63,959 nt of DNA from Synergistaceae bacterium (GTDB lineage Bacteria; Synergistota; Synergistia; Synergistales; Aminobacteriaceae): contig JAFSXR010000059.1 of the NCBI GenBank assembly GCA_017443985.1, positions 1 to 63,959 on the forward strand, written 5' to 3'. The first letter of the stretch is position 1. Each line of letters opens with the position of its first letter. The notes beneath the pieces were generated by a model. It was not told the origin of the DNA and made no database searches. It worked only from the letters and a program-made list of their open reading frames with translations. Positions 1 to 63,959 of the stretch are shown one piece after another. Position numbers and translations under genes: made by a program.

Positions 1-5
1 ATGAG

Positions 6-12
6 CCCTCCT
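6..12 (-). promoter_or_regulatory. Ribosome binding site of the next trb gene, cut by the window edge
   Basis: On the minus strand the bases read AGGAGGG, then GCTCAT up to the first base of the window. The trailing AT would become an ATG start if the next base is G. In RP4-type operons trbD is followed by trbE, so this is probably the Shine-Dalgarno site of the TrbE/VirB4 ATPase gene. The identity of that gene is inferred from gene order only. Confidence 0.45.
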
Positions 13-42
13 AAATTAAATCAATTAAAAATTAAATTAAAA

Positions 43-354
43 TCAATATTGTTTATCAGGGTGTAATGCCCTTGATGTTGCTGAATAGGCGTCCTTGTAG
101 TTCATGGCACGCTGAAAAACTTTCAGCATGTCAGGGTCGTACTTTGCCATACTGCCGAGAAATCTGACTCCTACAATAAAAAGCGCAATAGCTACAACAA
201 CGTTAAGATAATTGCCGGCCGCAATTCCGCCCGTAAATCCCATTCCCATGCAGACCAAGAGCAATAAAAGAAAAGGGATACGGTCGCAGCCGAAAATCAG
301 CTGAGGCCGTGTCAAACTCCTTCTTATGGGAGCAATCCTAATGTTTTCGTCCAT
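43..354 (-). CDS. trbD: TrbD/VirB3-like conjugal transfer inner-membrane protein
   Basis: This small 103-residue protein belongs to the type IV secretion core, where VirB3/TrbD sits in the inner membrane beside the VirB4/TrbE ATPase. The N-terminal stretch RRSLTRPQLIFGCDR is typical of the family. Two adjacent hydrophobic segments follow (about residues 27-45 and 48-68, split by GGIAAGN), then a charged C-terminal tail. The length is normal. It lies 15 bp downstream of the pilin gene on the same strand, in the RP4 order trbB-trbC-trbD, and the next gene of the operon lies off the window. Family assignment is firm. Whether the element still transfers cannot be judged from three genes. Confidence 0.85.
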   Translation of the reverse strand: MDENIRIAPIRRSLTRPQLIFGCDRIPFLLLLLVCMGMGFTGGIAAGNYLNVVVAIALFIVGVRFLGSMAKYDPDMLKVFQRAMNYKDAYSATSRALHPDKQY

Positions 355-369
355 CTACTGCAATAAATT

Positions 370-738
370 TTAGAACAGTACGCAGCCGCCCGCAGCAGGA
401 ACAAACTTCAGTACGAGGGCAGAAATTCCCGTAAGCGATGAACCTACGATGACTACCATCATGAGCATTCTCGCAAAGTTTCCAAGCTCGCCTCCGAAAA
501 TCAAAATGCCGCCCGCGAAGAAAAGCCCGATCATTGAAACAAGAAGGGCTGTAGGACCGGAAAGAACTTTGGTAAATTCACCGAGACCCTTAGTCCACGG
601 TACCGCCGTGTCGGTTGTAGGGTCAGTAGCTGTACCGGCGTTTGCCGCGAAGGGAGCGCAGACGATGACGAAAATGAACATTGCTGCAATAAACGTTACT
701 CTGTGAGCGTAAAGAATTGAGAAAATACTTTTTTTCAT
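370..738 (-). CDS. trbC: TrbC/VirB2-like conjugative pilin
   Basis: This 122-residue protein is the likely major pilin subunit of the conjugation apparatus. It has a charged start (MKKSIF), a long hydrophobic signal segment ending near residue 34 at AANAG, a polar stretch, and two transmembrane helices (about residues 60-78 and 88-110) separated by a short turn, the usual VirB2/TrbC layout. Its position between the TrbB ATPase and TrbD supports the call. The start has a good AGGAGTTAC-type site upstream. Pilins diverge quickly, so assignment rests on topology, size and gene order more than on residue matches. Confidence 0.82.
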   Translation of the reverse strand: MKKSIFSILYAHRVTFIAAMFIFVIVCAPFAANAGTATDPTTDTAVPWTKGLGEFTKVLSGPTALLVSMIGLFFAGGILIFGGELGNFARMLMMVVIVGSSLTGISALVLKFVPAAGGCVLF

Positions 739-823
739 GATAAAAAAGTAACTCCTTTTGATTAAAATTTAGATTTAATTAATAGCGGAAACTTCAAAAA
801 TTCAAACTTCAAAATCCCCGCCG

Positions 824-1798
824 TTAATTACCGTTATTATTTTCGCGCAGGTCTCTGAAGATATAATCTCCGTGTTCAGTAAGACCATCGACAGCGATTA
901 ATTCAGCGAGTCTCGGCCCGATCTTCGGGTCTCTGACTAAGAACGCGACGACGTTAATAGCTTCCGCTACAAGTTCGCGCATCGGTGTCTCCGAAACTTC
1001 CGAAATAAGCTGCTCAATTCTTAACAAACCTGCACGCGCATCGTTAGCGTGAACGGTGCAAACCCCTCCCGGGTGTCCTGTGTTCCATGCCTTAATCATG
1101 TCGAGGGCTTCTTTGCCTCTGACCTCGCCGATGATAATTCTGTCGGGTCTCTGGCGCATTGTTATCTTTAATAAATCCTGCATGGAAATCTCATCATTTG
1201 TCCTCATTGCAACGTAATTATCAACGGTGCATTGAAGCTCCTGAGTATCTTCAAGAATTAATAATCTGTGTCCGGGCGTGAGCAATTTAATCTCATTGAG
1301 GATAGCATTAACAAAAGTTGTTTTGCCCGTTCCTGTTCCGCCGACCACGAGAATATTTTTGCGTTTTTTTACGGCATCGCGCAAAATTTCGACATCGCTT
1401 GCCAGAGCGCGTCCGCTTTGAATGTACTGTTCGAGGGAAAAGACCGACGACGCTTTCTTTCTCAAGTTAAAAGACGGCTTAGGAACGACGGGAGGAATGA
1501 CTCCCTCAACACGGCTGCCGTCGCCTGGAAGTTCTCCTTCAACTTTAGGATTATGAACGTTGATAACAGTGCCGAGCATGTGCGCGATAGTTCCCAGCAT
1601 TTGAAGAGCCTGAACTTCGGGCATGTCGCAAAGATATTTCATGCCTGCTCCGAGCCTGTCGGTCCAAACTGTTCCGTCGGGGTTCAGCATAACCTCTACA
1701 ACGGACGGATCGTCCATTGCTTCACGTACTGTCGGCCCCATTTCACGGCGTAATTTATTCAAATTTCGTCTGGTTACTTCCTCTGTTGCACTGCTCAT
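824..1798 (-). CDS. trbB: TrbB/VirB11-like traffic ATPase of the conjugation system
   Basis: This 324-residue protein is the hexameric VirB11-type ATPase that works at the cytoplasmic base of the secretion channel in pilus assembly and DNA transfer. Residues 153-160 form the Walker A motif GGTGTGKT. Downstream are an Asp-box-like LLILEDTQEL, the stretch MRQRPDRIIIGEVRGKEALD (Walker B region) and the His-box GHPGGVCTVHAND, all characteristic of the VirB11/TrbB/PilT superfamily. Length matches TrbB. It is the first visible gene of the operon, with a good AGGAGG-type site just before the start at 1798. It is followed by trbC (85 bp) and trbD, so an integrative conjugative element or plasmid-derived island probably continues to the left. 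Confidence 0.93.
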   Translation of the reverse strand: MSSATEEVTRRNLNKLRREMGPTVREAMDDPSVVEVMLNPDGTVWTDRLGAGMKYLCDMPEVQALQMLGTIAHMLGTVINVHNPKVEGELPGDGSRVEGVIPPVVPKPSFNLRKKASSVFSLEQYIQSGRALASDVEILRDAVKKRKNILVVGGTGTGKTTFVNAILNEIKLLTPGHRLLILEDTQELQCTVDNYVAMRTNDEISMQDLLKITMRQRPDRIIIGEVRGKEALDMIKAWNTGHPGGVCTVHANDARAGLLRIEQLISEVSETPMRELVAEAINVVAFLVRDPKIGPRLAELIAVDGLTEHGDYIFRDLRENNNGN

Positions 1799-1857
1799 GA
1801 AATCCTCCTGCTTTCAAAAAAATCAAATCATCTTTTTATTTCTAAGTCGAGCAAAAA

Positions 1858-1886
1858 TTTTAACTCTAAATTATTTGACGGGTCAA
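1858..1886 (-). promoter_or_regulatory. Candidate trb operon promoter with a palindromic operator
   Basis: Reading the minus strand, TTGACC (1881-1886) and TTAAAA (1858-1863) are separated by 17 bp and lie 60-90 bp before trbB, which fits a sigma-70 promoter. The -35 hexamer is inside a short perfect inverted repeat, TTGAC-CC-GTCAA (1875-1886), a possible operator. Conjugation operons are commonly repressed this way, but no repressor gene is visible here and the palindrome is short. Confidence 0.35.
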
Positions 1887-1936
1887 GTATCAAAAATGCG
1901 TCATTTTTTTTTACAGACTTTATCTTTTCATTCTGT

Positions 1937-1942
1937 TATACT
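1937..1942 (+). promoter_or_regulatory. Candidate -10 element (TATACT) for the esterase gene
   Basis: TATACTTAA here recurs upstream of the toxin-antitoxin pair (32758) and recA (33557), and in reverse upstream of the amylosucrase gene (10181). The next gene on this strand starts at 2019, behind an AGGAGG site. No clear -35 is seen. Confidence 0.4.
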
Positions 1943-2018
1943 TAACTAAAATTATACATTAAAAAAAATTAGAATTGTTTTTAATTTTATTTTTTCACAT
2001 AAATTTAGGAGGACTGCA

Positions 2019-2963
2019 ATGAAAAGAAAAATAATTTTTGCTGCGATTATGGTTATGATGCTCTACGCCCTTCCGGTATTTGCGGCGGCGCTGCCGTATC
2101 CTGACAAGACGCAGGATAAAGAGCTTCAGGCAATGATAGAGGAGACACTCCCGAAATTCCAGACGATGACGTACAGCAACAAAGATTTTGAAATTCCGTG
2201 CAATGTCTTTTTGCCCGATGATTATCCCGGCGACGGGCAGTATCCGCTGGTAATTTTTATTGCTGACGGAAGCGTCGTAGGAAAGGGTGCGGACGCACCT
2301 CTGCGTCAGGGTTACGGCGGAATAATCTGGGCGACGAAGAAGGAACAGGCTGAGAAGAAATGTATTGTCGTTGTTCCGCAATATCCTAAATTAATTTTAG
2401 ACGACCATAGCGGCTACACGATAACGAATTACATTAAGAACACTGAAAATTTAGTCCGCGCATTAATCGCAGGCTTCAGAGTCGATCCGAACAGGGTTTA
2501 TGCGACCGGGCAGTCGATGGGCTGTATGACGTTCCTTGTTATGGCGGCGAAAAATCCTGATTTATTTGCGGCGGAAATTTTTGTCGGAGGCCAGTGGGAT
2601 GTTCGTGCGCTTGACGGATTGAAGGGACAAAAATTTTTCTATATTGTTGCTGAAGGAGACCAGAGGGCTTCAACAGGGCAGAATGCTTTGAAGTCGCTTT
2701 TTAGAAACAGCAGGATACCTTTCAGCAGCGCGATAGGCTGGGACGCAAAAATGTCGCAGGCAGATTTTACGAAGGCAATGAACACGGTCTTAATGGGCAA
2801 CACGCTGGCGAATTTCGTTCAGTTTAGGAGTGGCACAGTACTTCCTGCCGGAGTCCCTGTCGGAACAGAGGAGCATATGTTCTCGTTCGATTACGCATAT
2901 AAAATTGACGCGCTCCGTGATTGGCTGTTCAGGCAGAGTAAAAAAGACAGACATGTAAGATAA
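2019..2963 (+). CDS. Secreted alpha/beta-hydrolase, esterase/peptidase-like
   Basis: This 314-residue exported hydrolase probably cleaves ester or peptide bonds outside the cytoplasm. The start follows TTAGGAGG at good spacing, and residues 1-23 form a signal peptide ending near FAAA. The fold resembles the PHB-depolymerase/S9-like esterases: a strand with oxyanion region (YPLVIFIADGS), a nucleophile elbow GQSMG (catalytic Ser around residue 168), and a likely Asp after EGD. The late histidine in TEEHMF is a candidate third triad member. It stands alone, with a strong terminator behind it. Substrate cannot be told from sequence. A dienelactone-hydrolase-like or feruloyl-esterase-like activity is also possible. 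Confidence 0.75.
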   Translation: MKRKIIFAAIMVMMLYALPVFAAALPYPDKTQDKELQAMIEETLPKFQTMTYSNKDFEIPCNVFLPDDYPGDGQYPLVIFIADGSVVGKGADAPLRQGYGGIIWATKKEQAEKKCIVVVPQYPKLILDDHSGYTITNYIKNTENLVRALIAGFRVDPNRVYATGQSMGCMTFLVMAAKNPDLFAAEIFVGGQWDVRALDGLKGQKFFYIVAEGDQRASTGQNALKSLFRNSRIPFSSAIGWDAKMSQADFTKAMNTVLMGNTLANFVQFRSGTVLPAGVPVGTEEHMFSFDYAYKIDALRDWLFRQSKKDRHVR

Positions 2964-3003
2964 TCGAAACAGTGATATAATTTTCACAGGAGTTAGGAGA
3001 AAA

Positions 3004-3040
3004 AATAATGAGGGGTCGAAATCGGCTCCTCATTATTTTT
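3004..3040 (+). terminator. Intrinsic terminator after the esterase gene
   Basis: A perfect 10-bp stem, AATAATGAGG (3004-3013) with CCTCATTATT (3028-3037), closes a 14-nt loop and runs into a T tract. The T tract is also the start of dispersed element copy B, so the two structures abut. Confidence 0.85.
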
Positions 3041-3155
3041 TGGGGGCTACAATGGGGACTACAGAAATCTTAAAATTTTTCAGCGTTCATAATTTTTTTA
3101 AGAGGCGCAAAAAAAAATAAACTCCAGAATTTTTTTTCGAGAATTTATTTTTTGG
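3038..3155 (+). repeat. GGGGACTACA dispersed element, copy B
   Basis: The copy starts TTTTGGGGGCTACAATGGGG, so the first unit has one A-to-G change, followed by ACTACA. It then continues with an AT-rich block containing TTAAAATTTTTCAGCGTTCAT and a homopolymeric A run. It lies between two convergent genes, so nothing downstream on this strand could use the TATAAT at 2976-2981. Other copies are near 10.3, 33.4, 44.0 and 53.1 kb. Confidence 0.75.
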
Positions 3156-3168
3156 CTTTGAATTATTT

Positions 3169-3990
3169 TTACTTCAGCTTGATGTGTAAAAAATTATTCC
3201 ACTTGTAATACGGTTCCGATAAAATGACTCCGGGAGGAATATCGGGCTGTACGTCGCTGTCCTCCGTGCCTTTGTACCAGAAAATAACGTCAGCTCTTCC
3301 GGAAGCGAGCGAGGAGGATCTGGCTATTGCCTCTATTTCGGATATTTCAAAATTAACTTTCAACTGTCTGCCGATCTCTGCAAGCATTGCGACGTTGAAG
3401 CCTCTGGGGCTTCCGTTGGACGCAACGAAATCGATAGGAGGCAGGTCGCCCGTCAAAGCGACTTTGATTTTTTCTGCTCCGTCAAATTTTGTAAATTTTA
3501 CGGGGTTGTCGCCGTTCTCCTCAAAATTTTCGATGTAATCTTTTCGGAGTTTTTCGAGAGTGCCGTTTTCTTTGAGAGCGTTCAGAGCCGTGTTAAATCT
3601 GTCCCGCAAGGCTGTATTTTTTTCTAAGAACCCCATAGCCAGATAAGTCGTCCGGACTCTGGACACGCACGACACTGTATACATGGCAGGGTTAGATTTC
3701 AATAAATATTCGGCTACGACTTCGGGAAGCTGAACCTCCGCGACCTCACGGCTGTTGAGAGCTAACTGCATCGCCAAAAGCGTGTCATAATAGAGGAAAG
3801 TTTCGGTGTTGCTGCTGCTTAAAAAATTCCAGCCGAAATTTTTTCTTCCGTCAATGACGAAAGCCTCGTATTCACTTTCCGTCATGTTGAGCTGCGCAAG
3901 AACTCCGACGCTTTGCCTGTTGCTAGCAGCTGCGCATGCGCAGGAAGCCAGAGAAATTATCATTAAAATAGCTAAAAAAATTTTTTTCAT
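3169..3990 (-). CDS. Solute-binding lipoprotein with SBP_bac_3 halves in swapped order
   Basis: This 273-residue protein has a signal sequence with a lipobox-like LASC near residue 17, so it is probably a periplasm-facing lipoprotein. Residues about 27-160 resemble the C-terminal half of family-3 solute-binding proteins: VGVL, a middle DTLLAMQLALNSREV segment, then the classic end piece LRDRFNTALNALKENGTLEKL. The part that normally comes first follows, from about residue 173: KIKVALTGDLPPIDFV, GSPRGFNVAMLAEIGRQL, SLASGRADVIFW, and SEPYY near the C terminus. The domain therefore looks circularly permuted, not truncated. No permease or ATPase is adjacent. The protein at 57150-57974 is a paralogue with the same order. 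The ligand is probably an amino acid or similar small polar molecule, by family only. Confidence 0.8.
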   Translation of the reverse strand: MKKIFLAILMIISLASCACAAASNRQSVGVLAQLNMTESEYEAFVIDGRKNFGWNFLSSSNTETFLYYDTLLAMQLALNSREVAEVQLPEVVAEYLLKSNPAMYTVSCVSRVRTTYLAMGFLEKNTALRDRFNTALNALKENGTLEKLRKDYIENFEENGDNPVKFTKFDGAEKIKVALTGDLPPIDFVASNGSPRGFNVAMLAEIGRQLKVNFEISEIEAIARSSSLASGRADVIFWYKGTEDSDVQPDIPPGVILSEPYYKWNNFLHIKLK

Positions 3991-4022
3991 GAATTTTTGC
4001 TCCTTTTCATTGTTCAGAAGGG

Positions 4023-4988
4023 TTAAAATTCTCTTGAGTAATATCCGGGAAGCTTAACATTATTCTCTGTAACGAGGAGATAGCCCGACTCTGAAAATAA
4101 TCCTTTCATTTCGGTGCCTTGTTCCATTTCAACGACAGCAGATACAGCCATTATTCCCATATTCCAAGGAATTTGAATCAGGCACGCAGATAAACTTCCG
4201 TCTTCAACAGCTTCAACATTTTCGTCAGAAGCGTCCCAGCCGACACAATAAGCTTTCCTGCTGTTCTGTGAGGCTTCTCTTACTGCGGCGGAGGCTCCGA
4301 TTGTGGCGTAGTTATCAACTCCGTAAATCGCGGCAACGCCATTTTCAATCATGCCCTTTGCGATTTCTTTAGCTCTTGATGAATTAGTATCAGAGTAACT
4401 TTGACTTACGAACATGAATTTTGTATCTTTTAATTCGGATATAAATCCAGCAACGCGCTGATGACATGACTCGGAATTTTCGTTAGTGTTAATTATTCCG
4501 ATAATGCCGCTAGAAATTCCGTCTGCCTCTAAAGTTTTTTTCAAGTATCTGCCGACTTCAGCTCCTGCTGAAAAATTATCGGTCGCATAAGTTACGCTTG
4601 CCGGGAATGTGGCCGGAGAGTCAACGTAAATTATTTTTATGCCCGCGTCTGAAGCTTCCTTGAGAACGCCGTTTAAGTCTTCGGGATCTGTGCAGGCGAT
4701 GATAATGTATTTTACCTTTGCTTCTATTGCCTGACGGACCATTTCTATCTGCTTTTCAATGTCGTAATTTTCCGGCGCAAGGCACATTAAATCAATATCA
4801 TGTCCGCGAAGGGCAAGTTCTTCAACACGTGCCAATGCTCCGTGCTTTATTCTTATCCAGTGAAAGTCAGACCAGTTCATGCAAATTAAAGCGGCCTTTG
4901 TTTTAACGCCTGCGTGTGAAACATTTTGAAAGCCGGGAAGAAAAAAAGAAATGGCCACTATAGATAGGAATGCCATAAATTTTTTCAT
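4023..4988 (-). CDS. Orphan RbsB-like periplasmic sugar-binding protein
   Basis: This 321-residue exported binding protein belongs to the Peripla_BP_4 (ribose/galactose-binding, LacI-like) family. A signal peptide covers about residues 1-27 (ending near SHAG). The mature part starts with the strand KAALICMNWSDFHWIRIKHGAL, then ALRGHDIDLM, VRQAIEAKVKYIIIACTDPEDL and AGIKIIYVDSP, a typical two-lobe pattern. The second lobe includes IIGIINT, VAAIYGVDNYATIGA and KAYCVGWDASDENVEAVEDG. No transporter genes lie next to it. The neighbour downstream is another orphan binding protein, so both may serve distant transporters or a sensor. Ligand unknown; ribose, galactose or autoinducer-2-like sugars are the usual options. 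Confidence 0.82.
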   Translation of the reverse strand: MKKFMAFLSIVAISFFLPGFQNVSHAGVKTKAALICMNWSDFHWIRIKHGALARVEELALRGHDIDLMCLAPENYDIEKQIEMVRQAIEAKVKYIIIACTDPEDLNGVLKEASDAGIKIIYVDSPATFPASVTYATDNFSAGAEVGRYLKKTLEADGISSGIIGIINTNENSESCHQRVAGFISELKDTKFMFVSQSYSDTNSSRAKEIAKGMIENGVAAIYGVDNYATIGASAAVREASQNSRKAYCVGWDASDENVEAVEDGSLSACLIQIPWNMGIMAVSAVVEMEQGTEMKGLFSESGYLLVTENNVKLPGYYSREF

Positions 4989-5056
4989 AAAAAAATTCCT
5001 CCTTTTAACGAATCAATTATCTTGATAATATTTTATTATAATTTACAAGAAAACTC

Positions 5057-5194
5057 ACGCTTCTATAAGCGTAGAATAGATTATTTTGAATTATTATATA
5101 ATACTTTCGGTGTTGAAAGCGGCCAAATCTTCAGCACTTCGACAAATAATAGCAGATATTTAAGAAGCCGCCACTTCTGTGCGGCAGTTCACTG
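5057..5194. mobile_element. IS200/IS605-like end remnant 1 (no transposase)
   Basis: A perfect small hairpin, ACGCTT-CTAT-AAGCGT (5057-5072), is followed about 95 bp later by a second one, GCCGC-(9 nt)-GCGGC (5167-5185). The second hairpin runs into AGTTCACTG, as seen at right ends of IS200/IS605 elements. A second pair with the same layout is at 49567-49720, with hairpin CCGCTT-CTAC-AAGCGG and a GCCGCC stem. No transposase or TnpB gene lies between the hairpins. The family link is from remembered end structure, not from a search. The stretch also contains the likely promoter of the CDC48-like gene. Confidence 0.45.
5097..5102 (+). promoter_or_regulatory. Candidate -10 element (TATAAT) for the CDC48-like gene
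   Basis: TATAAT lies about 120 bp before the start at 5221 and inside the IS605-like remnant. A GAAGGGA ribosome site stands about 14-20 bp before the start codon. No good -35 is visible. Confidence 0.35.
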
Positions 5195-5220
5195 AAACTT
5201 GAAGGGAATAAATCCAAAAA

Positions 5221-7317
5221 ATGCAAAAAATTTTCAAAGTTCAAGAAGCCTACTCCGGCGACGCTATGAAAGGTCTTGCGCGTATTCACCCTGACGACAT
5301 GGCGGAGTTAAATTTAAGCGAAGGTGATTTAATCGAAATCACGGGACGAAAAACGACTCCGGCGAGGGTTCGTGCAGGAGACAGGGAAGTCGGGCGCAAT
5401 GTCATTCAAATTGACGGGCTTATAAGAGAAAACGCAGGGACTTCTCTCGATGAGATGATAAACGTTGAGAGCGCGGTTAATCATCATTTCGCAGGGAGCG
5501 CGACGATTCAGCCGCTTGGCGACGTAAAACTTACCGACAAAGAAAAAGACGAGAGTTATATTCTTTCCATGCTTGAGGGCCAAGCAGTGAGGACGGGCGA
5601 CAGAATACGGGTAAATTTTTTCGGGACTAGGGTCTGCGATTTTTCAGTCAACGCTACAACGCCCGAAGGCACTGTAATTTTTAACAAGTCAACTTATCTG
5701 AATATTCTCAAGCCCTCGAACGCTGAACACGTCCATAAAATTTCTTATGAGGACATCGGCGGATTAAGCTCGCAAATTAGAAAAGTCCGCGAAATGATAG
5801 AGCTGCCGTTAAGATTTCCGCAGATTTTTGAGAAGTTAGGGATACAGCCTCCGCGCGGCGTGCTTCTGTACGGACCTCCGGGCACCGGCAAAACAGTAAT
5901 AGCACGGGCGGTTGCCAATGAGACTGACGCATGGTTCACGCATATATCCGGGCCCGAGATAATCGGCAAATTTTACGGCGAGAGCGAAGAACGTCTGCGG
6001 AAAATTTTTGAGGAGGCTCAAGACCGTGCGCCTTCGATAATTTTTATTGACGAGATTGACGCGATCGCCCCTAAGCGCGAGGACATGGGCGGAGAAAAAC
6101 AGGTTGAGCGTCGAGTCGTTGCGCAGCTCTTGGCCCTGATGGACGGATTAAAATCACGCGGACAGTTAATTGTCATCGGTGCTACGAACATTCCTAATGC
6201 TCTTGATCCTGCTTTGAGGAGGCCGGGAAGATTCGACAGGGAAATTTCTATTCCTATTCCTGACAGAAAAGGACGCTTGGAAATTCTAAAAATTCATACT
6301 CGCGGAATGCCTTTGGCTAAAGACGTAGACTTGAAAAAAATTGCTGACCTCTCTCACGGTTATGTCGGGGCCGACCTCGAAGAGTTAGCTAAAGAAGCGG
6401 CAATGTCATGTGTCCGGTATATTCTGCCCTACGTAAATTTTCAAAGCCAGGAAATTCCCTACGAAAAAATTTCAAATTTAGAGGTCGGCATGAAACATTT
6501 TCTAAACGCCCTCTTAGAGACAGAGCCGTCCGCAACACGCGAGGTCTTCGTTGAAATTCCTGAAGCAACTTGGGAAGACGTTGGAGGGCTTGAAAATATC
6601 AAAGACGAATTAATGAACGCCGTTATGTGGCCGATGAGACGCTCTGAAATTTTTGAACGCTATGGTATTCAGGCAACACGCGGAATTTTACTGCACGGGG
6701 CTTCAGGGACGGGAAAGACTTTGCTCGTTAAGGCTCTGGCCCATGAAAGCGGAGTGAACTTTATAAACGTTCAAAGCGCGAATGTTCTTTCACGTTACTT
6801 GGGCGAATCCGAACGCACTCTAAAAAATATTTTTAGAATTGCAAAGCAGGCTGCGCCCTCGATAATATGCTTTGACGAGATTGAAAATTTATTCCCGGAA
6901 CGTTCAGAGGGAACGGGCTCACAGTTCGCTTCGACTGAAAGCAGACTGACGGGACAATTTACGGCGGAGATGCGCGGAATTGAAGAGCTTAACGGCGTTA
7001 CCGTCATAGCTACGACAAACCGGATTGATTTAATCGACAGGGCATTATTAAATTCGGGAGTGTTCGACTTAAAATTTGAGCTGCCTATGCCGGATACAAT
7101 GACACGCGAAAAAATTTTTGACATTCTCCTGCGCAAAAAGCCCCTCGATGAAAACGTGAATCTCTCAAAACTTGCGGACATGAGCGAAAATTTTACGGGC
7201 GGAGATATTTCTTTGATATGCCGCAGAGCTTCAATGGAGGCTTTGAAACGAGATGAAAATAATTTTTTGTTAAAGTTTATTGACTTTGAAAAAGCCTTTG
7301 AGATTATGAAAAAATGA
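5221..7317 (+). CDS. CDC48/VCP-like AAA ATPase with two ATPase domains
   Basis: This 698-residue protein is a CDC48/p97-type unfoldase, a family common in archaea and patchy in bacteria. Residues 1-80 form the double-psi barrel N domain (GLARIHPDDMAELNLSEGDLI), followed by a second N subdomain. D1 has GPPGTGKT (218-225), IIFIDEIDAI and RRPGRFDR (333-340, with the arginine-finger residues). D2 has Walker A GASGTGKT (493-500) and Walker B CFDEIE, but the expected RPGRFDR is replaced by NSGVFDL (near 611-617), so the arginine finger is lost. Both pore loops are present (KFYGESEE, SRYLGESE). It overlaps rluD by 4 bp, so the two are co-translated. The substrate and adaptor are unknown; bacteria lack the classical ubiquitin partners. 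Confidence 0.93.
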   Translation: MQKIFKVQEAYSGDAMKGLARIHPDDMAELNLSEGDLIEITGRKTTPARVRAGDREVGRNVIQIDGLIRENAGTSLDEMINVESAVNHHFAGSATIQPLGDVKLTDKEKDESYILSMLEGQAVRTGDRIRVNFFGTRVCDFSVNATTPEGTVIFNKSTYLNILKPSNAEHVHKISYEDIGGLSSQIRKVREMIELPLRFPQIFEKLGIQPPRGVLLYGPPGTGKTVIARAVANETDAWFTHISGPEIIGKFYGESEERLRKIFEEAQDRAPSIIFIDEIDAIAPKREDMGGEKQVERRVVAQLLALMDGLKSRGQLIVIGATNIPNALDPALRRPGRFDREISIPIPDRKGRLEILKIHTRGMPLAKDVDLKKIADLSHGYVGADLEELAKEAAMSCVRYILPYVNFQSQEIPYEKISNLEVGMKHFLNALLETEPSATREVFVEIPEATWEDVGGLENIKDELMNAVMWPMRRSEIFERYGIQATRGILLHGASGTGKTLLVKALAHESGVNFINVQSANVLSRYLGESERTLKNIFRIAKQAAPSIICFDEIENLFPERSEGTGSQFASTESRLTGQFTAEMRGIEELNGVTVIATTNRIDLIDRALLNSGVFDLKFELPMPDTMTREKIFDILLRKKPLDENVNLSKLADMSENFTGGDISLICRRASMEALKRDENNFLLKFIDFEKAFEIMKK

Positions 7318-8237
7318 CAACGATACAAAAAATAGAAGTTACAGCCGAAGAAAATTTTGACAGGCTCGACGTATTTTTAGCTGAAGAACTCGAATTTACC
7401 CGCAACCGCGTACAAAATTTAATCAAGCGCGGGCACGTACGGAGCAGCGGAAAAAAACTGAAAGCCTCAATGAATGTTCAGAAGGGCGAGAAATTTCTCG
7501 TTGATGTCCAAGTCTCTGAAAATGCGATGTATTTACGAGCCGAGCCGGTTGATTTTGAAGTCGTCTACGAGGACGAATATTTATTAGTGATTAATAAACC
7601 TGCCGGTGTTGTCGTTCACCCATCGCCGGGCAACTGGCGCAACACTCTCGTTAATGGTCTCGTGTACCGCTACCCGGAATTAAAATTATTAACGGACTGG
7701 CTGAGGCCGGGAATAGTTCACAGACTTGACTCCGGGACTTCGGGCTTAATGGTCGTGGCAAGAACTCAAAAAATGAGTAAGGATCTTCAGAAATTATTTG
7801 CTGACAGGAAAGTCGATAAAAATTACATCGCTCTTGCTCACGGAAGACCCAAGAGGCTCGAAGGAACTATATCGGGCCCGCTCGACAGAGACCCGGATAA
7901 TTTTTTGAAGATGGCTGTCGTTCTCGGCGGCAAGTCGTCATTAACGGGCTATAAAGTTCTCTGGACAAAAAATAATATTTCGATGGTAACGTTCAAATTA
8001 TTCACGGGAAGGACTCATCAAATCCGCGTACATTTTTCCGCGCTGGGCTGTCCTCTTGTCGGCGATACTGTCTACGGAGCACCGCAGGAAGAGTCAGAAC
8101 TCGGCCGGGTTTATTTACATTCATGGAAGCTGAGTTTCGTTCACCCGGCTACGAAAGAGCAAATGACCTTCAGGAAGACAATCCCGGAATGTTTCACGGA
8201 ATACATTAAACATAAACAGGTAGGAGTTAGGAGTTAG
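7314..8237 (+). CDS. rluD: RluA/RluD-family 23S rRNA pseudouridine synthase
   Basis: This 307-residue enzyme converts uridines of rRNA to pseudouridine. It has an N-terminal S4 RNA-binding domain (LDVFLAEELEFTRNRVQNLIKRGHV, about residues 18-45). The RluA catalytic domain follows, with the signature RPGIVHRLDSGTSGLMVVA, where HRLD carries the catalytic aspartate (about residue 143). FTGRTHQIRVHFSALGCPLVGD is the usual late motif. The start overlaps the stop of the CDC48-like gene (ATGA). The last codons, GTA GGA GTT AGG AGT TAG, are made of the TTAGGAG array, so the C-terminal VGVRS is repeat-encoded. RluD is the likeliest member, but RluA/RluC specificity cannot be excluded. Confidence 0.9.
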   Translation: MTTIQKIEVTAEENFDRLDVFLAEELEFTRNRVQNLIKRGHVRSSGKKLKASMNVQKGEKFLVDVQVSENAMYLRAEPVDFEVVYEDEYLLVINKPAGVVVHPSPGNWRNTLVNGLVYRYPELKLLTDWLRPGIVHRLDSGTSGLMVVARTQKMSKDLQKLFADRKVDKNYIALAHGRPKRLEGTISGPLDRDPDNFLKMAVVLGGKSSLTGYKVLWTKNNISMVTFKLFTGRTHQIRVHFSALGCPLVGDTVYGAPQEESELGRVYLHSWKLSFVHPATKEQMTFRKTIPECFTEYIKHKQVGVRS

Positions 8238-8272
8238 GAAGTAAAAACAAAACCCTAACTCTTAACTATAAA
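8219..8272. repeat. TTAGGAG heptad array, inverted pair
   Basis: Forward units (8219-8242) and reverse-complement units (8252-8268) flank an A-rich spacer, so the transcript can fold. The TAG stops of both convergent genes, rluD and the amylosucrase, come from this array. Confidence 0.8.
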
Positions 8273-10107
8273 TTCGCTAAGAGCCACTTAAATTCATAGC
8301 CTTCAAGTTTTATTCTGCCGGAATTTTTATCGGTGAACCTTTCGCCCGTCATCATGTCGCTGTAATTAAACGGGTCTCCTAAATTTTCGTTGGGCGTGAA
8401 CGTCTGAGCCTCGTCGCTGAAATTAAAGAACGCGAGCATTTTTTCTTTCTGAGTTTTTTCGCCGTAGTATCTTCCAATCCCTAGCACGTGGTCATTTCCC
8501 GTCTCGATCAGCCAAGTGTCAGCAGAGTTCGAGAACACCGACCGGGTGTCGCGCAGTTTAATCATCTTGTGAAGAGCGTCAAAGATTTTTCCCTCCGGTG
8601 TTTTTTTGTCGCGGCGTTTCTCCGCGTTCTTCCAGTTAAAAGCACCGCGATGAATATACCTGCTGTCCGCTGATTTATCAGGGTCGTCGTGATACGTGTA
8701 GTCGTTTAACTGTCCGACTTCATCGCCGCTGTATAAAACAGGTATGCCGCTCTGGGTTAATAAGAATGCGTGAAGCATTGTGTCAAGTTTTACGGCCATG
8801 TCTTTATTTTTTGACTCAAGTCCGCAGAGTGAAGCCGTCGTTCCGCACATTCTGGCGTCGCCGAGTTCGGGAGCGTCGTTGTAAGTTTCACCGCGTGAGG
8901 GCGAATTTTTGAAATCCCCTTTGAAATAATCGTTCAAAAATTTTTTGTGAGCGACTTCGTCAATTTCAAAATTTCTTAAAAAATCGTAATCAAGTCCCCA
9001 GCCGATGTCATCATGGCAGCGTAAATAATTCAAGAACACATACTCTTTAGGAAGAGCAAAGACGCTGGCTAACTGGTGCTTCATCAGGCGCGTATCCTTC
9101 GTTGCAACGGTGTGCCAAGTGCTTGCCATCGTCGTTACGTTGTAGAGCATGTTACATTCAGGCTTCTCGACAGTTCCAAAATACGGCACAACTTTTGAAG
9201 GCTCCATTACAACTTCGCCGAGCAATAAAGTTCCGGGACAGACAATTTCAGCGGCCATTCTCATAATCCTCACGAGAGTGTGAACCTGCGGAAGGTTGCG
9301 GCAATTTGTTCCGAGCGTCTTCCAGATGTAAGGCACAGCGTCGAGCCTTATAATGTCAATTCCCTGATTGCATAAAAATAACATGTTCTCGGTCATGTCG
9401 TTAAAGACGACGGGGTTTCTGTAATTCAAGTCCCATTGATACGGATAGAACGTAGTCATAACGACCTTGCCGGATTCCTCGTTGAAAGTAAAATTTCCCG
9501 GAGCTGTGGTCGGAAAAACTTCGGGTAAGTGCTGCTCAAACTGCTTGGGTATTTCCCAGTTGTCAAAGAAAAAATATCTGTCCTGAAATTCTTTCTCGCC
9601 CTTCTTCGCTCTCATTGCCCACTCGTGATCTTCGCTCGTATGATTCATAACGAAGTCGAGGCATACGCTGATCCCTAGCGAGTGGCATTTCTCCGACAGG
9701 TCCGCTAAATCTTCAATCGTTCCTAAATCGGGCCGGACTTTTCTGAAATCCGAGACAGCATAGCCGCCGTCGCTTCGGCCTTTAGGAGTGTCGAGCAGCG
9801 GCATTAAGTGAAGGTAAGTAACTCCGCATTCCTGAATATAATCAAGATGTTCTTTAACGCCCTTGAGATTTTTTGCGAAGCACTCGGTGTAAAGCATCAT
9901 TCCTAAAATATCATTGCCTGCGTACCAGTCCGGGACTTTTTCGCGGGCCTCGTCAAGTTCTTTTAATAAATCGTTGCGCGACTCCCAGCACATTTTTAAC
10001 ATTGAGCAGAAGTAATCAAAAGCCTGCTTATCATTTCCGTAGAGTTCATAGTAAAGCCATTTAAGCTCATCATAATTTTTTGCGAGCCTTTTTTCAAAGT
10101 CATTCAC
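8266..10107 (-). CDS. Amylosucrase-like GH13 glucosyltransferase
   Basis: This 613-residue enzyme of glycoside hydrolase family 13 matches amylosucrases, which split sucrose and build alpha-1,4-glucan. A helical N-terminal domain (about 1-85) precedes the barrel. Barrel motifs in order are DFVMNHTS, the nucleophile region IIRLDAVPYIW, the acid/base LLGEVV, and RCHDDIGW with the transition-state-stabilising Asp. The last form is more typical of amylosucrase and sucrose hydrolase than of alpha-amylases. A C-terminal beta domain follows (LAFFNFSDEAQTF). There is no signal peptide, so it works in the cytoplasm. It is monocistronic, with a candidate TATACT at 10181. Product specificity (polymer or free glucose) cannot be decided here. 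Confidence 0.87.
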   Translation of the reverse strand: MNDFEKRLAKNYDELKWLYYELYGNDKQAFDYFCSMLKMCWESRNDLLKELDEAREKVPDWYAGNDILGMMLYTECFAKNLKGVKEHLDYIQECGVTYLHLMPLLDTPKGRSDGGYAVSDFRKVRPDLGTIEDLADLSEKCHSLGISVCLDFVMNHTSEDHEWAMRAKKGEKEFQDRYFFFDNWEIPKQFEQHLPEVFPTTAPGNFTFNEESGKVVMTTFYPYQWDLNYRNPVVFNDMTENMLFLCNQGIDIIRLDAVPYIWKTLGTNCRNLPQVHTLVRIMRMAAEIVCPGTLLLGEVVMEPSKVVPYFGTVEKPECNMLYNVTTMASTWHTVATKDTRLMKHQLASVFALPKEYVFLNYLRCHDDIGWGLDYDFLRNFEIDEVAHKKFLNDYFKGDFKNSPSRGETYNDAPELGDARMCGTTASLCGLESKNKDMAVKLDTMLHAFLLTQSGIPVLYSGDEVGQLNDYTYHDDPDKSADSRYIHRGAFNWKNAEKRRDKKTPEGKIFDALHKMIKLRDTRSVFSNSADTWLIETGNDHVLGIGRYYGEKTQKEKMLAFFNFSDEAQTFTPNENLGDPFNYSDMMTGERFTDKNSGRIKLEGYEFKWLLANL

Positions 10108-10180
10108 GGCAAAAAAACAACTCTCTTTCTAAAAAAATTTTTTCTGAAAAATTTTCTGGTCTTGGATTTAATTTTCATTA

Positions 10181-10186
10181 AGTATA
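10181..10186 (-). promoter_or_regulatory. Candidate -10 element (TATACT) for the amylosucrase gene
   Basis: Reading the minus strand gives GCTATACTTAATG about 75 bp before the start codon, the same TATACTTAA word as at recA and the toxin-antitoxin pair. Confidence 0.4.
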
Positions 10187-10258
10187 GCAAAAAGATTTTC
10201 AAAAAATTAATGTTTGTTATATAATACTCAAAGAATAATTTTTTTCATGATAAAAATA

Positions 10259-10378
10259 TTTTTTGGGGACTACAATGGGTACTACAAAAACTTCAAAAAT
10301 TTTTGCTTGTCATAAAAATTCACAGAGCTGATAAAAAAAATAGAATCAAAAAATTTTCCGGGCCTCTTAAAAAATTTT
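10259..10378 (+). repeat. GGGGACTACA dispersed element, copy A
   Basis: The copy starts TTTTGGGGACTACAATGGGT, continues ACTACA, then TTCAAAAATTTTTGCTTGTCAT and ends in the AT-rich tail with TAGAATCAAAAAATTTT, which is shared with copy E. An upstream TATAAT lies at 10220-10225. A 22-codon frame opens with ATG at 10247 and ends with TAA at 10313-10315. Its first part, IFFGDYNGYYKNFKNF, is the frame conserved in the other copies. It occupies much of the 343-bp gap between two divergent genes. Confidence 0.75.
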
Positions 10379-10449
10379 GTAGGGCTTATAAAGTTTTATT
10401 GACACTTCAGCATGAAAGAAAATATAATTCTTAAATCAATAATAAAAAA

Positions 10450-11349
10450 ATGAACAACACAGAAATTTTAAGCAACCTTAGAACTTTAGGGCTTGATGCC
10501 GGAGCGACTGCCGATGACATTCACGCGGCTTTCAGAAAATTAGCAAGAGAGCTTCACCCGGACATAACAGGCTCAAGAAGCGATTATAGATTTAAGCAGA
10601 TAACGAGCGCGTATACTTTTTTGAAGAGTATCACGCCCGAAGAGCTTGACGCGCTAAATTCACAGACCGATAAAAATAAAAATATTTTTGATTATTACAG
10701 CGACAGAAAAAAATATAAAATAAATGACGAAAAAATTAACGCGATAATCGATAAATATGAAGCCGAGCTGAAATCTTTTTATCCCGGCCGGGCAGGGCTT
10801 GAAAATTTAGACATGGACGCTTTGATTTTGAGATTGAAGTCCGAAAATCCTAAAGTCATTAACGCGGCTTTGAAACATGCCGGGAATTTAGTCAACCGCG
10901 TAGAATTTCGCAGAGCCTTCGCCGCAGTTCTGAACAAAAAAGAAATTGATGAGGGACTCGCGGAAATTATAAACTCTCTGCCTTTTGAGGACGGCGCAAA
11001 AAAATTAATTGCACTCGATGCAGCGAACAACGCCGCAAATTTTCCGACAGGATTAATAACCGCGCTGATAGGCAACGAAGCTGACGCTGATGTCATGGAA
11101 AGTTTTTTAATGTATGTTAGGCCCGATGATGTTGCTGTGATTTTAAGACGCTGGCCGGAGAAAAAAATCATGAACGCCGGAGTTTTAAGAAAACTTTTAT
11201 CTTCTGACGATGCCAGAGTTTTAGTCCCGGTTCTGTCAGTAATGAAAAATAATTTTCCGAACTTGGCCGCGCAAAATAAAAAAAGGCTGAAAGAATTAGA
11301 AAATCATTCTGTTGCAGCTGTCAGAGCGTGGGCAAAGAAATGCAGTTAG
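10450..11349 (+). CDS. J-domain (DnaJ-like) protein with unknown helical C-terminal part
   Basis: This 299-residue protein has an N-terminal J domain at about residues 10-60, including FRKLARELHPDITG with the HPD triad that stimulates DnaK ATPase, and FKQITSAYTFLK as helix IV. There is no Gly/Phe region, zinc finger or DnaJ C-terminal domain, so it is a class C J-protein that would bring DnaK to one client. Residues 100-299 are helical and repetitive in feel (PKVINAALKHAGNLVNR, DARVLVPVLSVMKNNF, VAAVRAWAKKCS), possibly HEAT-like. No Shine-Dalgarno is obvious before the ATG. The TAG stop is the first unit of a TTAGGAA array. The client is unknown. Confidence 0.75.
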   Translation: MNNTEILSNLRTLGLDAGATADDIHAAFRKLARELHPDITGSRSDYRFKQITSAYTFLKSITPEELDALNSQTDKNKNIFDYYSDRKKYKINDEKINAIIDKYEAELKSFYPGRAGLENLDMDALILRLKSENPKVINAALKHAGNLVNRVEFRRAFAAVLNKKEIDEGLAEIINSLPFEDGAKKLIALDAANNAANFPTGLITALIGNEADADVMESFLMYVRPDDVAVILRRWPEKKIMNAGVLRKLLSSDDARVLVPVLSVMKNNFPNLAAQNKKRLKELENHSVAAVRAWAKKCS

Positions 11350-11380
11350 GAATTAGGAATTAGGAGTTAGGAGTTTTTTT
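11344..11380 (+). repeat. TTAGGAA/TTAGGAG array followed by a T run
   Basis: Four consecutive units, two TTAGGAAT-type then two TTAGGAGT-type, end in eight T's and sit exactly between the stops of two convergent genes. The first unit supplies the TAG of the J-domain gene. Confidence 0.8.
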
Positions 11381-12172
11381 TCACTCAACAAAAATCTGAA
11401 GAGGCGTAATATTCAGCGCGAGCCCCGTAACTTCATCGACTTCAATAATGATTCCGTTGAAGGCTGCTCCGTCCTCGCTTGCCTCGAATTTACAAGGAAG
11501 CCCCGTTAAAAATTTCTGCATAACTGATTCATATTTAACTCCTAAAATTCCATCGTGGGCTCCCGTCATTCCTGCGTCAGTGATATAAGCGGTGCCGTGC
11601 CGTAAAATTTTCGCGTCCGCAGTCTGTACGTGGGTGTGAGTTCCGACTACTGCGCTGACTTGACCGTCAAGATAATAAGCGAGAGCCTGTTTTTCCGAAG
11701 TAGCTTCGGCGTGAAAATCTACGAAGATCGGCAAATTTTCACCGCCCTGCGATTTTAATTCTTCGACAATATCATCAGCACATGAGAAAGGCGAATCGAT
11801 CGGCGGCATAAAGACCTGCCCCTCAAGATTTATAATGCCGAGTTTTTTTCCCTTTCGTTCTATAATTCCGTAACCGCGTCCGGGACATGAGCGCGCATAA
11901 TTTGCAGGACGAAAGACCCGCGTTTCCGCGTCGAGCATTGAAAAAAAATCCGGCTTGTCCCAAATATGATTGCCTGATGTCATAGCGTCAACGCCGAGCG
12001 AAATAAAATCATTAAAAATTCTCTCGGTCATGCCCTTTCCGTGCGCAGCGTTCTCGCAGTTTATAATCGTGAAGTCAAAACTTCCGTAATCTTTTTTAAT
12101 TTCCGGAAGAGCAGCCGCAAGTGCCGCCCTGCCCGTGTTCCATGCGACATCGCCTGAAAATAATATTTTCAT
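11381..12172 (-). CDS. ymdB: YmdB-family metallophosphoesterase
   Basis: This 263-residue protein belongs to the YmdB/TIGR00282 calcineurin-like phosphodiesterases, which act on cyclic nucleotides in the characterised Bacillus enzyme. Metal-site motifs are visible in order: MKILFSGDV (GD), INCENAA (Asn), TSGNHIWD (GNH), a VDFHAEATSEKQ stretch, and VGTHTHVQTADA with the two His ligands. Length is standard. The gene lies 27 bp downstream of rny on the same strand, a pairing known from other bacteria. The phosphodiesterase may therefore act together with RNase Y in global RNA turnover, although its in vivo substrate is inferred. Confidence 0.92.
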   Translation of the reverse strand: MKILFSGDVAWNTGRAALAAALPEIKKDYGSFDFTIINCENAAHGKGMTERIFNDFISLGVDAMTSGNHIWDKPDFFSMLDAETRVFRPANYARSCPGRGYGIIERKGKKLGIINLEGQVFMPPIDSPFSCADDIVEELKSQGGENLPIFVDFHAEATSEKQALAYYLDGQVSAVVGTHTHVQTADAKILRHGTAYITDAGMTGAHDGILGVKYESVMQKFLTGLPCKFEASEDGAAFNGIIIEVDEVTGLALNITPLQIFVE

Positions 12173-12199
12173 TTTTTAATTTTACTTTTTTCTAAATTT

Positions 12200-13729
12200 T
12201 TATTTTGCAAATTCTGTAGCTTTTGTCTCGCGTGTAACGTTAATTTTTATTTGTCCGGGATATTTGAGTTCTGCTTCGACGCGCTTGGCAATATCAAACG
12301 CAAGTTTATGAACAGAGCCTTCGTCAGTTTGTGCGGCGTTGAGAATTACTCTGACCTCGCGTCCGGCCTGAATGGCGTAAGCACTCGACACACCCTCAAA
12401 ACTTTGCGCGATCTGCTCAAGATTTTCGAGGCGTTTAATATAAGCGTCAAGGCTTTCACGTCTTGCACCGGGCCTTGAGGCACTGATAGCGTCCGCGACT
12501 GCGACAATGACTTCATAAATTGAATTAATTTCGAGATTATCATGATGAGACGCTATGCAGCTGACGATTTCGGGACGTTCGCCGAGCCTTTTTGCCAGAT
12601 CCGCTCCGATTTCAGCGTGAGGGCCTTCAATTTGACGGTCGATAGCTTTTCCGATGTCGTGAAGAAGTCCTCCGCGCCGCGCTGTCTCTTCATCGAGGCC
12701 GAGTTCTGCGGCGATTATCCCGGCGATCTGGGCGACTTCCATGCTGTGGGCCAAAACATTTTGACCGTAGCTGAATCTAAATTTTAACTGTCCTAACGTC
12801 CGCATTAATTCATTGTTCATGTTCTTAATGCCCATTTCCATAACTGCATTCTCGCCTTCGATGATCATTTCGTCGTCGATATCGCGTGCGGCTCTTTCGA
12901 TTAAGTCCTCAATGCGCGCCGGGTGAATGCGTCCGTCAACGACCAAGCGTTCCATAGCACGCCGGGCAATTTCTCTGCGTATCGGATCAAAACTGCTGAG
13001 GGTTACGGCTTCGGGGGTGTCATCAATAATTAAATCAACGCCCGTTAAATTTTCAAACGTTCTGATATTTCGTCCCTCGCGTCCGATAATGCGTCCCTTC
13101 ATTTCTTCTGAGGGTAAAGGCACGACGCTGATACTGCTTTCCCCTGCGCTTTCGACGGCGCACCGCTGCATAGCTCCGAGAATTATATCGCGTGCTTTTT
13201 TCTCGGCTTCGCGTGCATAAATTTCTTCAAGATCTTTTAATTTCATTCCGAGCATGTGTTTAGCGTCCTGTTCTACTTTTTTGAGAAGAATTTCTTGGGC
13301 CTGTTCTTTATTCATTCCGGCAATTTCTTGAAGTTTTTCTTCTTGTTTTTGAATGGCATCTTCTAAAGCGGCGCGGCGTTTTTCAATTTCCTCGTGTTTT
13401 ACTCTCAGCTCGTCCTCTTTGCGTGAAACTCTGTCAATTTTTTTGTCGAGATTTTCTTCTTTTTGTTCGAGTTTTCGTTCGGTGCGCTGAATTTCGTTGC
13501 GGCGTTCCTTAATATCCTTTTGAGCTTCTTGTCTCATGCGGCTGACTTCTGCGCGGGCCTCTGTTTCTTTTGACTGCTTTATTCTTTCTTCTCTTTCTTC
13601 GCAATCTTTGAGCCTGTTCGCTATCTGATTGTCCACGCTGTTTAATCGCGAATTATCCCAAAATTTTAAGGCCGCGAAGCTGACACCGGAGCCGGCCATA
13701 AAAAAAACCAATGCATAAACGAACTGCAT
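12200..13729 (-). CDS. rny: Ribonuclease Y
   Basis: This 509-residue membrane-anchored endoribonuclease starts mRNA decay. Residues 1-20 form the single N-terminal membrane helix (FVYALVFFMAGSGVSFAAL). A long charged coiled coil follows, to about residue 190. The KH domain contains GRIIGREGRNIRTFENLTGVDL, followed by DTPEAVTLSSFDPIRREIA. The HD domain shows GGLLHDIGKAID with the metal-binding HD, and HAEIGADLAK. Length and order are those of RNase Y. It is the first gene of an rny-ymdB unit. Its 5' region (13730-13900) is AT-rich with no obvious promoter, and a possible RNA gene lies on the opposite strand beyond it. Confidence 0.96.
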   Translation of the reverse strand: MQFVYALVFFMAGSGVSFAALKFWDNSRLNSVDNQIANRLKDCEEREERIKQSKETEARAEVSRMRQEAQKDIKERRNEIQRTERKLEQKEENLDKKIDRVSRKEDELRVKHEEIEKRRAALEDAIQKQEEKLQEIAGMNKEQAQEILLKKVEQDAKHMLGMKLKDLEEIYAREAEKKARDIILGAMQRCAVESAGESSISVVPLPSEEMKGRIIGREGRNIRTFENLTGVDLIIDDTPEAVTLSSFDPIRREIARRAMERLVVDGRIHPARIEDLIERAARDIDDEMIIEGENAVMEMGIKNMNNELMRTLGQLKFRFSYGQNVLAHSMEVAQIAGIIAAELGLDEETARRGGLLHDIGKAIDRQIEGPHAEIGADLAKRLGERPEIVSCIASHHDNLEINSIYEVIVAVADAISASRPGARRESLDAYIKRLENLEQIAQSFEGVSSAYAIQAGREVRVILNAAQTDEGSVHKLAFDIAKRVEAELKYPGQIKINVTRETKATEFAK

Positions 13730-13939
13730 AATAATAATTTTGTCCTTTCTAAATTTATTTATTCAAATTCAAAACTGAAATTTATTATTGAAATTCACGT
13801 TCCAAAAAATTTTACGTGAGGTGCTAAAATTTTATGCCTGCCCTAAGATTAAAGGACAAACCATAGAATTTTACATTTTTAATTTGCGTTTAACAAGCTG
13901 AAAAAATTTTGAGAGAGTAAAAAATAAATAAAAAAGAGC

Positions 13940-14115
13940 TGTGATAAAATAGGAACAACGTGAGGGGTGTTGTACCCTAATTTGAAAAATATAAAAACAC
14001 TCGTACTAACATTGCTTCATGAGACGGATGAAGCTCAAAAGAGCAGCCAAGCAAGGACAGTGAAGAAGAACATGATTTTGCGGATCAGTCTTTTCGCTGT
14101 TTTTTTATGCTTTGA
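13940..14115 (+). ncRNA. Candidate structured non-coding RNA of unknown class
   Basis: Most of this 413-bp gene-free interval is unexplained. On the plus strand a promoter-like TGTGATAAAATA (about 13941-13952) precedes several possible stems. These are ACAAC/GTTGT around GTGAGGGGT, a perfect GCTTCAT-(7 nt)-ATGAAGC hairpin, and an overlapping alternative GCTC-AAAA-GAGC. Finally ACAGTGAAGA pairs with TCTTTTCGCTGT (with wobbles and one bulge) and runs into seven T's, as in an intrinsic terminator. It does not match tRNA, tmRNA, RNase P or the SRP core as I remember them. Evidence is structural and done by eye only. Confidence 0.3.
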
Positions 14116-14141
14116 GGAGCTAGGAGTTAGGAAGAAAAAAA

Positions 14142-14360
14142 TTATTTCTCTAAAATTACTTTATAGCCGCCGTCGCGCTCTTCAGTGCTGACTCTCCAGC
14201 CTTTATTTTGAGCAAAGCGCGAGACGTTGTTGCGCGAGGTCGCTGTGTCTACGAGAACCTCAACGCGCCCTGACGTTAAATCCGCAAGTGCCTTTTTCGT
14301 CATCATGACCGGCTGAGGGCATGAAAGCCCCGATGCGTTTACAGTTATAACATCGCTCAT
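14142..14360 (-). CDS. TusA/YedF-like sulfur (selenium) carrier protein
   Basis: This protein of about 72 residues belongs to the TusA/SirA/YedF family, small carriers that hold a persulfide on a conserved cysteine. VNASGLSCPQPVMMTKKAL carries the CPxP motif near residue 13. The start is placed at 14360, because a GGGGGT site stands 7 bp before it; an upstream ATG at 14387 would overlap yedE. It follows yedE by a few bp. YedE plus a TusA-like partner is a recurring pair in selenium metabolism and in sulfur uptake, so it probably receives or passes on the imported chalcogen. Confidence 0.87.
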   Translation of the reverse strand: MSDVITVNASGLSCPQPVMMTKKALADLTSGRVEVLVDTATSRNNVSRFAQNKGWRVSTEERDGGYKVILEK

Positions 14361-14365
14361 AAAAA

Positions 14366-15439
14366 TTACCCCCTGTCTCTGAAACAAATTCCCACGAACG
14401 CGCAGAAGATTAAGCCGATTATAGTTACATGTATTCCCATAGGCCCAATGCCTGCTCCGCTCGAAGCCGCCGCAAAGTTATGAGCCACTGCCGCTCCGGC
14501 TAACATTCCGATTACAAAAATTCCTGCGTCGGAGTCTCCTTCGCCTGCCATTATTAATTGACGGCCAGGGCAGCCTCCTGCTAACGTGAAGGCTAAACCT
14601 GAAAGCACCATGCCCAAGAAGTTCCATAATTCATTCGTGTGAGCAACGGGCTGACCCTCAAAGCCCGGATTAAATTTTCCGAGCGCGTAATTTCCTGCGA
14701 AGGCCACGAGAGTGAACGCTATTATGCCTTTCAGTAAATGCCCGTCGCCCATCATCAAGAAATCTCTAATCGCTCCGACCGTGCAAAATCTTGAACGCTG
14801 TGCGAGCCAGCCGACGATCAATCCTGCCGCGAGTGCTATTAATATCGGCGCATGTTGTGAGCCGGGACCGCTCGTCGAGAAAAATATCGGGCCGTTCTCG
14901 CCGAACTTGGGAGCTAAGAATAAAAACGCAAGCAGTGCGATCGCTATCAAGGGCATAATTAATCCTGCGCCCTTAGGATTTTTTTCAGCAGCTCCGAGAC
15001 TAAAGCCGTTCCACAAAAATAAAATCCCAATGAAAACGCCGACGATCAATCCGCCGACACCGTACAGGGCATTCCAGTCGCCGCCGGCAACTCTCAGATA
15101 AGCCCTCCACGGACAACCGAGAAAGACTAACGCGCCGAGCATTGCGAACATTCCAAGCCCGAAACGTACAGCAGGCGAAGAACCTCCGCGCGGCGAATAC
15201 TCACGGAAAATTAATGACGATAGAAAAGAACCAAGAATGAATCCCGGAATTTCGGGACGTATGTACTGAACGACTCCGGCTCTGTGAAAACCTAAAGCTC
15301 CGGCGATGTCGCGAGTGAAGCAAGCCACGCAAAAACCCATGTTGCCGGGATTGCCTAAATTTGCAAGCGCGACAGCGATTAAACCGATGAAGCCTCCGGC
15401 GAGCCAAGGGCCATGTTTGGACGTTAAAATTTTGTCCAT
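14366..15439 (-). CDS. yedE: YedE-family sulfur/selenium membrane transporter
   Basis: This 357-residue polytopic protein of the YeeE/YedE family has about 9-10 predicted membrane helices. The conserved cysteines lie in CVACFTRD, LGCPWRAY, RSRFCTVG and GGCPGRQL, which line the transport route of this family. The N-terminal ANLGNPGNMGFCVACF stretch is typical of the selenium-associated YedE group. It is co-transcribed with the TusA-like carrier behind it. The substrate is thiosulfate or a reduced selenium or sulfur compound, and sequence alone does not decide which. A GGAGG site precedes the start at normal spacing. Confidence 0.88.
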   Translation of the reverse strand: MDKILTSKHGPWLAGGFIGLIAVALANLGNPGNMGFCVACFTRDIAGALGFHRAGVVQYIRPEIPGFILGSFLSSLIFREYSPRGGSSPAVRFGLGMFAMLGALVFLGCPWRAYLRVAGGDWNALYGVGGLIVGVFIGILFLWNGFSLGAAEKNPKGAGLIMPLIAIALLAFLFLAPKFGENGPIFFSTSGPGSQHAPILIALAAGLIVGWLAQRSRFCTVGAIRDFLMMGDGHLLKGIIAFTLVAFAGNYALGKFNPGFEGQPVAHTNELWNFLGMVLSGLAFTLAGGCPGRQLIMAGEGDSDAGIFVIGMLAGAAVAHNFAAASSGAGIGPMGIHVTIIGLIFCAFVGICFRDRG

Positions 15440-15657
15440 GAAAAATTAAACCTCCTAAAAAGATTATTTTATTTATCTATCACCCCCGCATAAAAACAGG
15501 AGTGCAACAACAAAAAGCAACGCTCTTTGAATGTTTCAGTTGTTCACATGAAAATTTTTTACTCCTTCTAAAATTTTTTATTTTTTATTTTACGTTAAAT
15601 TTTCGAAAATGAATAGAGCGTGCAAAATTTCACGGCTATTCTCCCAAATATAAAGCG

Positions 15658-15666
15658 TGCTATAAT
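15658..15666 (+). promoter_or_regulatory. Extended -10 promoter (TGCTATAAT) of the liv operon
   Basis: TGCTATAAT is a perfect extended -10. The same nine bases occur before the partial gene at the right end (63181) and on the minus strand near 33521. The livK start is about 40 bp downstream, after a GGAG site. No -35 is apparent, as is usual with extended -10 promoters. Confidence 0.6.
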
Positions 15667-15707
15667 TCAAGAACTTTTTTCATTTTTATATAAGGAGTTG
15701 TTTTTTT

Positions 15708-16838
15708 ATGCGGAAATTTTTAGCGGCGTTAATGCTCGTGTTAATGCTTTGTGCTGCCGCGTCCGCTGACGATGACACAATCAAAGTCGGCGTGTTCAAC
15801 TGCCTGACCGGCCAGAACGCTTTTGGAGGACAGCTTGAACTCGAAGGCACGCAGCTCGCTCACACCCTCAACCCCACAATACTTGGCAAGAAAGTCGAAT
15901 TAATTATCGTTGACAATAAGTCCGACAAAGTCGAAGCAGCCAATGCCGTTACACGTTTAATCGAGAACGACAAAGTAAACGCCATAATCGGCACTTACGG
16001 CTCATCGCTTGCTATGGCCGGCGGAGAAGTTGCAGAGAAGGCCGGAATACCCGTAATCGGAACTTCATGCACAAACCCGCTTGTAACTCTCGACAAGAAA
16101 TTTTATTTCCGTGCGTGCTTCATCGATCCTTTTCAGGGTGCAGGCGCGGCGACTTACGCTTTCAGAAATTTAGGCTTCAAACGTGCGGCGACTCTCGTTG
16201 ACATGTCGAACGACTACAGCGTAGGACTTGGAAAATTTTTCAGAGATTCTTTCAAGAAGATGGGCGGAGAGATCGTTGCGAGCCTCTTCTATCAGTCAGG
16301 CGACACTGACTTCACGGCACAGCTCACGGCGTTAATCGACGCGAAGCCCGACATCGTTTTCCTTCCGGCATATTTTGCTGAAGGCGCGATCGTTTTGAAG
16401 CAGGCCAAAGAACTCGGCGCGGCTTTCAAATTTATCGGAGCTGATGCAATGGATAACCCTGAGATCGTTACGCTCGGCGGCGACGCTGTAGAAGGTTTCA
16501 TGCACACGACGTTCGCTTATGATCCGTCAATGCCGGAGATGAACGCGACTGCAAAGGCTTTCACTGAAGAGTGGAATAAGATTCACCCTGACAAGGCTCC
16601 TAACGTAAACTGCGCACTCGGCTATGACTGCTACATCATGCTGAAGGACGCAATCGAGAGAGCCGGAAGCGCAGAGCCTGCGAAAATCCGCGATGCTCTT
16701 GAGACGATTAAAGACCTTCCGACCGTTACGGGCATGACGACAATCAACGCCACTCATGACGCAGAAAAGGACATGGGCATCGTCGAGATTAAGGGCGGCA
16801 AAAAAACATTTGTCGGCATCGTTGTCCCGGAAGTTTAA
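15708..16838 (+). CDS. livK: Branched-chain amino-acid ABC transporter substrate-binding protein
   Basis: This 376-residue periplasmic binding protein belongs to the Peripla_BP_6 (LivJ/LivK) family. A signal peptide covers about residues 1-20 (MLCAAASA). The mature protein starts with IKVGVFNCLTGQNAFGGQLELEG, then VELIIVDNKSDKVEAANAV and VNAIIGTYGSSLAMAGGEVAEKAGIPVIG, which lines the ligand pocket, and DIVFLPAYFAEGAIVLKQAKEL in the second lobe. It opens the liv cluster and is separated from livH by 84 bp. That gap contains a heptad array and a GC hairpin that could make this product more abundant than the membrane parts. Ligand is leucine, isoleucine or valine by family, though LivK-like proteins also bind other amino acids. 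Confidence 0.92.
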   Translation: MRKFLAALMLVLMLCAAASADDDTIKVGVFNCLTGQNAFGGQLELEGTQLAHTLNPTILGKKVELIIVDNKSDKVEAANAVTRLIENDKVNAIIGTYGSSLAMAGGEVAEKAGIPVIGTSCTNPLVTLDKKFYFRACFIDPFQGAGAATYAFRNLGFKRAATLVDMSNDYSVGLGKFFRDSFKKMGGEIVASLFYQSGDTDFTAQLTALIDAKPDIVFLPAYFAEGAIVLKQAKELGAAFKFIGADAMDNPEIVTLGGDAVEGFMHTTFAYDPSMPEMNATAKAFTEEWNKIHPDKAPNVNCALGYDCYIMLKDAIERAGSAEPAKIRDALETIKDLPTVTGMTTINATHDAEKDMGIVEIKGGKKTFVGIVVPEV

Positions 16839-16842
16839 TTCA

Positions 16843-16884
16843 GTTAGGAGTTAGGGATTAGGAATTAGCCTGCCCGACGCAGGC
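16843..16884 (+). repeat. TTAGGAG array with GC hairpin between livK and livH
   Basis: Three TTAGGA-type units (16843-16868) lead into GCCTGC-(5 nt)-GCAGGC (16868-16884), a perfect 6-bp stem without a T tract. It probably stabilises the livK 3' end or lowers read-through rather than stopping transcription. Confidence 0.65.
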
Positions 16885-16922
16885 GGGGAGTTAAAAAAAT
16901 TCCTGACCCCGAATTAAAATAA

Positions 16923-17819
16923 ATGGAATTAAATATTTTTGTCCAGCACTTTATAAACGCCCTGAGTTTAGGCTCGCTGTACGGACTTGTCGCGGTGGGC
17001 TACACGATGGTCTACGGAATATTGCGATTAATAAATTTTGCGCACGGAGATATTTTTATGCTCGGCGCGTATTTTGTGTATTTTGCTACGATCGTTTATA
17101 AATTAAATTGGGGCGTGGGTGTTGTAATCGCGATAATCTTAACGACAATCTGCGGACTTCTTGTTGACAGGATAGCGTATAAGCCTCTTCGTGAAGCTCC
17201 GAGAATTTCCGCGTTAATCAGCGCGATCGGCGTATCGTTCTTCATTGAAAATTTTGCTGTCGTAGTTTTCACGGGAATGCCGCGCCCTGTCGTCCAGCCT
17301 CCGATTTTAATGAAGCCTATAGAATTTTCAAACGGCGTTAGATTAATTCCGCTTGGAATTTTAGTTCCCGTCGTAGCGTTTTTATTAGTCGGTGCTTTGT
17401 TATGGCTTTTATACTGCACAAAACCGGGCTTGGCCATGCGTGCAATTTCTTTTGACATCGAGACAACAAGAATGATGGGTGTGTCAGTCAATAAAATAAT
17501 TGCTCTTGCTTTCGGACTTGGCTCGGCGTTAGCTGCGGTCGCCGGCATAATGTGGGCGTTGCGTTATCCAAGAGTTGAGCCCTTCATGGGAATGACACCG
17601 GGAATTAAGGCATTTATAGCGGCTGTTTTCGGCGGTATCGGCTCAGTACCGGGAGCAATGATCGGCGGATTAATTCTCGGCTTCGTTGAGATAATGTCAG
17701 TTGCATTTTTCCCGACGCTTTCAGGTTATAAAGATGCGTTTGCATTTTTGCTTTTGATTTTAATTTTACTGTTCAGGCCGACGGGCTTATTAGGCGAAAA
17801 ACTGGAGGATAAAATCTAA
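16923..17819 (+). CDS. livH: Branched-chain amino-acid ABC transporter permease LivH
   Basis: This 298-residue inner-membrane permease has about eight hydrophobic segments. The N-terminal FINALSLGSLYGLVAVGYTMVYGILRLINFAHGDIFMLGAY is the family hallmark. IEFSNGVRLIPLGILV and the EAA-like MRAISFDIETTRMMGVSVNKIIALAFGLGSALAAVAGI match LivH, and GGIGSVPGAMIGGLILGFVE is the late motif. It forms the channel with the LivM part of the next protein. No clear Shine-Dalgarno precedes the ATG. It overlaps the next gene by one base. Confidence 0.94.
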   Translation: MELNIFVQHFINALSLGSLYGLVAVGYTMVYGILRLINFAHGDIFMLGAYFVYFATIVYKLNWGVGVVIAIILTTICGLLVDRIAYKPLREAPRISALISAIGVSFFIENFAVVVFTGMPRPVVQPPILMKPIEFSNGVRLIPLGILVPVVAFLLVGALLWLLYCTKPGLAMRAISFDIETTRMMGVSVNKIIALAFGLGSALAAVAGIMWALRYPRVEPFMGMTPGIKAFIAAVFGGIGSVPGAMIGGLILGFVEIMSVAFFPTLSGYKDAFAFLLLILILLFRPTGLLGEKLEDKI

Positions 17820-19654
17820 TGAGAAACGTAAGAAATTTAATTCTCACGATAATAGCTGTAGTTTTATTCGCTTTCTTTCTCGATAAAGCACCCGAATTAT
17901 TAAACGGTTACTGGCAGCGAATATTAAACTTAATCGCAATCAATGCAATTTTAGCGTTAAGCCTCAATTTAATTTACGGAATTACGGGAATGTTCTCGCT
18001 TGGCCACGCAGGATTTATGGCTATAGGCGCGTATGTCTCGGCCTTGTTAGTCTTAAGCCCGGCGCAAAAAAATTCCATGTGGATTTTAGAGGACATTTAT
18101 CCGTGGCTTTTGAATGTCAATGCTCCTTTTATAGTCTCGTTAATAATAGCCGGACTTGTCGCGGCGTTCTTCGGGCTTTTAGTCGCGCTGCCTGTCTTGA
18201 GGCTCGGCGGGGATTATTTAGGGATTGCGACGCTCGGCTTTGCTGAAATAATCCGAATTTTAATCACGAATACCGCGAGACTTACAAACGGCTCGTTAGG
18301 CCTGAAAGGTATTCCGGCGTACACGACTTTATTTATGAGCTGGAGCTGTCTCGGAATAGTTCTGCTCTGCACGGTCTGCATGTTACGAAGCAATTTCGGC
18401 GGAGTTTTGCGCGCTGTCCGTGATGATGAAGTCGCCGCTAAGATGATGGGCATCAACACCTTCAAAATTAAAGTCATTGCGTTTACTCTCGGCTGTTTCG
18501 GCGGAGGTCTCGGCGGAGCGTTGATGGGTAACTTAATCACGACGATTGACCCGCGAATGTTCATGATAACGCAGACTTATAACGTGCTGATGATTATCGT
18601 TGTCGGCGGTCTCGGTTCCGTAACGGGCTCGTTAATAGGCTCGGTGCTCGTAACGACGATGTTAGAGTGGCTTCGCTTCGTTGAAAATCCGATAACAATC
18701 GGCGCAATAAATATTCCCGGCATACCCGGAATGAGAATGGTTATCTTCTCGCTTTTGTTAATCATGGTAATTATTTTCAGGCGTGAAGGCATTATGGGCA
18801 TGAGGGAATTTTCGTGGAATATCTTTTTCCCGAAGAAAAAAATTACGGACGTTGGCTCAAAAACTGAAACGGTGCTAGAGCTTGAGGACGTTAAATTAAA
18901 ATTCGGCGGCCTCTCTGCGATCGACAATCTAAGCATGAAAATTAAACACTGGGAGATAGTCGGCTTAATCGGTCCTAATGGCGCAGGGAAAACTTCAGCC
19001 TTTAACGTCATAAGCGGATTTTACAAACCGACTTCAGGCACGATTAAATTTTTAGGCAAATCGATCGGCGGTTTAAGTCCCGATGAAGTCTGCAAGGCCG
19101 GAATGAGCAGAACTTTCCAGAATATAAGATTGTTCGGAAATCAGACAGTTTTGCAGAACGTCATGATAGGCAGCCGTATCAGGCAAAAATATTCGTGGTG
19201 GATGACTCTGCTGCCGTTCATATTCACTGACGTTATAAAAGAGGACGCAGAAGCAAGGGCGCAGGCTATGAATTTGCTTGACCAGTTAGGGCTTGACGCA
19301 TTCGCTGACGAAAAAGCATCGTCATTGCCTTACGGAGCTCAGAGAAGACTCGAAATTGCAAGAGCGTTGGCGACACGGCCAAAATTTTTATTGCTTGACG
19401 AGCCTGCCGCAGGAATGAACCCTCAAGAAAGCGAAGAGCTTATGAAATTTATTCGCCGTCTTCGTGATGAATTTGACTTGACGATTTTATTAATCGAGCA
19501 TGACATGAAAGTAGTTATGAATGTTTGCGATTATATTCATGTTTTAGATCAGGGCGTTCACATTGCCGAAGGAACACCGGCGGAAATCAAAGCAAATCCG
19601 CGAGTTGTCGAGGCATATTTGGGCGCAGGAGCGGCGGAAGGAGGAGCGGCCTAA
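17819..19654 (+). CDS. livMG: Fused LivM permease and LivG ATPase
   Basis: This 611-residue protein joins two parts that are usually separate. Residues 1 to about 335 are the LivM permease (LSLNLIYGITGMFSLGHAGFMAIGAYVSALL, then LGIATLGFAEIIRI, MMGINTFKIKVIAFTLGCFGGGLGGALMG and GGLGSVTGSLIGS). From about 350 the LivG ATPase follows, with Walker A GPNGAGKT (near 384), Q-loop region SRTFQNIRLF, signature-like LPYGAQRRLEIARAL, Walker B FLLLDEPAAGMNP and H-loop LIEHDMK. There is no stop or internal gene boundary between the halves. The start overlaps livH by one base and livF begins directly after the stop. Confidence 0.94.
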   Translation: MRNVRNLILTIIAVVLFAFFLDKAPELLNGYWQRILNLIAINAILALSLNLIYGITGMFSLGHAGFMAIGAYVSALLVLSPAQKNSMWILEDIYPWLLNVNAPFIVSLIIAGLVAAFFGLLVALPVLRLGGDYLGIATLGFAEIIRILITNTARLTNGSLGLKGIPAYTTLFMSWSCLGIVLLCTVCMLRSNFGGVLRAVRDDEVAAKMMGINTFKIKVIAFTLGCFGGGLGGALMGNLITTIDPRMFMITQTYNVLMIIVVGGLGSVTGSLIGSVLVTTMLEWLRFVENPITIGAINIPGIPGMRMVIFSLLLIMVIIFRREGIMGMREFSWNIFFPKKKITDVGSKTETVLELEDVKLKFGGLSAIDNLSMKIKHWEIVGLIGPNGAGKTSAFNVISGFYKPTSGTIKFLGKSIGGLSPDEVCKAGMSRTFQNIRLFGNQTVLQNVMIGSRIRQKYSWWMTLLPFIFTDVIKEDAEARAQAMNLLDQLGLDAFADEKASSLPYGAQRRLEIARALATRPKFLLLDEPAAGMNPQESEELMKFIRRLRDEFDLTILLIEHDMKVVMNVCDYIHVLDQGVHIAEGTPAEIKANPRVVEAYLGAGAAEGGAA

Positions 19655-20392
19655 ATGGACGATAGAACCATGTTAAAAATTGAGAAGCTCAATGTAAGCT
19701 ACGGAGCTATTCAGGCGGTCCGGGACGTTTCAATTTCAATTAATCGCGGTGAAATAGTTACGTTAATCGGCGCGAACGGTGCAGGAAAGTCAAGCATAAT
19801 CCGCGCAATCATGGGCCTTGTTAAATCCCGTTCCGAAGAGATGACGTTCATATCGCCGCGAGATGGGAAGCCCGTATCGATACAGGGCAAACCTGCCGAA
19901 GCTCATGTTAAGTTAGGAATTTCGTTAAGCCCCGAAGGCCGTAGAATTTTGCCTCAATTAACGGTGGAAGAAAATTTGACGTTAGGCGCGTATATCCGCG
20001 ACGATGCTAAAGGAATTGCGGACGACATGGAATATGTTTACTCGCTCTTTCCGCGCTTGAAGGAACGCAGGAGGCAGAAAGGCAGCACGTTATCCGGCGG
20101 CGAGCAGCAGATGTTAGCGGTGGGGCGTGCGTTAATGAGCCGTCCTGATTTATTGATGCTTGACGAGCCGAGCTTGGGACTTGCGCCGATTTTAGTCGAT
20201 GAAGTTTTCGGGATAATCCGGGAAATAAACGCGCAGGGGCGAACGATTTTGCTTGTTGAGCAGAACGCCTTTGCGGCCTTGAAAGTTGCGCACAAAGCCT
20301 ATGTTCTTGAGGTTGGAGCTGTGGGACTTTCAGGGACGGGTGCGGAATTGTTAAACGATCCGAAAGTTAGAGCGGCGTACTTAGGCGGTTAA
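19655..20392 (+). CDS. livF: Branched-chain amino-acid ABC transporter ATPase LivF
   Basis: This 245-residue ATPase is the second nucleotide-binding subunit, pairing with the LivG half of the fused protein. Motifs are Walker A GANGAGKSS (about residue 40), Q-loop ISLSPEGRRILPQLTVEENL (LivF-type), signature LSGGEQQMLAVGRALM, Walker B LLMLDEPSLGLAP and H-loop LLVEQN. ATG follows the previous stop without a gap, so expression is coupled. It carries a slightly longer loop than usual after the Walker A helix (KSRSEEMTFISPRDGKPVS). End of the liv operon. Confidence 0.95.
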   Translation: MDDRTMLKIEKLNVSYGAIQAVRDVSISINRGEIVTLIGANGAGKSSIIRAIMGLVKSRSEEMTFISPRDGKPVSIQGKPAEAHVKLGISLSPEGRRILPQLTVEENLTLGAYIRDDAKGIADDMEYVYSLFPRLKERRRQKGSTLSGGEQQMLAVGRALMSRPDLLMLDEPSLGLAPILVDEVFGIIREINAQGRTILLVEQNAFAALKVAHKAYVLEVGAVGLSGTGAELLNDPKVRAAYLGG

Positions 20393-20458
20393 ATTCCGAA
20401 TAAAATACGCCGATTTTTTTCATAGAGAAAATTTTATTTTTTAAGGAGGAATTTTATT

Positions 20459-23287
20459 TTGAGCAAAAAAATTTTTGTGCTGTTGCTCTCTTTTTTTGTG
20501 ATGATGTTTGCGTGTTCAGTGGCAAGTGCAGAAGATTATTACGCGCTTGTTGATAGTGATGATAATGATATGCTTGAAAGCCATTTAGTGCCCGACTATA
20601 CATACATCGGTTATAATTATAAAGCTACTTATTCATTGCCGTCACTAATATTATATTACTACACAAACTCAGAGGATAAAGAATATGGAGAAAATGGAAC
20701 TAATTTGAATGGTACAGTAGAATATGACATCGTATGGACACTTTCACCCGATATACCAGATCTTAAGGTCTACGAGGGAACTGATGCCAGCGGTGATGCT
20801 ATCATTATCAGCGGCATCGTTCCAACTAAGAGTTACGATATTTCTGTAGTTGCTACAGTTACGAATATAACAGACAGCACGTACAGCGGTGCTGAAGGAG
20901 AAATTAAAGTTTACGAAGTTGAAACCATTGATGCAGAAAAAGAAAGTTACCATAACGGGACTGTTGTTACTCCTTCGTCAGATGATTTTACTTCATATGT
21001 TTCGCCTGCTAGCGGCGTTACTGTAACAGAGGTTAAATCAAATTATTCCGTAACAATAAAAGCAGAATATAACACTATTGCAAAAAAATATTTGTCTTAT
21101 ATTCAGTCGCAAGATGTAGACGGTCCGAACTATGTTATCGACATTCCGGAATGGCTGACTGTCAGTAATGTTACTTATGCCACAGCTGAAGAGCTTGACA
21201 AAAGCAACGAATTAACTTCAGGTGATTTTAGTAACACTTATCCATTAACCTCAGTAACCATATCCATCAATAAAGATGTGACAGTTGCTGACGGTACAAA
21301 AGGAACTGTGCATATCCCATTTTATGATGCCGATCAAGATAAAGACGGCATCGTCTTATACTGGCCCGTAACATATTCAGCTTCAAAGGAGGACTCTCGC
21401 CCTTTTGGCGTTTCTGGTGATAAGGAGGTGAGCTTCAACTTCCCGATAAACAGAACAACATCAAAAAGAACAAAAACTATTACATACAACGCAGGTCTGC
21501 TCGGCGAATCTATAGCAAGCTGCGATATTTCAGGAACAGGCGCGTCGCTTATCTCCGCCGACTGGACGGCAATTTCCGGCGATACTGGAACAATCACCAT
21601 TACAGTTACAATCCCGGAAGCAACTTCAAGCGTGAGCACGGCGGCGGTAACCTCAGCTACGTATGACGGCGATCTCGTGTTCTGGGGCAGTCAGGGAAGC
21701 TCATTCGATGTCAGCGTTACAATAACGGTCAACACCAATACCTTGTCAATTACTGCCGATACAACGAGTTTCTCGTTAGAGGCCGGAGCATCAAAGGATA
21801 TTACATTAAACGCGGACGCAACCGTCCTTTCTTGGGAAGTCGGCTCTACTTCGTCCGACATCACAGCAGAAATCACTGCCAGCGACGACACATCAGCCAC
21901 TGTCAGAGTAACCGCCGGAGAGAGCGCAACAGCAGGAACGAGAACAATCACAATCACCGCAACCGGCGAAAACAACATCAGCAGCAGCGTAACCTTAACC
22001 GTAACGCTAACTGAAAGCGTTTTTACAATTACGGCAGATACAACTGCGCTCGAATTAGAAGCCGGAGATTATGACACCGTAACAGTAACCGCAGAAAACG
22101 GAACTGTCGTTTCATGGGACGTTGAAGCTGATGACGGCATAACCTGCGAAATTACAGCAAGCGATGATGCCGCAGCGGATATTGAGATTACAGTTGACGA
22201 CGACACAGAAGACGGAGAATATATAGCGACCGTAACAGCAGAAGATGAGGACGGGAACACCGCCGAAGTCTCAATCACTGTAACCGTAACATCGGCTTCG
22301 GGTGACGCTACATATTCAGTAACCTTGACGGCCTCAAGCACCGCAGTAACATTGCCGACAGGAGGAAGCAGAGATATAACACTGACGGCAGGCGGAACAC
22401 ACAGCGGCGATCTTACATGGACACACAGCGCGGCTCCTACAGGGCTTGTTGTTAATGTCCTCAATACCAGCAACACTTCAGCTACAGCCCGAATCGGCGT
22501 ATACACAACGGCTACTGCCGGAACAAAATCGCCTATTACGGTTACAGCTACTGACAAGGCAGGCAATTCCGCTTCGGTTTCAATTACCGTAACGGTAACA
22601 AGCAACACATCAACCGACGTGCAGCAGGATTATATTAACAATCATTCAAGCGCAACGCCCGTTGCAGTATCTGAAAGCGTTTTCAATGCAATTTCCAACA
22701 CTGTATCAACTTTCTTCAGAAGTTTAGGAATCAATGTTAGTGTTGCGTCTCTTCCAATTTCGGCTTTCTCTTCAACTACAAAAACTGTCGCGGACTCTGC
22801 GATTGTTGCAGAATATGCCGGTACCGGCGAGACACCTATACTTGCATTCCCTGAAATTCTTGCGAGCGCGATAACTGAAAGCAAAGTGTACATGTTTGCA
22901 GTGGATTACGCACAGCTTAAGGCAGCTGTTGACGCAGGGCTTCTTAACTACAGCGATCCTATTTTCATTCACATGAGACCGCAGACAAGCAGCACCGGAA
23001 GTATCAACGCCTCCGCTACAGCAGACGCTGACAGCGCACTGTTTGATAACAACGGCAACGAAATAATAAAGATGCCGAACAGCGACAATGGCATTAATAT
23101 TGCGGCGTACCTCGAGGCAAATACGGCCTATTCACCGGTAATCACGGCAGCAACAGCCACAACATCAGGCGACAGCACACTTGGCCCTGCAAATGTAGGC
23201 TGTAACGGCGGCTTCGGCTCATTGTTCGGATTTTTAGGAATGGCGTTCACGGCAAGCGCGCTGTATCTTCGCAAAAGAAAAGATTAG
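20459..23287 (+). CDS. Large secreted repeat protein with Synerg-CTERM anchor
   Basis: This 942-residue exported protein is probably displayed on the cell surface. The start is TTG, chosen because AAGGAGGA stands before it and a signal peptide follows directly (MSKKIFVLLLSFFVMMFACSVASA). Residues about 430-720 hold three similar Ig-like or beta-sandwich repeats of 95 residues, each starting like (F)TITADTT..LEAG and ending (V)SITVTVT, rich in T, S, D and A. A mixed domain of about 200 residues follows. The end is GCNGGFGSLFGFLG, a hydrophobic helix and LRKRKD, the form of the Synerg-CTERM sorting signal. No enzymatic motif is seen. Adhesin, S-layer-associated or envelope roles are all possible. 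Confidence 0.85.
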   Translation: MSKKIFVLLLSFFVMMFACSVASAEDYYALVDSDDNDMLESHLVPDYTYIGYNYKATYSLPSLILYYYTNSEDKEYGENGTNLNGTVEYDIVWTLSPDIPDLKVYEGTDASGDAIIISGIVPTKSYDISVVATVTNITDSTYSGAEGEIKVYEVETIDAEKESYHNGTVVTPSSDDFTSYVSPASGVTVTEVKSNYSVTIKAEYNTIAKKYLSYIQSQDVDGPNYVIDIPEWLTVSNVTYATAEELDKSNELTSGDFSNTYPLTSVTISINKDVTVADGTKGTVHIPFYDADQDKDGIVLYWPVTYSASKEDSRPFGVSGDKEVSFNFPINRTTSKRTKTITYNAGLLGESIASCDISGTGASLISADWTAISGDTGTITITVTIPEATSSVSTAAVTSATYDGDLVFWGSQGSSFDVSVTITVNTNTLSITADTTSFSLEAGASKDITLNADATVLSWEVGSTSSDITAEITASDDTSATVRVTAGESATAGTRTITITATGENNISSSVTLTVTLTESVFTITADTTALELEAGDYDTVTVTAENGTVVSWDVEADDGITCEITASDDAAADIEITVDDDTEDGEYIATVTAEDEDGNTAEVSITVTVTSASGDATYSVTLTASSTAVTLPTGGSRDITLTAGGTHSGDLTWTHSAAPTGLVVNVLNTSNTSATARIGVYTTATAGTKSPITVTATDKAGNSASVSITVTVTSNTSTDVQQDYINNHSSATPVAVSESVFNAISNTVSTFFRSLGINVSVASLPISAFSSTTKTVADSAIVAEYAGTGETPILAFPEILASAITESKVYMFAVDYAQLKAAVDAGLLNYSDPIFIHMRPQTSSTGSINASATADADSALFDNNGNEIIKMPNSDNGINIAAYLEANTAYSPVITAATATTSGDSTLGPANVGCNGGFGSLFGFLGMAFTASALYLRKRKD

Positions 23288-23318
23288 CTGCTATAAATAA
23301 CTCCTTACTAATACACTT

Positions 23319-23357
23319 AATCCCGATAGACAATAAAAAGTCCGTCGGGATTTTTTA
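23319..23357 (+). terminator. Intrinsic terminator after the Synerg-CTERM gene
   Basis: A perfect 8-bp stem, AATCCCGA (23319-23326) with TCGGGATT (23345-23352), ends in a T tract. It separates the surface-protein gene from the DtxR regulator. Confidence 0.85.
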
Positions 23358-23394
23358 TTAACGGTATAATATTTTTAAGAGGTGAAAAAATTTT

Positions 23395-24069
23395 ATGATT
23401 ACAGCAAGAATTGAAGACTATCTCGAAGAATTATTTTTGCTCGAAAGCACCGGGCGCAGCGTTACCGTTACGGACTTGGCCGAACGTTTGAAGATCACAA
23501 AGGGAACAGTAACTGCAACTATTCAAAAACTTGTAGAGCTTGAACTTGTAAATCACGAACGCTACGGAACGCTTCATCTTACTGAGGTAGGACGGAAAAA
23601 AGGCATGATCGTTTTCAGACGACACGAGGGCTTCAGAGCATTCTTTCATGAACTTCTAGGGCTTGACAGGGATCGCTCGTCGGATATGGCCTGCTCAATG
23701 GAACATTACGTTGACAACACAACTGAAGAAAGGCTCTATGCTCTCTTAGAATATTTCAGAAAAGCACGCGCCGAGCATCAGCCGTGGGTCGATGAAATTT
23801 TTTTAGCGATCGAGAGACCCATATTGCTTGTGCCTGTTCCGCTCACCCTGTGCGAAGCTAATTCCGCCGGTGTAATTCTGCGTTTGACTGCGGACGAACC
23901 TTTACGAAAAAAATTAATTGATCTTGGATTTATTCCCGGAGTCGAAATAAAACTCACTGAAAAAGAAATTAAAAAAGAAATTTTTACCTGTAAAATCGGA
24001 AAAAACACGATAGAACTTTCGCTGAACGAAGCTGCAACAATCTGGATACAGCAGGCGGCGAAAAACTAG
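23395..24069 (+). CDS. DtxR/MntR-family metal-dependent repressor with FeoA domain
   Basis: This 224-residue transcription factor probably senses Fe(II) or Mn(II). Residues 1-60 are the winged helix (ARIEDYLEELFLLESTGRSVTVTDLAERLKITKGTVTATIQKL). Residues 65-140 are the metal-binding dimerisation domain, with MACSMEHYVDNTTEERLYAL containing the conserved Cys, Glu and His ligand positions. Residues about 150-220 are a FeoA/SH3-like domain (LRKKLIDLGFIPGVEIKL). The gene stands alone. The FTR1/P19 iron locus at 36-42.6 kb is a plausible target, but no operator was identified. Confidence 0.9.
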   Translation: MITARIEDYLEELFLLESTGRSVTVTDLAERLKITKGTVTATIQKLVELELVNHERYGTLHLTEVGRKKGMIVFRRHEGFRAFFHELLGLDRDRSSDMACSMEHYVDNTTEERLYALLEYFRKARAEHQPWVDEIFLAIERPILLVPVPLTLCEANSAGVILRLTADEPLRKKLIDLGFIPGVEIKLTEKEIKKEIFTCKIGKNTIELSLNEAATIWIQQAAKN

Positions 24070-24308
24070 GGCTTATAAATTTTTTTGTGCGCTGAAAGTT
24101 TTTCTATGTCTGCCTGTTTTTTCCATGCGGCCTGCAACGCTCCGACAAGCTCCTCCCAATGAAAATTCCAAGCGTTTTCAGCTTTGCTCGGTGCGTTGTG
24201 GCCGGGTCTGTCCACCGCGTCAATATCTTTGGGCCTTTTGTGAATTGTAAATTCCTTGCCGTCAAACGAAACTGAAGAGCCGTCGCTGAATGGGATATAA
24301 ACTCTCAT
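24066..24308 (-). CDS. Hypothetical protein in a unit with a GNAT acetyltransferase
   Basis: This 80-residue protein has no recognised family. It starts with a beta-rich half (MRVYIPFSDGSSVSFDGKEFTI) and ends with a helical, basic, tryptophan-containing half (WNFHWEELVGALQAAWKKQADIEKL). The start overlaps the stop of the acetyltransferase gene by 4 bp, so it is very likely translated. Its 3' end overlaps the end of the convergent DtxR gene by 4 bp. Role unknown. Confidence 0.65.
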   Translation of the reverse strand: MRVYIPFSDGSSVSFDGKEFTIHKRPKDIDAVDRPGHNAPSKAENAWNFHWEELVGALQAAWKKQADIEKLSAHKKIYKP

Positions 24309-24778
24309 AATTTTATTTTAAGAGGCAGAGCCGCGCTCATCTCGATAGCGTCCTCGCCGGTTGAATAATAGCCGCGCCGTACGGTTTCGCTGATGAAAGA
24401 CATTTTAGAATAAAGAGCGATTGCTCCGATATTGGATTTTTTTACGCGCAGCCTCAGCCTTCTCATGTGGAGATACATTGCGCAGTCGCCGACAGCTAAT
24501 AATAACTGCGTGCCGACTCCCTGACGTTGAAAATCTTTATCAACGATAAGCAGCATTAAAATTCCGGCTCTTTTCTCGCGTCCCAAAACTGCATAGCCTA
24601 AAAGCGGAGCTTCCGTTGTTGTTGCGAAAGCCCCGATGTAAGTCATTTCGTTCTGTGAACTGCTCTGCAAATCTTCCCTAATTACGCTCTCCGGCCAAGC
24701 ATAGTCCGCCCGCGCATTTATTCTCAAAACGTCAGGAATATTATTTGCAGTCAAAAAATTTATTTCAGGCAGATACAT
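24305..24778 (-). CDS. RimI-like GNAT N-acetyltransferase
   Basis: This 157-residue enzyme of the GNAT fold probably acetylates a protein N-terminus or another amine with acetyl-CoA. The acetyl-CoA binding motif is VDKDFQRQGVGTQLLLAV (Q/RxxGxG/A, about residues 80-97). Before it come a strand EMTYIGAFATT and LGYAVLGREKRAGILMLLIV, and after it the RimI-like LRVKKSNIGAIALYSKMSF. It is probably RimI, modifying ribosomal protein S18, but substrate specificity is not visible. It overlaps the hypothetical gene behind it by 4 bp. Confidence 0.85.
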   Translation of the reverse strand: MYLPEINFLTANNIPDVLRINARADYAWPESVIREDLQSSSQNEMTYIGAFATTTEAPLLGYAVLGREKRAGILMLLIVDKDFQRQGVGTQLLLAVGDCAMYLHMRRLRLRVKKSNIGAIALYSKMSFISETVRRGYYSTGEDAIEMSAALPLKIKL

Positions 24779-24785
24779 CTTTATT

Positions 24786-24840
24786 CAGGTAGGAAGTAGG
24801 AAGTAGGAAGTATTTTTTCATTTACCTCCTAACTCCTGAC
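24786..24840. repeat. Heptad/octad array, inverted pair, between rimI-like gene and purA
   Basis: Three AGGAAGT units forward (24788-24811), a T-rich spacer, then TACCTCCTAACTCCTGAC in the opposite sense. On the minus strand the purA end reads GTC AGG AGT TAG, so the array supplies the last residues and the stop. Confidence 0.8.
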
Positions 24841-26121
24841 TATTGTTTGATTTCTGTCAGCTCCGACACCGATTAAAAATACCGGCGTGTTTAACGTCTG
24901 TTCAATATATTTCACGTATGCTTGAGCATTTGCCGGAAGTTCTTCAAAAGTTTTGCAGTTCGTAATGTCTTCGTTCCAGCCCGGCAAAATTTCATAAACG
25001 GGTTTTAATTCGCTTAACACTCGCGTGTCAGTCGGCCACGTTGTTATTCTTTCGCCGTCAAGTTCGTAGGCTGTGCAGACTTTTATTCCGCCCATGTTAG
25101 TTAATACGTCGAGTTTCGTTAAAGCGATGACGGTTGCGCCGTTGAGTTCCATTGAATATTTAAGCGCAGGAATATCGAGCCAGCCGCAGCGTCTCGGCCT
25201 TCCTGTAGTCGCTCCGTATTCGCCGCCGTTTTTGCGTAAAGTCTCTCCGGCCTCTTCAAAATCTTCCGTCGGGAATGGCCCTTCGCCCACTCTCGTTGTA
25301 TAAGCCTTAACGACCGCGATAACTCTCGTTAAATCATTAGGAGCAAGCCCCGTTCCGGTGAAAGCACCAGCCGCTGAAGTCGATGAGCTTGTAACATACG
25401 GATATGTCCCGTGATCGATATCGAGCAAAGCCGCCTGAGCACCTTCAAGCAAAATGTGCTGACCGTCGTCAACTGCTTTTCTTAATAATGCGCGTGTGTC
25501 GTCAACGTAAGGAGCAAGAGCCTCGCCCCATTTTTTAGCAGGCTCGTAAATTTCATCAAAGGGCAGCGGCTTCTGATTATATAGTTTTGTGAAAAGCTGA
25601 TTTTTTTCTTCAAGAATATATGTGAGTCTGTCGCGCAGTACATCAGGATTTAATAAATCTTCAACTCTTAACCCTGAACGCGAATATTTATCGACGTAGC
25701 ACGGGCCTATTCCGCGTCCTGTTGTGCCTATCTTGCGTCCTTTTCCGCGAGCTTCTTCCTGCAATTTATCGAGCATTTTATGATAAGGCATGACGACATG
25801 TGCATGAGGACTCACGGCGAGACGCGCTCTGTCTTGGCCTTTATTAAAAAGTTCTGAAGTCTCTGCTAAAAATTGCTCCGGGTCAATTACAAGGCCGTTG
25901 CCAAGCACGCATAATTTTCCGGGATATAACATTCCCGACGGCAGCAAATGAAAGACAACTTTCTGTCCTTCTGAAATTACAGTGTGGCCAGCGTTGGCTC
26001 CGCCCTGAAAACGAACGAAAACATCAACTTCAGAGCCTAACATGTCTACAACTTTGCCCTTGCCTTCATCGCCCCACTGTGCACCGACGAGAAGGTCTAC
26101 GTTTTTATTTGAACTCAACAA
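24829..26121 (-). CDS. purA: Adenylosuccinate synthetase
   Basis: This enzyme (about 430 residues) joins IMP and aspartate with GTP hydrolysis, the first committed step to AMP. Near the N terminus GAQWGDEGKGK is the GTP-binding P-loop. VRFQGGANAGHTV, GTTGRGIGPCY, GAQAALLDIDHGTYPYVTSS and TGRPRRCGWLD follow, all PurA signatures. The start is placed at a TTG (26121) behind AAGGAGG; a longer frame to 26274 would intrude into ctpA and add a tail foreign to the family. A second TTG at 26118 is possible. The C-terminal RS and the TAG stop come from the heptad array. Confidence 0.92.
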   Translation of the reverse strand: MLSSNKNVDLLVGAQWGDEGKGKVVDMLGSEVDVFVRFQGGANAGHTVISEGQKVVFHLLPSGMLYPGKLCVLGNGLVIDPEQFLAETSELFNKGQDRARLAVSPHAHVVMPYHKMLDKLQEEARGKGRKIGTTGRGIGPCYVDKYSRSGLRVEDLLNPDVLRDRLTYILEEKNQLFTKLYNQKPLPFDEIYEPAKKWGEALAPYVDDTRALLRKAVDDGQHILLEGAQAALLDIDHGTYPYVTSSSTSAAGAFTGTGLAPNDLTRVIAVVKAYTTRVGEGPFPTEDFEEAGETLRKNGGEYGATTGRPRRCGWLDIPALKYSMELNGATVIALTKLDVLTNMGGIKVCTAYELDGERITTWPTDTRVLSELKPVYEILPGWNEDITNCKTFEELPANAQAYVKYIEQTLNTPVFLIGVGADRNQTIVRS

Positions 26122-26146
26122 AATTAAAAAATCCTCCTTAAAATTT

Positions 26147-27364
26147 TTATCTTTTGCCCGCCACTGTACGAATTTCTTTTTTAACTTCTTCAATGGCGCG
26201 CTGAAGCTGTTCATCTTTACTTTTATCTTTATCCGGTTCTCCTTTAACTTCAATGTCAGGAGAAAGTCCGACATGATCTATAACTTTGCCCGAAGGCGTG
26301 TAGTATCTTGCAATCGTTACGTAAACTCCGGAGCCGTCCGTCAACGGGAATAACGTCTGAACGCTCCCCTTGCCGAAACTTTTTTCGCCGATTAATTTTG
26401 CGCGTCCTCTGTCGTTCAAGGCACCGGCAACAATTTCAGAAGCCGAAGCACTTCCGCCGTTAATCATAACGACCATCGGGACACTTGTTAAATATTCTGA
26501 TTTATTAACGTAATATTTTTCGTTTGCGCGCTCGGAACGTCCTTTAGTTTCAACGACAAGACCGTTTTTAACGAACATGCTGACAATTTTAACGCTTGCG
26601 TCAAGAAGTCCGCCGCCGTTATTTCTTAAATCAAGAATTAAAGCCTTCATGCCTTTCTTTATTAAGTCGCGGAGGCCCTCCCTTGCGTCAGCTGCGGTGT
26701 TGTGCTTAAACTGGCTCAAACGCAAATAGCCTATGTCATCAGAAAGCATTTCATAACGGACGCTCTTCAAGTTAATGATTTCGCGAGTAATTTCAAAACT
26801 TAAAAGCTCGTCCTCTCCTTCACGGCGCACCCATACCGTAACTTTTGTGTCAGGTTCTCCGCGCAGTTTCTGAACGACTCTGTCCGATGTCCAGCCTACG
26901 ACAACTTCATCGTCAACTTTTACTATCTGGTCTTTAGGTTTTAATCCGGCTTTTTCAGCAGGGGAGTCTTCCATAGGACTTATAACTAAAATCTGCCCGT
27001 CTCTGTCGCCGACGTACATTCCTAAACCGCCGTAACGTCCTTCGAGTTCTATTTCTTCGTCTTTTAACTGCGAGGGCGATACGAAGCGCGTATAGGGGTC
27101 TTTCCAAGCCTCGACCATTCCTTTAGCTGCGCCGTGCAGTAAGTCGTCTTCTTTTGCCGGTTTAGTGTCCGCGTCAACCTGATAGCTTTCGATGATGTAT
27201 CGGACCTGGCGCAGAAGCCACAAAGACCTGACGTTAAAGGGCGATATTCTGTTAAAATCAGCCTCTGAAAAATCAGCCGATTGTGCTTTCAAGCCGTAAA
27301 TAAATCCGAAAAAAACTAGAACGAAAAAAATTAATATATATCTTTTTGTCTTAACCCTTTTCAA
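26147..27364 (-). CDS. ctpA: CtpA-type C-terminal processing protease (S41)
   Basis: This 405-residue serine protease is anchored or secreted through an N-terminal helix (YILIFFVLVFFGFIYGLKA). A PDZ domain lies at about residues 100-180 (YGGLGMYVGDRDGQILVI, GLKPKDQIVKVDDEVV). The S41 domain shows LILDLRNNGGG, the nucleophile Ser in NGGSASASEIVAGAL, and the catalytic Lys in GEKSFGKGSVQ, so the Ser-Lys dyad is intact. In this operon, behind ftsEX and LytM-type proteins, it may trim envelope hydrolases or their regulators, as CtpA proteins do in other bacteria. That link is inferred from context. Confidence 0.93.
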   Translation of the reverse strand: MKRVKTKRYILIFFVLVFFGFIYGLKAQSADFSEADFNRISPFNVRSLWLLRQVRYIIESYQVDADTKPAKEDDLLHGAAKGMVEAWKDPYTRFVSPSQLKDEEIELEGRYGGLGMYVGDRDGQILVISPMEDSPAEKAGLKPKDQIVKVDDEVVVGWTSDRVVQKLRGEPDTKVTVWVRREGEDELLSFEITREIINLKSVRYEMLSDDIGYLRLSQFKHNTAADAREGLRDLIKKGMKALILDLRNNGGGLLDASVKIVSMFVKNGLVVETKGRSERANEKYYVNKSEYLTSVPMVVMINGGSASASEIVAGALNDRGRAKLIGEKSFGKGSVQTLFPLTDGSGVYVTIARYYTPSGKVIDHVGLSPDIEVKGEPDKDKSKDEQLQRAIEEVKKEIRTVAGKR

Positions 27365-27410
27365 TATAAAAACGCACCTGCCTTAAATTAATCCGCATGA
27401 AATTATATAA

Positions 27411-27453
27411 CAGTTAGGAAGTAATATCAGGTAGGAATTAGGAAGTAGGAGGT
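27411..27453. repeat. Heptad/octad array downstream of the dead toxin-antitoxin gene
   Basis: CAGTTAGGAAGTAATATCAGG is followed by TAGGAATTAGGAAGTAGGAGG. The array borders the pseudogene on its 3' side. Confidence 0.7.
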
Positions 27454-27454
27454 T

Positions 27455-27691
27455 TTATTTCTTAAATATTTCTGAATGACTGCCGGTATCAACAAGCGTA
27501 AGTGTCAAAATGTCAGCTTCTAACGCGGCTTTCAATTCTTACATAGTGTCATAGCCTCGTATATTATTATCACGTGATATTTTTCTCGCTTCAGCCATAG
27601 CGTCAAGCACTTTTTGAGTATACTGCGGTGTCTCTACGGCAAAAGTATAGCCGCTATGGATTGCTCGTCTTTTTTTCAACGCAACTGACAT
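27455..27691 (-). pseudogene. Remnant of a RelB/DinJ-type antitoxin fused to a YafQ/RelE toxin tail
   Basis: A continuous 79-codon frame reads as an antitoxin of RelB/DinJ type (AMAEARKISRDNNIRGYDTM, then ELKAALEAD), with one in-frame TAA where a Glu codon is expected. After EAD the frame continues as LTLTLVDTGSHSEIFKK, which matches the C terminus of YafQ/RelE-type mRNA interferases. Most of the toxin body is therefore missing, and antitoxin and toxin tail are joined in one frame. Likely history: a toxin-antitoxin pair lost its middle and gained a nonsense mutation. It sits inside the ctpA-LytM operon, bounded on both sides by heptad arrays. A live but unrelated pair lies at 32798-33335. Confidence 0.8.
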
Positions 27692-27707
27692 TTTCTCTTG
27701 TCCTCAC

Positions 27708-27727
27708 TTCCTAACTCCTAACTCCTA
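27708..27727 (-). repeat. TTAGGAG array at the 3' end of the LytM-like gene
   Basis: Reading the minus strand, GAAG-TAG-GAGTTAGGAGTTAGGAAGTG: the first TAG is the stop of the gene ending at 27725. Confidence 0.75.
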
Positions 27728-28918
27728 CTTCTTCAAAAAGTTCATGGGGTTTTGCGCGCTTCCGTTCTTTCTGACTTCAAAGTGAAGCCCGAACTCCGAG
27801 TCAGTTCCCGAATTTCCAACGCGCCCGATGACGGTTCCTGCCTTGACCGTGTTCCCCTCACGGACTGACGCGCCTCCTAAATGAGCGTAGACTGTCGATA
27901 AATCCCCGCCGTGATCTATTATTATGACTTGGCCGAAGCCCTTGAGCCAGCCCTGATACAAAACTTCTCCGGGCCCGGCGGCTTTAACGGGAGTTCCTGC
28001 GGCGGCCTTGATGTCAATTCCTGAGTTAAAAATTTTTGTCTTAAAGACCGGGTGAACTCTTGAGCCGTACTGCATTGTAACCGTACCGTTCACAGGCCAT
28101 ATTAAAGTTTTAACGGAGCTTTGAGAACTTGCCGGAGCCGATTGCGATTTTGCTGACGAAGAATTTTTCTTGGCAGTCTGATTTTTTTTCTGTTTCATCA
28201 AAGAATTTATTTTGCTGCCTACAGCCCGTTGAGCGGCTTCGAGTTCTTTTGCTGCGGACTCAGCTTTCTTCTGTTCGCTCTGAACGTTCCTTAATAACGA
28301 GTCAGTTTTTTTAATCGTGCTGTCGTATTCAGCGCGTTTCTTTTTTAATTCTTCGGTCTGTCTTAAAATCTGCGACTTGCTATTTTCAAGTTTTTTCTTG
28401 GCATCGTTTAACTCGGCTTCGCGTTCGGCTAACTCTTCAATCATTGCGCTGTCCTGACGTGCAAAGCAGCGAAGCATGTACGCCGTGTTCAAAGCGTCGT
28501 GAGGGTTACTTGAGGTCATTATTAAGCTCAAAGAATTTTCTTCGGGCGTATATTTATAAATATCTAAAATTCTTGCGCGCAGAGTCTTAATAATCGTGTT
28601 AATTGACTCTCGAACGCGGGCAATTTTTTTATTGAGTTCGCCGACAGAATTTTGAAGTTTTATATTTTCTTTCTCTAAGTCATTCATTTTAGCTTGAGAG
28701 GCGGTAGCGTCCTGACGCAGTCTTGAAAGCTGGCCGAGCAGAGTTTTTGACTGCTTAGATTTTTCTCTGGCTATGGCGTTATACTGCTGAATTTTTTTCT
28801 TCATGTCGCTTTGAGTGCGTTTCTGGGATTTTATCTGACTGTCGATGCTCGCGGCATATGCGGTCAAATCCATGAAAATGGCTAAAATTAAAAAGACAGC
28901 TAAAATTTTTTTAAGCAT
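27725..28918 (-). CDS. EnvC-like LytM-domain protein, probably catalytically dead
   Basis: This 397-residue exported protein has a signal peptide (about 1-23, MDLTAYAASI), a coiled-coil region to about residue 250, a linker rich in Ser, Ala and Lys, and a C-terminal M23/LytM domain (WPVNGTVTMQYGSRVHPV...). The LytM metal motifs are altered: the HxxxD histidine is Asn (FNSGIDIKAA) and the HxH motif reads GLH (EFGLHFEVR). This resembles E. coli EnvC, whose inactive LytM domain activates cell-wall amidases and is controlled by FtsEX. It lies between a very similar intact paralogue and ctpA, in an operon starting with ftsE and ftsX. The activator role is inferred. Confidence 0.87.
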   Translation of the reverse strand: MLKKILAVFLILAIFMDLTAYAASIDSQIKSQKRTQSDMKKKIQQYNAIAREKSKQSKTLLGQLSRLRQDATASQAKMNDLEKENIKLQNSVGELNKKIARVRESINTIIKTLRARILDIYKYTPEENSLSLIMTSSNPHDALNTAYMLRCFARQDSAMIEELAEREAELNDAKKKLENSKSQILRQTEELKKKRAEYDSTIKKTDSLLRNVQSEQKKAESAAKELEAAQRAVGSKINSLMKQKKNQTAKKNSSSAKSQSAPASSQSSVKTLIWPVNGTVTMQYGSRVHPVFKTKIFNSGIDIKAAAGTPVKAAGPGEVLYQGWLKGFGQVIIIDHGGDLSTVYAHLGGASVREGNTVKAGTVIGRVGNSGTDSEFGLHFEVRKNGSAQNPMNFLKK

Positions 28919-28930
28919 AATAAAATCTCC

Positions 28931-30148
28931 TTAACGCTTCAAGAATTTTATAGGGTTCTCAGGCGTGCCGAAGACCCTTACCTCAAAATGAAGATGATAG
29001 CCCGTAGTGTTGCCGGTCTTGCCGACTTTAGCAATGGTTGCGCCGCTCTTAACTACTTGGCCTTCTTTCACTAAACTTGCCGAAAGATGAGCGTAGAGCG
29101 TCGAAAAGCCCCGACCGTGATCCAGAACTACAACACGCCCGTAGCCTCTAAGCCAGCCGTCATAAATTACTTCGCCCGCCGCAGGAGCTTTTATGGGAGT
29201 TCCGCCTGGCGCGGCAATGTCTATACCTGAGTGTAAAATTTTACGTTTTAATATCGGGTGTATGCGATAGCCGTAGGGGCTTGCGAGCTGACCTCTAACG
29301 GGCCAGTTAAAAATTGAGCCCTTGCCCGTAATGTAACTTCTTTGAGCGCGTTTTCTCTGAAGAGCCGCTATCATTTGCCCGGCCTGTTTCTGTGCCTGCT
29401 CTGCTTCCAAGGCGGCTTTTTCTGCCAAAGTTTTTTTGCGCTGAATGGATTTTATAAAATTATTCGTGTCCTTTATGCTCTGTTTATATTTATCGCGCTG
29501 TAATTGAACGGCCTCCGTTTTTTCTTTTAATTTCGTCTGCTGCTCGTCCATTGTCTGACGCGATAAATCAAGGTTTTGAACACGTGCCTGAAGCTGCGAC
29601 AAAATATCTTCATCGCGTTTATTGACAATGTTTAATAAATGAGCTGTCTCGACGGCCTCAAAGACACTGCGCGACGCGAACATCATTCGCATTGTCTCAA
29701 CTTCGCCGTATTTATACATGTCAAGCAGTCTGTCCTTCATCTGCTCGGAGAGTTCGTTAATTTTAACCTGCTCGTCCTTTATATTTTCGTCAAGAACGTC
29801 AATATTTTCCTGAATTTTTTGATTTTGAAGTTCTAGGACCGTAAGCTCCTGACGCGCTACGCTCTCGTCCTGCTGAAGGGTATTAACTTTAGTTAAAAGC
29901 CCCTCGACTTTCGCGCCCATTTCTTTAATTTGCTTTCTGTAATTTTGAATTTGCTTTGAAAGGTCAGCGCGTTTTTTTTCTTCTGCCTCAATTTGAGAGT
30001 CAATGCTCCCCTTGTTTTTTGTATTCTTGGCTGAAGTTTTAGGCGCGGTCTTTGCCGGAGCGGTATTTTTTTTAGCGGCTGAATACACCTGCGCCGGAGC
30101 GATGATTATTAATAAAAAAATAATGATTGCAAAAATTTTCTTTCTCAT
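28931..30148 (-). CDS. EnvC-like murein hydrolase with intact LytM/M23 domain
   Basis: This 405-residue exported protein is a paralogue of its neighbour, with the same layout: signal peptide (about 1-23), Lys/Ala/Thr-rich segment, coiled coil to about residue 255, and C-terminal LytM domain from about 280. Here the zinc motifs are complete: HSGIDIAAPGGTP (HxxxD) and YHLHFEVR (HxH). It is therefore probably an active peptidoglycan endopeptidase. It follows ftsX by 31 bp. FtsEX with coiled-coil LytM proteins is the standard system for gated cell-wall cleavage at division. Active and inactive copies in tandem suggest division of labour. Confidence 0.9.
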   Translation of the reverse strand: MRKKIFAIIIFLLIIIAPAQVYSAAKKNTAPAKTAPKTSAKNTKNKGSIDSQIEAEEKKRADLSKQIQNYRKQIKEMGAKVEGLLTKVNTLQQDESVARQELTVLELQNQKIQENIDVLDENIKDEQVKINELSEQMKDRLLDMYKYGEVETMRMMFASRSVFEAVETAHLLNIVNKRDEDILSQLQARVQNLDLSRQTMDEQQTKLKEKTEAVQLQRDKYKQSIKDTNNFIKSIQRKKTLAEKAALEAEQAQKQAGQMIAALQRKRAQRSYITGKGSIFNWPVRGQLASPYGYRIHPILKRKILHSGIDIAAPGGTPIKAPAAGEVIYDGWLRGYGRVVVLDHGRGFSTLYAHLSASLVKEGQVVKSGATIAKVGKTGNTTGYHLHFEVRVFGTPENPIKFLKR

Positions 30149-30150
30149 AA

Positions 30151-30180
30151 TTCCTAATCCCTAATCCCTCATTCCTAATT
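30151..30180 (-). repeat. TTAGGGA/TTAGGAA array between ftsX and the LytM gene
   Basis: On the minus strand TTAGGAATGAGGGATTAGGG and ATTAGGAATT follow the ftsX stop at once. Units here are TTAGGGA-type variants. Confidence 0.65.
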
Positions 30181-31076
30181 TATTCGGGTCTCGTGATTGA
30201 ATTAATAAATCTTGCAACGATTATGTAACTGCAAACCCAGCCGAGCGTTGCTCCAAAGCCCGTGAGGAGGGCGCAAAATCTTAATATTACGGCTCTGTCA
30301 GTGATTATGCTGTTGCGTAGGAAGGGGAGGTTAGCCTGTATCATTGCCATTCCTGGAAAATACACGCCGATAATTCCTGCCGCCGCTATACATGCTCCCA
30401 AGAGGGATAATAAAGTTCCTTCGAGGACGAACGGCGTTGCTATATATGCTCGCGTCGCTCCGACAAGATACATGATGCCTATTTCTTCACGGCGCGAATA
30501 TAAAGAAATATGTATCGTGTTGTAAACGACAAGAGCCGTGATAATGACGGACAAGATAAACATAATTAAAGCAACCCGCGATGAAATTCGAGAGAGCGCG
30601 GAAATTCTTTTGACTACGAGCCCGGCATAAACAACGTCATCAACTTCGGGCATAGCGTTTAACTCGTCAACTAAATGCTCAACATCTTCGGCCCTGTGAA
30701 CATGAATTTCAAAATTAAACGGAATGGGATTTTCTCCGAGCATGTCAAGAGCGCGGGACTGCGAGCCCATTTTTTCCTGCAGCTTAGCTAACGAATCAGC
30801 CGGCGAATAAATTTTCATAGCGTAAACGTATTCGAGCGATTGAATTTTTTGCGCAACTGCTTCAATATCGAGCGTGTTATCTTTCACTAAATACGCCTGA
30901 ACTACCAGCTCGCTTTCAAGACGCGACAATAAATTCTCAAGATTTAACGACAACAGCGTAGTAACACCCAAAATCCAGAGCATAACGCCGGCAGTTATCA
31001 AAGTAAGAAGGCCAAGCACCCAATGATGAACGATAAGCCGCCATGTGTCGCGCAGAATATATCTTAATGTTGTCAT
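30180..31076 (-). CDS. ftsX: Cell-division ABC transporter-like protein FtsX
   Basis: This 298-residue membrane protein is the transmembrane half of FtsEX. Four helices are visible: one near the N terminus (VLGLLTLITAGVMLWILGVTTLLSL, about 18-42), then a large extracytoplasmic loop (about 45-170), then three in the C-terminal half. SRREEIGIMYLVGATRAYIATPFVLEGTLLSLLG is the FtsX-family signature. Its start overlaps the ftsE stop (ATGA), so the subunits are made in step. The complex senses ATP use in the cytoplasm and signals to the LytM proteins encoded next. No transport is known for this family. Confidence 0.93.
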   Translation of the reverse strand: MTTLRYILRDTWRLIVHHWVLGLLTLITAGVMLWILGVTTLLSLNLENLLSRLESELVVQAYLVKDNTLDIEAVAQKIQSLEYVYAMKIYSPADSLAKLQEKMGSQSRALDMLGENPIPFNFEIHVHRAEDVEHLVDELNAMPEVDDVVYAGLVVKRISALSRISSRVALIMFILSVIITALVVYNTIHISLYSRREEIGIMYLVGATRAYIATPFVLEGTLLSLLGACIAAAGIIGVYFPGMAMIQANLPFLRNSIITDRAVILRFCALLTGFGATLGWVCSYIIVARFINSITRPE

Positions 31077-31756
31077 ATCTGATACATGCCTCCTTTTTCG
31101 TCGCGGATTAGTTTTCCGTTTTCAAGTTCAATGACGCGCTGGCGCGATGAGTTTACTATGCTTTGATTGTGAGTTGACATTACGACAGTAACTCCGGCGG
31201 CGTTAATGGCAAATAAAATCTTCATGACTTCGGCGGCCGTGTGAAAATCTAAATTTCCTGTCGGTTCGTCGGCGATGAATAGAGACGGCGAATTAGCTAA
31301 GGCGCGTGCGATTGCAACTCTCTGCTGTTCACCGCCTGAGAGCTGTGCCGGCCTCATTGAGCGTCTTCGCCATAAGCCTACCTGATTAATAACGTCCCTA
31401 GTTCTTTCCTCTACAATTCTTTTAGGGACGGACATTGCCTCCATAACGAAAGCAATATTTTCATAAACAGTCAGGCTTGGAATTAATTTGAAATCTTGAG
31501 CGACAAGCCCGACGTCGCGGCGGTAATAGGGGACATCGGCGCGTCTCATTCTGCGGAGGTCAAAGCCCCCTACCGCGACAGTCCCGGCCGAAGGTAAAAG
31601 CTCGCGTGTAATTAATCGAAGCAGCGTTGACTTTCCCGAACCGGTCTGGCCGATTACATAAACAAATTCTCCCTGCTCTATATTCAGACTTATATCAAAT
31701 AATGCGGTAATGTCAGGCTCAAAAGTTTTAGTTACTTCTGAAAAAGTTATATTCAT
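31073..31756 (-). CDS. ftsE: Cell-division ATPase FtsE
   Basis: This 227-residue ABC ATPase has Walker [10 protein letters not shown] (about residue 37), Q-loop [23 protein letters not shown], signature [15 protein letters not shown], Walker [13 protein letters not shown] and H-loop VMSTHN. The QDFKLIP form and short length are typical of FtsE rather than MacB/LolD. It overlaps the upstream unknown gene and downstream ftsX by 4 bp each. With FtsX it forms the divisome-associated complex that controls the wall hydrolases of this operon. Confidence 0.94.
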
Positions 31757-32655
31757 AATAAATTAATTTTTTCAGCTCCTTTATATTTTGCGCGTTCAGT
31801 CATTGCCTGCCGCGTCTCATGCTCGCCCCAGACCGCCAGAATAATATCATGCACTGTCATTTTTCTGACATTTCTCAGCTCGTGATAAAGTTCGTGATTA
31901 AGATAGAGCCACGCCCTAAAAATTGTATTCCTTTTCCGTCCGAACTGTCCGACTATGAGCCAACCCGAAGCGGGATTATAAACAACAAGCGGCGAAGCAA
32001 ACTGCTGGCTTATGTGATTTAATTCCAGCTTTGAAAATGAAAGCTCGACAAGCTCGTTTATCGCGTCAGCGTCCGGCAGTTTCAAGAGTGAAAACCATAT
32101 CTTCATTTCGTGCTTCGGATCTTCAAAGACCTTCGGGCCGGCTTTGAGCCATGCCTTTAATCTTCCGGCGGTCTCAAGTTCGCTGCGCGACAGCGAAAAT
32201 CTCAAAGTCCAGTAAGCTTTATAGAGTATCTCGTCATTTTTCATGAAGCTCGAAAAAATTTCTTCATCAAGAAAATTTTTTTCATCGTCAAAAACTAAAT
32301 TATCCCTCATGAAAGTTTTTAGCATTAAAACCGTAGGCGTGTGATGTCCCGGAGGTTCGCTTAACGAAAATAATTCACGCCTCAAAAAATTTACAGTGTC
32401 GGCCGGAATTATCGTGGGCGTTGTGCCTTCATTCAGCAACGACAAAACTTGATCTTCGTATAAATAAACTCCCTGCGGCTGTTCGTCAGGTCTGCTGCTT
32501 GCGTATATCCATTGCCCTCCGTCTGTTCCGAGTAAATATTTATTGTGAGGCAGCAGCAGCATAACTGAATTTTCGTCAGATACAGTTATGCCTTCAGGTT
32601 TATTTTCCGGCGGCAGTTCAGCAAGTTTTCCATTGGACATTAATTCGAGCAGCAA
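31753..32655 (-). CDS. Unknown protein opening the ftsEX operon
   Basis: This 300-residue protein is not recognised. There is no signal peptide or membrane segment. The N-terminal part resembles repeats of short beta strands (NSVMLLLPHNKYLLGTDGGQWIYAS), the middle is helical and acidic (LVFDDEKNFLDEEIFSSFMKN), and the C-terminal third has LELNHISQQFASPLVVYNPASGWLIVGQFGRKRN and HELYHELRNVRKMTVHD, which might suggest a metal site but fits no family I know. It overlaps ftsE by 4 bp and is the first gene of the operon, so it is almost certainly expressed with FtsEX. A divisome role is a guess from position. Confidence 0.7.
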   Translation of the reverse strand: MLLELMSNGKLAELPPENKPEGITVSDENSVMLLLPHNKYLLGTDGGQWIYASSRPDEQPQGVYLYEDQVLSLLNEGTTPTIIPADTVNFLRRELFSLSEPPGHHTPTVLMLKTFMRDNLVFDDEKNFLDEEIFSSFMKNDEILYKAYWTLRFSLSRSELETAGRLKAWLKAGPKVFEDPKHEMKIWFSLLKLPDADAINELVELSFSKLELNHISQQFASPLVVYNPASGWLIVGQFGRKRNTIFRAWLYLNHELYHELRNVRKMTVHDIILAVWGEHETRQAMTERAKYKGAEKINLL

Positions 32656-32708
32656 TTTATATTTTCACCTCTTTAATAAAATGTAATAATCATAGCACAA
32701 CATGATGA

Positions 32709-32733
32709 GGTAGGAGTTAGAAAGCAGGAATTA
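32709..32733 (+). repeat. Heptad array in the promoter region of the toxin-antitoxin pair
   Basis: GGTAGGAGTTAGAAAGCAGG is a degenerate array that lies upstream of genes on both strands and not behind a stop, unlike most others. Confidence 0.5.
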
Positions 32734-32757
32734 AAAAAAATAAAATTCTTAATGCGT

Positions 32758-32763
32758 TATACT
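32758..32763 (+). promoter_or_regulatory. Candidate -10 element (TATACT) of the toxin-antitoxin pair
   Basis: GTTATACTTAATATG lies 35 bp before the antitoxin start, behind which an AGGTAAAGG ribosome site stands. No operator palindrome was recognised. Confidence 0.45.
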
Positions 32764-32797
32764 TAATATGAAAAAATTTTTATAGAGGTAAAGGAAA

Positions 32798-33064
32798 ATG
32801 AAAACTGTAGACAAGACAACCATAACAATAAAAACTGACAGAAAAATAAAAAATGCATTTGCTGATTTATGTGATGACATAGGGATTTCAATGACTGCTG
32901 TTTTGAACGCAATGATGAAACAAGCCGTGAGAAAGCAGGAAATAAAACTTTCAGCTCTCGACTTAAACGGTTTCACGCCGGCCGAAGCCGCAGAATTAAA
33001 AAGGCGCGTTCATGACGTTGAAGCCGGACGGGCAAAAATGTATTCGTTAATTGAAAAAAATTAA
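32798..33064 (+). CDS. RelB/DinJ-family antitoxin
   Basis: This 88-residue antitoxin has an N-terminal ribbon-helix-helix DNA-binding half (TTITIKTDRKIKNAFADLCDDIGISMTAVLNAMMKQAVR), characteristic of RelB/DinJ. The acidic/helical C terminus (EAAELKRRVHDVEAGRAKMYSLI) would wrap the toxin. It precedes the toxin and overlaps it by about 14 bp, the standard antitoxin-first order, and would also repress its own promoter. Different from the dead antitoxin at 27455-27691 in both halves. Confidence 0.9.
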   Translation: MKTVDKTTITIKTDRKIKNAFADLCDDIGISMTAVLNAMMKQAVRKQEIKLSALDLNGFTPAEAAELKRRVHDVEAGRAKMYSLIEKN

Positions 33065-33335
33065 ATTTATGCGCGGAATTTTTTGGCAGCCTGATGCTTG
33101 GGAAAGTTATAAGGCAATACAAAATCAAAAATCACTCCTTAAAAAAATTAATGACCTCATAAAAAATATTCAGCGAAACGGCTATAAATGCTCTATAGGA
33201 AAATTAGAAATGTTGAAGGGCGACCTTGCCGGTTATGCTAGCGTAAGAATAGATAAAAAAAACAGACTTGTTTTTCAAGTTGATGACTTTCAAGTAACTA
33301 TAATTGAGTGTTGCGGGCACTATAACGATCACTAA
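33051..33335 (+). CDS. yoeB: YoeB/Txe-family mRNA interferase toxin
   Basis: This toxin of about 94 residues cuts mRNA at the ribosome. FWQPDAWESYKAIQNQKSLLKKINDLIKNIQRNGY, then GKLEMLKGDLAGYASVRIDKKNRLVFQV and the terminal ECCGHYNDH fit YoeB: the RIDKKNRLV stretch and the final HY are catalytic-region residues. The frame opens with a TTG inside the antitoxin; an ATG at 33069 is an alternative start. YoeB normally pairs with YefM; here the partner is RelB/DinJ-like. The GGGGACTACA element copy C lies directly behind it on the opposite strand. Confidence 0.9.
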   Translation: MKKIKFMRGIFWQPDAWESYKAIQNQKSLLKKINDLIKNIQRNGYKCSIGKLEMLKGDLAGYASVRIDKKNRLVFQVDDFQVTIIECCGHYNDH

Positions 33336-33345
33336 AATTTTTTCC

Positions 33346-33466
33346 CTTAAAAAATTTAATCTCTCCGAAAAAAATTTATGACTCTAATTTTTTTTTCAGC
33401 CGCGTAAATTTTTATGGCCGCTAAAAATTTTTAACGTTCTTGTAGTCCCCATTGTAGTCCCCAAAA
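33346..33466 (-). repeat. GGGGACTACA dispersed element, copy C
   Basis: Reading the minus strand it starts GGGGACTACAATGGGGACTA and continues CAAGAACG, the cleanest double unit. It then has TTAAAAATTTTTAGCGGCCAT and a tail with AGAGTCATAAATTTTTTTCGG. TGCTATAAT, a perfect extended -10, stands at 33521-33529 on the same strand with no gene to drive before the convergent toxin. The gap between the toxin and recA holds nothing else. Confidence 0.75.
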
Positions 33467-33556
33467 TTTTTCTCTCCGGATTTTTTATAAGTCTCTGAAA
33501 TTTTTGAAAAGTTATTAAGAAATTATAGCACGAAAAAATATTTTTCCTCTATGCTG

Positions 33557-33562
33557 TATACT
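33557..33562 (+). promoter_or_regulatory. Candidate -10 element (TATACT) of recA
   Basis: GTATACTTAACGC lies about 45-50 bp before the recA start. No LexA-type box (E. coli or Bacillus form) is recognisable between it and the gene. Confidence 0.45.
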
Positions 33563-33602
33563 TAACGCGAAAAATTTTATTTCAATCTTAATTTTTGAAG
33601 GA

Positions 33603-34748
33603 GTGATTACTCTGGCTAAAGCTGTAAAAAAAGCCGCGCAGACCCGTGAGCAGATTTTAGAGGAAGCTATCGGCGATATCCGCAGCAAATTCGGAGACGG
33701 CGCGATCATGAGGCTCGGCGACACCGCAAAAAAAAATATTGACGTTATCTCAAGCGGCGTTCTGCCCCTCGATGTTGCTTTAGGAATAGGCGGCTACCCT
33801 AAGGGGCGCATAGTTGAAATTTTCGGGCCTGAAGGTTCAGGAAAAACAACAATAGCTCTTTGCGCAATCGCTGAAGCTCAAAAGGCAGGGGGCATTGCCG
33901 CATTCATTGACGCTGAACACGCTCTTGACCCCAGACTTGCTTTAACACTGGGCGTAAACATTGAAGATTTATATCTAGCACAGCCCGACAGCGGCGAACA
34001 GGCTCTCTATGTTCTTGACCAGCTCGTCAGAACGGGCGCGGTTGATATTGTTGTCGTGGACTCCGTTGCGGCTCTTACACCTCAGGCTGAAATTGACGGC
34101 CGCATAGGTGAAAGCCAGTTAGGGCTTCAAGCTCGTTTGATGTCGTATTCTTTGAGACGGCTTGCCTCGATAATCGCTAAAACAAACTGCATAGTAGTTT
34201 TCATAAATCAGCTTCGCGCTATGATTTCGACAGGCTACGCTCCAGGACCCAGCGAGACGACGACAGGCGGAAGGGCTTTGAAATTTTACGCTTCAGTAAG
34301 ATTAGAAGTAAGGCGCGGCAAAAAATTAGAGAAGAGCGACGTTACCATAGGCCACGAACTTTATTTGAAGGTCGTTAAAAATAAACTCGCTCCCCCGTTC
34401 AGAACTGCGCACGCAAGTTTAATTTACGGCAAGGGTATTCCGATGGGCGTTGCTGTCGTTGACATGGCTGTCGATTACGGCGTTATTAATAAAAAAGGCG
34501 CGTGGCTCGCTTATAAAGGCGAAACGCTCGGACAGGGCAAAGAGACCGTCGCAAAATTCCTTTCTGAAAATAAAAATTTGCAGGACGAAATCATTAAAGA
34601 AATTATGAACGAAGTTAATAAGGGCATAGGATTTATTCCCGACCCTTCGGAAATGGCTCAAGGCGATGATGACGCGGAACCCGTCGCGCCGCTCGACAAT
34701 CTTGAAGATGAGGACATGCTTGATATTTCTGACTCTGAAGCGGAGTAA
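33603..34748 (+). CDS. recA: Recombinase RecA
   Basis: This protein of about 380 residues is the strand-exchange recombinase of homologous repair and SOS. Walker A GPEGSGKT lies at about 75-82. The rest is standard: ALPLDV-like GVLPLDVALGIGGYPKGRIVEIFG, IDAEHALDP, ESQLGLQARLMS, FINQLRAMISTGYAPGPSETTTGGRALKFYASVRLEVR. The acidic tail (DDDAEPVAPLDNLEDEDM) is normal. The start is odd: the GTG at 33603 shares its first G with the AAGGAG site (33598-33603), so it cannot be read in the usual way. The next in-frame candidate at 8 bp spacing is CTG (33612), giving (M)AKAVKKAAQ, which fits RecA N termini. I keep the frame start at 33603 as the outer limit. Confidence 0.95.
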   Translation: MITLAKAVKKAAQTREQILEEAIGDIRSKFGDGAIMRLGDTAKKNIDVISSGVLPLDVALGIGGYPKGRIVEIFGPEGSGKTTIALCAIAEAQKAGGIAAFIDAEHALDPRLALTLGVNIEDLYLAQPDSGEQALYVLDQLVRTGAVDIVVVDSVAALTPQAEIDGRIGESQLGLQARLMSYSLRRLASIIAKTNCIVVFINQLRAMISTGYAPGPSETTTGGRALKFYASVRLEVRRGKKLEKSDVTIGHELYLKVVKNKLAPPFRTAHASLIYGKGIPMGVAVVDMAVDYGVINKKGAWLAYKGETLGQGKETVAKFLSENKNLQDEIIKEIMNEVNKGIGFIPDPSEMAQGDDDAEPVAPLDNLEDEDMLDISDSEAE

Positions 34749-34754
34749 AAAATT

Positions 34755-35939
34755 ATGAAGACTCTTTATCTTGACTGCTTCGCAGGAATTGCCGGCGATA
34801 TGTTCATAGGGGCGTTATTAAATTTAGTTCCTGACAAAAAAATTTTAGCTGAAGGAATAAAAAAAATTCGCGCCTTAGATCCCGAAGAGTATGAATTAAT
34901 TATCGAGGAGACAGCGAAAAACGGCCTTGCAGGAATAAATTTTGACGTTCACTTAAAACACGAACATCATCATCACCACCACAGGCACTTGGCCGACATT
35001 GAAGCAATGATTTCATCGAGTGAACTTTCCTTGACGGTCAAGCGCGAAGTCTTGAGGGCGTTTTCAATTCTTGCTGAAGCTGAAGCGCATGTTCATGGAA
35101 CGACACCCGATAAAATTCACTTTCACGAGGTCGGAGCGGTTGACTCTATCATCGACATAACGGGAGCATTTATTTTAATGGAAGCTCTAGGCTGGCCGCG
35201 AGTGCTTTGTTCGCCGATTAACACGGGCTCCGGGACTGTCGAATGTGCTCACGGAGTTCTGCCCGTTCCGGCTCCTGCGACTGAATATTTATTGCACGGC
35301 CTGCCGGTTTTTGCTCAAGGCTCTCCGATGGAACGGACGACACCGACAGGAGCATTGCTCGCGAAAATTCTTGCGGACGGCTTCAGCGCAATTCCCAACG
35401 GAAAAATAATCGCGTCAGGCTTCGGCTTCGGCAATCGTGAATCCGATGACATGCCGAACGCTTTGAGGGCGTTATTAATTGACACGTCATCAGAAACTGA
35501 AATTAACGGTCTTGTGCGCGAAAAAATTTCTTTGCTTGAGTGCAACGTTGACGACATGAATCCGCAGGATTATGAAAGCGTCATTGAAAAATTATTCGCG
35601 GCTGAAGCTCTTGACGTGTGGACGGAAAATATTTTCATGAAAAAAAACCGTCCTGCCGTAAAACTCTGCTGTCTTGCAAGGCCGGAAGATGTCATGAAAT
35701 TTTCTGAAATAATTTTGAAAAATACGACTTCGCATGGCGTGAGATTTTCAGAATTTGACAGACTGCGCCTTAAATGGAAGATTGAAGAAATTGAAACGCC
35801 GCTCGGAAAAATTCACGTAAAGGTTACGGAGCTTAACGGAGGGACGCTTCGCAAAGTTCCCGAATACGAGGACGTAAAGAGGCTCGCAACGCTTCATAAG
35901 ATTTCAATGTTCGAGGCAAGGCAAAAAATTTTCAGGTAG
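34755..35939 (+). CDS. larC: LarC-like nickel-insertion protein
   Basis: This 394-residue protein matches LarC (DUF111), which inserts nickel into the pincer cofactor (NPN) of lactate racemase and related enzymes. It starts with LYLDCFAGIAGDMFIGALLNLVPD. A His-rich loop (HEHHHHHHRH, about residues 72-81) may gather nickel. HFHEVGAVDSIIDI and LECNVDDMNPQDYE are family motifs. In several bacteria the gene needs a programmed frameshift, but here it is one open frame. No larA, larB or larE lies nearby. It follows recA by 6 bp. The TAG stop is the start of a heptad array. Confidence 0.9.
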   Translation: MKTLYLDCFAGIAGDMFIGALLNLVPDKKILAEGIKKIRALDPEEYELIIEETAKNGLAGINFDVHLKHEHHHHHHRHLADIEAMISSSELSLTVKREVLRAFSILAEAEAHVHGTTPDKIHFHEVGAVDSIIDITGAFILMEALGWPRVLCSPINTGSGTVECAHGVLPVPAPATEYLLHGLPVFAQGSPMERTTPTGALLAKILADGFSAIPNGKIIASGFGFGNRESDDMPNALRALLIDTSSETEINGLVREKISLLECNVDDMNPQDYESVIEKLFAAEALDVWTENIFMKKNRPAVKLCCLARPEDVMKFSEIILKNTTSHGVRFSEFDRLRLKWKIEEIETPLGKIHVKVTELNGGTLRKVPEYEDVKRLATLHKISMFEARQKIFR

Positions 35940-35987
35940 GAATTAGGAGTTAGGAGTTAGGAGTTAAAAAGCCTGCTCCTAATTTTT
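35936..35987. repeat. TTAGGAG array, inverted, shared by two convergent genes
   Basis: Three forward TTAGGA(A/G) units and an inverted GCTCCTAATTTTTTT. The forward side supplies the larC TAG stop, the inverted side the TAG stop of the ABC ATPase gene. Confidence 0.8.
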
Positions 35988-36659
35988 TTCTAGTGATTGA
36001 TTGATGTCGTCAACAATTTTTCCGTGCTCGAGAATAATTTTTCGCTGCGCAACGTCCCCGACCTCCGGATCATGAGTAACAACGATAATCGTAACGCCTT
36101 CGCTGTGAAGCCGCCTAAAAATATCTACGACTATTCCCTCGTTTTCTTCGTCAAGAGTTCCTGTAGGTTCATCGCCGAGTAAAATTTGAGGCGAGTTAAT
36201 TAATGCGCGTGCTATGCAGACCCTTTGCTGTTCGCCGCCGGATAATTGAGCAGGTAAATGCCGGGCTCTTTCTTTCAAGCCGACCTTCTCAAGAGCTTCC
36301 ATTGCTTCTTCTTCGTCGGGCATACTGTGATAATACTGCGCGACCATTACATTCTCAACGGCAGTTAAATAACTTATTAAATGGAACTGCTGAAAGATTA
36401 AGCCGATTTTATCGCGCCTTATTCGTGTTAAGCTCGCGGCGTTTTCTTTGCTGATGTCAACACCGTCAAGAATTACGCTTCCTGTTGAGGGCGTATCCAT
36501 GCAGCCGATTAAATTAATCATCGTTGTTTTTCCTGAGCCTGACGGCCCCATGATTGAGAGCCAGTCGCCGGCGTTGACGCTTAAATTTATATCCGCAAGA
36601 GCTTTTAATGAGCCGTAAATTTTCGAGACGTTTTTAAGTTCAAGAATTTTCTTTGACAT
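35979..36659 (-). CDS. ABC ATPase of the iron uptake locus (MacB/LolD-like)
   Basis: This 226-residue ATPase has Walker A GPSGSGKTT (about 40), Q-loop KIGLIFQQFHLISYLTAVENVMV, signature [15 protein letters not shown], Walker B ILLGDEPTGTLD and H-loop VVTHD. QQFHL is typical of MacB/LolD-type ATPases. It is the last gene of the six-gene FTR1-P19-DUF2318 locus and powers the two FtsX-like permeases before it, as in the Campylobacter p19 locus. Not to be confused with the ftsE at 31 kb, which serves division. Confidence 0.9.
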   Translation of the reverse strand: MSKKILELKNVSKIYGSLKALADINLSVNAGDWLSIMGPSGSGKTTMINLIGCMDTPSTGSVILDGVDISKENAASLTRIRRDKIGLIFQQFHLISYLTAVENVMVAQYYHSMPDEEEAMEALEKVGLKERARHLPAQLSGGEQQRVCIARALINSPQILLGDEPTGTLDEENEGIVVDIFRRLHSEGVTIIVVTHDPEVGDVAQRKIILEHGKIVDDINQSLEKN

Positions 36660-36667
36660 TTTTTAAT

Positions 36668-37870
36668 TTATTCTCCTTTCAAGACTATAGCAGGGTGAAT
36701 GTCCATGACTTTGCGCACGGGAATTATCGAAGCGGCTACAGTTATTGCGACAAAAATAAAAATCGTTATCGGAATTAAAGCCCATTGAAAATTTATTCCG
36801 CGTCCGAAAACGTTAAGGCTTACCCGCATTGCGAACTCGAAGCCTAGAAAAACTCCCAGCACTCCGCCGATTATGCCGAGCAGAACGCCCTCGCCTAATA
36901 ATTCGCTCATGACCAATTTATTTTCAGCTCCCAATGCTTTTTTCAAAGCTATCTCGCGCCGTCTTTCAGCCACCATTGCCATCATTGTCGTGTAAACTGA
37001 AATCATAGTTATTATTAAAACGACAACGGTAACGAGTAGGACGAGAGCCTGTAACTTACCCAAGACTATATCCTGCGACTGCGTTAAACGTCTCACGGCA
37101 CGCGGCTGTAACTCCGGGATTTCTTTTTCAATTTTTTTAGAGATCTCCGAAAGTTCTTTAGCGTCAGCGATGATACTGCACTCAATGACATCAGCTCTGA
37201 AAGTGTCGCCGATTAATTCATCAAGTTCGTCAATGTCAGTGAAAATAAATCCTTCTTCAGCTCCGCCGGTTGAGACAATGCCTTTAACTTTTAAGCTCTT
37301 ATGAAAATTCTGCCGGGCCAAGTCGCGTTTTTGATTTTCTGCCGCTGAAAGATTTTGCCCGGACGCTTCGGCCTGTTCGCCGTATTTAACGCCCTGAATC
37401 ATGAAAGAGTCGCCGAGCTTCAAATTTAATGTCTCTGCAATTTCATGACCGACTAAAGAATTTCCCCATTCGCCCTCGATATACCAGAAGGGGCTGTTTT
37501 TTTCGGCCTGTTCTAAATCCGTCCCTGCGATTATGTAGGGCTGCTCATTAATTTTCACGGTCTGATAACGGTACGGAGCCATGCCCACGATTTTATTTGA
37601 GCCGATTAAATTTTTTAATTTGCTAAGAGTTTCGCGCGTTATCTTTGCGTCGCCTCTGGGCAGCACGATTAAATTAGCTCCGTAAGATCTGAACTCGCGC
37701 CCTAATTGTTCGGGAATGTCATAATAAATCGTAACGAGCCCGGATAAAATCGTCGCGCCGATAGCAATCGCAAGCACGGCAATAATTAATCTTGAAGCCC
37801 TGCGGATTAACGAGCCCGATACCATTTTTAGATAAAAAGTTTTTCTGCTGCCTTTGCGTTTATTTGCCAT
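36668..37870 (-). CDS. FtsX-like ABC permease 2 of the iron uptake locus
   Basis: This 400-residue permease has the MacB-like layout: one helix near residues 25-47 (LIIAVLAIAIGATILSGLVTIYY), a large periplasmic domain to about residue 275, then three helices with VAERRREIALKKALGAENKLVMSELLGEGVLLGIIGG, the FtsX-domain signature. The end MDIHPAIVLKGE is typical of MacB-type permeases. It overlaps the start of its partner by 11 bp and precedes the ATPase by 8 bp. Role in Fe(III) or Fe(II) uptake is inferred from the conserved gene set, not from its sequence. Confidence 0.88.
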   Translation of the reverse strand: MANKRKGSRKTFYLKMVSGSLIRRASRLIIAVLAIAIGATILSGLVTIYYDIPEQLGREFRSYGANLIVLPRGDAKITRETLSKLKNLIGSNKIVGMAPYRYQTVKINEQPYIIAGTDLEQAEKNSPFWYIEGEWGNSLVGHEIAETLNLKLGDSFMIQGVKYGEQAEASGQNLSAAENQKRDLARQNFHKSLKVKGIVSTGGAEEGFIFTDIDELDELIGDTFRADVIECSIIADAKELSEISKKIEKEIPELQPRAVRRLTQSQDIVLGKLQALVLLVTVVVLIITMISVYTTMMAMVAERRREIALKKALGAENKLVMSELLGEGVLLGIIGGVLGVFLGFEFAMRVSLNVFGRGINFQWALIPITIFIFVAITVAASIIPVRKVMDIHPAIVLKGE

Positions 37871-39161
37871 GTAGAACCTCCGTAGGCTTGAGCGCCATTA
37901 AGTAACGAATAGCAGGGACGCTTCCCAATAAAGTTACGAAGAATAAAATCACAGCGACGATTAAAATTACCATTCGCGCAATTTCGATATAAGAGCCGAA
38001 AACTGTCTGACCGATAATCTGAGCGAAGCCGATGCCCAAGAAATAACCGATTACGCCTCCGGCAAGTCCCGTCAACATAACTTCAATCAAAACTAACAAA
38101 GCGATCTGCCAGTTATACGCGCCGAGTGCTTTTAATAATCCAAGCTCTTGGCTTCGTTCAATGACGCTTGCCGTAATTAAATTTGAGATAGCCAACGCCG
38201 AGCCTATTGAACTTAAAATCGTAATTAAAATCATTAGCAGCGTTGTTTTATTTAATATTGTGCCTTCGGACTCCGCGACCTGCCGAACGGGTTTAGCAAC
38301 TCCGTCCCTAATGACTTCCTGAATTTGATGACATATTGCGCTGACGTAAGCAGTGCAGTACCAAGTTTCGTACTCGTCGGGCGACAGGCTTCTTGGGTCT
38401 TGCGCGGCCTTTCGTGCTAAATCGTTGTCGGGCGTGGTCAAGGCTGAAACTTCAATGCTTGAAATTTTCCCGTGCAGATTCATTAACTCCTGAACGGCCG
38501 GAAGCGTCATTAAAATTTTTTCGTCCATGCCGCCGCCGTCATTGAAAATTCCTTTGACGATAAAATTTTTTACAGCTCCGTTGTTGCTCGTTAAAGTTAC
38601 AGCGTCGCCGACGCGAATTTTATTTTTTGAAGCCAATAATTTTCCAACCATCACGGAATTGTTATCATCTTCGCCGAGCCATTCGCCCTCAACTTCCCAC
38701 CATGTTCTAAGAGATTTGAGACCCGTATTTAATTCTTCGCCCGTTGATAAAATTGCGTGCTTCTCCGTCCACGTTCCGGCCAAAGAAACTTCACCGGCTG
38801 TCCCGGCCCGGCCTTTGACGCTCAAAATTGCGCGGCCCTCCAAAATCGGAGCGAAGTCCAAAATATTAAAGCCCCAAAAAATCGTCTTTAACTTCAAAAT
38901 ATCTTCTTCATACAAAAATTTATCATTAACTCCGAGTCCTTCAGTCAGTCCGTATAAATCGCTCATCAATGCCGCGTCCTTATGCCTGACTGTAATATTT
39001 GCGCCGTAGACTTTTAATTCGCGGTTGACTTTATCGCCAACGCCCAGCATAACGTTCATCATGGCCGTTGAGAGCGACACGCCTAAAATTACAGTGAAGG
39101 CGATCATCAGCATTTTACTTTTCTGCCGGACGAGAGTTTTTATTATCATTCGCCAAAACAA
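37860..39161 (-). CDS. FtsX-like ABC permease 1 of the iron uptake locus
   Basis: This 433-residue permease resembles its downstream partner. An N-terminal helix (about 17-35, LMIAFTVILGVSLSTAMMNVM) is followed by a large periplasmic domain to about 300, then three helices. ASVIERSQELGLLKALGAYNWQIALLVLIEVMLTGLAGG is the FtsX signature, and the protein ends MALKPTEVLHGK. In the locus it lies 3 bp behind the DUF2318 gene. Two different permeases plus one ATPase suggest a heterodimeric transporter. Confidence 0.88.
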   Translation of the reverse strand: MFWRMIIKTLVRQKSKMLMIAFTVILGVSLSTAMMNVMLGVGDKVNRELKVYGANITVRHKDAALMSDLYGLTEGLGVNDKFLYEEDILKLKTIFWGFNILDFAPILEGRAILSVKGRAGTAGEVSLAGTWTEKHAILSTGEELNTGLKSLRTWWEVEGEWLGEDDNNSVMVGKLLASKNKIRVGDAVTLTSNNGAVKNFIVKGIFNDGGGMDEKILMTLPAVQELMNLHGKISSIEVSALTTPDNDLARKAAQDPRSLSPDEYETWYCTAYVSAICHQIQEVIRDGVAKPVRQVAESEGTILNKTTLLMILITILSSIGSALAISNLITASVIERSQELGLLKALGAYNWQIALLVLIEVMLTGLAGGVIGYFLGIGFAQIIGQTVFGSYIEIARMVILIVAVILFFVTLLGSVPAIRYLMALKPTEVLHGK

Positions 39162-39164
39162 TTT

Positions 39165-40394
39165 TTATTTGAACCTCCCCTCTTCTTTGATTAATTCTTT
39201 TACGTCAATAAAAATTTTGCCTGATTTAATTTCATATTCAAACGGAACAGGATTACAGCCGCCTTTGAAGCCTATAGTGTTTTTGTTCATGACAACATCA
39301 CAGCGTCGGCAGACGACCTCATCATTTCCGCGCTCGTAATATCCTGCTATGCCGCAAATATCGCAAGCGTCGAGCCCGACTCCGTAAGCAGACCCGGCAG
39401 GTTTTTTCACAACCAAAAATCTAACGTCAAATTTATTCGGCGTGATGTATGAAAATTTATGCAGATGCCCATCAGAAACTTTTGAAAGCTCGATTGAGAT
39501 TATCCCGTCAGAAATTTCGTAAGGCTCCGGCTGAACTTCCGCAGGCGGTTTTGTGTCGTAATAATGCAGAACGATGACGATAAAAATCGCCATTGCTCCC
39601 CACGCTGCCAAGCTCCATGACCATCGCCGGCAGTCCCTCAATCTTGCCTTCTCTTTTCGTAATAATGCCTTGTTCGCAAAATTTCCCGAAGGTTTCATGT
39701 GAGTTTTTATTACAAATAAAAGCATTAGCAACGCTAAAATTAACTGCGCATATAAAAAAGCGTTGGGATTAGCTCCGCGCCATATCATTACGTCAAAAAC
39801 GGAGATATTAAAAATTGCGTCAGATGTTCTCAAAATTTTTAGTCTCTGCAAAGCCGCCACAGCCGCCGCGCAATATTCGAGAGCAAAAATTAAAACTGAC
39901 AAGAATAAAAAAATATTTTTCTCTTTGTCATTGCGTAGAGATTTATGAACTTCATACGCGCTCAAAGATATTAGCAAACATACAAAAATCCCCAGCGTAA
40001 AACCTAACGCCCTCAACATTGCATTAGTGCTTATGCCTGCCTCACCGAAATATATAAATTCGCGTGTGTATTGCAAAATCGGAGGCACTAAATAAGAAAG
40101 CGCAGCAAAAATTAAAACAGAAAGCGAAAAAAGATTTGCAAGCCTAAAAAATTTTTTATCAATCACAAAATTTATTAACGTCATCAACACCGCAAGCACT
40201 CCAAGCCCTGCGACAGTTACAACTAATTTTCTGTTGAAGGCCATTAAAAATAAATTCATGCCTTTAGGGTCATATAGACGGACACACAAAAGCGTAACGC
40301 CGGCTAAAAATCCTAAGATAGTAAAAATTAATGCTGATTTTTTTATTTTGTGATGAGTAAATGAATGGGAAAAGCTGAAAATTATTCCCAGCAT
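39165..40394 (-). CDS. DUF2318 membrane protein of the iron locus, start probably disrupted
   Basis: This protein (409 residues from the first ATG) has about eight membrane helices and a C-terminal DUF2318 domain with the cysteine motifs CDICG and CRRCDVVM plus GGCNPVPFEYE, likely a metal or Fe-S site. In Campylobacter the homologous gene is part of the p19 iron system. The reading frame remains open upstream of 40394 and encodes KILKYLVAVTDHLAAFAF, a natural N terminus for the family, but no ATG opens it. An ATG with AAGGGGG upstream (40450-40452) is out of frame by one base inside an A5 run. Either AUU (40443-40445) is used, or a single-base insertion shifted the start. Confidence 0.85.
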   Translation of the reverse strand: MLGIIFSFSHSFTHHKIKKSALIFTILGFLAGVTLLCVRLYDPKGMNLFLMAFNRKLVVTVAGLGVLAVLMTLINFVIDKKFFRLANLFSLSVLIFAALSYLVPPILQYTREFIYFGEAGISTNAMLRALGFTLGIFVCLLISLSAYEVHKSLRNDKEKNIFLFLSVLIFALEYCAAAVAALQRLKILRTSDAIFNISVFDVMIWRGANPNAFLYAQLILALLMLLFVIKTHMKPSGNFANKALLRKEKARLRDCRRWSWSLAAWGAMAIFIVIVLHYYDTKPPAEVQPEPYEISDGIISIELSKVSDGHLHKFSYITPNKFDVRFLVVKKPAGSAYGVGLDACDICGIAGYYERGNDEVVCRRCDVVMNKNTIGFKGGCNPVPFEYEIKSGKIFIDVKELIKEEGRFK

Positions 40395-40470
40395 GAAAGC
40401 AAAAGCCGCTAAATGATCCGTTACCGCAACAAGATATTTAAGAATTTTTCATTCCCCCTTACAACAATAA

Positions 40471-40514
40471 TTAAGAGGCAGGAAGCAAAAAACCTCCTAC
40501 CTCCTAATTCCTAC
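40471..40514. repeat. Heptad array, inverted pair, between P19 and DUF2318 genes
   Basis: A short forward part (GAGGCAGGAAGC), an A-run, then CCTCCTACCTCCTAATTCCTACCTG in reverse sense. It lies behind the P19 stop. Confidence 0.7.
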
Positions 40515-40519
40515 CTGAT

Positions 40520-41116
40520 TTAATCGTTCTGTAACTGCTCGGCTGTATAGTTCCAATCGAACTCAACTGTATGAGTTTTGAAAAATTCTTTTGCGCCTTC
40601 TTTTGCAGGTACGCCTGTCTCGTCGTCAATGTGAAGCAGGTAATCAGTCGGCGGCTCAATGATAAAACGAAGTTTGTACGGACCTACGGGAAGACCTTTT
40701 GCAATGTTCGCGCCGTAGTGGGGGCCGTCGTCAGCGTTCATGGGCATGAATGAGCCGTCCATTACAACTTTGCCGTCAATCTTGCAAATTTCATATTTAA
40801 CCGTCAAATAAGCCGGCCAAATATCTTCGCCGTTGCCAAAGCCGTACTGAATGGCCGCTTCGGGTTTCAAATGAATGTCTGCTTCAAGGTGCATGTCTGA
40901 CTCTTCGCGTGAAAGTCCTTTGCCTGTCGGGTACATGTCAACAGCCTGGAAATAAACCGCCGCAACGTTGTAAGGGCCGACCTGTGTCTCGCCGATCGGG
41001 ATTTCTTCAAAACCGGCCTCGCCGGGCTTCATTGAAACGGGAGCTGCAACTCCTGCCGCAAATGCCGCGCTCACTGAAAGAGCCATTAACACTACTGCTA
41101 AAACTAATTTTTTCAT
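40520..41116 (-). CDS. P19/Tp34-type periplasmic iron-binding protein
   Basis: This 198-residue protein matches the P19/FetP/Tp34 family, beta-sandwich proteins that bind iron or copper and feed it to FTR1-type permeases. A signal peptide covers about residues 1-20 (SVSAAFAA). Likely metal ligands are visible: Met/His in SDMHLEADIH, Glu near the N terminus, and late LLHIDDETG. GPYKLRFIIEPP is family-typical. It lies 66 bp behind the FTR1 gene and starts the periplasmic side of the locus. Copper is the ligand often seen bound, while iron is the transported metal in characterised systems. Confidence 0.9.
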   Translation of the reverse strand: MKKLVLAVVLMALSVSAAFAAGVAAPVSMKPGEAGFEEIPIGETQVGPYNVAAVYFQAVDMYPTGKGLSREESDMHLEADIHLKPEAAIQYGFGNGEDIWPAYLTVKYEICKIDGKVVMDGSFMPMNADDGPHYGANIAKGLPVGPYKLRFIIEPPTDYLLHIDDETGVPAKEGAKEFFKTHTVEFDWNYTAEQLQND

Positions 41117-41181
41117 AGTAAAATACCTCCTGAATAAATTAAATTTATTTTTAATAAATGCCCTGCTCGCAACGGGGCAAT

Positions 41182-42582
41182 TTATGCCTTTTTATTTTTT
41201 CTGAACATGTGAGGGAGCATTATCCATAACGCCGCGATTACAAGCATTATTTGAGGAATTAATGTCTCTGCCCTGTCGTAAATGCTCAGAATTTCGATTG
41301 AAAAACCTTTCATCGCCGGAATGACTGTCCGTCCCGTGATAACGTCGGCTTCTGTGAGTTCTACAACGCCCTTGCCCATGAAAGATATGCACATTAAGAA
41401 TAATAAAATGCTCGTGAACATAAAGAAGGCTCTCAAAGGCAATCTGACGCTGAAATATCTAAACGCCACCCAAACGGCAATGAGAACGAGAACGCCTGCA
41501 GCTATGCCGTAAGCTATATAAGCCGGGTTGCTCATGCCTCCCGTGAAAGCTGCTGAATAAAATAAAATTAATTCCGCTCCTTCTCTCATTACTGCGATAA
41601 AGGCCGCGAAAATTAAAGTCCATTGGCTTTTTGAGTCGATTGACTGCTGAACTTTTCCGCTGATGTAATTTTCCCAAGCTATCGTGTCAGCCTTCGAGAG
41701 CATCCAGTTGCTGACATAAAACAAAACTGCGACAGCTAAAAACATTGTCCAGCCTTCTAAGAGTTCACGCGCAACTCCGCTCTGTTCGCCCATGAGAGCT
41801 TCGAGAGCCCACGCTAAAATCACGCTCGCTATGATTGCCGCGAATGAGCCGAGATAAACACCCTTCAGCATATTTTTATTGCCCGTCTTGATTAAATACG
41901 CGACAATCGCAACGATGACTAAAATTGCTTCAAGCCCCTCGCGGACCAAAAGACCGAACGCCGTTACAAAAGTGAGCCAGTCCCGGCTGACAGGAGCTTT
42001 TTTCTCTGAAGGTTCAGACGCTACAGACGGAGCAGTTTCTTGCGTTTCTGTTTGAGGCGTAACACTTGCAATTAAGTCAGGCTTGGGAACTTTAGTGTCA
42101 GCATAAATTGCCTGTCCAACGCTGTCAGGGTCGGAAATATCTGCTTTGCCGTCGAGAACCATTGAGTCCTTGTAAACTTTTATTTTTAAGTCTTCAATTT
42201 GCTGAAGCAAAGAATTTTTTTCTTTCTCCTGATTACCTAATAAAACATGTTTGATGTCCCTAAACTGCGCCTCAATGTGATTGACACGCGCCGCCGAAAT
42301 TGCATACATGACAGTTCTTTCAACGCCCTGAACTTCATAATATTTGAAGTAAGCGTCATTCACGTGATTGTAAGCGTCTTGATATTTATCATTTATTACG
42401 TCATCAATGGCCGCGTTAAATTCGAGTGCCATATCCGCCGCAACTCCGCGCCAGTCATCGTAATGTTTTTTCTTTTTAGCGGCTTCGGAAGTGTCAGCTG
42501 ACGCAAAAATAAAAGCGCACAAAACTAACACAGCTACCGTTAATTCAGCAAAATACTTTCTTGCTTTCAACAAGTGATTCAT
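41182..42582 (-). CDS. FTR1-family iron permease
   Basis: This permease of about 466 residues moves iron across the inner membrane. An N-terminal signal or anchor is followed by a helical periplasmic domain (about 45-200). The FTR1 domain has the two REGxE motifs REGLEAILVIVAIVAYL and REGAELILFYSAA, typical of Ftr1/EfeU, and seven or so membrane helices. It is the first gene of the iron locus. I use ATG 42582 (MNHLLKARKYF); a further upstream ATG at 42627 lacks a good ribosome site and adds 15 odd residues. The site before 42582 is close (AAGGA with 2 bp), so a TTG just inside is also possible. No Fur box was recognised. Confidence 0.92.
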   Translation of the reverse strand: MNHLLKARKYFAELTVAVLVLCAFIFASADTSEAAKKKKHYDDWRGVAADMALEFNAAIDDVINDKYQDAYNHVNDAYFKYYEVQGVERTVMYAISAARVNHIEAQFRDIKHVLLGNQEKEKNSLLQQIEDLKIKVYKDSMVLDGKADISDPDSVGQAIYADTKVPKPDLIASVTPQTETQETAPSVASEPSEKKAPVSRDWLTFVTAFGLLVREGLEAILVIVAIVAYLIKTGNKNMLKGVYLGSFAAIIASVILAWALEALMGEQSGVARELLEGWTMFLAVAVLFYVSNWMLSKADTIAWENYISGKVQQSIDSKSQWTLIFAAFIAVMREGAELILFYSAAFTGGMSNPAYIAYGIAAGVLVLIAVWVAFRYFSVRLPLRAFFMFTSILLFLMCISFMGKGVVELTEADVITGRTVIPAMKGFSIEILSIYDRAETLIPQIMLVIAALWIMLPHMFRKNKKA

Positions 42583-42766
42583 TTCCTTTCTAAAATTTTT
42601 ATTTCTCAAGAAAATTATATATATCAAACTTATTTTGAATTTATTTTCGCGGAGAATTTTATCAGCGTTTTTTTATTCGGTCAAGAAAAATGTTAATAAG
42701 AACAAACAATTTTTATAAAAAGCAAAAATATTAGCCTTGAAAAATTTTTTATTTTATCACTTAAAG

Positions 42767-42772
42767 CATACT
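42767..42772 (+). promoter_or_regulatory. Candidate -10 element (CATACT) for the hydrolase gene
   Basis: GCATACTTAATC is a one-base variant of the TATACTTAA word found before recA. It lies about 95 bp before the start at 42867, which has an AAAGGAGAA site. Confidence 0.3.
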
Positions 42773-42866
42773 TAATCTTAATTCATAAAAGTACGTTATC
42801 TTTTTTAGCTCTCGTATGTGAAAATAATCGGCGTGCTTTTTATTTTTAATCAAAGGAGAAATTAAA

Positions 42867-43889
42867 ATGACAAAAATTTTTTTAACGGCTTTATTAATTT
42901 TTACGTGCTTCGCTTCAATGGCATCGGCTCTTGAAAACGACACGAGAGTTTTTAAGATTTACCCGGAAATCAAAGTCGAGAAGGCTCACTTCCATAACCG
43001 TTACGGAATTGATTTAACAGGCGACTTGTACATGCCGAAAGATTTTGACGCAACGAAAAAATATGCGGCTCTCGCTGTAGCAGGCCCGTTCGGTGCAGTC
43101 AAAGAGCAGGTCTCCGGGCTCTACGCTCAAGAGATGGCGAAGGCCGGGTTTGTTGCGCTTGCGTTCGACCCTTCATTCACGGGCGAGAGCGGCGGTGCTG
43201 TGCGGTCATTGCCATCACCGGAAATTAACACCGAAGATTTTTCGGCGGCTGTAGATTTTTTAGCGACCAGAGATTTTGTTGACGCGGAAAAAATCGGCAT
43301 CATCGGCGTATGCGGCTGGGGCGGAATTGCTTTGAACGCGGCTGCGGCTGACACAAGAATTAAAGCGACTGTAGCTTCAACGATGTATAACATGTCGAGA
43401 GTCGCTGCGAACGGATATTTTGACGCTGACGACAGCGCAGAGAAACGAATAGCGGCCAGAAAAGCTCTCAACGCTCAACGCACTGAAGATTATAAGAAAG
43501 GAACTTACGCGAAGGCCGGCGGAGTTGTTGATCCGCTTCCTGATGACGCGCCGCAGTTCGTGAAAGATTACTACGCTTATTACAAAACGCCGCGCGGCTA
43601 TCATAAAAATTCCGTCAACTCAAACGAGGGCTGGACAGTAACGTCATCGCTTGCAATGGTAAACATGCCCATGCTTGCTTTTATCGGCGAGATTGAAGCA
43701 CCCGTTCTTGTTGTTCACGGCGAGAAAGCTCACTCAAGATATTTCAGCGAGGACACTTTCAAATTGCTCAAAGGCGATAACAAAGAGCTTGTAATTATTC
43801 CGGGAGCTTCCCACGTTGATTTATACGACAACATGGAAAAAATTCCGTTCGCAAAAATAATTTCGTTCTTTCAGGAAAATTTGAAATAA
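42867..43889 (+). CDS. Exported alpha/beta hydrolase with cysteine at the nucleophile position
   Basis: This 340-residue protein has a signal peptide (about 1-22, FASMASA) and an alpha/beta-hydrolase fold similar to the dienelactone hydrolase / YcjY group. The nucleophile elbow reads GVCGWGG (about residue 149), so the nucleophile is Cys as in dienelactone hydrolase. The likely Asp lies near APVLVVHGEKAHS and the His in GASHVDLYD. An oxyanion region is AALAVAGPFGAVKEQ. It stands alone, with its own terminator. Substrate unknown. Confidence 0.82.
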   Translation: MTKIFLTALLIFTCFASMASALENDTRVFKIYPEIKVEKAHFHNRYGIDLTGDLYMPKDFDATKKYAALAVAGPFGAVKEQVSGLYAQEMAKAGFVALAFDPSFTGESGGAVRSLPSPEINTEDFSAAVDFLATRDFVDAEKIGIIGVCGWGGIALNAAAADTRIKATVASTMYNMSRVAANGYFDADDSAEKRIAARKALNAQRTEDYKKGTYAKAGGVVDPLPDDAPQFVKDYYAYYKTPRGYHKNSVNSNEGWTVTSSLAMVNMPMLAFIGEIEAPVLVVHGEKAHSRYFSEDTFKLLKGDNKELVIIPGASHVDLYDNMEKIPFAKIISFFQENLK

Positions 43890-43907
43890 CTTTTGAAAAA
43901 ATTTTCG

Positions 43908-43941
43908 CCCCGTAGAAATTCTGCGGGGTTGTTTTTTTTTA
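43908..43941 (+). terminator. Intrinsic terminator after the hydrolase gene
   Basis: The stem CCCCGTAG (43908-43915) pairs with CTGCGGGG (43921-43928) with one wobble and a 5-nt loop, followed by TTG and nine T's. Confidence 0.9.
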
Positions 43942-44006
43942 TCTTTATAGCAAAAAACACTTGTGATAAAATAATCTAAAACAATTCTAAAATTTTATAA
44001 GAAGAG

Positions 44007-44110
44007 TTTTTTGGGGACTACTTTGGGCACTACAAAGACATTAAAAATTTTTAGCTTCCATAAAATTTTACAACGATAATTTTTTTCATAGGTGTATAAA
44101 ATTTTTTCTG
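44007..44110 (+). repeat. GGGGACTACA dispersed element, copy D
   Basis: It starts TTTTTTGGGGACTACTTTGG followed by GCACTACA, with TTAAAAATTTTTAGCTTCCAT and a shorter AT-rich tail. An upstream TGTGATAAAAT may be its promoter. The reductase gene lies about 60 bp further on. Confidence 0.7.
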
Positions 44111-44167
44111 CTTCATTGAAAATTTTTGACTGTAATTTTCAAGTTCATACAAGGAGGATTTTTTGAC

Positions 44168-45079
44168 ATGAAAAAATTTTTTCTCTTGCTTTCAATTCTT
44201 GTGCTTTCTGCTACAGGCTGTTCGTCAGGCTCAAATTTTTCTGACTCAATTAATAATAATATAAAGGTTCCTTATGTAACTCTAAACAGCGGATATAAAA
44301 TGCCCGTGCTTGGGCTCGGAACATGGACGCAGGATAATTCGACCGTCGAAAATTCTGTGTACACCGCGATTAAAAACGGCTACAGATTAATCGACACAGC
44401 GCGCTATTACGGCAACGAGGCAGGAGTCGGACGCGGCGTTCGTAAAGCAATAAGCGAGGGAATTGTCAATCGTGAAGATATTTTCATAACGAGCAAAATA
44501 ATGCCCGGAAATTACAGCGACCCCGACAGTGCCATTGACGCTTCAAATAATTCGCTTGGCCTCGATTATATTGACTTAATGTTAATTCATCAGCCCGGCT
44601 ATAATGACGAAGAAGTTTATAAGGCCCTTGAGCGCGGAGTTCAGTCAGGAAAAATAAAATCAATCGGAATTTCAAATTACTACACTCCCGAAGAATTTGA
44701 GAGAATTACGAAAAACGCTTCAATCGTTCCGGCAGTCGTCCAAAATGAAAATCACCCTTATTATCAAAATACGGAGCTGAAAAATTATCTTGCCTCTAAA
44801 AATATTATTGTCGAGAGCTGGTATCCTCTGGGAGGGCGCGGACATACTCAGGAACTTTTTAATAATTCCGAGATTGTGAAAATTGCAAAGGCACACGGAA
44901 AAACAAGCGCGCAAGTTATTTTACGGTGGCACGTCCAGTCAGGTTATATAACTGTTCCCGGCTCAAAAGACCCTTCGCACATTGCCGAGAACATTAATAT
45001 TTTTGACTTCTCGCTGAGCGATGAGGAAATGAAAATTTTTTCGGAACTGAACAAAAATCAGCGTTACGAAAACTGGTAA
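44168..45079 (+). CDS. Lipoprotein-type aldo/keto reductase
   Basis: This 303-residue enzyme belongs to the aldo/keto reductases, NAD(P)H-linked. Catalytic residues are visible: Asp and Tyr in LIDTARYYGN, Lys in FITSKIMP, His in LMLIHQPGY. PALVVQNE-like VPAVVQNENHPYYQ and the coenzyme stretch VPGSKDPSHIAENI are present. Unusually, the protein starts with a lipoprotein signal, FFLLLSILVLSATGCSSG, with the lipobox Cys at about residue 18. The start at 44168 is chosen because AAGGAGG lies before it and the signal begins there. Exported members would need a cofactor outside the cytoplasm. Confidence 0.9.
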   Translation: MKKFFLLLSILVLSATGCSSGSNFSDSINNNIKVPYVTLNSGYKMPVLGLGTWTQDNSTVENSVYTAIKNGYRLIDTARYYGNEAGVGRGVRKAISEGIVNREDIFITSKIMPGNYSDPDSAIDASNNSLGLDYIDLMLIHQPGYNDEEVYKALERGVQSGKIKSIGISNYYTPEEFERITKNASIVPAVVQNENHPYYQNTELKNYLASKNIIVESWYPLGGRGHTQELFNNSEIVKIAKAHGKTSAQVILRWHVQSGYITVPGSKDPSHIAENINIFDFSLSDEEMKIFSELNKNQRYENW

Positions 45080-45174
45080 TAATTTACATTATAAAAATTT
45101 TCATGTAAAATTTCCGCAACTCATTTCATACTTGCTTAGTATGTTTATTTTGTGAGAAAGGGAATGAAATTTTT

Positions 45175-46455
45175 ATGAGCAGATATAAATTTGAAACTCT
45201 TCAGCTTCATGTAGGCCAAGAAAGCGCAGACCCGGCGACGGATTCAAGAGCCGTTCCGATTTACGCGACGACCTCATACGTTTTCAAAGATTCAGCTACG
45301 GCGGCAGGGCGTTTTGCGTTGACGGAGCCTGGAAATATTTACACGCGCCTAATGAACCCGACGAATGACGTTTTTGAAAAGAGAGTTGCTGCGCTTGAGA
45401 GCGGCTCGGCGGCGTTGGCTACGGCTTCAGGCTCGGCGGCGATTGACTACGCTGTCAGAAATATTGCAAAAGCCGGAGATCATGTCGTATCTTCCGTAAA
45501 TCTTTACGGCGGAACTTTCAATCTTTTTGCGAATACTTTGCCCGAAGCAGGAATCACGACGAATTTCGTAGATCCTTCAGAGCCGGAAAATTTTGAGAAG
45601 GCCATAAAGCCCAACACGAAGTTATTATATGCAGAGACTTTAGGAAATCCGAACTCGGACGTAATTGACATTGAAGCAATCGCAAAAATTGCTCACAAGC
45701 ACGGGCTGCCGCTAGTTGTCGATAATACTTTTGCAACGCCGTTTTTATTGAGGCCGATTGAACACGGCGCGGACGTTGTTGTTCATTCAGCGACAAAATT
45801 TATCGGTGGTCATGGTTCTGTCATGGGCGGAGTTATCGTTGACGGAGGAAATTTTGACTGGGCTCAGAACGATAAATTTCCGGGACTTTCAAAACCTAAT
45901 CCCTCGTATCACGGAATAGTTTTCACTCAAGCCGCAGGAAAGATCGCGTATATTATCAAGCTCCGCACAACTTTAATGAGAGATTTGGGAGCGTGCCAGT
46001 CGCCGTTTAATTCGTTCCTGTTAATTCAGGGGCTTGAGACGCTCTCGCTAAGAGTCGAACGCCACGTCGAGAACGCTCTGAAGGTCGTCGACTTTTTGAA
46101 AAATCACCCGAAAGTCGCAAAAGTCAATCACCCCTCGCTCGAAACAGGAAAAGCCAAAGAACTTTACGATAAATATTTTCCGAACGGGGCAGCCTCGATT
46201 TTTACGTTTGACATTAAAGGCGATGCCGAGACCGCAAAAAAATTCACTGAGAGCTTAAAACTTTTCTCGCTGCTTGCGAACGTGGCCGACGTTAAATCGC
46301 TCGTCATTCACCCGGCATCAACGACACATTCACAGCTTTCAGGAGAAGAACTTTTAGCTTGCGGAATACGTCCGACGACGATAAGGCTTTCAATCGGGAT
46401 TGAACATATTGATGACATTATCGCGGACTTGAAACAAGGCTTCGAGTCATGTTAA
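45175..46455 (+). CDS. metY: O-acetylhomoserine sulfhydrylase
   Basis: This 426-residue PLP enzyme makes homocysteine from O-acetylhomoserine and sulfide. Motifs: [32 protein letters not shown] at the N terminus, [12 protein letters not shown], the PLP lysine in [18 protein letters not shown] (about residue 209) and [14 protein letters not shown]. Length of 426 residues and the [15 protein letters not shown] start match MetY rather than cystathionine gamma-synthase. It overlaps the Rrf2 regulator gene by 7 bp, which suggests control of this sulfur-assimilation step by cysteine or Fe-S status. Confidence 0.93.
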
Positions 46456-46853
46456 TTTCAACACGCGGAAGATACGCTCTGAGATTTTTAATCGACTTGG
46501 CAGAAAATCAGGGCGAAGGCTTTATCACAACGCGGGAGCTTGCGGATCGTCAGGAAGTTTCGCCGAAATACGCCGAGCGTTTGATGGCTTTGCTGTCAAA
46601 AAATAATTTTGTTGCCACTCAGCACGGCAAGGGCGGAGGATATCGTCTCGTGATTAATCCTAATGACTGCAAGGTCAGCGAAATTTTAGAGGTAATGAAT
46701 GAAGAACTTGCTCCTGTTCAGTGCCTCGCCTGCAGTCCTAATCAATGCCAGCGCGCTGAAAATTGCAGAACTCTTCCTATGTGGCAGAAGCTCGGCGACA
46801 TCATAAATAATTTTTTTGACGGAATAACTATTGCAGATTTAATGAAATTATAG
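46449..46853 (+). CDS. Rrf2-family regulator with three-cysteine motif
   Basis: This 134-residue transcription factor has the winged-helix half ([49 protein letters not shown]) and a C-terminal cluster [15 protein letters not shown]. That spacing is like the Fe-S ligands of IscR. It may respond to cysteine (like CymR) or to an Fe-S cluster. The gene overlaps metY and likely regulates it; CymR in Bacillus represses sulfur-amino-acid genes. It ends at a terminator shared with the convergent S9 peptidase. Confidence 0.9.
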
Positions 46854-46865
46854 AAAAAAATAAAT

Positions 46866-46896
46866 CCCCTCGAAATTTCGGGGGGACTTTTATTTT
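46866..46896. terminator. Bidirectional terminator between rrf2 and the S9 peptidase
   Basis: CCCC-T-CGAAA faces TTTCG-GGGG (46866-46884), with A-runs on the left and T-rich bases on the right, so it can stop transcripts from both sides. Confidence 0.75.
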
Positions 46897-48773
46897 TAGC
46901 GTGAGCCTAAATATTTTTTGAAGAACTCTTCCATTTGCCTGAAGAAATCAAATCTGTTTTCTTCGTTATGGAAGCCGTGCCCTTCGTTGTCTTTCACCAT
47001 GTAAATAACTTCTTTTCCGGCTTTTCTCACTGCCTCGACGATCTGATCCGACTCGGCTTTATTAACTCTAGGATCGTTCGCGCCCTGAGCAACAAAGAGC
47101 GGAATTTTTATATTCTCCGCGTGGAACACCGGCGAAATTGCTTCGAGAAGTTCTTTATCTTTCACGGGGTCGCCGATCTCCTCGTATTCCATTTCGATAA
47201 AAGGCTTCCAGTAGGGCGGAATTGTCTCAAGCAGCGTGAAAATATTTGAAGGCCCTACGTAGCTTACGGCGCAGGCGTATAAATCAGGGGTAAACGTCGC
47301 TCCGGCGAGTGCCGCGTAACCGCCGTAACTTCCTCCGAAAATTGCAAGCCTGTTTCTATCCGCGATGCCCTGATCGACCGCCCATAATACGCCGTCAGTA
47401 ACATCGTCCTGCATTTTTCTGCCCCACTGTTTGAAACCGGCCTGCCAGAAAGCTTTTCCATAGCCCGTCGAGCCTCTGAAATTAACGTGCAAAACTGCAA
47501 GCCCCCTGTTGGCTAAAAATTGAGCTACAGAGTCAAAGCCCCAGACATCTCTCGCGCTTGGCCCCCCGTGAGGAATCACGACTAACGGTAGATTTTTAGC
47601 CTCGACACCTTCCGGCACTGTTATATAGCCGTGAATGGTCAGGCCGTCGCGTGATTTATAAGTTACTGCTTTCATGGGAGCCATCTGCTCTTCTTTGAGC
47701 CATGGAGAAAGCTCCGCAAGTTTTGAAATCGAGTTGTCTTTTCTGTCAAAAAGATAATAGGCTCCGCGTGTCTTATCGCTGTAAGTTCTTACGATAACCC
47801 TGCGCTCGTCGTCGTCCATGTCTGATACGACTGCTTCATATTTAGGGAAGAAAGCGTCAATAGCTTTCTGCAATTCTTCTCTGTCCGCGTCAAAAAATTT
47901 ATAATGCCGTTTGTCAGTCGTAAAAGTTACGCCCGTAATTTTTTTGCGCTTCTTTGAGTGCATAATGCTTCCAACGTCAACTTCATCATGAGAGAAAACT
48001 AAATCGAGCACTTTATTTTCTTCCGGGTCAAAAGTGTATATAGCTGTCTTGTCGCTGCTTAAATTGCTTTCTATATACATCGTTTTATTATCGTAAGCGA
48101 AGATAGCGGGCTCAAAAGTTTCTTTGAAGTTCGTAGTCTTTAATATTCTGAAGGGCTCGTCCTCCGTCGTTCTGTATAAAAAGCTCGTATTCACTCCGTC
48201 AGTGTCAATGGCCGCTCTCAATTTTCCTTCATGGTCAGTCATCCAGCCGATAATTCCGCCGGGATTTTCAGCGATTTGCACAAGCTCGCCCGTATTTATA
48301 TCGCATCTGTAAACGTCAAAGACTTCAGGATTTCTTCTGTTCATTTCGATTAACATGTGATTAGGGTCGTCTTCAAGGTCGTCAATAATTCCTGCGCGTA
48401 CTTTTTCAAACGGCGTTAAATCTCTAACTTCAGAGCCCTTTATGTCAGTTATATATACATGGAAATTTTCATCGCCGCCTGCGTCCTGAGCGTAAACGAT
48501 TTTGTCGTTGCCCTTCCAGAAAAATCCGGCGACGTCGCGTTCCGTTGCTGATGTAATTCTTTTTTCTTCGCCCGTAGCAATATCACGGACATAAACGTTC
48601 ATTCTGCGTTCCCATGAACGGACGAAGGCCAGCTTTGTTCCGTCGGGAGAGATTGCGAAGGCCGCCGACTCTGCATTTTTGAAAAAGTCCTCCATCGGAA
48701 TTAACGGAGGAAGAGCCGCAAGTGCCTGCGAATAAAACAAAAGAACGAACGATAAAATTAATAATATTTTCAC
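46896..48773 (-). CDS. Exported S9 family prolyl-oligopeptidase-like peptidase
   Basis: This 625-residue peptidase is exported (signal about 1-19, YSQALAAL). Residues 20 to about 360 are a beta-propeller of the TolB/DPP type (SPDGTKLAFVRSWERRMNVYVRDIATGEEKRITS). The C-terminal alpha/beta-hydrolase has PLVVIPHGGPSARD, the nucleophile GGSYGGYAALAG (Ser near 465), Asp in GANDPRVNKAES, and His in NEGHGFHNEEN, the complete triad. It would release dipeptides or small peptides for import, which fits an amino-acid-fermenting organism. Whether it prefers Pro or another P1 residue is unknown. Confidence 0.93.
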   Translation of the reverse strand: MKILLILSFVLLFYSQALAALPPLIPMEDFFKNAESAAFAISPDGTKLAFVRSWERRMNVYVRDIATGEEKRITSATERDVAGFFWKGNDKIVYAQDAGGDENFHVYITDIKGSEVRDLTPFEKVRAGIIDDLEDDPNHMLIEMNRRNPEVFDVYRCDINTGELVQIAENPGGIIGWMTDHEGKLRAAIDTDGVNTSFLYRTTEDEPFRILKTTNFKETFEPAIFAYDNKTMYIESNLSSDKTAIYTFDPEENKVLDLVFSHDEVDVGSIMHSKKRKKITGVTFTTDKRHYKFFDADREELQKAIDAFFPKYEAVVSDMDDDERRVIVRTYSDKTRGAYYLFDRKDNSISKLAELSPWLKEEQMAPMKAVTYKSRDGLTIHGYITVPEGVEAKNLPLVVIPHGGPSARDVWGFDSVAQFLANRGLAVLHVNFRGSTGYGKAFWQAGFKQWGRKMQDDVTDGVLWAVDQGIADRNRLAIFGGSYGGYAALAGATFTPDLYACAVSYVGPSNIFTLLETIPPYWKPFIEMEYEEIGDPVKDKELLEAISPVFHAENIKIPLFVAQGANDPRVNKAESDQIVEAVRKAGKEVIYMVKDNEGHGFHNEENRFDFFRQMEEFFKKYLGSR

Positions 48774-48837
48774 GTAGAAAACTCCTCTCTAAAAAATAAT
48801 TTTATTTTAAGTAAAATTTAAGTAATTAGTTTTTTTT

Positions 48838-48869
48838 AACTCCTAACTCCTAATTCCTAACTCCTACCT
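48838..48869 (-). repeat. TTAGGAG array at the 3' end of the GGDEF gene
   Basis: Read on the minus strand: AGG-TAG-GAGTTAGGAATTAGG then AGTTAGGAGTTA. The first TAG is the gene stop. Confidence 0.8.
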
Positions 48870-49520
48870 GTTATATATTCTACAGCAATTTTTGCCGGAC
48901 TTCTTAGCGGCGTAAAGAGCAGTGTCGCTTTCATGAATAAGAATTTCAATAGATTTTTCCGTGCCACTTAATTTTTGAGATATTCCTGCGCTCACTGAAA
49001 GTTTTTTCATCGTCGGCATGGTTTTATAATAATCAGAAAGATTTTTTATGAATGCGTTGACTTTTGCCTCGACCTCCTCAAGAGTCCTAATGCCTGGCAG
49101 AACTACCATAAATTCATCGCCGCCCATTCGAGCAGCAAGCCCGTCGGAAAATTCTCTTTGCATCATTTCAGCAGTCGCGGCTAAAGCTCTGTCGCCGGCC
49201 TGATGTCCGTAAGTGTCATTGACATACTTAAAATTATCTAAATCAAAATAAATGCACGTCAAATTTTCTTCGTGCTGAATGTTCTGCACATACTCCTGAA
49301 GATACCAGCGCGTAGCCAAGCCCGTCAGATAATCCTGATGAGCCATTTCGACCAAGCGTTTTTGATGTTCGCGTTCCGCTGAAGCGTCAAGAATTTTAGA
49401 GAAATCTTTAGCAACAAAAATATTTAGCTCATCATAAAATTTATAGGTAAGGCCGCTGTTAAAAATTTTTTTAATTTCCGGAATTAAATTTTCTTCCTGC
49501 ACGTAAATATTAATATTCAT
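48864..49520 (-). CDS. Soluble GGDEF diguanylate cyclase
   Basis: This 218-residue protein makes c-di-GMP from two GTP. The catalytic domain (about 65-218) has LTGLATRWYL, YFDLDNFKYVNDTYGHQAGD and GGDEF (intact active site), then the late LSVSAGISQ. The RxxD inhibitory site five residues before GGDEF is not present (seen: LAARM), so product inhibition may be lacking. The first 60 residues (NIYVQEENLIPEIKKIFNSG, YDELNIFVAKDFSK) are a small unknown domain without membrane segments; a sensor role is possible. Confidence 0.9.
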   Translation of the reverse strand: MNINIYVQEENLIPEIKKIFNSGLTYKFYDELNIFVAKDFSKILDASAEREHQKRLVEMAHQDYLTGLATRWYLQEYVQNIQHEENLTCIYFDLDNFKYVNDTYGHQAGDRALAATAEMMQREFSDGLAARMGGDEFMVVLPGIRTLEEVEAKVNAFIKNLSDYYKTMPTMKKLSVSAGISQKLSGTEKSIEILIHESDTALYAAKKSGKNCCRIYNR

Positions 49521-49566
49521 GTAAAATCCTCACTTCTAAATTTAATTCTGACTCTCAAAAAATTTT

Positions 49567-49720
49567 CCGCTTCTACAAGCGGGAGATGAATTGCGCTTTA
49601 TATTTTATCGTAATTCGCAAAAAGACTCCTGCTTCATTTTTTCAGTGGGATATGGACTGCATAAGTACTGTAGGGACTAAGGGAAGTAATGCCGCCACTC
49701 TGTAAGAGCGGCGGTGTTCG
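49567..49720. mobile_element. IS200/IS605-like end remnant 2 (no transposase)
   Basis: The hairpin CCGCTT-CTAC-AAGCGG (49567-49582) and, 110 bp further, GCCGCC...GGCGG with an inner CTC/GAG stem (49691-49714) share layout and partial sequence with the pair at 5057-5194. No protein-coding frame of a transposase is present. The stretch fills the gap between the GGDEF and NCS2 genes. Confidence 0.45.
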
Positions 49721-49732
49721 TTATTATTCTTA

Positions 49733-51136
49733 TTAAATTCCTCTTGGCTGAACGTCAATTCCGCGTTCCTGAGGAGTGCCGGGGATAAGCGAATCGCAAA
49801 TAGCTGCACAAAGTCCGGCAACGGCCATAGGTGTTTTTAATACTGCCCAGACCATTCCGCCTAAGGTCTGCGAGAACTGGCTGCTCTCCGGGTTCATGAA
49901 GATAGCCTGATTAGCTTCGACCCAGCCGGGAAGGCCGAGAGCCATTAAGAACGCAAAGCCGACTATCAAAATATTTCTTTGGCTTCCCATATCGGCACGC
50001 ATTAAAACCTGAATGCCCATTGCTCCGATCGTTCCGAATAATGCTATGTAGGCACCTCCGATTATCGGCGACGGCATCGTGGCTATCAGCGCGCTCAATT
50101 TTCCGACAAAGCTCATGAGAATTAATATCACTGCGCCGGTTCTTACGACGACACGCGAGGCAACTCCTGTTAATCCTATCAGACCTATATTTTCAGTATA
50201 TGAAGTCGTGCCGACCGAGCCGAACACGCCCGATAATGCGCAGCAGAGACCTTCAGCTCCGATGCCGCGACTTATCGTCTCGGAGTCGGGGTCGTCAACG
50301 CCCGAAGCGTAAGACACTGAATGATAGTCGCCGATTGACTCGATCATTGTCGCAAAAAATCCTGCAAGCAGAGCCGCAAAAGCCATTAAGCTGAATTTAG
50401 GCATACCCCATGGAATTATTACGGTCTTAAAGTCTCTGAGCCAAGGAGCATCGGCTACACGCGCAAGATCTACATAAGCAGGGTGATTGGGTGCAAATGT
50501 TCCGTTCTGAGATAAGAACAGGCAAGCGCAATAAGTTATAACGATTGCTAAGAGTATCGCAAAAATATTTACGTACTTATTTCTTAAAACGAGGCTGAAC
50601 AGAAAAATTAATATGACAACTGCTAGGGAGGCTGGCCAGTAATTTGCAGCGTTGCCCTGCACGGCAGTTCCAGCGAGTGAAAATCCTATTGCCATTATGA
50701 CCGGTCCGATGACTACGGGCGTTATTACCTTGCGGATAATTCCAACTATTCTGCTGTAGCCTATGACTGATAGAATAATTCCCCCTGCGATCAAGCCTCC
50801 GCCCATGTACTGCATGACCGTTTCAGGGCCTGATGCTTTGTAAAGTGCTATGACCGTCATGACCGAAGGGATAAAAGAAAAGCTCGATCCCTGAACTATT
50901 GGAAGTCCCGAACCGAGCTTTTTGCTGGTCTGAATGAGTGTCGCAACGCCCATTCCGAAATATACGCAGGAAATCAGCGAAGCAATTTGTAAAGCGTCCA
51001 TTCCCATTGCTGGGCCAAATATTAAAGGAACTAGAGTGGTCGAACCGAAAAGCGTTAATACGTGCTGTGCGCCTGAGAGAAGAGTTATAAAGAAAGGCGG
51101 CCTGTCGTTTATTCCGTAAATCATTTTTCTGGCCAT
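49733..51136 (-). CDS. NCS2-family uracil/xanthine permease
   Basis: This 467-residue transporter imports uracil, xanthine or related nucleobases with H+ or Na+. It has about 12-14 membrane helices, an N-terminal FFITLLSGAQHVLTLFGSTTLVPLIFG, the family motif VIGPVIMAIGFSLAG and FSLMAFAALLAGFFATMIESIGDYHSVS with the conserved Glu, then NIGLIGLTGVASRVVVRTGAVILI. The length and MIESIGDY form fit the xanthine/uric-acid or UraA branches. No purine riboswitch was recognised in its leader, which is short on this strand. Confidence 0.92.
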   Translation of the reverse strand: MARKMIYGINDRPPFFITLLSGAQHVLTLFGSTTLVPLIFGPAMGMDALQIASLISCVYFGMGVATLIQTSKKLGSGLPIVQGSSFSFIPSVMTVIALYKASGPETVMQYMGGGLIAGGIILSVIGYSRIVGIIRKVITPVVIGPVIMAIGFSLAGTAVQGNAANYWPASLAVVILIFLFSLVLRNKYVNIFAILLAIVITYCACLFLSQNGTFAPNHPAYVDLARVADAPWLRDFKTVIIPWGMPKFSLMAFAALLAGFFATMIESIGDYHSVSYASGVDDPDSETISRGIGAEGLCCALSGVFGSVGTTSYTENIGLIGLTGVASRVVVRTGAVILILMSFVGKLSALIATMPSPIIGGAYIALFGTIGAMGIQVLMRADMGSQRNILIVGFAFLMALGLPGWVEANQAIFMNPESSQFSQTLGGMVWAVLKTPMAVAGLCAAICDSLIPGTPQERGIDVQPRGI

Positions 51137-51212
51137 ATAGTAAAAAACCTCCTAAAAAAAATTAATTTCCGGACAGAAGATTTTAAGGAAATATAAAATT
51201 TTTGTCAAGAGC

Positions 51213-51250
51213 TAAAAAAAACAGCCCCCGAAAAATTTTCGAGGACTGTT
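51213..51250 (-). terminator. Intrinsic terminator after the AGCS symporter gene
   Basis: On the minus strand AACAGTCCTCGAAAATTTT pairs with its partner CGGGGGCTGTT (stem 51221-51250, some mismatches) and runs into eight T's. Confidence 0.8.
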
Positions 51251-51278
51251 GAAAAATTTATGTTCTCTAAAATTATTT

Positions 51279-52940
51279 TTAGATGACCGACAATGCCGCG
51301 ACTGCAAGAATAACTGACAGGAAACCGAGAAGCGTCTGTCTCTTGTATGCAACAATGAGGCCGATTATAGCCGCAAGCGTCGCAAAAATCGTCGTGTGAG
51401 CAAAGAACGCGAGCGTTCCGAAGCCTACGCCGATAACTCCGAGCGTAATAAACTGAGCCTTTGAAACTAAAACTTTATGGCTTGCGCTTAATACTCTGTC
51501 GTCAGGCGTTCCGTAATTTTCTTCGTAATCGTCAACAATTCTCTTCAACGTCGCCGAAAGAATTAACAGTCCGATTAAGTTCGGCAGTGCCATTAATCCG
51601 TTGAGCGTGTCCGAAATATCCCAAATATTATTAAGGAACTGGTTGCCCTCTGCTCCTAAGAACTGTGAGCCGGCCGCGCCGATTATTATCATGCAGATCC
51701 AAAGAATTTTCATGATAGGCTTTGTCCATACGCCGAATAAATAAGTGATTGAAGTTTCAGCGTACCAGTACCAGCCTAAAATCGTTGTGAACGCGAACAA
51801 TAATAATCCGATTGAAAGAATATATTTTCCGGGTGCTCCGAGCGCGTTTTCAAATGCCCTCAACGTAAGCTGTGCGCCTGTTAAATCCGGCGAGCCCGTA
51901 AGAGTTCCGGTTGACATGACAACAAGAGCCGTCATCGTGCAGATAACGATCGTGTCCATGAAAACTTCAAAAATTCCGTAGAAACCCTGCTGAACGGGGT
52001 GCTCAACGCTCGCTGTTGCGTGGACCATAGGGGCGGAACCCATACCGGCTTCGTTGGAGAAAACGCCTCTGGCGATACCGCGCTGTACTGCTTCCTTAAC
52101 TCCCCAGCCTGCTAAAGCTCCGGGCAATGTCTCTAACGGGTCATTGAATGCTAAATGTATAGCGTTAGCGATAACTCCGGGAAGAGCCGCCGAATTAATA
52201 ACGAGGACGTAAATTGCTCCGAAGATATAGAAAATTGCCATGAAGGGCACTACGTAAGTCGTAACTGTTGAAAGGCTCTTTAATCCGCCGATTATGACGA
52301 GCGCAACGAGAACGGCCATAACAATTCCGCTGTAGAGGTGATTAATGCCCCAACCCATTGACATTGCTTCAGCCGCCGAGTTTGCCTGAGTGGCCGCGCC
52401 GATCCCGAACGAGGCCAAGAACGCGAACAGAGCGAATAAAATTGCGAGCAGCTTTCCGATAAATTTTCCAAGTCCCGGACCAAGCACTTCGCCTGCGCCC
52501 TTCTCAAGAATATACATCGTGCCTCCGCGCCAGTCGCCGTGAGCGTCCTTCTGTCTGTAGTGAACGGCCAGCGTAACTTCAGCAAACTTTGTGCACATAC
52601 CGAACAAAGCCGAAATTAACATCCAGACTAACGCGCCCGGACCGCCTAAGTGAAGAGCCGTAGCAACACCGGCAACGTTGCCCGTACCGACAGTAGCCGC
52701 CATTGCCGTAGCCATTGCCGCGAATGATGAAATTGATTTATCTTCGCCGGATTTTTTTCTGAAGCTGAAAACTTCCGAGAGAGACGCGAAAAAATATCTG
52801 AACTGCGGAAGGCCGAGCAGAAGCGTTAAATAAACTCCTGTGCCCACGAGCAGGATCAGAACGGGCGCGCCCCAGACAAAGCTGTTGACGATACCGTTGT
52901 AATACATAATTTTTTCCATTACTGCTTGCATTTCCTGCAT
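51279..52940 (-). CDS. AGCS-family Na+:alanine/glycine symporter
   Basis: This 553-residue transporter has about 11-13 membrane helices, with the AGCS hallmarks GTGNVAGVATALHLGGPGALVWM and TKFAEVTLAVHYRQKDAHGDWRGGTMYIL. Further motifs are ANSAAEAMSMGWGI, RGIARGVFSNEAGMGSAPMVHATA and FTTILGWYWYAETSITYLFG. It imports alanine or glycine with sodium, fitting an amino-acid-based energy metabolism. The C-terminal extension after about residue 480 is longer than average. The Shine-Dalgarno AAGGAG stands 14 bp from the first ATG, and an ATG three codons in is a fair alternative. Confidence 0.93.
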   Translation of the reverse strand: MQEMQAVMEKIMYYNGIVNSFVWGAPVLILLVGTGVYLTLLLGLPQFRYFFASLSEVFSFRKKSGEDKSISSFAAMATAMAATVGTGNVAGVATALHLGGPGALVWMLISALFGMCTKFAEVTLAVHYRQKDAHGDWRGGTMYILEKGAGEVLGPGLGKFIGKLLAILFALFAFLASFGIGAATQANSAAEAMSMGWGINHLYSGIVMAVLVALVIIGGLKSLSTVTTYVVPFMAIFYIFGAIYVLVINSAALPGVIANAIHLAFNDPLETLPGALAGWGVKEAVQRGIARGVFSNEAGMGSAPMVHATASVEHPVQQGFYGIFEVFMDTIVICTMTALVVMSTGTLTGSPDLTGAQLTLRAFENALGAPGKYILSIGLLLFAFTTILGWYWYAETSITYLFGVWTKPIMKILWICMIIIGAAGSQFLGAEGNQFLNNIWDISDTLNGLMALPNLIGLLILSATLKRIVDDYEENYGTPDDRVLSASHKVLVSKAQFITLGVIGVGFGTLAFFAHTTIFATLAAIIGLIVAYKRQTLLGFLSVILAVAALSVI

Positions 52941-53011
52941 GGTAAAATCACACGCTCCTTATAAAAAATGTAAAAATTTTCGATATATTATACACGAATG
53001 AAAAATCGCGG

Positions 53012-53137
53012 CGAAAAATTTTTTGAGAGGCTGAAAATTTTTTTGTGATTCTATTTTTTTCTTAAGCTCCGTAAAATTTTATGAGCGTTAAAAATTTTTG
53101 AAGTTCTTGTAGGTGTAAAAGTAGTTGCAAAAAAAAA
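53012..53137 (-). repeat. GGGGACTACA dispersed element, copy E (diverged)
   Basis: On the minus strand the double unit has drifted to GCAACTACTTTTACACCTAC, but the length, TTCAAAAATTTTTAACGCTCAT, and the tail with TAGAATCACAAAAAAATTTT are kept and match copy A. A perfect hairpin with T-run (terminator entry below) directly abuts its start, as in copy B. Confidence 0.65.
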
Positions 53138-53160
53138 TTCTCTCCTTCATCGAGAGAATT
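53128..53160 (-). terminator. Hairpin plus T-run directly before element copy E
   Basis: On the minus strand AATTCTCTC (53160-53152) and GAGAGAATT (53144-53136) form a perfect 9-bp stem with 7-nt loop, followed by nine T's. An extended -10, TGTTATAAT, lies only about 15-25 bp before it (near 53174-53182). Either a very short RNA is made, or the hairpin attenuates transcription towards the AGCS gene. Confidence 0.7.
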
Positions 53161-53211
53161 TACTTTCGGAAAATTATAACATGCTAAAATTATTATCGGG
53201 GTGATTTTTTT

Positions 53212-53442
53212 ATGGGCGTAAATTTGAACGATGCGGAATATTTTGCTGATGCTATTTCAAAAAGAATTGGGCAGCTTATCGATGAAAGAAATATTTTAAG
53301 GCGCGAGCTTTCCAGAAATTCAAGCGGAAATTTAGAACAGAGCAAAGAGTTTGTCAGGCTTTTTCAGGAAAATATAACTTCAAACGCAGCCTCCGCCGAA
53401 AAATTTGAAAGACTTGAGCATATTCTTTTAATGAGGTATTAA
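53212..53442 (+). CDS. Small hypothetical helical protein upstream of a ZapA-like gene
   Basis: This 76-residue protein is mostly helical and charged (NDAEYFADAISKRIGQLIDERNILRREL, then ENITSNAASAEKFERLEHILLMRY), with no cysteine and no signal peptide, probably a short coiled coil. GGGGTGATT before the start gives a ribosome site. It lies 12 bp before the ZapA-like gene, so the two are probably one transcript. No family recognised; a divisome accessory role is only suggested by that neighbour. Confidence 0.6.
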   Translation: MGVNLNDAEYFADAISKRIGQLIDERNILRRELSRNSSGNLEQSKEFVRLFQENITSNAASAEKFERLEHILLMRY

Positions 53443-53454
53443 ATAAAATAAAAA

Positions 53455-53706
53455 ATGAGAACTTCACGCGATGTCTATCTGACTATAGGGAAAAGTTCCT
53501 ACACAATGAATACGCCGATTGATAATGAGGTGCTTGACAGAATAAAGGCCCTCATCGATGAAGCCTGCGGAGAAATTGTCAAGGGAGCAAAGCAGGAAGA
53601 TATTTTAATGCTGACGTGTGTCAGGCTTGCTTACTCGCTCGACACAGTAAACGAGAAACTGAAAAAAATCCTTGCGCGAATAGAAGGAGAAAATAAAAAT
53701 GGCTGA
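53455..53706 (+). CDS. ZapA-like cell-division protein
   Basis: This 83-residue protein resembles ZapA, which bundles FtsZ filaments. VYLTIGKSSYTMNTPIDNEVLDRIKALIDEACG matches the ZapA N-terminal strand-helix unit, and a long C-terminal helix (ILMLTCVRLAYSLDTVNEKLKKILARI) would give the coiled-coil dimer. It is slightly short. It overlaps a following small membrane gene by 8 bp. ZapA in Synergistota is commonly weakly conserved, so the call is moderate. Confidence 0.65.
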   Translation: MRTSRDVYLTIGKSSYTMNTPIDNEVLDRIKALIDEACGEIVKGAKQEDILMLTCVRLAYSLDTVNEKLKKILARIEGENKNG

Positions 53707-53827
53707 TATTTTTTTCGGGGTTTTAATTGTCGCCGGAATATTTTTTGCGTTGAGATATATAAAAAATACTCCTCACTGTGCCCATAACTGCGACGAATGC
53801 AGACACCCCTGTAGAAGTAGGAGTTAG
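53699..53827 (+). CDS. Small cysteine-rich membrane protein, FeoB-associated type
   Basis: This 42-residue protein starts with ATG at 53699, overlapping the ZapA-like stop, and is too short for most gene finders. One membrane helix (IFFGVLIVAGIFFALRYI) is followed by a short tail with CAHNCDECRHPC, four cysteines plus histidines. That layout recalls the FeoB-associated Cys-rich membrane proteins (metal binding), but no feoB lies nearby. The final codons AGA AGT AGG AGT TAG come from the heptad array, so the tail may have been replaced. Confidence 0.55.
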   Translation: MADIFFGVLIVAGIFFALRYIKNTPHCAHNCDECRHPCRSRS

Positions 53828-53846
53828 GAATTAGGAGTTAGGAGGT
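53813..53846 (+). repeat. TTAGGAG/TTAGGAA array before the VOC gene
   Basis: GTAGAAGTAGGAGTTAGGAA is followed by TTAGGAGTTAGGAGG; the last unit also supplies the GGAGG ribosome site of the glyoxalase-like gene at 53853. Confidence 0.75.
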
Positions 53847-53852
53847 TTTATT

Positions 53853-54224
53853 ATGAAATTCAAAATGGTACACGAAAATTACAACGTGCAAAATCTTGAA
53901 AAGTCGCTCGATTTTTACGAGAAGGCTCTCGGCCTCACAGAGAAAAGACGCAAGACAGCTCCCGACGGCTCGTTCGTAATCGTTTTCGTAGGCAACGACG
54001 CTTCAGAATTTGAGCTTGAGCTGACTTGGCTCGCCGATCACCCTCAAAAATACGACATAGGCGAAGAAGAATTTCATCTTGCTTTTCACGTTGACGACTT
54101 TGCCGCAGCTCATGAACTTCATGAAAAAATGGGCTGTATCTGCTTTGAAAATCACAGCATGGGAATTTATTTCATTCAAGACCCTGACGGATATTGGCTC
54201 GAAGTAATCCCGGCAAAACGGTAA
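53853..54224 (+). CDS. Glyoxalase I-like VOC family protein
   Basis: This 123-residue protein has the VOC fold of lactoylglutathione lyase. HENYNVQNLEKSLDFYEKALGL is the family start, then FELELTWLADHP, FHLAFHVDDFAAAHELHEKMG and YFIQDPDGYWLEVIP. Potential metal ligands are His-7, Glu in FELELT, His in FHLAF and Glu in LEVIP, all present. It would detoxify methylglyoxal if thiol partners exist, but other VOC functions are possible. The Shine-Dalgarno comes from a heptad array. Confidence 0.85.
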   Translation: MKFKMVHENYNVQNLEKSLDFYEKALGLTEKRRKTAPDGSFVIVFVGNDASEFELELTWLADHPQKYDIGEEEFHLAFHVDDFAAAHELHEKMGCICFENHSMGIYFIQDPDGYWLEVIPAKR

Positions 54225-54292
54225 TTCAGGCAGGAAATAGGAAATTTCTAACTTCATCACAAAAAAAATTAAAGGAGAAAAAAATTTTTATC

Positions 54293-54742
54293 ATGAAAGT
54301 AATTTTGAAATCAGACGTTAATAAACTTGGCAAGGCCGGAGCGTTGCTTGACGTGAGCGACGGTTACGCGAGAAATTTTCTTTTGCCGAAAAATCTTGCG
54401 CTCAAAGCGACTCCTGCAAAGCTCAACGAATGGAAAAACGAACAGGCACGTTTGAAAGCAAAGGACGCTAAAGACCACGCCGAAGCGTTGGAGATCCAGA
54501 AAAAAATTCAGGGCAAATCCGTCAGCATTGCCGGAAAAGCCGGAGACAACGGAAAATTATTTGGAAGCATAACGCCTGCGCAGATTGCCGAAGCTCTTGA
54601 GGCTCAACACGGTCTGAAAGATTTTGACAAGAGAAATATAAAACTTGACGAAGTTATCAAACAGCCCGGAAATTTTAAGTTCTCGGTGAAATTATATCCG
54701 AACGTTCAAGCAGATATGACGCTTGTCGTAACGGTCGCTTAA
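54293..54742 (+). CDS. rplI: 50S ribosomal protein bL9
   Basis: This 149-residue protein binds 23S rRNA near the L1 stalk. The N-terminal domain MKVILKSDVNKLGKAGALLDVSDGYARNFLLPKNLA is unmistakable. A long charged helix follows (LNEWKNEQARLKAKDAKDHAEALEIQKK), then the C-terminal domain ending TLVVTVA. The start at 54293 has AAAGGAGAA before it; an upstream ATG-less extension to 54194 is not part of the protein. It directly precedes dnaB (1 bp gap). The usual rpsF, ssb and rpsR are missing from this side. Confidence 0.96.
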   Translation: MKVILKSDVNKLGKAGALLDVSDGYARNFLLPKNLALKATPAKLNEWKNEQARLKAKDAKDHAEALEIQKKIQGKSVSIAGKAGDNGKLFGSITPAQIAEALEAQHGLKDFDKRNIKLDEVIKQPGNFKFSVKLYPNVQADMTLVVTVA

Positions 54743-54743
54743 T

Positions 54744-56090
54744 ATGAATCTGAGCTATAAAACTTTTCCCCACAATCCCGAAGCCGAACGCGCTGTACTT
54801 GGAGCCGCAATGCTCTCTAGAGACGCTCTGAGCAGCGCGCTGGAAATCCTAAAGCCCGATGATTTTTACGACATTACTAACAAAATCGCTTATGAAATTT
54901 TAATGGACATGTATGCAGCTGATAAGCCCGTCGATTTAGTTACAGCGTCGGAAGAAATGAAGGCTAGAGGAGTTTTTGACAGGCTCGGAGGACAGCCTTT
55001 CTTAGCTGATTTAATTTCGGACGTTACGATAACCGCGAACGTGGTCTATCATGCTGAAATAGTCAAAGAGCACTCAATCAGAAGAAAATTAATCGAAGCA
55101 GGGAATAAAATAATTTCTCTTGCTTTTCAAATCGATAAGCCCACAAAAGAAATTATCGAAGTGATTGAAAAATTAATTTTTGATGCGGCTCAAAATAGAA
55201 ACTCTTCGGATTTTCGGCACGTAAAAGAAATAATCAGTCCTGTTTTTACGAATGTCGAGGAAAGATTAAATAAAAGCAAGGGTTTTGTTGCGGGGTATCC
55301 TACGGGATTTACAGACCTTGACGATTACACCGGAGGTTTTCAGCCCGGAAGCCTGAATATAATTGCAGCGCGTCCATCAATGGGAAAAACTGCCTTCGCT
55401 CTAAATATTGCGCAGTTCGGAGGAAATGAAAATAACATTCCCGTTTTAATCTTCAGTTTGGAAATGCCTGCGGAGCAGTTAGTTTTGAGAATGCTTGCGG
55501 CGGAGTCGAGAGCAGATTTATCGAGACTCAACAAGGGAGATTTTGACACGTTGATCTTTCAAAATGTGCGTGAGGCCTGCGGCACTCTGGCGCGGAGAGA
55601 TATTTATATTAATGACGATTCCAATTTGACCGCTGTAGAATTTCGCTCGCGCTGCAGAAGATTTAAGACAAAGCACCCGGATTTAGGCTTAGTTATTGTC
55701 GATTATCTTCAGTTGATGAGCATCGGGACAAATAACATAAACAACGGAAGGCAGCAGGAAGTCGCGGAAATTTCGAGAATGTTAAAAGCCGTTGCGCGTG
55801 AATTAAATTGTCCCGTTATCGCGCTTTCACAGCTTTCGCGTGCAGCCGAGCAGAGGGTAGAAAAAAAACCTCAGCTTTCAGATTTAAGGGACTCCGGCGC
55901 GATTGAGCAGGACGCTGATGTTGTAATGTTAATGTTCAGAGAAGATTATTATTCTGACGATGAACAGAACCCGGACCTGGACAGCAAAACCGACATTCGC
56001 ATAGCCAAGAACAGAAACGGAAAAACGGGAGTTGTTAATTTAACATTTAGGCGCGAGTGTACAAGATTTTTAGATTATGGTGAGATTTAA
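54744..56090 (+). CDS. dnaB: Replicative DNA helicase DnaB
   Basis: This 448-residue hexameric helicase unwinds DNA at the fork. The N-terminal DnaG-interacting domain (about 1-110) starts PHNPEAERAVLGAAMLSRDAL. The RecA-like motor has FQPGSLNIIAARPSMGKTAFALNIA (Walker A in ARPSMGKT, about residue 213), LIFSLEMPAEQLVLRMLAAES, DLGLVIVDYLQLMS (Walker B), QEVAEISRMLKAVARELNCPVIALSQLSR and SDLRDSGAIEQDADVVMLMFRED. It is coupled to rplI as in many bacteria. No intein is present. Confidence 0.97.
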   Translation: MNLSYKTFPHNPEAERAVLGAAMLSRDALSSALEILKPDDFYDITNKIAYEILMDMYAADKPVDLVTASEEMKARGVFDRLGGQPFLADLISDVTITANVVYHAEIVKEHSIRRKLIEAGNKIISLAFQIDKPTKEIIEVIEKLIFDAAQNRNSSDFRHVKEIISPVFTNVEERLNKSKGFVAGYPTGFTDLDDYTGGFQPGSLNIIAARPSMGKTAFALNIAQFGGNENNIPVLIFSLEMPAEQLVLRMLAAESRADLSRLNKGDFDTLIFQNVREACGTLARRDIYINDDSNLTAVEFRSRCRRFKTKHPDLGLVIVDYLQLMSIGTNNINNGRQQEVAEISRMLKAVARELNCPVIALSQLSRAAEQRVEKKPQLSDLRDSGAIEQDADVVMLMFREDYYSDDEQNPDLDSKTDIRIAKNRNGKTGVVNLTFRRECTRFLDYGEI

Positions 56091-56120
56091 TTTAATTTAA
56101 TTACTAGGAGGTTTATTTTC

Positions 56121-57026
56121 ATGAAAAAAATAATTTCAGTTATTGCTCTTTTAGTTTTAATGGCGGCTCCGTCGTTCGCTCTAAGCGACTCGGAGTATCT
56201 CAAGATGAAGAAAAACAGTCAGAGTTTTGCGCGTGCCGACAGAAAATTAACAAATACTTGGAATAAATTAAAAAAATCTCTGCCGGAATTTGTTTTCAAA
56301 GAACTTCAAAAATTTCAAAGCGCGTGGGTTAAAAAAGGCCGCGACGATGACGCAAAAAATTACATCAAAGAAGGCTACTCGCGCACAGAGGCTTACACAA
56401 TGGCAACGAATGACCGAGCTAACGCACTTCCCGAAATTGCTCAAAACTTAATGAACAGTTCCGAAGGCTACGAACCTGCCGATGCCGGCGATTATGAGGA
56501 CGGCAGCTTTGAAGAAATCGGACGCGACTACGGCGAAGAAATGACAGCAGCAAAAAAGCCGGGCGGACAGGAAAATAAGAAATCCGAAAATAAAAAGCCT
56601 GCAAAAAAACCTGATAATCATAATGAAAATAATTACGATGAAGACAATGACGCAAAAGGCGAAATTGAAGAGGACCGCTTCAAAGATTCAGAGGCTAATT
56701 CCGAAGGAATAGTCTACGAGGGAAATTACACGAGACGCAACAGTGCAAGCAAGGGCGGCTTCATGACGGTTTTAATCACGAATAAAGACGAAAACGAAGC
56801 CGAAGTTACGATAAGCCTCAAAAATCCCGAAGTTACTTGGAGCGCAAAGGGCTGGATCGGCACAGAAAATAACGTGCTTGAACTTTTCGACGCAAACTAC
56901 AGCAACTGTCAGGCAAATTTAACTTTCAGCAAGGGCCGCGTAAAAGTTGAAAGCTCGCCTGATGATGACTGGGACGAAGTTTTAGGCAAGGGTGTCAGGC
57001 TCGACGGAGTTTATGATAAAGATTAA
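56121..57026 (+). CDS. Secreted protein with LprI-like N-terminal domain
   Basis: This 301-residue exported protein has a signal peptide (about 1-20, APSFAL). Residues about 20-100 resemble the LprI/DUF1311 lysozyme-inhibitor-type domain: SFARADRKLTNTWNKLKKSLPEFVFKELQKFQSAWVKKGRDDDA, with the spaced W/K/R pattern, though the usual cysteines are absent. A low-complexity acidic/basic linker (AKKPGGQENKKSENKKPAKKP) leads to a beta-rich C-terminal domain of about 95 residues that ends VRLDGVYDKD. It follows dnaB by 30 bp with an AGGAGG site. Function unknown. Confidence 0.65.
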   Translation: MKKIISVIALLVLMAAPSFALSDSEYLKMKKNSQSFARADRKLTNTWNKLKKSLPEFVFKELQKFQSAWVKKGRDDDAKNYIKEGYSRTEAYTMATNDRANALPEIAQNLMNSSEGYEPADAGDYEDGSFEEIGRDYGEEMTAAKKPGGQENKKSENKKPAKKPDNHNENNYDEDNDAKGEIEEDRFKDSEANSEGIVYEGNYTRRNSASKGGFMTVLITNKDENEAEVTISLKNPEVTWSAKGWIGTENNVLELFDANYSNCQANLTFSKGRVKVESSPDDDWDEVLGKGVRLDGVYDKD

Positions 57027-57078
57027 CTAGGAGTTAGGAAGTAGGAAGTAGGAGGTTTTTTTCTTGTTCCTAATTCCT
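57027..57078. repeat. Heptad/octad array, inverted pair, after the LprI-like gene
   Basis: AGGAGTTAGGAAGTAGGAAG then TAGGAGG, a T-run, then TTCCTAATTCCTCG in reverse sense, giving a possible hairpin with T-rich loop behind the stop at 57026. Confidence 0.75.
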
Positions 57079-57107
57079 CGTTCATCATTAAAATTTAATA
57101 TTTAATG

Positions 57108-57113
57108 TATAAT
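57108..57113 (+). promoter_or_regulatory. Candidate -10 element (TATAAT) for the solute-binding gene
   Basis: AATGTATAATTTC lies about 37 bp before the start at 57150, which has a CAGGAGGT ribosome site. Confidence 0.5.
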
Positions 57114-57149
57114 TTCAATAGTTTCAAATTTTTCAGGAGGTAATGTTCA

Positions 57150-57974
57150 ATGAAAAAATTATTGTGCGTGCTTTTGTTTGTTTGTTTGTTCGCGTCAACG
57201 GCTTTCGCGTCTCACAGGGTCGGTGTCCTCAAAAACCTCAACGTAACGGAGGAGGAGTTTCAGCGTTTTGTTGAAGAAAGACAAAAAAACGGCCAAACTC
57301 AAATTTTTTCAACCACCACAAGAGAAGATCCTGTTTTTGTATTTTTCGATACGTTTATGGCAATGCAGATGGCACTCAACGCAGGAAATATTGATGAAAT
57401 TCTGCTGCCGGAAGACACTGCCGAGTATCTCATTAATGTAACCGAGAAATATTATTATGTGGCCTGCGTCGTAAGGACAACTCCGATAACTTTGAACTTC
57501 GGCTTCAGGGCAAACGATGACCCTGCGCTGAAAAATAAATTTAACGAGGCCATTATGTCAATGAAAGCTGACGGAACTCTCGCAATTTTGGAGGATAAAT
57601 ACATCGCAAATGCAGGAATAGGCGATCCTGAGCCGGTGGAGTTAGGGCGCTATGAGAACATTGACAAAACAATCACGGTTGCTGTTACAGGCGACATTCC
57701 TCCTATAGATTTTGTAAATGCTGAAGGGAAACCGGCAGGATTCAGCACGGCTGTAATTGCTGAGATAGCGAAGAGATTAAAAATTAACGTTGAGCTCGTT
57801 AATATCGATGCCGGAGCGCGTGCGTCGTCTTTAGCTTCGGGACGTTCCGACGTTGTTTTCTGGTTCCAGTCATATAAAAATCTTGACGGCACACAGCCGG
57901 ATATTCCCAAAGGCATAGTGCTCTCTGAGCCTTATTACCAGTGGAACGAATTTTTCCACATTGCTAAACGCTAA
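57150..57974 (+). CDS. Solute-binding protein with SBP_bac_3 halves in swapped order (paralogue)
   Basis: This 274-residue exported protein has a signal peptide (about 1-20, ASTAFAS, no lipobox). The order of motifs equals that of the protein at 3169-3990: VGVLKNLNVTEEEFQRFV, DTFMAMQMALNAGNIDEILLP and the family-3 tail motif LKNKFNEAIMSMKADGTLAIL come first. KTITVAVTGDIPPIDFVNAEG, FSTAVIAEIAKRL, SLASGRSDVVFW and SEPYYQW come second. Canonical proteins have the reverse order. About half of the residues match between the two paralogues. No transporter genes are adjacent. Signal-peptide type differs between the two copies (lipoprotein there, soluble here). Confidence 0.8.
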   Translation: MKKLLCVLLFVCLFASTAFASHRVGVLKNLNVTEEEFQRFVEERQKNGQTQIFSTTTREDPVFVFFDTFMAMQMALNAGNIDEILLPEDTAEYLINVTEKYYYVACVVRTTPITLNFGFRANDDPALKNKFNEAIMSMKADGTLAILEDKYIANAGIGDPEPVELGRYENIDKTITVAVTGDIPPIDFVNAEGKPAGFSTAVIAEIAKRLKINVELVNIDAGARASSLASGRSDVVFWFQSYKNLDGTQPDIPKGIVLSEPYYQWNEFFHIAKR

Positions 57975-58014
57975 AATTAACTCTTAACTCCTCGCTCCTA
58001 ACTCTTTACTCTTA
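57973..58014 (-). repeat. Degenerate heptad array behind the solute-binding gene
   Basis: TTAACTCTTAACTCCTCGCT then CCTAACTCTTTACTCTTA, reverse-sense units with more changes than elsewhere. Confidence 0.6.
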
Positions 58015-58038
58015 AATTTTGTAAAGGCAGAAATAAAA

Positions 58039-59382
58039 ATGGCAAAGAATGCACTCGAAGCGCGTTATGATTACATGACAAAGACTCCCGTGAATAAATT
58101 AATCACTGTTCTTGCGATCCCTACGATTATCAGCATGATGGTTACGAATTTATATAACATGGCAGATACTTTTTTTGTAGGCCGGCTTTCTACACAGGCT
58201 ACGGCGGCGGTCGGTGTTGTCTTGCCGTTGATGAATATAATTCAGGCTGTCGGATTTTTTTGCGGACACGGCTCCGGCAATTACGTCTCGCGTAAACTCG
58301 GCGCAGGGGAAATCAAAGAAGCTCAGGAGATGGCCTCGACCGGGTTTGCTCTCGCGTTTTTGATGGGCGGTGTAATTCTTTCGTTCGGCCTCATAAAATT
58401 AACGCAGTTTTCAATTTCGCTCGGAGCTACTGATGAAATTATAAAAGACACGCAGGACTATATGAGAATAATTTTAATAGGCACTCCGTTTATGACCTCG
58501 CAGATTGTAATTAATAATCAGCTCCGTTTTCAGGGCAGTGCTTTTTATGCGATGATAGGGCTTGTAAGCGGCGCAATATTAAATATTTTTCTTGACCCCT
58601 TATTTATTTTTACGTTCGGTCTCGGCGTGGGCGGCGCGGCTCTTGCTACGATATTGAGCCAGCTTGTGAGCTTTTTTATTTTGTTTTACGGCTCGACTAA
58701 AGGCGCAAATATTCGAATACATTTCAAAAATATAAGATTAAATGCTCATTATTTATTGCAGATAATTAACGGCGGATCACCTTCGCTTGCTCGCAACGCT
58801 TTAATAAGTATCTCAAGCATTTTATTAAACAGGACAGCCGGAGAAATTGCAGGCCACGCGGCTATTGCGGGAATGTCGGTCGTAAACCGCGTAATGATGT
58901 TCGCAAATTCCGCGTTAATAGGCTTCGGTCAGGGTTATCAGCCCGTGTGCAGTTATAACTACGGCGCAAAACTTTATGGCCGCGTCAAAGAGGGCTATAA
59001 ATTCTGCGCAGCTTACGGAACTTTATTTTTAATATGCCTCGCAATAATCAGCGAATTTTTTTCGGCGGAGATTATAAAATTTTTCAGAGACGATATTGAA
59101 GTTATTTTAGTCGGAAGCGTCGCGCTGCGCTGGCAGATGTTCACGATGCCGCTAAACGCCACGATAGTTATTTCAAACATGATGCTTCAGTCAATCGGGA
59201 AAGGAATACGCGCAACAATAACGGCTTCAGCACGGTCAGGAATATTTTTCATTCCGTCGATCTTAATCCTTTCAAAATTTTACGGTCTTTTCGGTGTCGA
59301 GATTGCCCAGCCCGTTGCGGACGTGTTCGCTTTTATTCTTGTTATTCCTTTGACGTTTTCAGTGTGGCGCGAAATGAATTAG
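58039..59382 (+). CDS. MATE family multidrug/metabolite exporter
   Basis: This 447-residue transporter has 12 predicted helices in two similar halves. Family features include PTIISMMVTNLYNMADTFFVGRLSTQATAAVGVVLPLMN (start of the first half) and NGGSPSLARNALISISSILLNRTAG (second half), with GFGQGYQPVCSYNYGAKLYGRVKEGYKF between helices 7 and 8. It exports cationic compounds with Na+ or H+. The sequence resembles the DinF/NorM-like branch, but substrate is open. The TAG stop lies in a TTAGGAG array. Confidence 0.93.
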   Translation: MAKNALEARYDYMTKTPVNKLITVLAIPTIISMMVTNLYNMADTFFVGRLSTQATAAVGVVLPLMNIIQAVGFFCGHGSGNYVSRKLGAGEIKEAQEMASTGFALAFLMGGVILSFGLIKLTQFSISLGATDEIIKDTQDYMRIILIGTPFMTSQIVINNQLRFQGSAFYAMIGLVSGAILNIFLDPLFIFTFGLGVGGAALATILSQLVSFFILFYGSTKGANIRIHFKNIRLNAHYLLQIINGGSPSLARNALISISSILLNRTAGEIAGHAAIAGMSVVNRVMMFANSALIGFGQGYQPVCSYNYGAKLYGRVKEGYKFCAAYGTLFLICLAIISEFFSAEIIKFFRDDIEVILVGSVALRWQMFTMPLNATIVISNMMLQSIGKGIRATITASARSGIFFIPSILILSKFYGLFGVEIAQPVADVFAFILVIPLTFSVWREMN

Positions 59383-59428
59383 GAGTTAAGAAGTAGGAAG
59401 TAGGAAGTAAAAAAACTCCTCACCCTAA
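59379..59428. repeat. Heptad/octad array between the MATE gene and the histidine kinase
   Basis: TTAGGAGTTAAGAAGTAGGAAG with two further octads, an A-run and ACTCCTCACCCTAATT in reverse sense, between two convergent genes. The first TAG is the MATE stop. Confidence 0.75.
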
Positions 59429-60829
59429 TTAAATTTTGAACGAACCTGTGATTTTTGTGCCTTGTCCGGGTGCCGATTTAATTTTCAAATTTCCACCCAT
59501 TAAAGACATTCGCTCGGTCATGCTTGCAAGTCCGCGATGGCCTTCGATTCTTAAAGCCTCATGATTAATTTTTTCGGACTCGAAGCCGTTTCCGTTGTCA
59601 ATAATTTCAAGCGTTATGTTATTTTCGCTGTCTTTGCTAAGCTGAATATGAACTTCGCTGGCTCCCCCGTGCCGCACGGCATTAGAGACGGCCTCTTGAA
59701 CAATTCTCAAGAGCGATAAAGATTTTTCGTTCTCAATGTCAATTTCTCTAGCGTCATCATCAAAATCAAAATCCGCGCTTACTTGAATATCATAAACCTG
59801 CGAGAGTCTTTCGGCCAATTCCGTGAGAGCTTCAACCAGGCCGAGATCCATCCACGGCGGGGCAAGTTCATCGCATAATGCCCTCAGCTCTCGAACGACG
59901 CTTTTAGCGATTGTCTCGGTTAATTTAATCCGCGCAACGTCGCTGTGATTTTCGTCGTCTATTGCCATGTGAAGCTGTTGAACGAGTGCCGTTATATCCT
60001 GTAACGGGCCGTCATGAATTTCTCTTGCCATGTCGACTCTTTCGCGCTCCTGCGCCTGAACAACATCACGGACATAGCGGTTTCTTAAATTATCGCGTTC
60101 GACCGCTGCCTGAGCAAAACGCTTTAGCGCATTATGAACGCTGTCAATCTCTTTTATTGCGTCCTTATTGGGATTTTCCGGGACATCTTCGCCGAGCGTC
60201 ATGTTATCAATTTCAGCGACCAGAGATTTTAACGGAATAACTAACCTGCTCCATAATAATTTTATTCCGACAAAACTGCTCAACGCAATAATAACAAGTA
60301 ATATCGGCCATATTCTGACGACTCCGACAAGCCCTCCCAGTAACTGCGCCCACGATACAGCCGCAACGACGTAGCCTCCGCCTGCGCGTTTAACCGGATA
60401 AATTGCAAGAGTATACTGCGCACCCTCTCTGTCCTCAACTTTTACGGCCTTGCCTACAGGAAGATCGCTCCGCCATATTGCCGCAATATTAATCGTGCCG
60501 GGCGAAGCTATAATTATTCTTCCGCTGTTGTCGATTAGGGCGACCCAGCCGGGAATTGACGGCCCCCACGAAAAAAACGGGAAGCGCGAAAAATCCCTCA
60601 GCATTGAAAAATTCCAAACGTCAGCGTCCGTGCTTAAATGATAAGACATGCTCTCGGCCAAGTCCTGAACGTAAGAACTGACTGCGGCCTCCATTGCGCG
60701 TTCCTGACTGACCATTCCGGCTACAGCTACCAGAAGCACCGCTACCGTCGGCAAAATCAAAGCGCATAATAAAAAGGCCAAAAAATGTGCTCTTGGCCTT
60801 GCAAAAAAATTTCTTACTTTAGAAATCAA
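59429..60829 (-). CDS. NarL-group sensor histidine kinase
   Basis: This 466-residue membrane sensor has an N-terminal helix (about 15-38), an extracytoplasmic domain (about 40-170) and a second helix near 175-195. A HAMP-like segment and the HisKA_3 domain follow, with RVDMAREIHDGPLQDITAL carrying the phosphorylated His (about residue 276). The HATPase_c domain (about 375-466) has RIVQEAVSNAVRHG (N box), IIDNGNGF (G1) and HRGLASMTERMSLMGGNL. It is paired with the response regulator that precedes it in the transcript. The input signal is unknown; the sensor domain has no cysteines and no recognised motif. Confidence 0.92.
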   Translation of the reverse strand: MISKVRNFFARPRAHFLAFLLCALILPTVAVLLVAVAGMVSQERAMEAAVSSYVQDLAESMSYHLSTDADVWNFSMLRDFSRFPFFSWGPSIPGWVALIDNSGRIIIASPGTINIAAIWRSDLPVGKAVKVEDREGAQYTLAIYPVKRAGGGYVVAAVSWAQLLGGLVGVVRIWPILLVIIALSSFVGIKLLWSRLVIPLKSLVAEIDNMTLGEDVPENPNKDAIKEIDSVHNALKRFAQAAVERDNLRNRYVRDVVQAQERERVDMAREIHDGPLQDITALVQQLHMAIDDENHSDVARIKLTETIAKSVVRELRALCDELAPPWMDLGLVEALTELAERLSQVYDIQVSADFDFDDDAREIDIENEKSLSLLRIVQEAVSNAVRHGGASEVHIQLSKDSENNITLEIIDNGNGFESEKINHEALRIEGHRGLASMTERMSLMGGNLKIKSAPGQGTKITGSFKI

Positions 60830-60833
60830 AACT

Positions 60834-60846
60834 CCTAACTCCTACT
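60834..60846 (-). repeat. Short TTAGGAG pair between response regulator and kinase
   Basis: Minus strand reads GTAGGAGTTAGGAGTT after the regulator stop; a minimal two-unit array. Confidence 0.55.
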
Positions 60847-60850
60847 TGAA

Positions 60851-61492
60851 TTAATCGTCCTCTAAAAGTTCTTCCAGAGTAACGACTCCGTATTTAAGAG
60901 CGAGCAGTAACGCTTCAGTTTTGTTGCGCGAGCCGAGCTTGTCATAAATCGAAGCTAAATGCGTCTGCACCGTTCTTTCACTTATGAAAAGCCTGCGTGC
61001 AACTTCTTTGCTTGAAAGCCCCTGCGCCGCTAATAAAAGCACTTCACGCTCTCTTGTTGAAAGAGGCTCCGGCGAAAAATCGTCCATGCCCATAACAGAA
61101 GCAACTTCGGGGTCAAGATACAGACAGCCTTTGGCCACAGTTGTGATTGCCGTTGTCAATTCTTTCGGGCTGACGGTCTTTAAGACAAAACCGCGTGCGC
61201 CTGCACGAAGAGAAGCTATAACATACTGCTGGGCATCGTATGAAGTCAGCATTATAATAGCCGTGTTAAGTCCCTCAGCCTTGACTTTTTGAGCTACTTC
61301 CACTCCGTTCATTTCGGGCATACGAATATCAAGCAGAACAACATCAGGCCGAAGAGATTTGATTAAATTCCAAGCCTCTACGCCGTCTTCAGCTTCTGCA
61401 ATAAGTTCAAAATTTGGCTCTCGCCTGACAAACTCCGCAATTCCTGAACGTGTCAGCGGGTGGTCGTCAGCAAGTAAAATTCTTATAGCCAT
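60851..61492 (-). CDS. NarL/FixJ-family response regulator
   Basis: This 213-residue regulator has a receiver domain (about 1-120) with the acidic pocket (LLADDHP), the phosphorylated Asp in PDVVLLDIRMPEMNG (about residue 55), and Thr and Lys in IIMLTSY and VLKT. The LuxR-type DNA-binding domain (about 145-205) reads LSTREREVLLLAAQGLSSKEVARRLFISERTVQTHLASIYDKLG. It lies 21 bp before the histidine kinase gene and is its partner by position and type. Target genes are not visible. Confidence 0.94.
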   Translation of the reverse strand: MAIRILLADDHPLTRSGIAEFVRREPNFELIAEAEDGVEAWNLIKSLRPDVVLLDIRMPEMNGVEVAQKVKAEGLNTAIIMLTSYDAQQYVIASLRAGARGFVLKTVSPKELTTAITTVAKGCLYLDPEVASVMGMDDFSPEPLSTREREVLLLAAQGLSSKEVARRLFISERTVQTHLASIYDKLGSRNKTEALLLALKYGVVTLEELLEDD

Positions 61493-61551
61493 CTTAAATT
61501 AATCATCTCCAAATAATTTTTAGCTTGCTTAAAGGAATATTTTACCATTCT

Positions 61552-62118
61552 TTACATTCCTATTAATTTTTCAACGGACCTGAGAGCCTTTATTGTCTCG
61601 TTGATGACATCATCAAGCGGCATGTTCATTTTTTCCGCGCCCTGCTTTATGATTTCGCGGTTCACTCCGCGTGCGAAGGCTTTGTCTTTCCATTTTTTCT
61701 TGACGGATTTTAATTCCAAGTCGGCCAAAGATTTTGAGGGTCTCACAAGCCCGGCCGTAATTATTAAGCCCGTAAGCTCATCAACTGCGAATAAAGTTTT
61801 CTCAAGATTATTTGAAGGCTCAACGTCCGAACATATCCCAAAGCCGTGAGACTGCACGGCATGAATAATATCTTCGTCAACTCCGGCCTCCCTTAAAAGC
61901 TCCGGCGCAACGTGGCAATGTTTTTCGGGCGTTTCCGTCGTCATCTCCCAGTCGATGTCGTGAAGAAGTCCGACAATTCCCCATAAATCCGGGTCCTCGT
62001 TAAAAATTTCCGCAAAGTGCCTCATCGTGCTTTCAACGGCTATCGCGTGATGAATGTGAGACTCTTCTTTGTTATATTTTTTCACAAGCTCCATAGCCTG
62101 TTCTCTGGTCGGTATCAT
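61552..62118 (-). CDS. HD-domain hydrolase
   Basis: This 188-residue protein has an HD domain with His in EESHIHHAIAVESTMRHFAE and the HD pair in WGIVGLLHDIDWE, then PEKHCHVAPELL and a conserved Asp in DELTGLI. This pattern is that of small HDIG-type metal phosphohydrolases, often acting on nucleotides. Length is typical. It overlaps the DUF1622 gene by 4 bp in the same operon. Substrate unknown. Confidence 0.85.
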   Translation of the reverse strand: MIPTREQAMELVKKYNKEESHIHHAIAVESTMRHFAEIFNEDPDLWGIVGLLHDIDWEMTTETPEKHCHVAPELLREAGVDEDIIHAVQSHGFGICSDVEPSNNLEKTLFAVDELTGLIITAGLVRPSKSLADLELKSVKKKWKDKAFARGVNREIIKQGAEKMNMPLDDVINETIKALRSVEKLIGM

Positions 62119-62444
62119 TCTAAATTCGCCTCTTCCGTTTTAATTTCCCAGTGTATTAAAAGCGTCAGCGCACCCCTCAAAAGTATAATCGCTCCCAAAA
62201 TCGCAAGCTCGCTCCATTCTCTTACTATAACGGTGCGCAAAACCTCGCCGCCTAACTTAAATTCAAGAGCAAGCGCAATTCCTTTCGCAAGAGTCAATCT
62301 GACTTTAGGGTCGCGGTGAACACAGCCCCATATGCTTTTCATGGTTGTAAACAGCAAAGTAGTTACGCCCGTACATTCAAGCACGAACACTCCCCACTGG
62401 ACAACAACCTGAAAAATCTGCTCGGCATGATGCAAAAGTTCCAT
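62115..62444 (-). CDS. DUF1622 family membrane protein
   Basis: This 109-residue protein fits DUF1622. It has two or three membrane segments (about 14-34, VVQWGVFVLECTGVTTLLF, and about 78-98, ELAILGAIILLRGALTLLIHWEI). LTLAKGIALALEFKLGGEVLRTVIVREW in the middle is the family hallmark. No function is known for the family. It lies 4 bp into the HD gene and 3 bp after the M48 protease gene stop, so all three are one transcript. Confidence 0.82.
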   Translation of the reverse strand: MELLHHAEQIFQVVVQWGVFVLECTGVTTLLFTTMKSIWGCVHRDPKVRLTLAKGIALALEFKLGGEVLRTVIVREWSELAILGAIILLRGALTLLIHWEIKTEEANLE

Positions 62445-62447
62445 TTT

Positions 62448-63089
62448 TTATTCCTTCAGCGATTTTGCTTTGTCCATTAAGTGCTTTAATCTTCTCGCAG
62501 TCGGCGGATGAGAATTAAAGCCGCTTGGGCTTGTTACGTAATTATTATCCTGAAAGGCTTTCATGGCTCTGTATAAACCGTAGGGGTCGTAGCCGGCTTT
62601 CTTTAATAATTCCGTGCCGTAGTCATCGGCTTCAACCTCTTGGCCGCGACTGAAACCGCTCTCGGCTAAATTCATTCCTACGCTTCCGACGGCCTGCGCG
62701 ACTTTTCCTGCATTTCCTCCGATTTTGCTGAGCCCCAGCCCGGCAATATTCCAGAGCACATTGCGCCCTACACCTTTGTTATAGTGTCCGAGCCTGACGT
62801 GTCCAATCTCGTGGCCTAAGACTCCGGCTATTTGTTCTTCGGTGTCAAGAATTTTCATCAAGCCCTGAGTTACATGTACGCTGAAATCTTTTTCGGATTT
62901 GAATTTTACCCAAGCGTTAGGCGAGTCGTCTTTCTCGTAATTTATTTGTACGACTTCAAAGCCGTCCGCTTCGGCAATTCTTTTCCAAGCCGCATTGACG
63001 ACATCGCTGCTGATTGCGCCCCAAGCACACGAAGAAAAAACGGATAAAATCAAAGAAAGAATTAAACCGGAAAAAATTTTTTGCTTCAT
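62448..63089 (-). CDS. Exported M48 family metalloprotease
   Basis: This 213-residue zinc protease is exported through a signal peptide with a lipobox-like SSCAW near residue 21. The zinc motif GVLGHEIGHVRLGH (HExxH, about residue 95) and the third ligand Glu in EVEADDYGTELLKKAGYDP are intact. NSHPPTARRLKHL is the typical C-terminal motif. It resembles the short BepA/LoiP-like envelope proteases that remove misfolded outer-membrane proteins. First gene of the three-gene unit with DUF1622 and HD. An AGGGAGGGA site stands before the start. Confidence 0.92.
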   Translation of the reverse strand: MKQKIFSGLILSLILSVFSSCAWGAISSDVVNAAWKRIAEADGFEVVQINYEKDDSPNAWVKFKSEKDFSVHVTQGLMKILDTEEQIAGVLGHEIGHVRLGHYNKGVGRNVLWNIAGLGLSKIGGNAGKVAQAVGSVGMNLAESGFSRGQEVEADDYGTELLKKAGYDPYGLYRAMKAFQDNNYVTSPSGFNSHPPTARRLKHLMDKAKSLKE

Positions 63090-63159
63090 GATAAAAATAT
63101 CCCTCCCTTAGAAATTTTTATTTTTATAAAATTAAATAATTTTACTCGAAAAATGTCAA

Positions 63160-63465
63160 CGGAAAAAAATTTAATATGAGTGCTATAATAAAATAAAATT
63201 GTTATCTTAAAATTTTAGAAAGGAAGTTATAAAAATTCAAAGTCAATCGGCTCTCCTCAAAAAAATCTTGTGTATTAACCTCTTGATGAGGGCCGGGTGC
63301 GTGTGTCCAATACTCCATATTTTGGACTTCGGACAGGGCACTATTACCCCCCTCCAAACTTTCATAAGACAAAAAACAAAATTGGCGTGTTCACTAGGTG
63401 TCATTTTCGTGTACACCGCTTGTATTTGTTTGTTTAATTTCATCTTATAGGAGGCATCTTTTTTA
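63160..63465 (+). other. Long unexplained leader of the right-end gene
   Basis: An extended -10 (TGCTATAAT, 63181-63189) lies about 280 bp before the start at 63466. In between, one plus-strand frame stays open for 52 codons (63279-63437) without an ATG near its beginning; it reads, for example, TGHYYPPPNFHKTKN. Possible stems such as GTCCAA/TTGGAC (around 63308-63330) are present. The GC-richer composition of 63280-63350 differs from usual intergenic sequence here. No known riboswitch is recognised. Confidence 0.4.
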
Positions 63466-63959
63466 ATGAACAAATACACAATGAAATTTTTTATTTTTGT
63501 GTCTATCGCTTTTGTAATGTTAGGAGCATGTTCAGCGTTTGCCGCTAAAATCGGCAGTCAGCCAATGACAACGGTTGAGGACGTTGTTGCGGCTACAGGC
63601 GTTAATCCTGCACTGAAAAAAGATTCGTTATTGTATGTTCTACATGATAAAAACAGCGGCAATGTTGAATTTAGATACGTCCGCTTCGGTGATAAATACG
63701 CTCTTGAAACTGAGAAAGATGGCAAAACCATTTTCAAGACACAGACATCGGATAAAAATCACAAACTCAGCGGACTATATCCGGCAGTCTCGAAAAATTA
63801 CACAAATTCAACCCTTCCGCCCGCTGTCGTAATGGCCGGGCCTCTTACAGAAGGAAGTTCAACGTACAACTTAAATCTCTATCAGGTATCTAAAAGCGGT
63901 AATACTGTTTCAGTAACGGAAAAAAATCCCGTAAAAACAGGAAATACATACGTAACGTA
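63466..63959 (+). CDS. Secreted protein of unknown function, 5' part only
   Basis: The frame starts at ATG 63466 behind TATAGGAGG and stays open to the window end (164 codons seen). A signal peptide is clear (MKFFIFVSIAFVMLGACSAFA, cleavage near AFAA; a lipobox-like LGAC is also possible). The mature part is beta-rich, with ATGVNPALKKDSLLYVLHD, FRYVRFGDKYALE, and many Thr, Lys and Ser. It may be another surface protein with a Synerg-CTERM end beyond the window. The C terminus and any domains are not visible. Confidence 0.75.
   Translation, partial: MNKYTMKFFIFVSIAFVMLGACSAFAAKIGSQPMTTVEDVVAATGVNPALKKDSLLYVLHDKNSGNVEFRYVRFGDKYALETEKDGKTIFKTQTSDKNHKLSGLYPAVSKNYTNSTLPPAVVMAGPLTEGSSTYNLNLYQVSKSGNTVSVTEKNPVKTGNTYVT

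Follow-up and report, generated by a model that had tools for sequence, protein, structure and literature searches.

The window, the whole 63,959-nt stretch of Synergistaceae DNA that was analyzed, carries five copies of an intergenic repeat of about 200 bases, at positions 10259 to 10378 (copy A, plus strand), 3038 to 3155 (copy B, plus strand), 33346 to 33466 (copy C, minus strand), 44007 to 44110 (copy D, plus strand), and 53012 to 53137 (copy E, minus strand). No sixth copy was found across the window. Each repeat comprises, in order, an extended -10 sequence (TGnTATAAT), a leader of about 40 nt, a T-run, two units of NNNNNCTACA at a 12-bp period, and an AT-rich tail reaching to about +110. 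The tandem arrangement of the units agrees with a preliminary description of this DNA, and the two 10-bp units given there follow a strict period of 12 bp, with a constant gap of 7 between the two CTACA motifs. The -10-like hexamers of that description are likewise present and belong to a longer motif, TGnTAWAAT, ending 39 to 60 nt 5' of the word in the window copies. With up to three mismatches, the tandem 22-mer occurs four times in the window (copies A, B, C, and D) versus zero times in 100 shuffles. Other genes in the window include a Cdc48/VCP-like double AAA ATPase (5221 to 7317; domains CDC48_N and CDC48_2), of a type better known in archaea and eukaryotes, and, on the minus strand (43 to 1798), part of a type IV secretion/conjugation cluster, in which an ATPase matches Pfam T2SSE and a pair of small membrane proteins resemble VirB2/VirB3 by eye.

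Copy A has its extended -10 at 10217 to 10225 (TTATATAAT, 8 of 9 letters), its tandem units at 10265 to 10286 (GGGGACTACA/GGGTACTACA, period 12 bp), and its tail at 10287 to 10378 (AAAACTTCAAAAATTTTT...CATAAAAATTCACAGAGC...), all on the plus strand; its orthologue in the near-complete sister genome G019 is L038. Between this tail and the gene at 10450 lies a perfect consensus promoter (10399 to 10428; TTGACA, 18 nt, TATAAT), distinct from copy A's own -10. Copy B sits within a convergent gene pair, with its extended -10 at 2973 to 2981 (TGATATAAT), a terminator-like hairpin and T-run at 3000 to 3041 (-24.6 kcal/mol) into which the upstream gene (2019 to 2963) reads, tandem units at 3042 to 3063 (GGGGGCTACA/GGGGACTACA), and a tail at 3064 to 3155, again on the plus strand. 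Copy D, also on the plus strand, has its extended -10 at 43964 to 43972 (TGATAAAAT), its tandem units at 44013 to 44034 (GGGGACTACT/GGGCACTACA), and its tail at 44035 to 44110, with L055 as orthologue.

The remaining two copies lie on the minus strand. Copy C (extended -10 at 33522 to 33530, TGCTATAAT; orthologue L037) occupies the position upstream of recA, pointing away from recA, and has a perfect tandem at 33441 to 33462 (GGGGACTACAATGGGGACTACA) and a tail at 33346 to 33440. Directly beyond this tail is a RelB/YoeB-type toxin-antitoxin pair (Pfam; 32798 to 33335). This module was gained or lost beside the repeat, because about 610 bp at its place is absent from the orthologous G019 site (L009 versus L037). 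Copy E has its extended -10 at 53173 to 53181 (TGTTATAAT), a hairpin at 53136 to 53167 (-12.6 kcal/mol) that precedes the T-run, tandem units at 53108 to 53129 (TGCAACTACT/TACACCTACA), and a tail at 53012 to 53107. It had been reported with GGGGACTACA; the word there is instead TGCAACTACTTTTACACCTACA, from a dialect other than that of copies A to D, and the G019 copy L298 has the same words and the same leader.

Family size, distribution, and dialects

All genomes compared are MAG data; the window's own genome (G000) is 1.69 Mb and 75% complete. The GGGG form of the word, at up to three mismatches, occurs 33 times in G000 versus 0 times for the reversed pattern, confirming that copies are more numerous than expected by chance. 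The general pattern TTTNNNNACTACAWTNNNNACTACARAAA was found at 73 places in G000, 89 in G019, 58 in G013, 61 in G016, 69 in G025, and 93 in G036, and its reversed control at 0 or 1 in each of them. Once weaker matches are added, the G019 total is about 98 copies.

At least one match was found in 23 of the 43 genomes of the genus, and many genomes had zero. One clade of this rumen Synergistota genus has tens of copies in most species, and elsewhere there are essentially none; outside the genus, the same order has just four matches, each single and isolated. Across 84,980 species, scanned with one genome each, the element was confined to Synergistales, Synergistaceae, and Fretibacterium MAGs, bar two matches (Sphingobacterium and a Clostridia MAG) that were rejected as chance, the rest of the element being absent there. 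Carrier MAGs with a source stated in that scan came from ruminants. No tandem 12-mer of this kind was found in 120 kb each of G009, G030, and G031 or in 40 kb of G064, and 146 kb of the noncarrier G012 had none inside contigs and a single one, attributed to chance, where a contig ends. G012 is without the element although it stands next to the richest clade. The role of the element is not essential to the genus, because many species, including G012, are without it. On a RecA tree the carriers cluster, yet at least five state changes are required. A side observation from the recA searches is that G005 has two full-length recA-like matches (contigs C2 and C94), each about 81% identical to the window RecA, so that this genome has a second recA or its assembly is mixed.

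The variable NNNNN word differs across lineages ("dialects"), and GGGGACTACA is only one of several. The lineage words were GGGG; TGCA or TACC with TACACC; TTCA with TGCA; TGCC; GGTC; TACAGC; and TACTAA. The copy E words, TGCAACTACT and TACACCTACA, belong to a second group with identical architecture. All 33 GGGG copies of G000 have orthologous places in G019. Seven G013 elements have both flanks and orientation as in a G019 element and differ from it in their words, and within these seven pairs only L240/L062 are more alike than paralogues. Replacement of the word within a standing copy can thus be read firmly only once, from L240/L062, one element at one place with different words in two species; the six other pairs possibly reflect independent insertion at the same place.

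Predicted promoter, leader hairpin, and constraint

The -10 (at least 7 of 8 letters) was found in 85 of 88 G019 copies; the opposite strand had it in 17 of 88, and shuffled sequence in 12%. It occurs across all four gene arrangements in G019. In most copies of the element, 40 to 41 nt separate it from the word. These counts, together with the evolutionary constraint described below, answer the caution that such words are expected by chance when DNA is rich in A and T. Constrained and fixed in position, the sequence TGnTATAAT is that of a sigma-70-type promoter and is treated here as a predicted promoter. The gap between CTACA motifs was 7 in 382 of 382 loci (all those retrieved from three genomes, with G000/G019 orthologues counted twice), and a third unit was never seen.

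Many copies have a leader hairpin that ends in the T-run. Among 32 hairpins compared, covariation was clear: 94.9% of cells were paired, and 58 double-change cells were counted versus 16.8 in shuffled data, a figure that carries no probability since the paralogues are related. A compensatory stem followed by a T-run, as in an intrinsic terminator, was thus present. Strong hairpins in G019 were found in 24 of the 34 copies into which an upstream gene reads versus 7 of the 52 others (P = 1e-7), and G013 showed the same trend with upstream gene direction. Because its presence tracks that direction, the hairpin is best described as behaving like a dispensable terminator, retained mainly if the upstream gene reads in, and not as part of the element core. 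A structured RNA product, as suggested earlier, did not find support: compensatory changes were confined to the leader hairpin, which is dispensable, and no conserved fold of the tail was found. An Rfam scan of the window gave 0 matches, and no relation of the element to tRNA or tmRNA was found.

Substitutions were counted across 33 orthologous G000/G019 pairs, and the anticipated sequence constraint between copies was found. Changes affected 3 of 264 sites in the -10 letters (6 of 33 at the free N of TGnTATAAT), 2 of 165 in the T-run, 3 of 330 in CTACA, and 14 of 330 in the variable box letters, and there were 95 changes in 1,230 leader sites, 97 in 1,252 tail sites, and 308 in 4,506 flank sites. 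Divergence is thus about 1% in the -10 letters, T-run, and CTACA versus 7% around them (P from 2e-3 to 6e-7 against leader, tail, and flank), and indels are rare from the word to +60. By these counts, purifying selection acts on the -10, T-run, and CTACA but not on the sequence of the leader or tail. A further constrained-looking tail stretch lies at about +70 to +86 (AAAAATARATCnACGA in G013, AAAAAAATAGAATC in G019).

The preliminary description had proposed, from copies facing convergent genes, that the promoter is kept for the element itself, and the orthologous pairs bear this out. Where the next gene is opposed, the -10 changed at 2 of 112 sites versus 85 of 1,045 for leader plus tail, and CTACA changed at 0 of 140. 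Because the -10 holds constant even with an opposed gene next to it, the predicted promoter appears to serve the element and not the neighboring gene, and this context-independent constancy is the strongest evidence for that reading. Promoter letters and paired boxes that are conserved without a gene to drive are unlike the usual view of repeats as scattered insertions.

Chromosomal spacing and mobility

On the G019 contigs, 98 copies (weaker matches included) defined 83 gaps with a mean of 18.0 kb, a coefficient of variation (CV) of 0.44, and a minimum of 5.0 kb. Random placement gave a CV of 0.94 ± 0.09, with 0.67 the lowest among 5,000 simulations, and gaps of <5 kb made up 1.2% versus 25% expected, in a test that was prompted by the data and used simple nulls rather than real gene boundaries. 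Both dialects count as one spacing system, because either one taken alone is spaced like a randomly thinned version of the two combined (GGGG CV, 0.73; random labels, 0.74). In G016, G013, G008, and G065, 0 of 24 gaps were <8 kb versus 7.0 expected (P = 1e-4, with one 195-bp pair set aside), in a test that is independent of contig extent and took two-copy contigs among the matches listed; G016 alone with the 195-bp pair included gave a P value of 0.009. That pair, TACAGC-word copies at 19686 and 19881 of G016 contig C101, is the sole close pair among the gaps examined. The regular spacing favors either a role at chromosome scale or insertion at spaced sites over an ordinary small-RNA gene, and the even placement suggests a chromosome-wide marker rather than random junk.

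G013 contains a young subfamily of 13 to 15 copies of about 205 bp with 80 to 95% identity and sharp ends, AGTTTGTGATATAATA/AGTTTGTGATATAATAC at one end and TTTTTTGAACTT at the other. Imperfect inverted ends (AGTTYRWRA) were seen in this subfamily only, and no G013 copy was one ended or had an internal gene. Judged from this subfamily, the unit has multiplied within the G013 lineage, and copies still multiply there.

Searches for mobility genes gave no match to the tyrosine recombinase family PF00589 (Phage_integrase) in G019, a genome rated 100% complete, and the same search was positive in 14 of 14 control genomes. No PF00589 in G019 would mean no XerC/XerD, which would be unusual if real. 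The Y1 transposase family PF01797 had 0 matches in G000, G019, G013, G016, and G061, and its matches in other species do not track element presence. Phage and plasmid collections contained no match to the element, and viral contigs contained nothing or only chance matches in Thr-rich coding repeats. Two candidate identities were rejected: integrase arm-type sites, with the boxes absent near 20 integrase loci and no PF00589 in G019, and REP/RAYT, with PF01797 absent from five genomes, boxes that are direct repeats instead of palindromes with a GTAG-type foot, and a hairpin that is separate and dispensable.

Candidate roles of the element

The reading that we tentatively prefer, while holding it somewhat short of probable, is a vertically kept, transcribed site that would mark the chromosome at intervals and be bound by a putative factor. 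The approximately 100 intergenic repeats per genome would have spread in the past as a unit of about 200 bp and would now be inherited vertically, each copy acting as a working site by itself. RNA polymerase would start at the copy's own extended -10, about 33 nt before the T-run and the two boxes, and a putative trans-acting, lineage-specific factor would bind as a dimer to both boxes, arranged head to tail, either at the DNA level or in the nascent RNA. Such a factor and transcription at each site are proposed because the promoter and the strict-period boxes are constrained regardless of gene context. With copies at gene boundaries about 18 kb apart, their most likely role would be to mark or bound chromosome segments, for instance with the bound factor and the firing promoter holding supercoil or loop boundaries in place. 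The leader hairpin would be a spare terminator of transcription, retained chiefly if the upstream gene reads in. A fuller version, which we consider on balance unlikely, is a dedicated transcribed segmenting element with about 100 sites and segments of about 18 kb, in which shifts of factor specificity between species would pull all sites along. If the spacing is functional, the copies would be sequence-defined candidate boundaries of segments whose size has long been considered for supercoil domains, the barriers of which have not been identified (PMC6907758).

The main rival explanation, which would also account for the spacing, is a selfish element of the MITE type whose transposition shows target immunity, the transposase binding the boxes and shunning existing copies and the dialects being transposase specificities. 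This is possible, if somewhat unlikely. In Tn3, Tn7, and Mu, cis-immunity can have a long reach (PMC2837660), and the young G013 subfamily with its sharp and imperfect inverted ends, the existence of several families with different words, and the patchy presence on the RecA tree (at least five changes) all fit such an element. If the spacing reflects target immunity, it would be a clean natural record of the immunity range. However, about 98 copies stand in G019, where neither tyrosine recombinase nor Y1 transposase was found; one-ended or gene-carrying copies were not seen in G013; and phage and plasmid collections were without a match. Purifying selection on the -10, T-run, and CTACA of standing copies would be unexpected for a dead MITE, and the marker reading is preferred because dead insertions should lose the -10 and CTACA. 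Like bacterial MITEs, the repeat is an AT-rich, multicopy unit of about 200 bp, and in the young G013 copies its ends are inverted, if imperfectly; unlike MITEs, it has a promoter and boxes under purifying selection and copies fixed at orthologous sites, with PF00589 and PF01797 absent in G019.

The conserved promoter distance, fixed whatever the gene context, and the position of the boxes at about +33 of the predicted transcript would also suit a small-RNA gene family or RNA sponge whose boxes (UUUU-NNNNACUACAWUNNNNACUACA) would titrate or recruit an RNA-binding protein. That reading is distinctly unlikely, as the hairpin, if present, would stop the transcript 5' of the boxes, the fold of the tail is not conserved, the window is without an Rfam match, and regular spacing is not predicted. 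Self-recognition for DNA uptake of the DUS/USS kind would account for dispersed words that are intergenic, at terminators, and evenly spaced, as uptake sequences are according to Karlin as cited in PMC1939737, and the invariant CTACA core with lineage flanks recalls the Neisseriaceae DUS, with its CTG core and eight dialects (PMC3630211). We regard uptake as quite improbable, given about 100 copies rather than thousands and the constrained promoter, superfluous for uptake, within the 200-bp unit. An ordinary regulon, with the boxes as operators and the -10 driving the downstream gene, could draw on the 52 of 86 G019 copies that lie upstream of a codirectional gene, but the other 34 face a gene in the opposite direction and conserve the -10 equally, making it very improbable. 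Least credible is a coding role, as a short peptide or integrase tail (frame GTTMGTTKTSK...): the GGG ACT ACA frame is open in most copies, but substitutions per codon position (81/62/81) lack a third-position excess, the start codon is not conserved between dialects, and the boxes are absent near integrase genes.

Known systems resemble the element in part, and the literature cited here serves by analogy only. Geminivirus iterons are tandem, species-specific words with a promoter element on one side and a hairpin on the other. The present repeat likewise has tandem lineage words near a promoter and a hairpin, but it lies on a bacterial chromosome, without a replication gene or virus context. 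As in REP/BIME sequences, the repeats are short, dispersed, and intergenic at gene ends, with some hairpins and vertical inheritance, and BIME can impede supercoil diffusion (PMC6907758); unlike REP/BIME with RAYT, they have direct tandem boxes rather than palindromes, their own promoter, regular spacing, and no Y1 transposase (five genomes). An invariant core with lineage letters in many copies is shared with the Neisseriaceae DUS, which form terminator-associated inverted pairs (PMC3630211) and number thousands, whereas the element here has about 100 copies, a direct tandem, and a larger unit with a promoter. The TAACTGA repeats of Beggiatoaceae are also short direct repeats at numerous intergenic sites. 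These heptamers, proposed as posttranscriptional binding sites, form arrays of 2 to 43 copies beside start codons, with one word across phyla (PMC4679880), whereas the present element has exactly two units, a 12-bp period, a promoter, and dialects.

Under either the marker or the MITE-like reading, the dialects offer a handle for factor discovery. One of them contains a further match: GGACTACA, inside the GGGG dialect, is complementary to a conserved part of 16S rRNA, the one targeted by primer 806R. This complementarity is probably a coincidence, because the remaining dialects do not fit.
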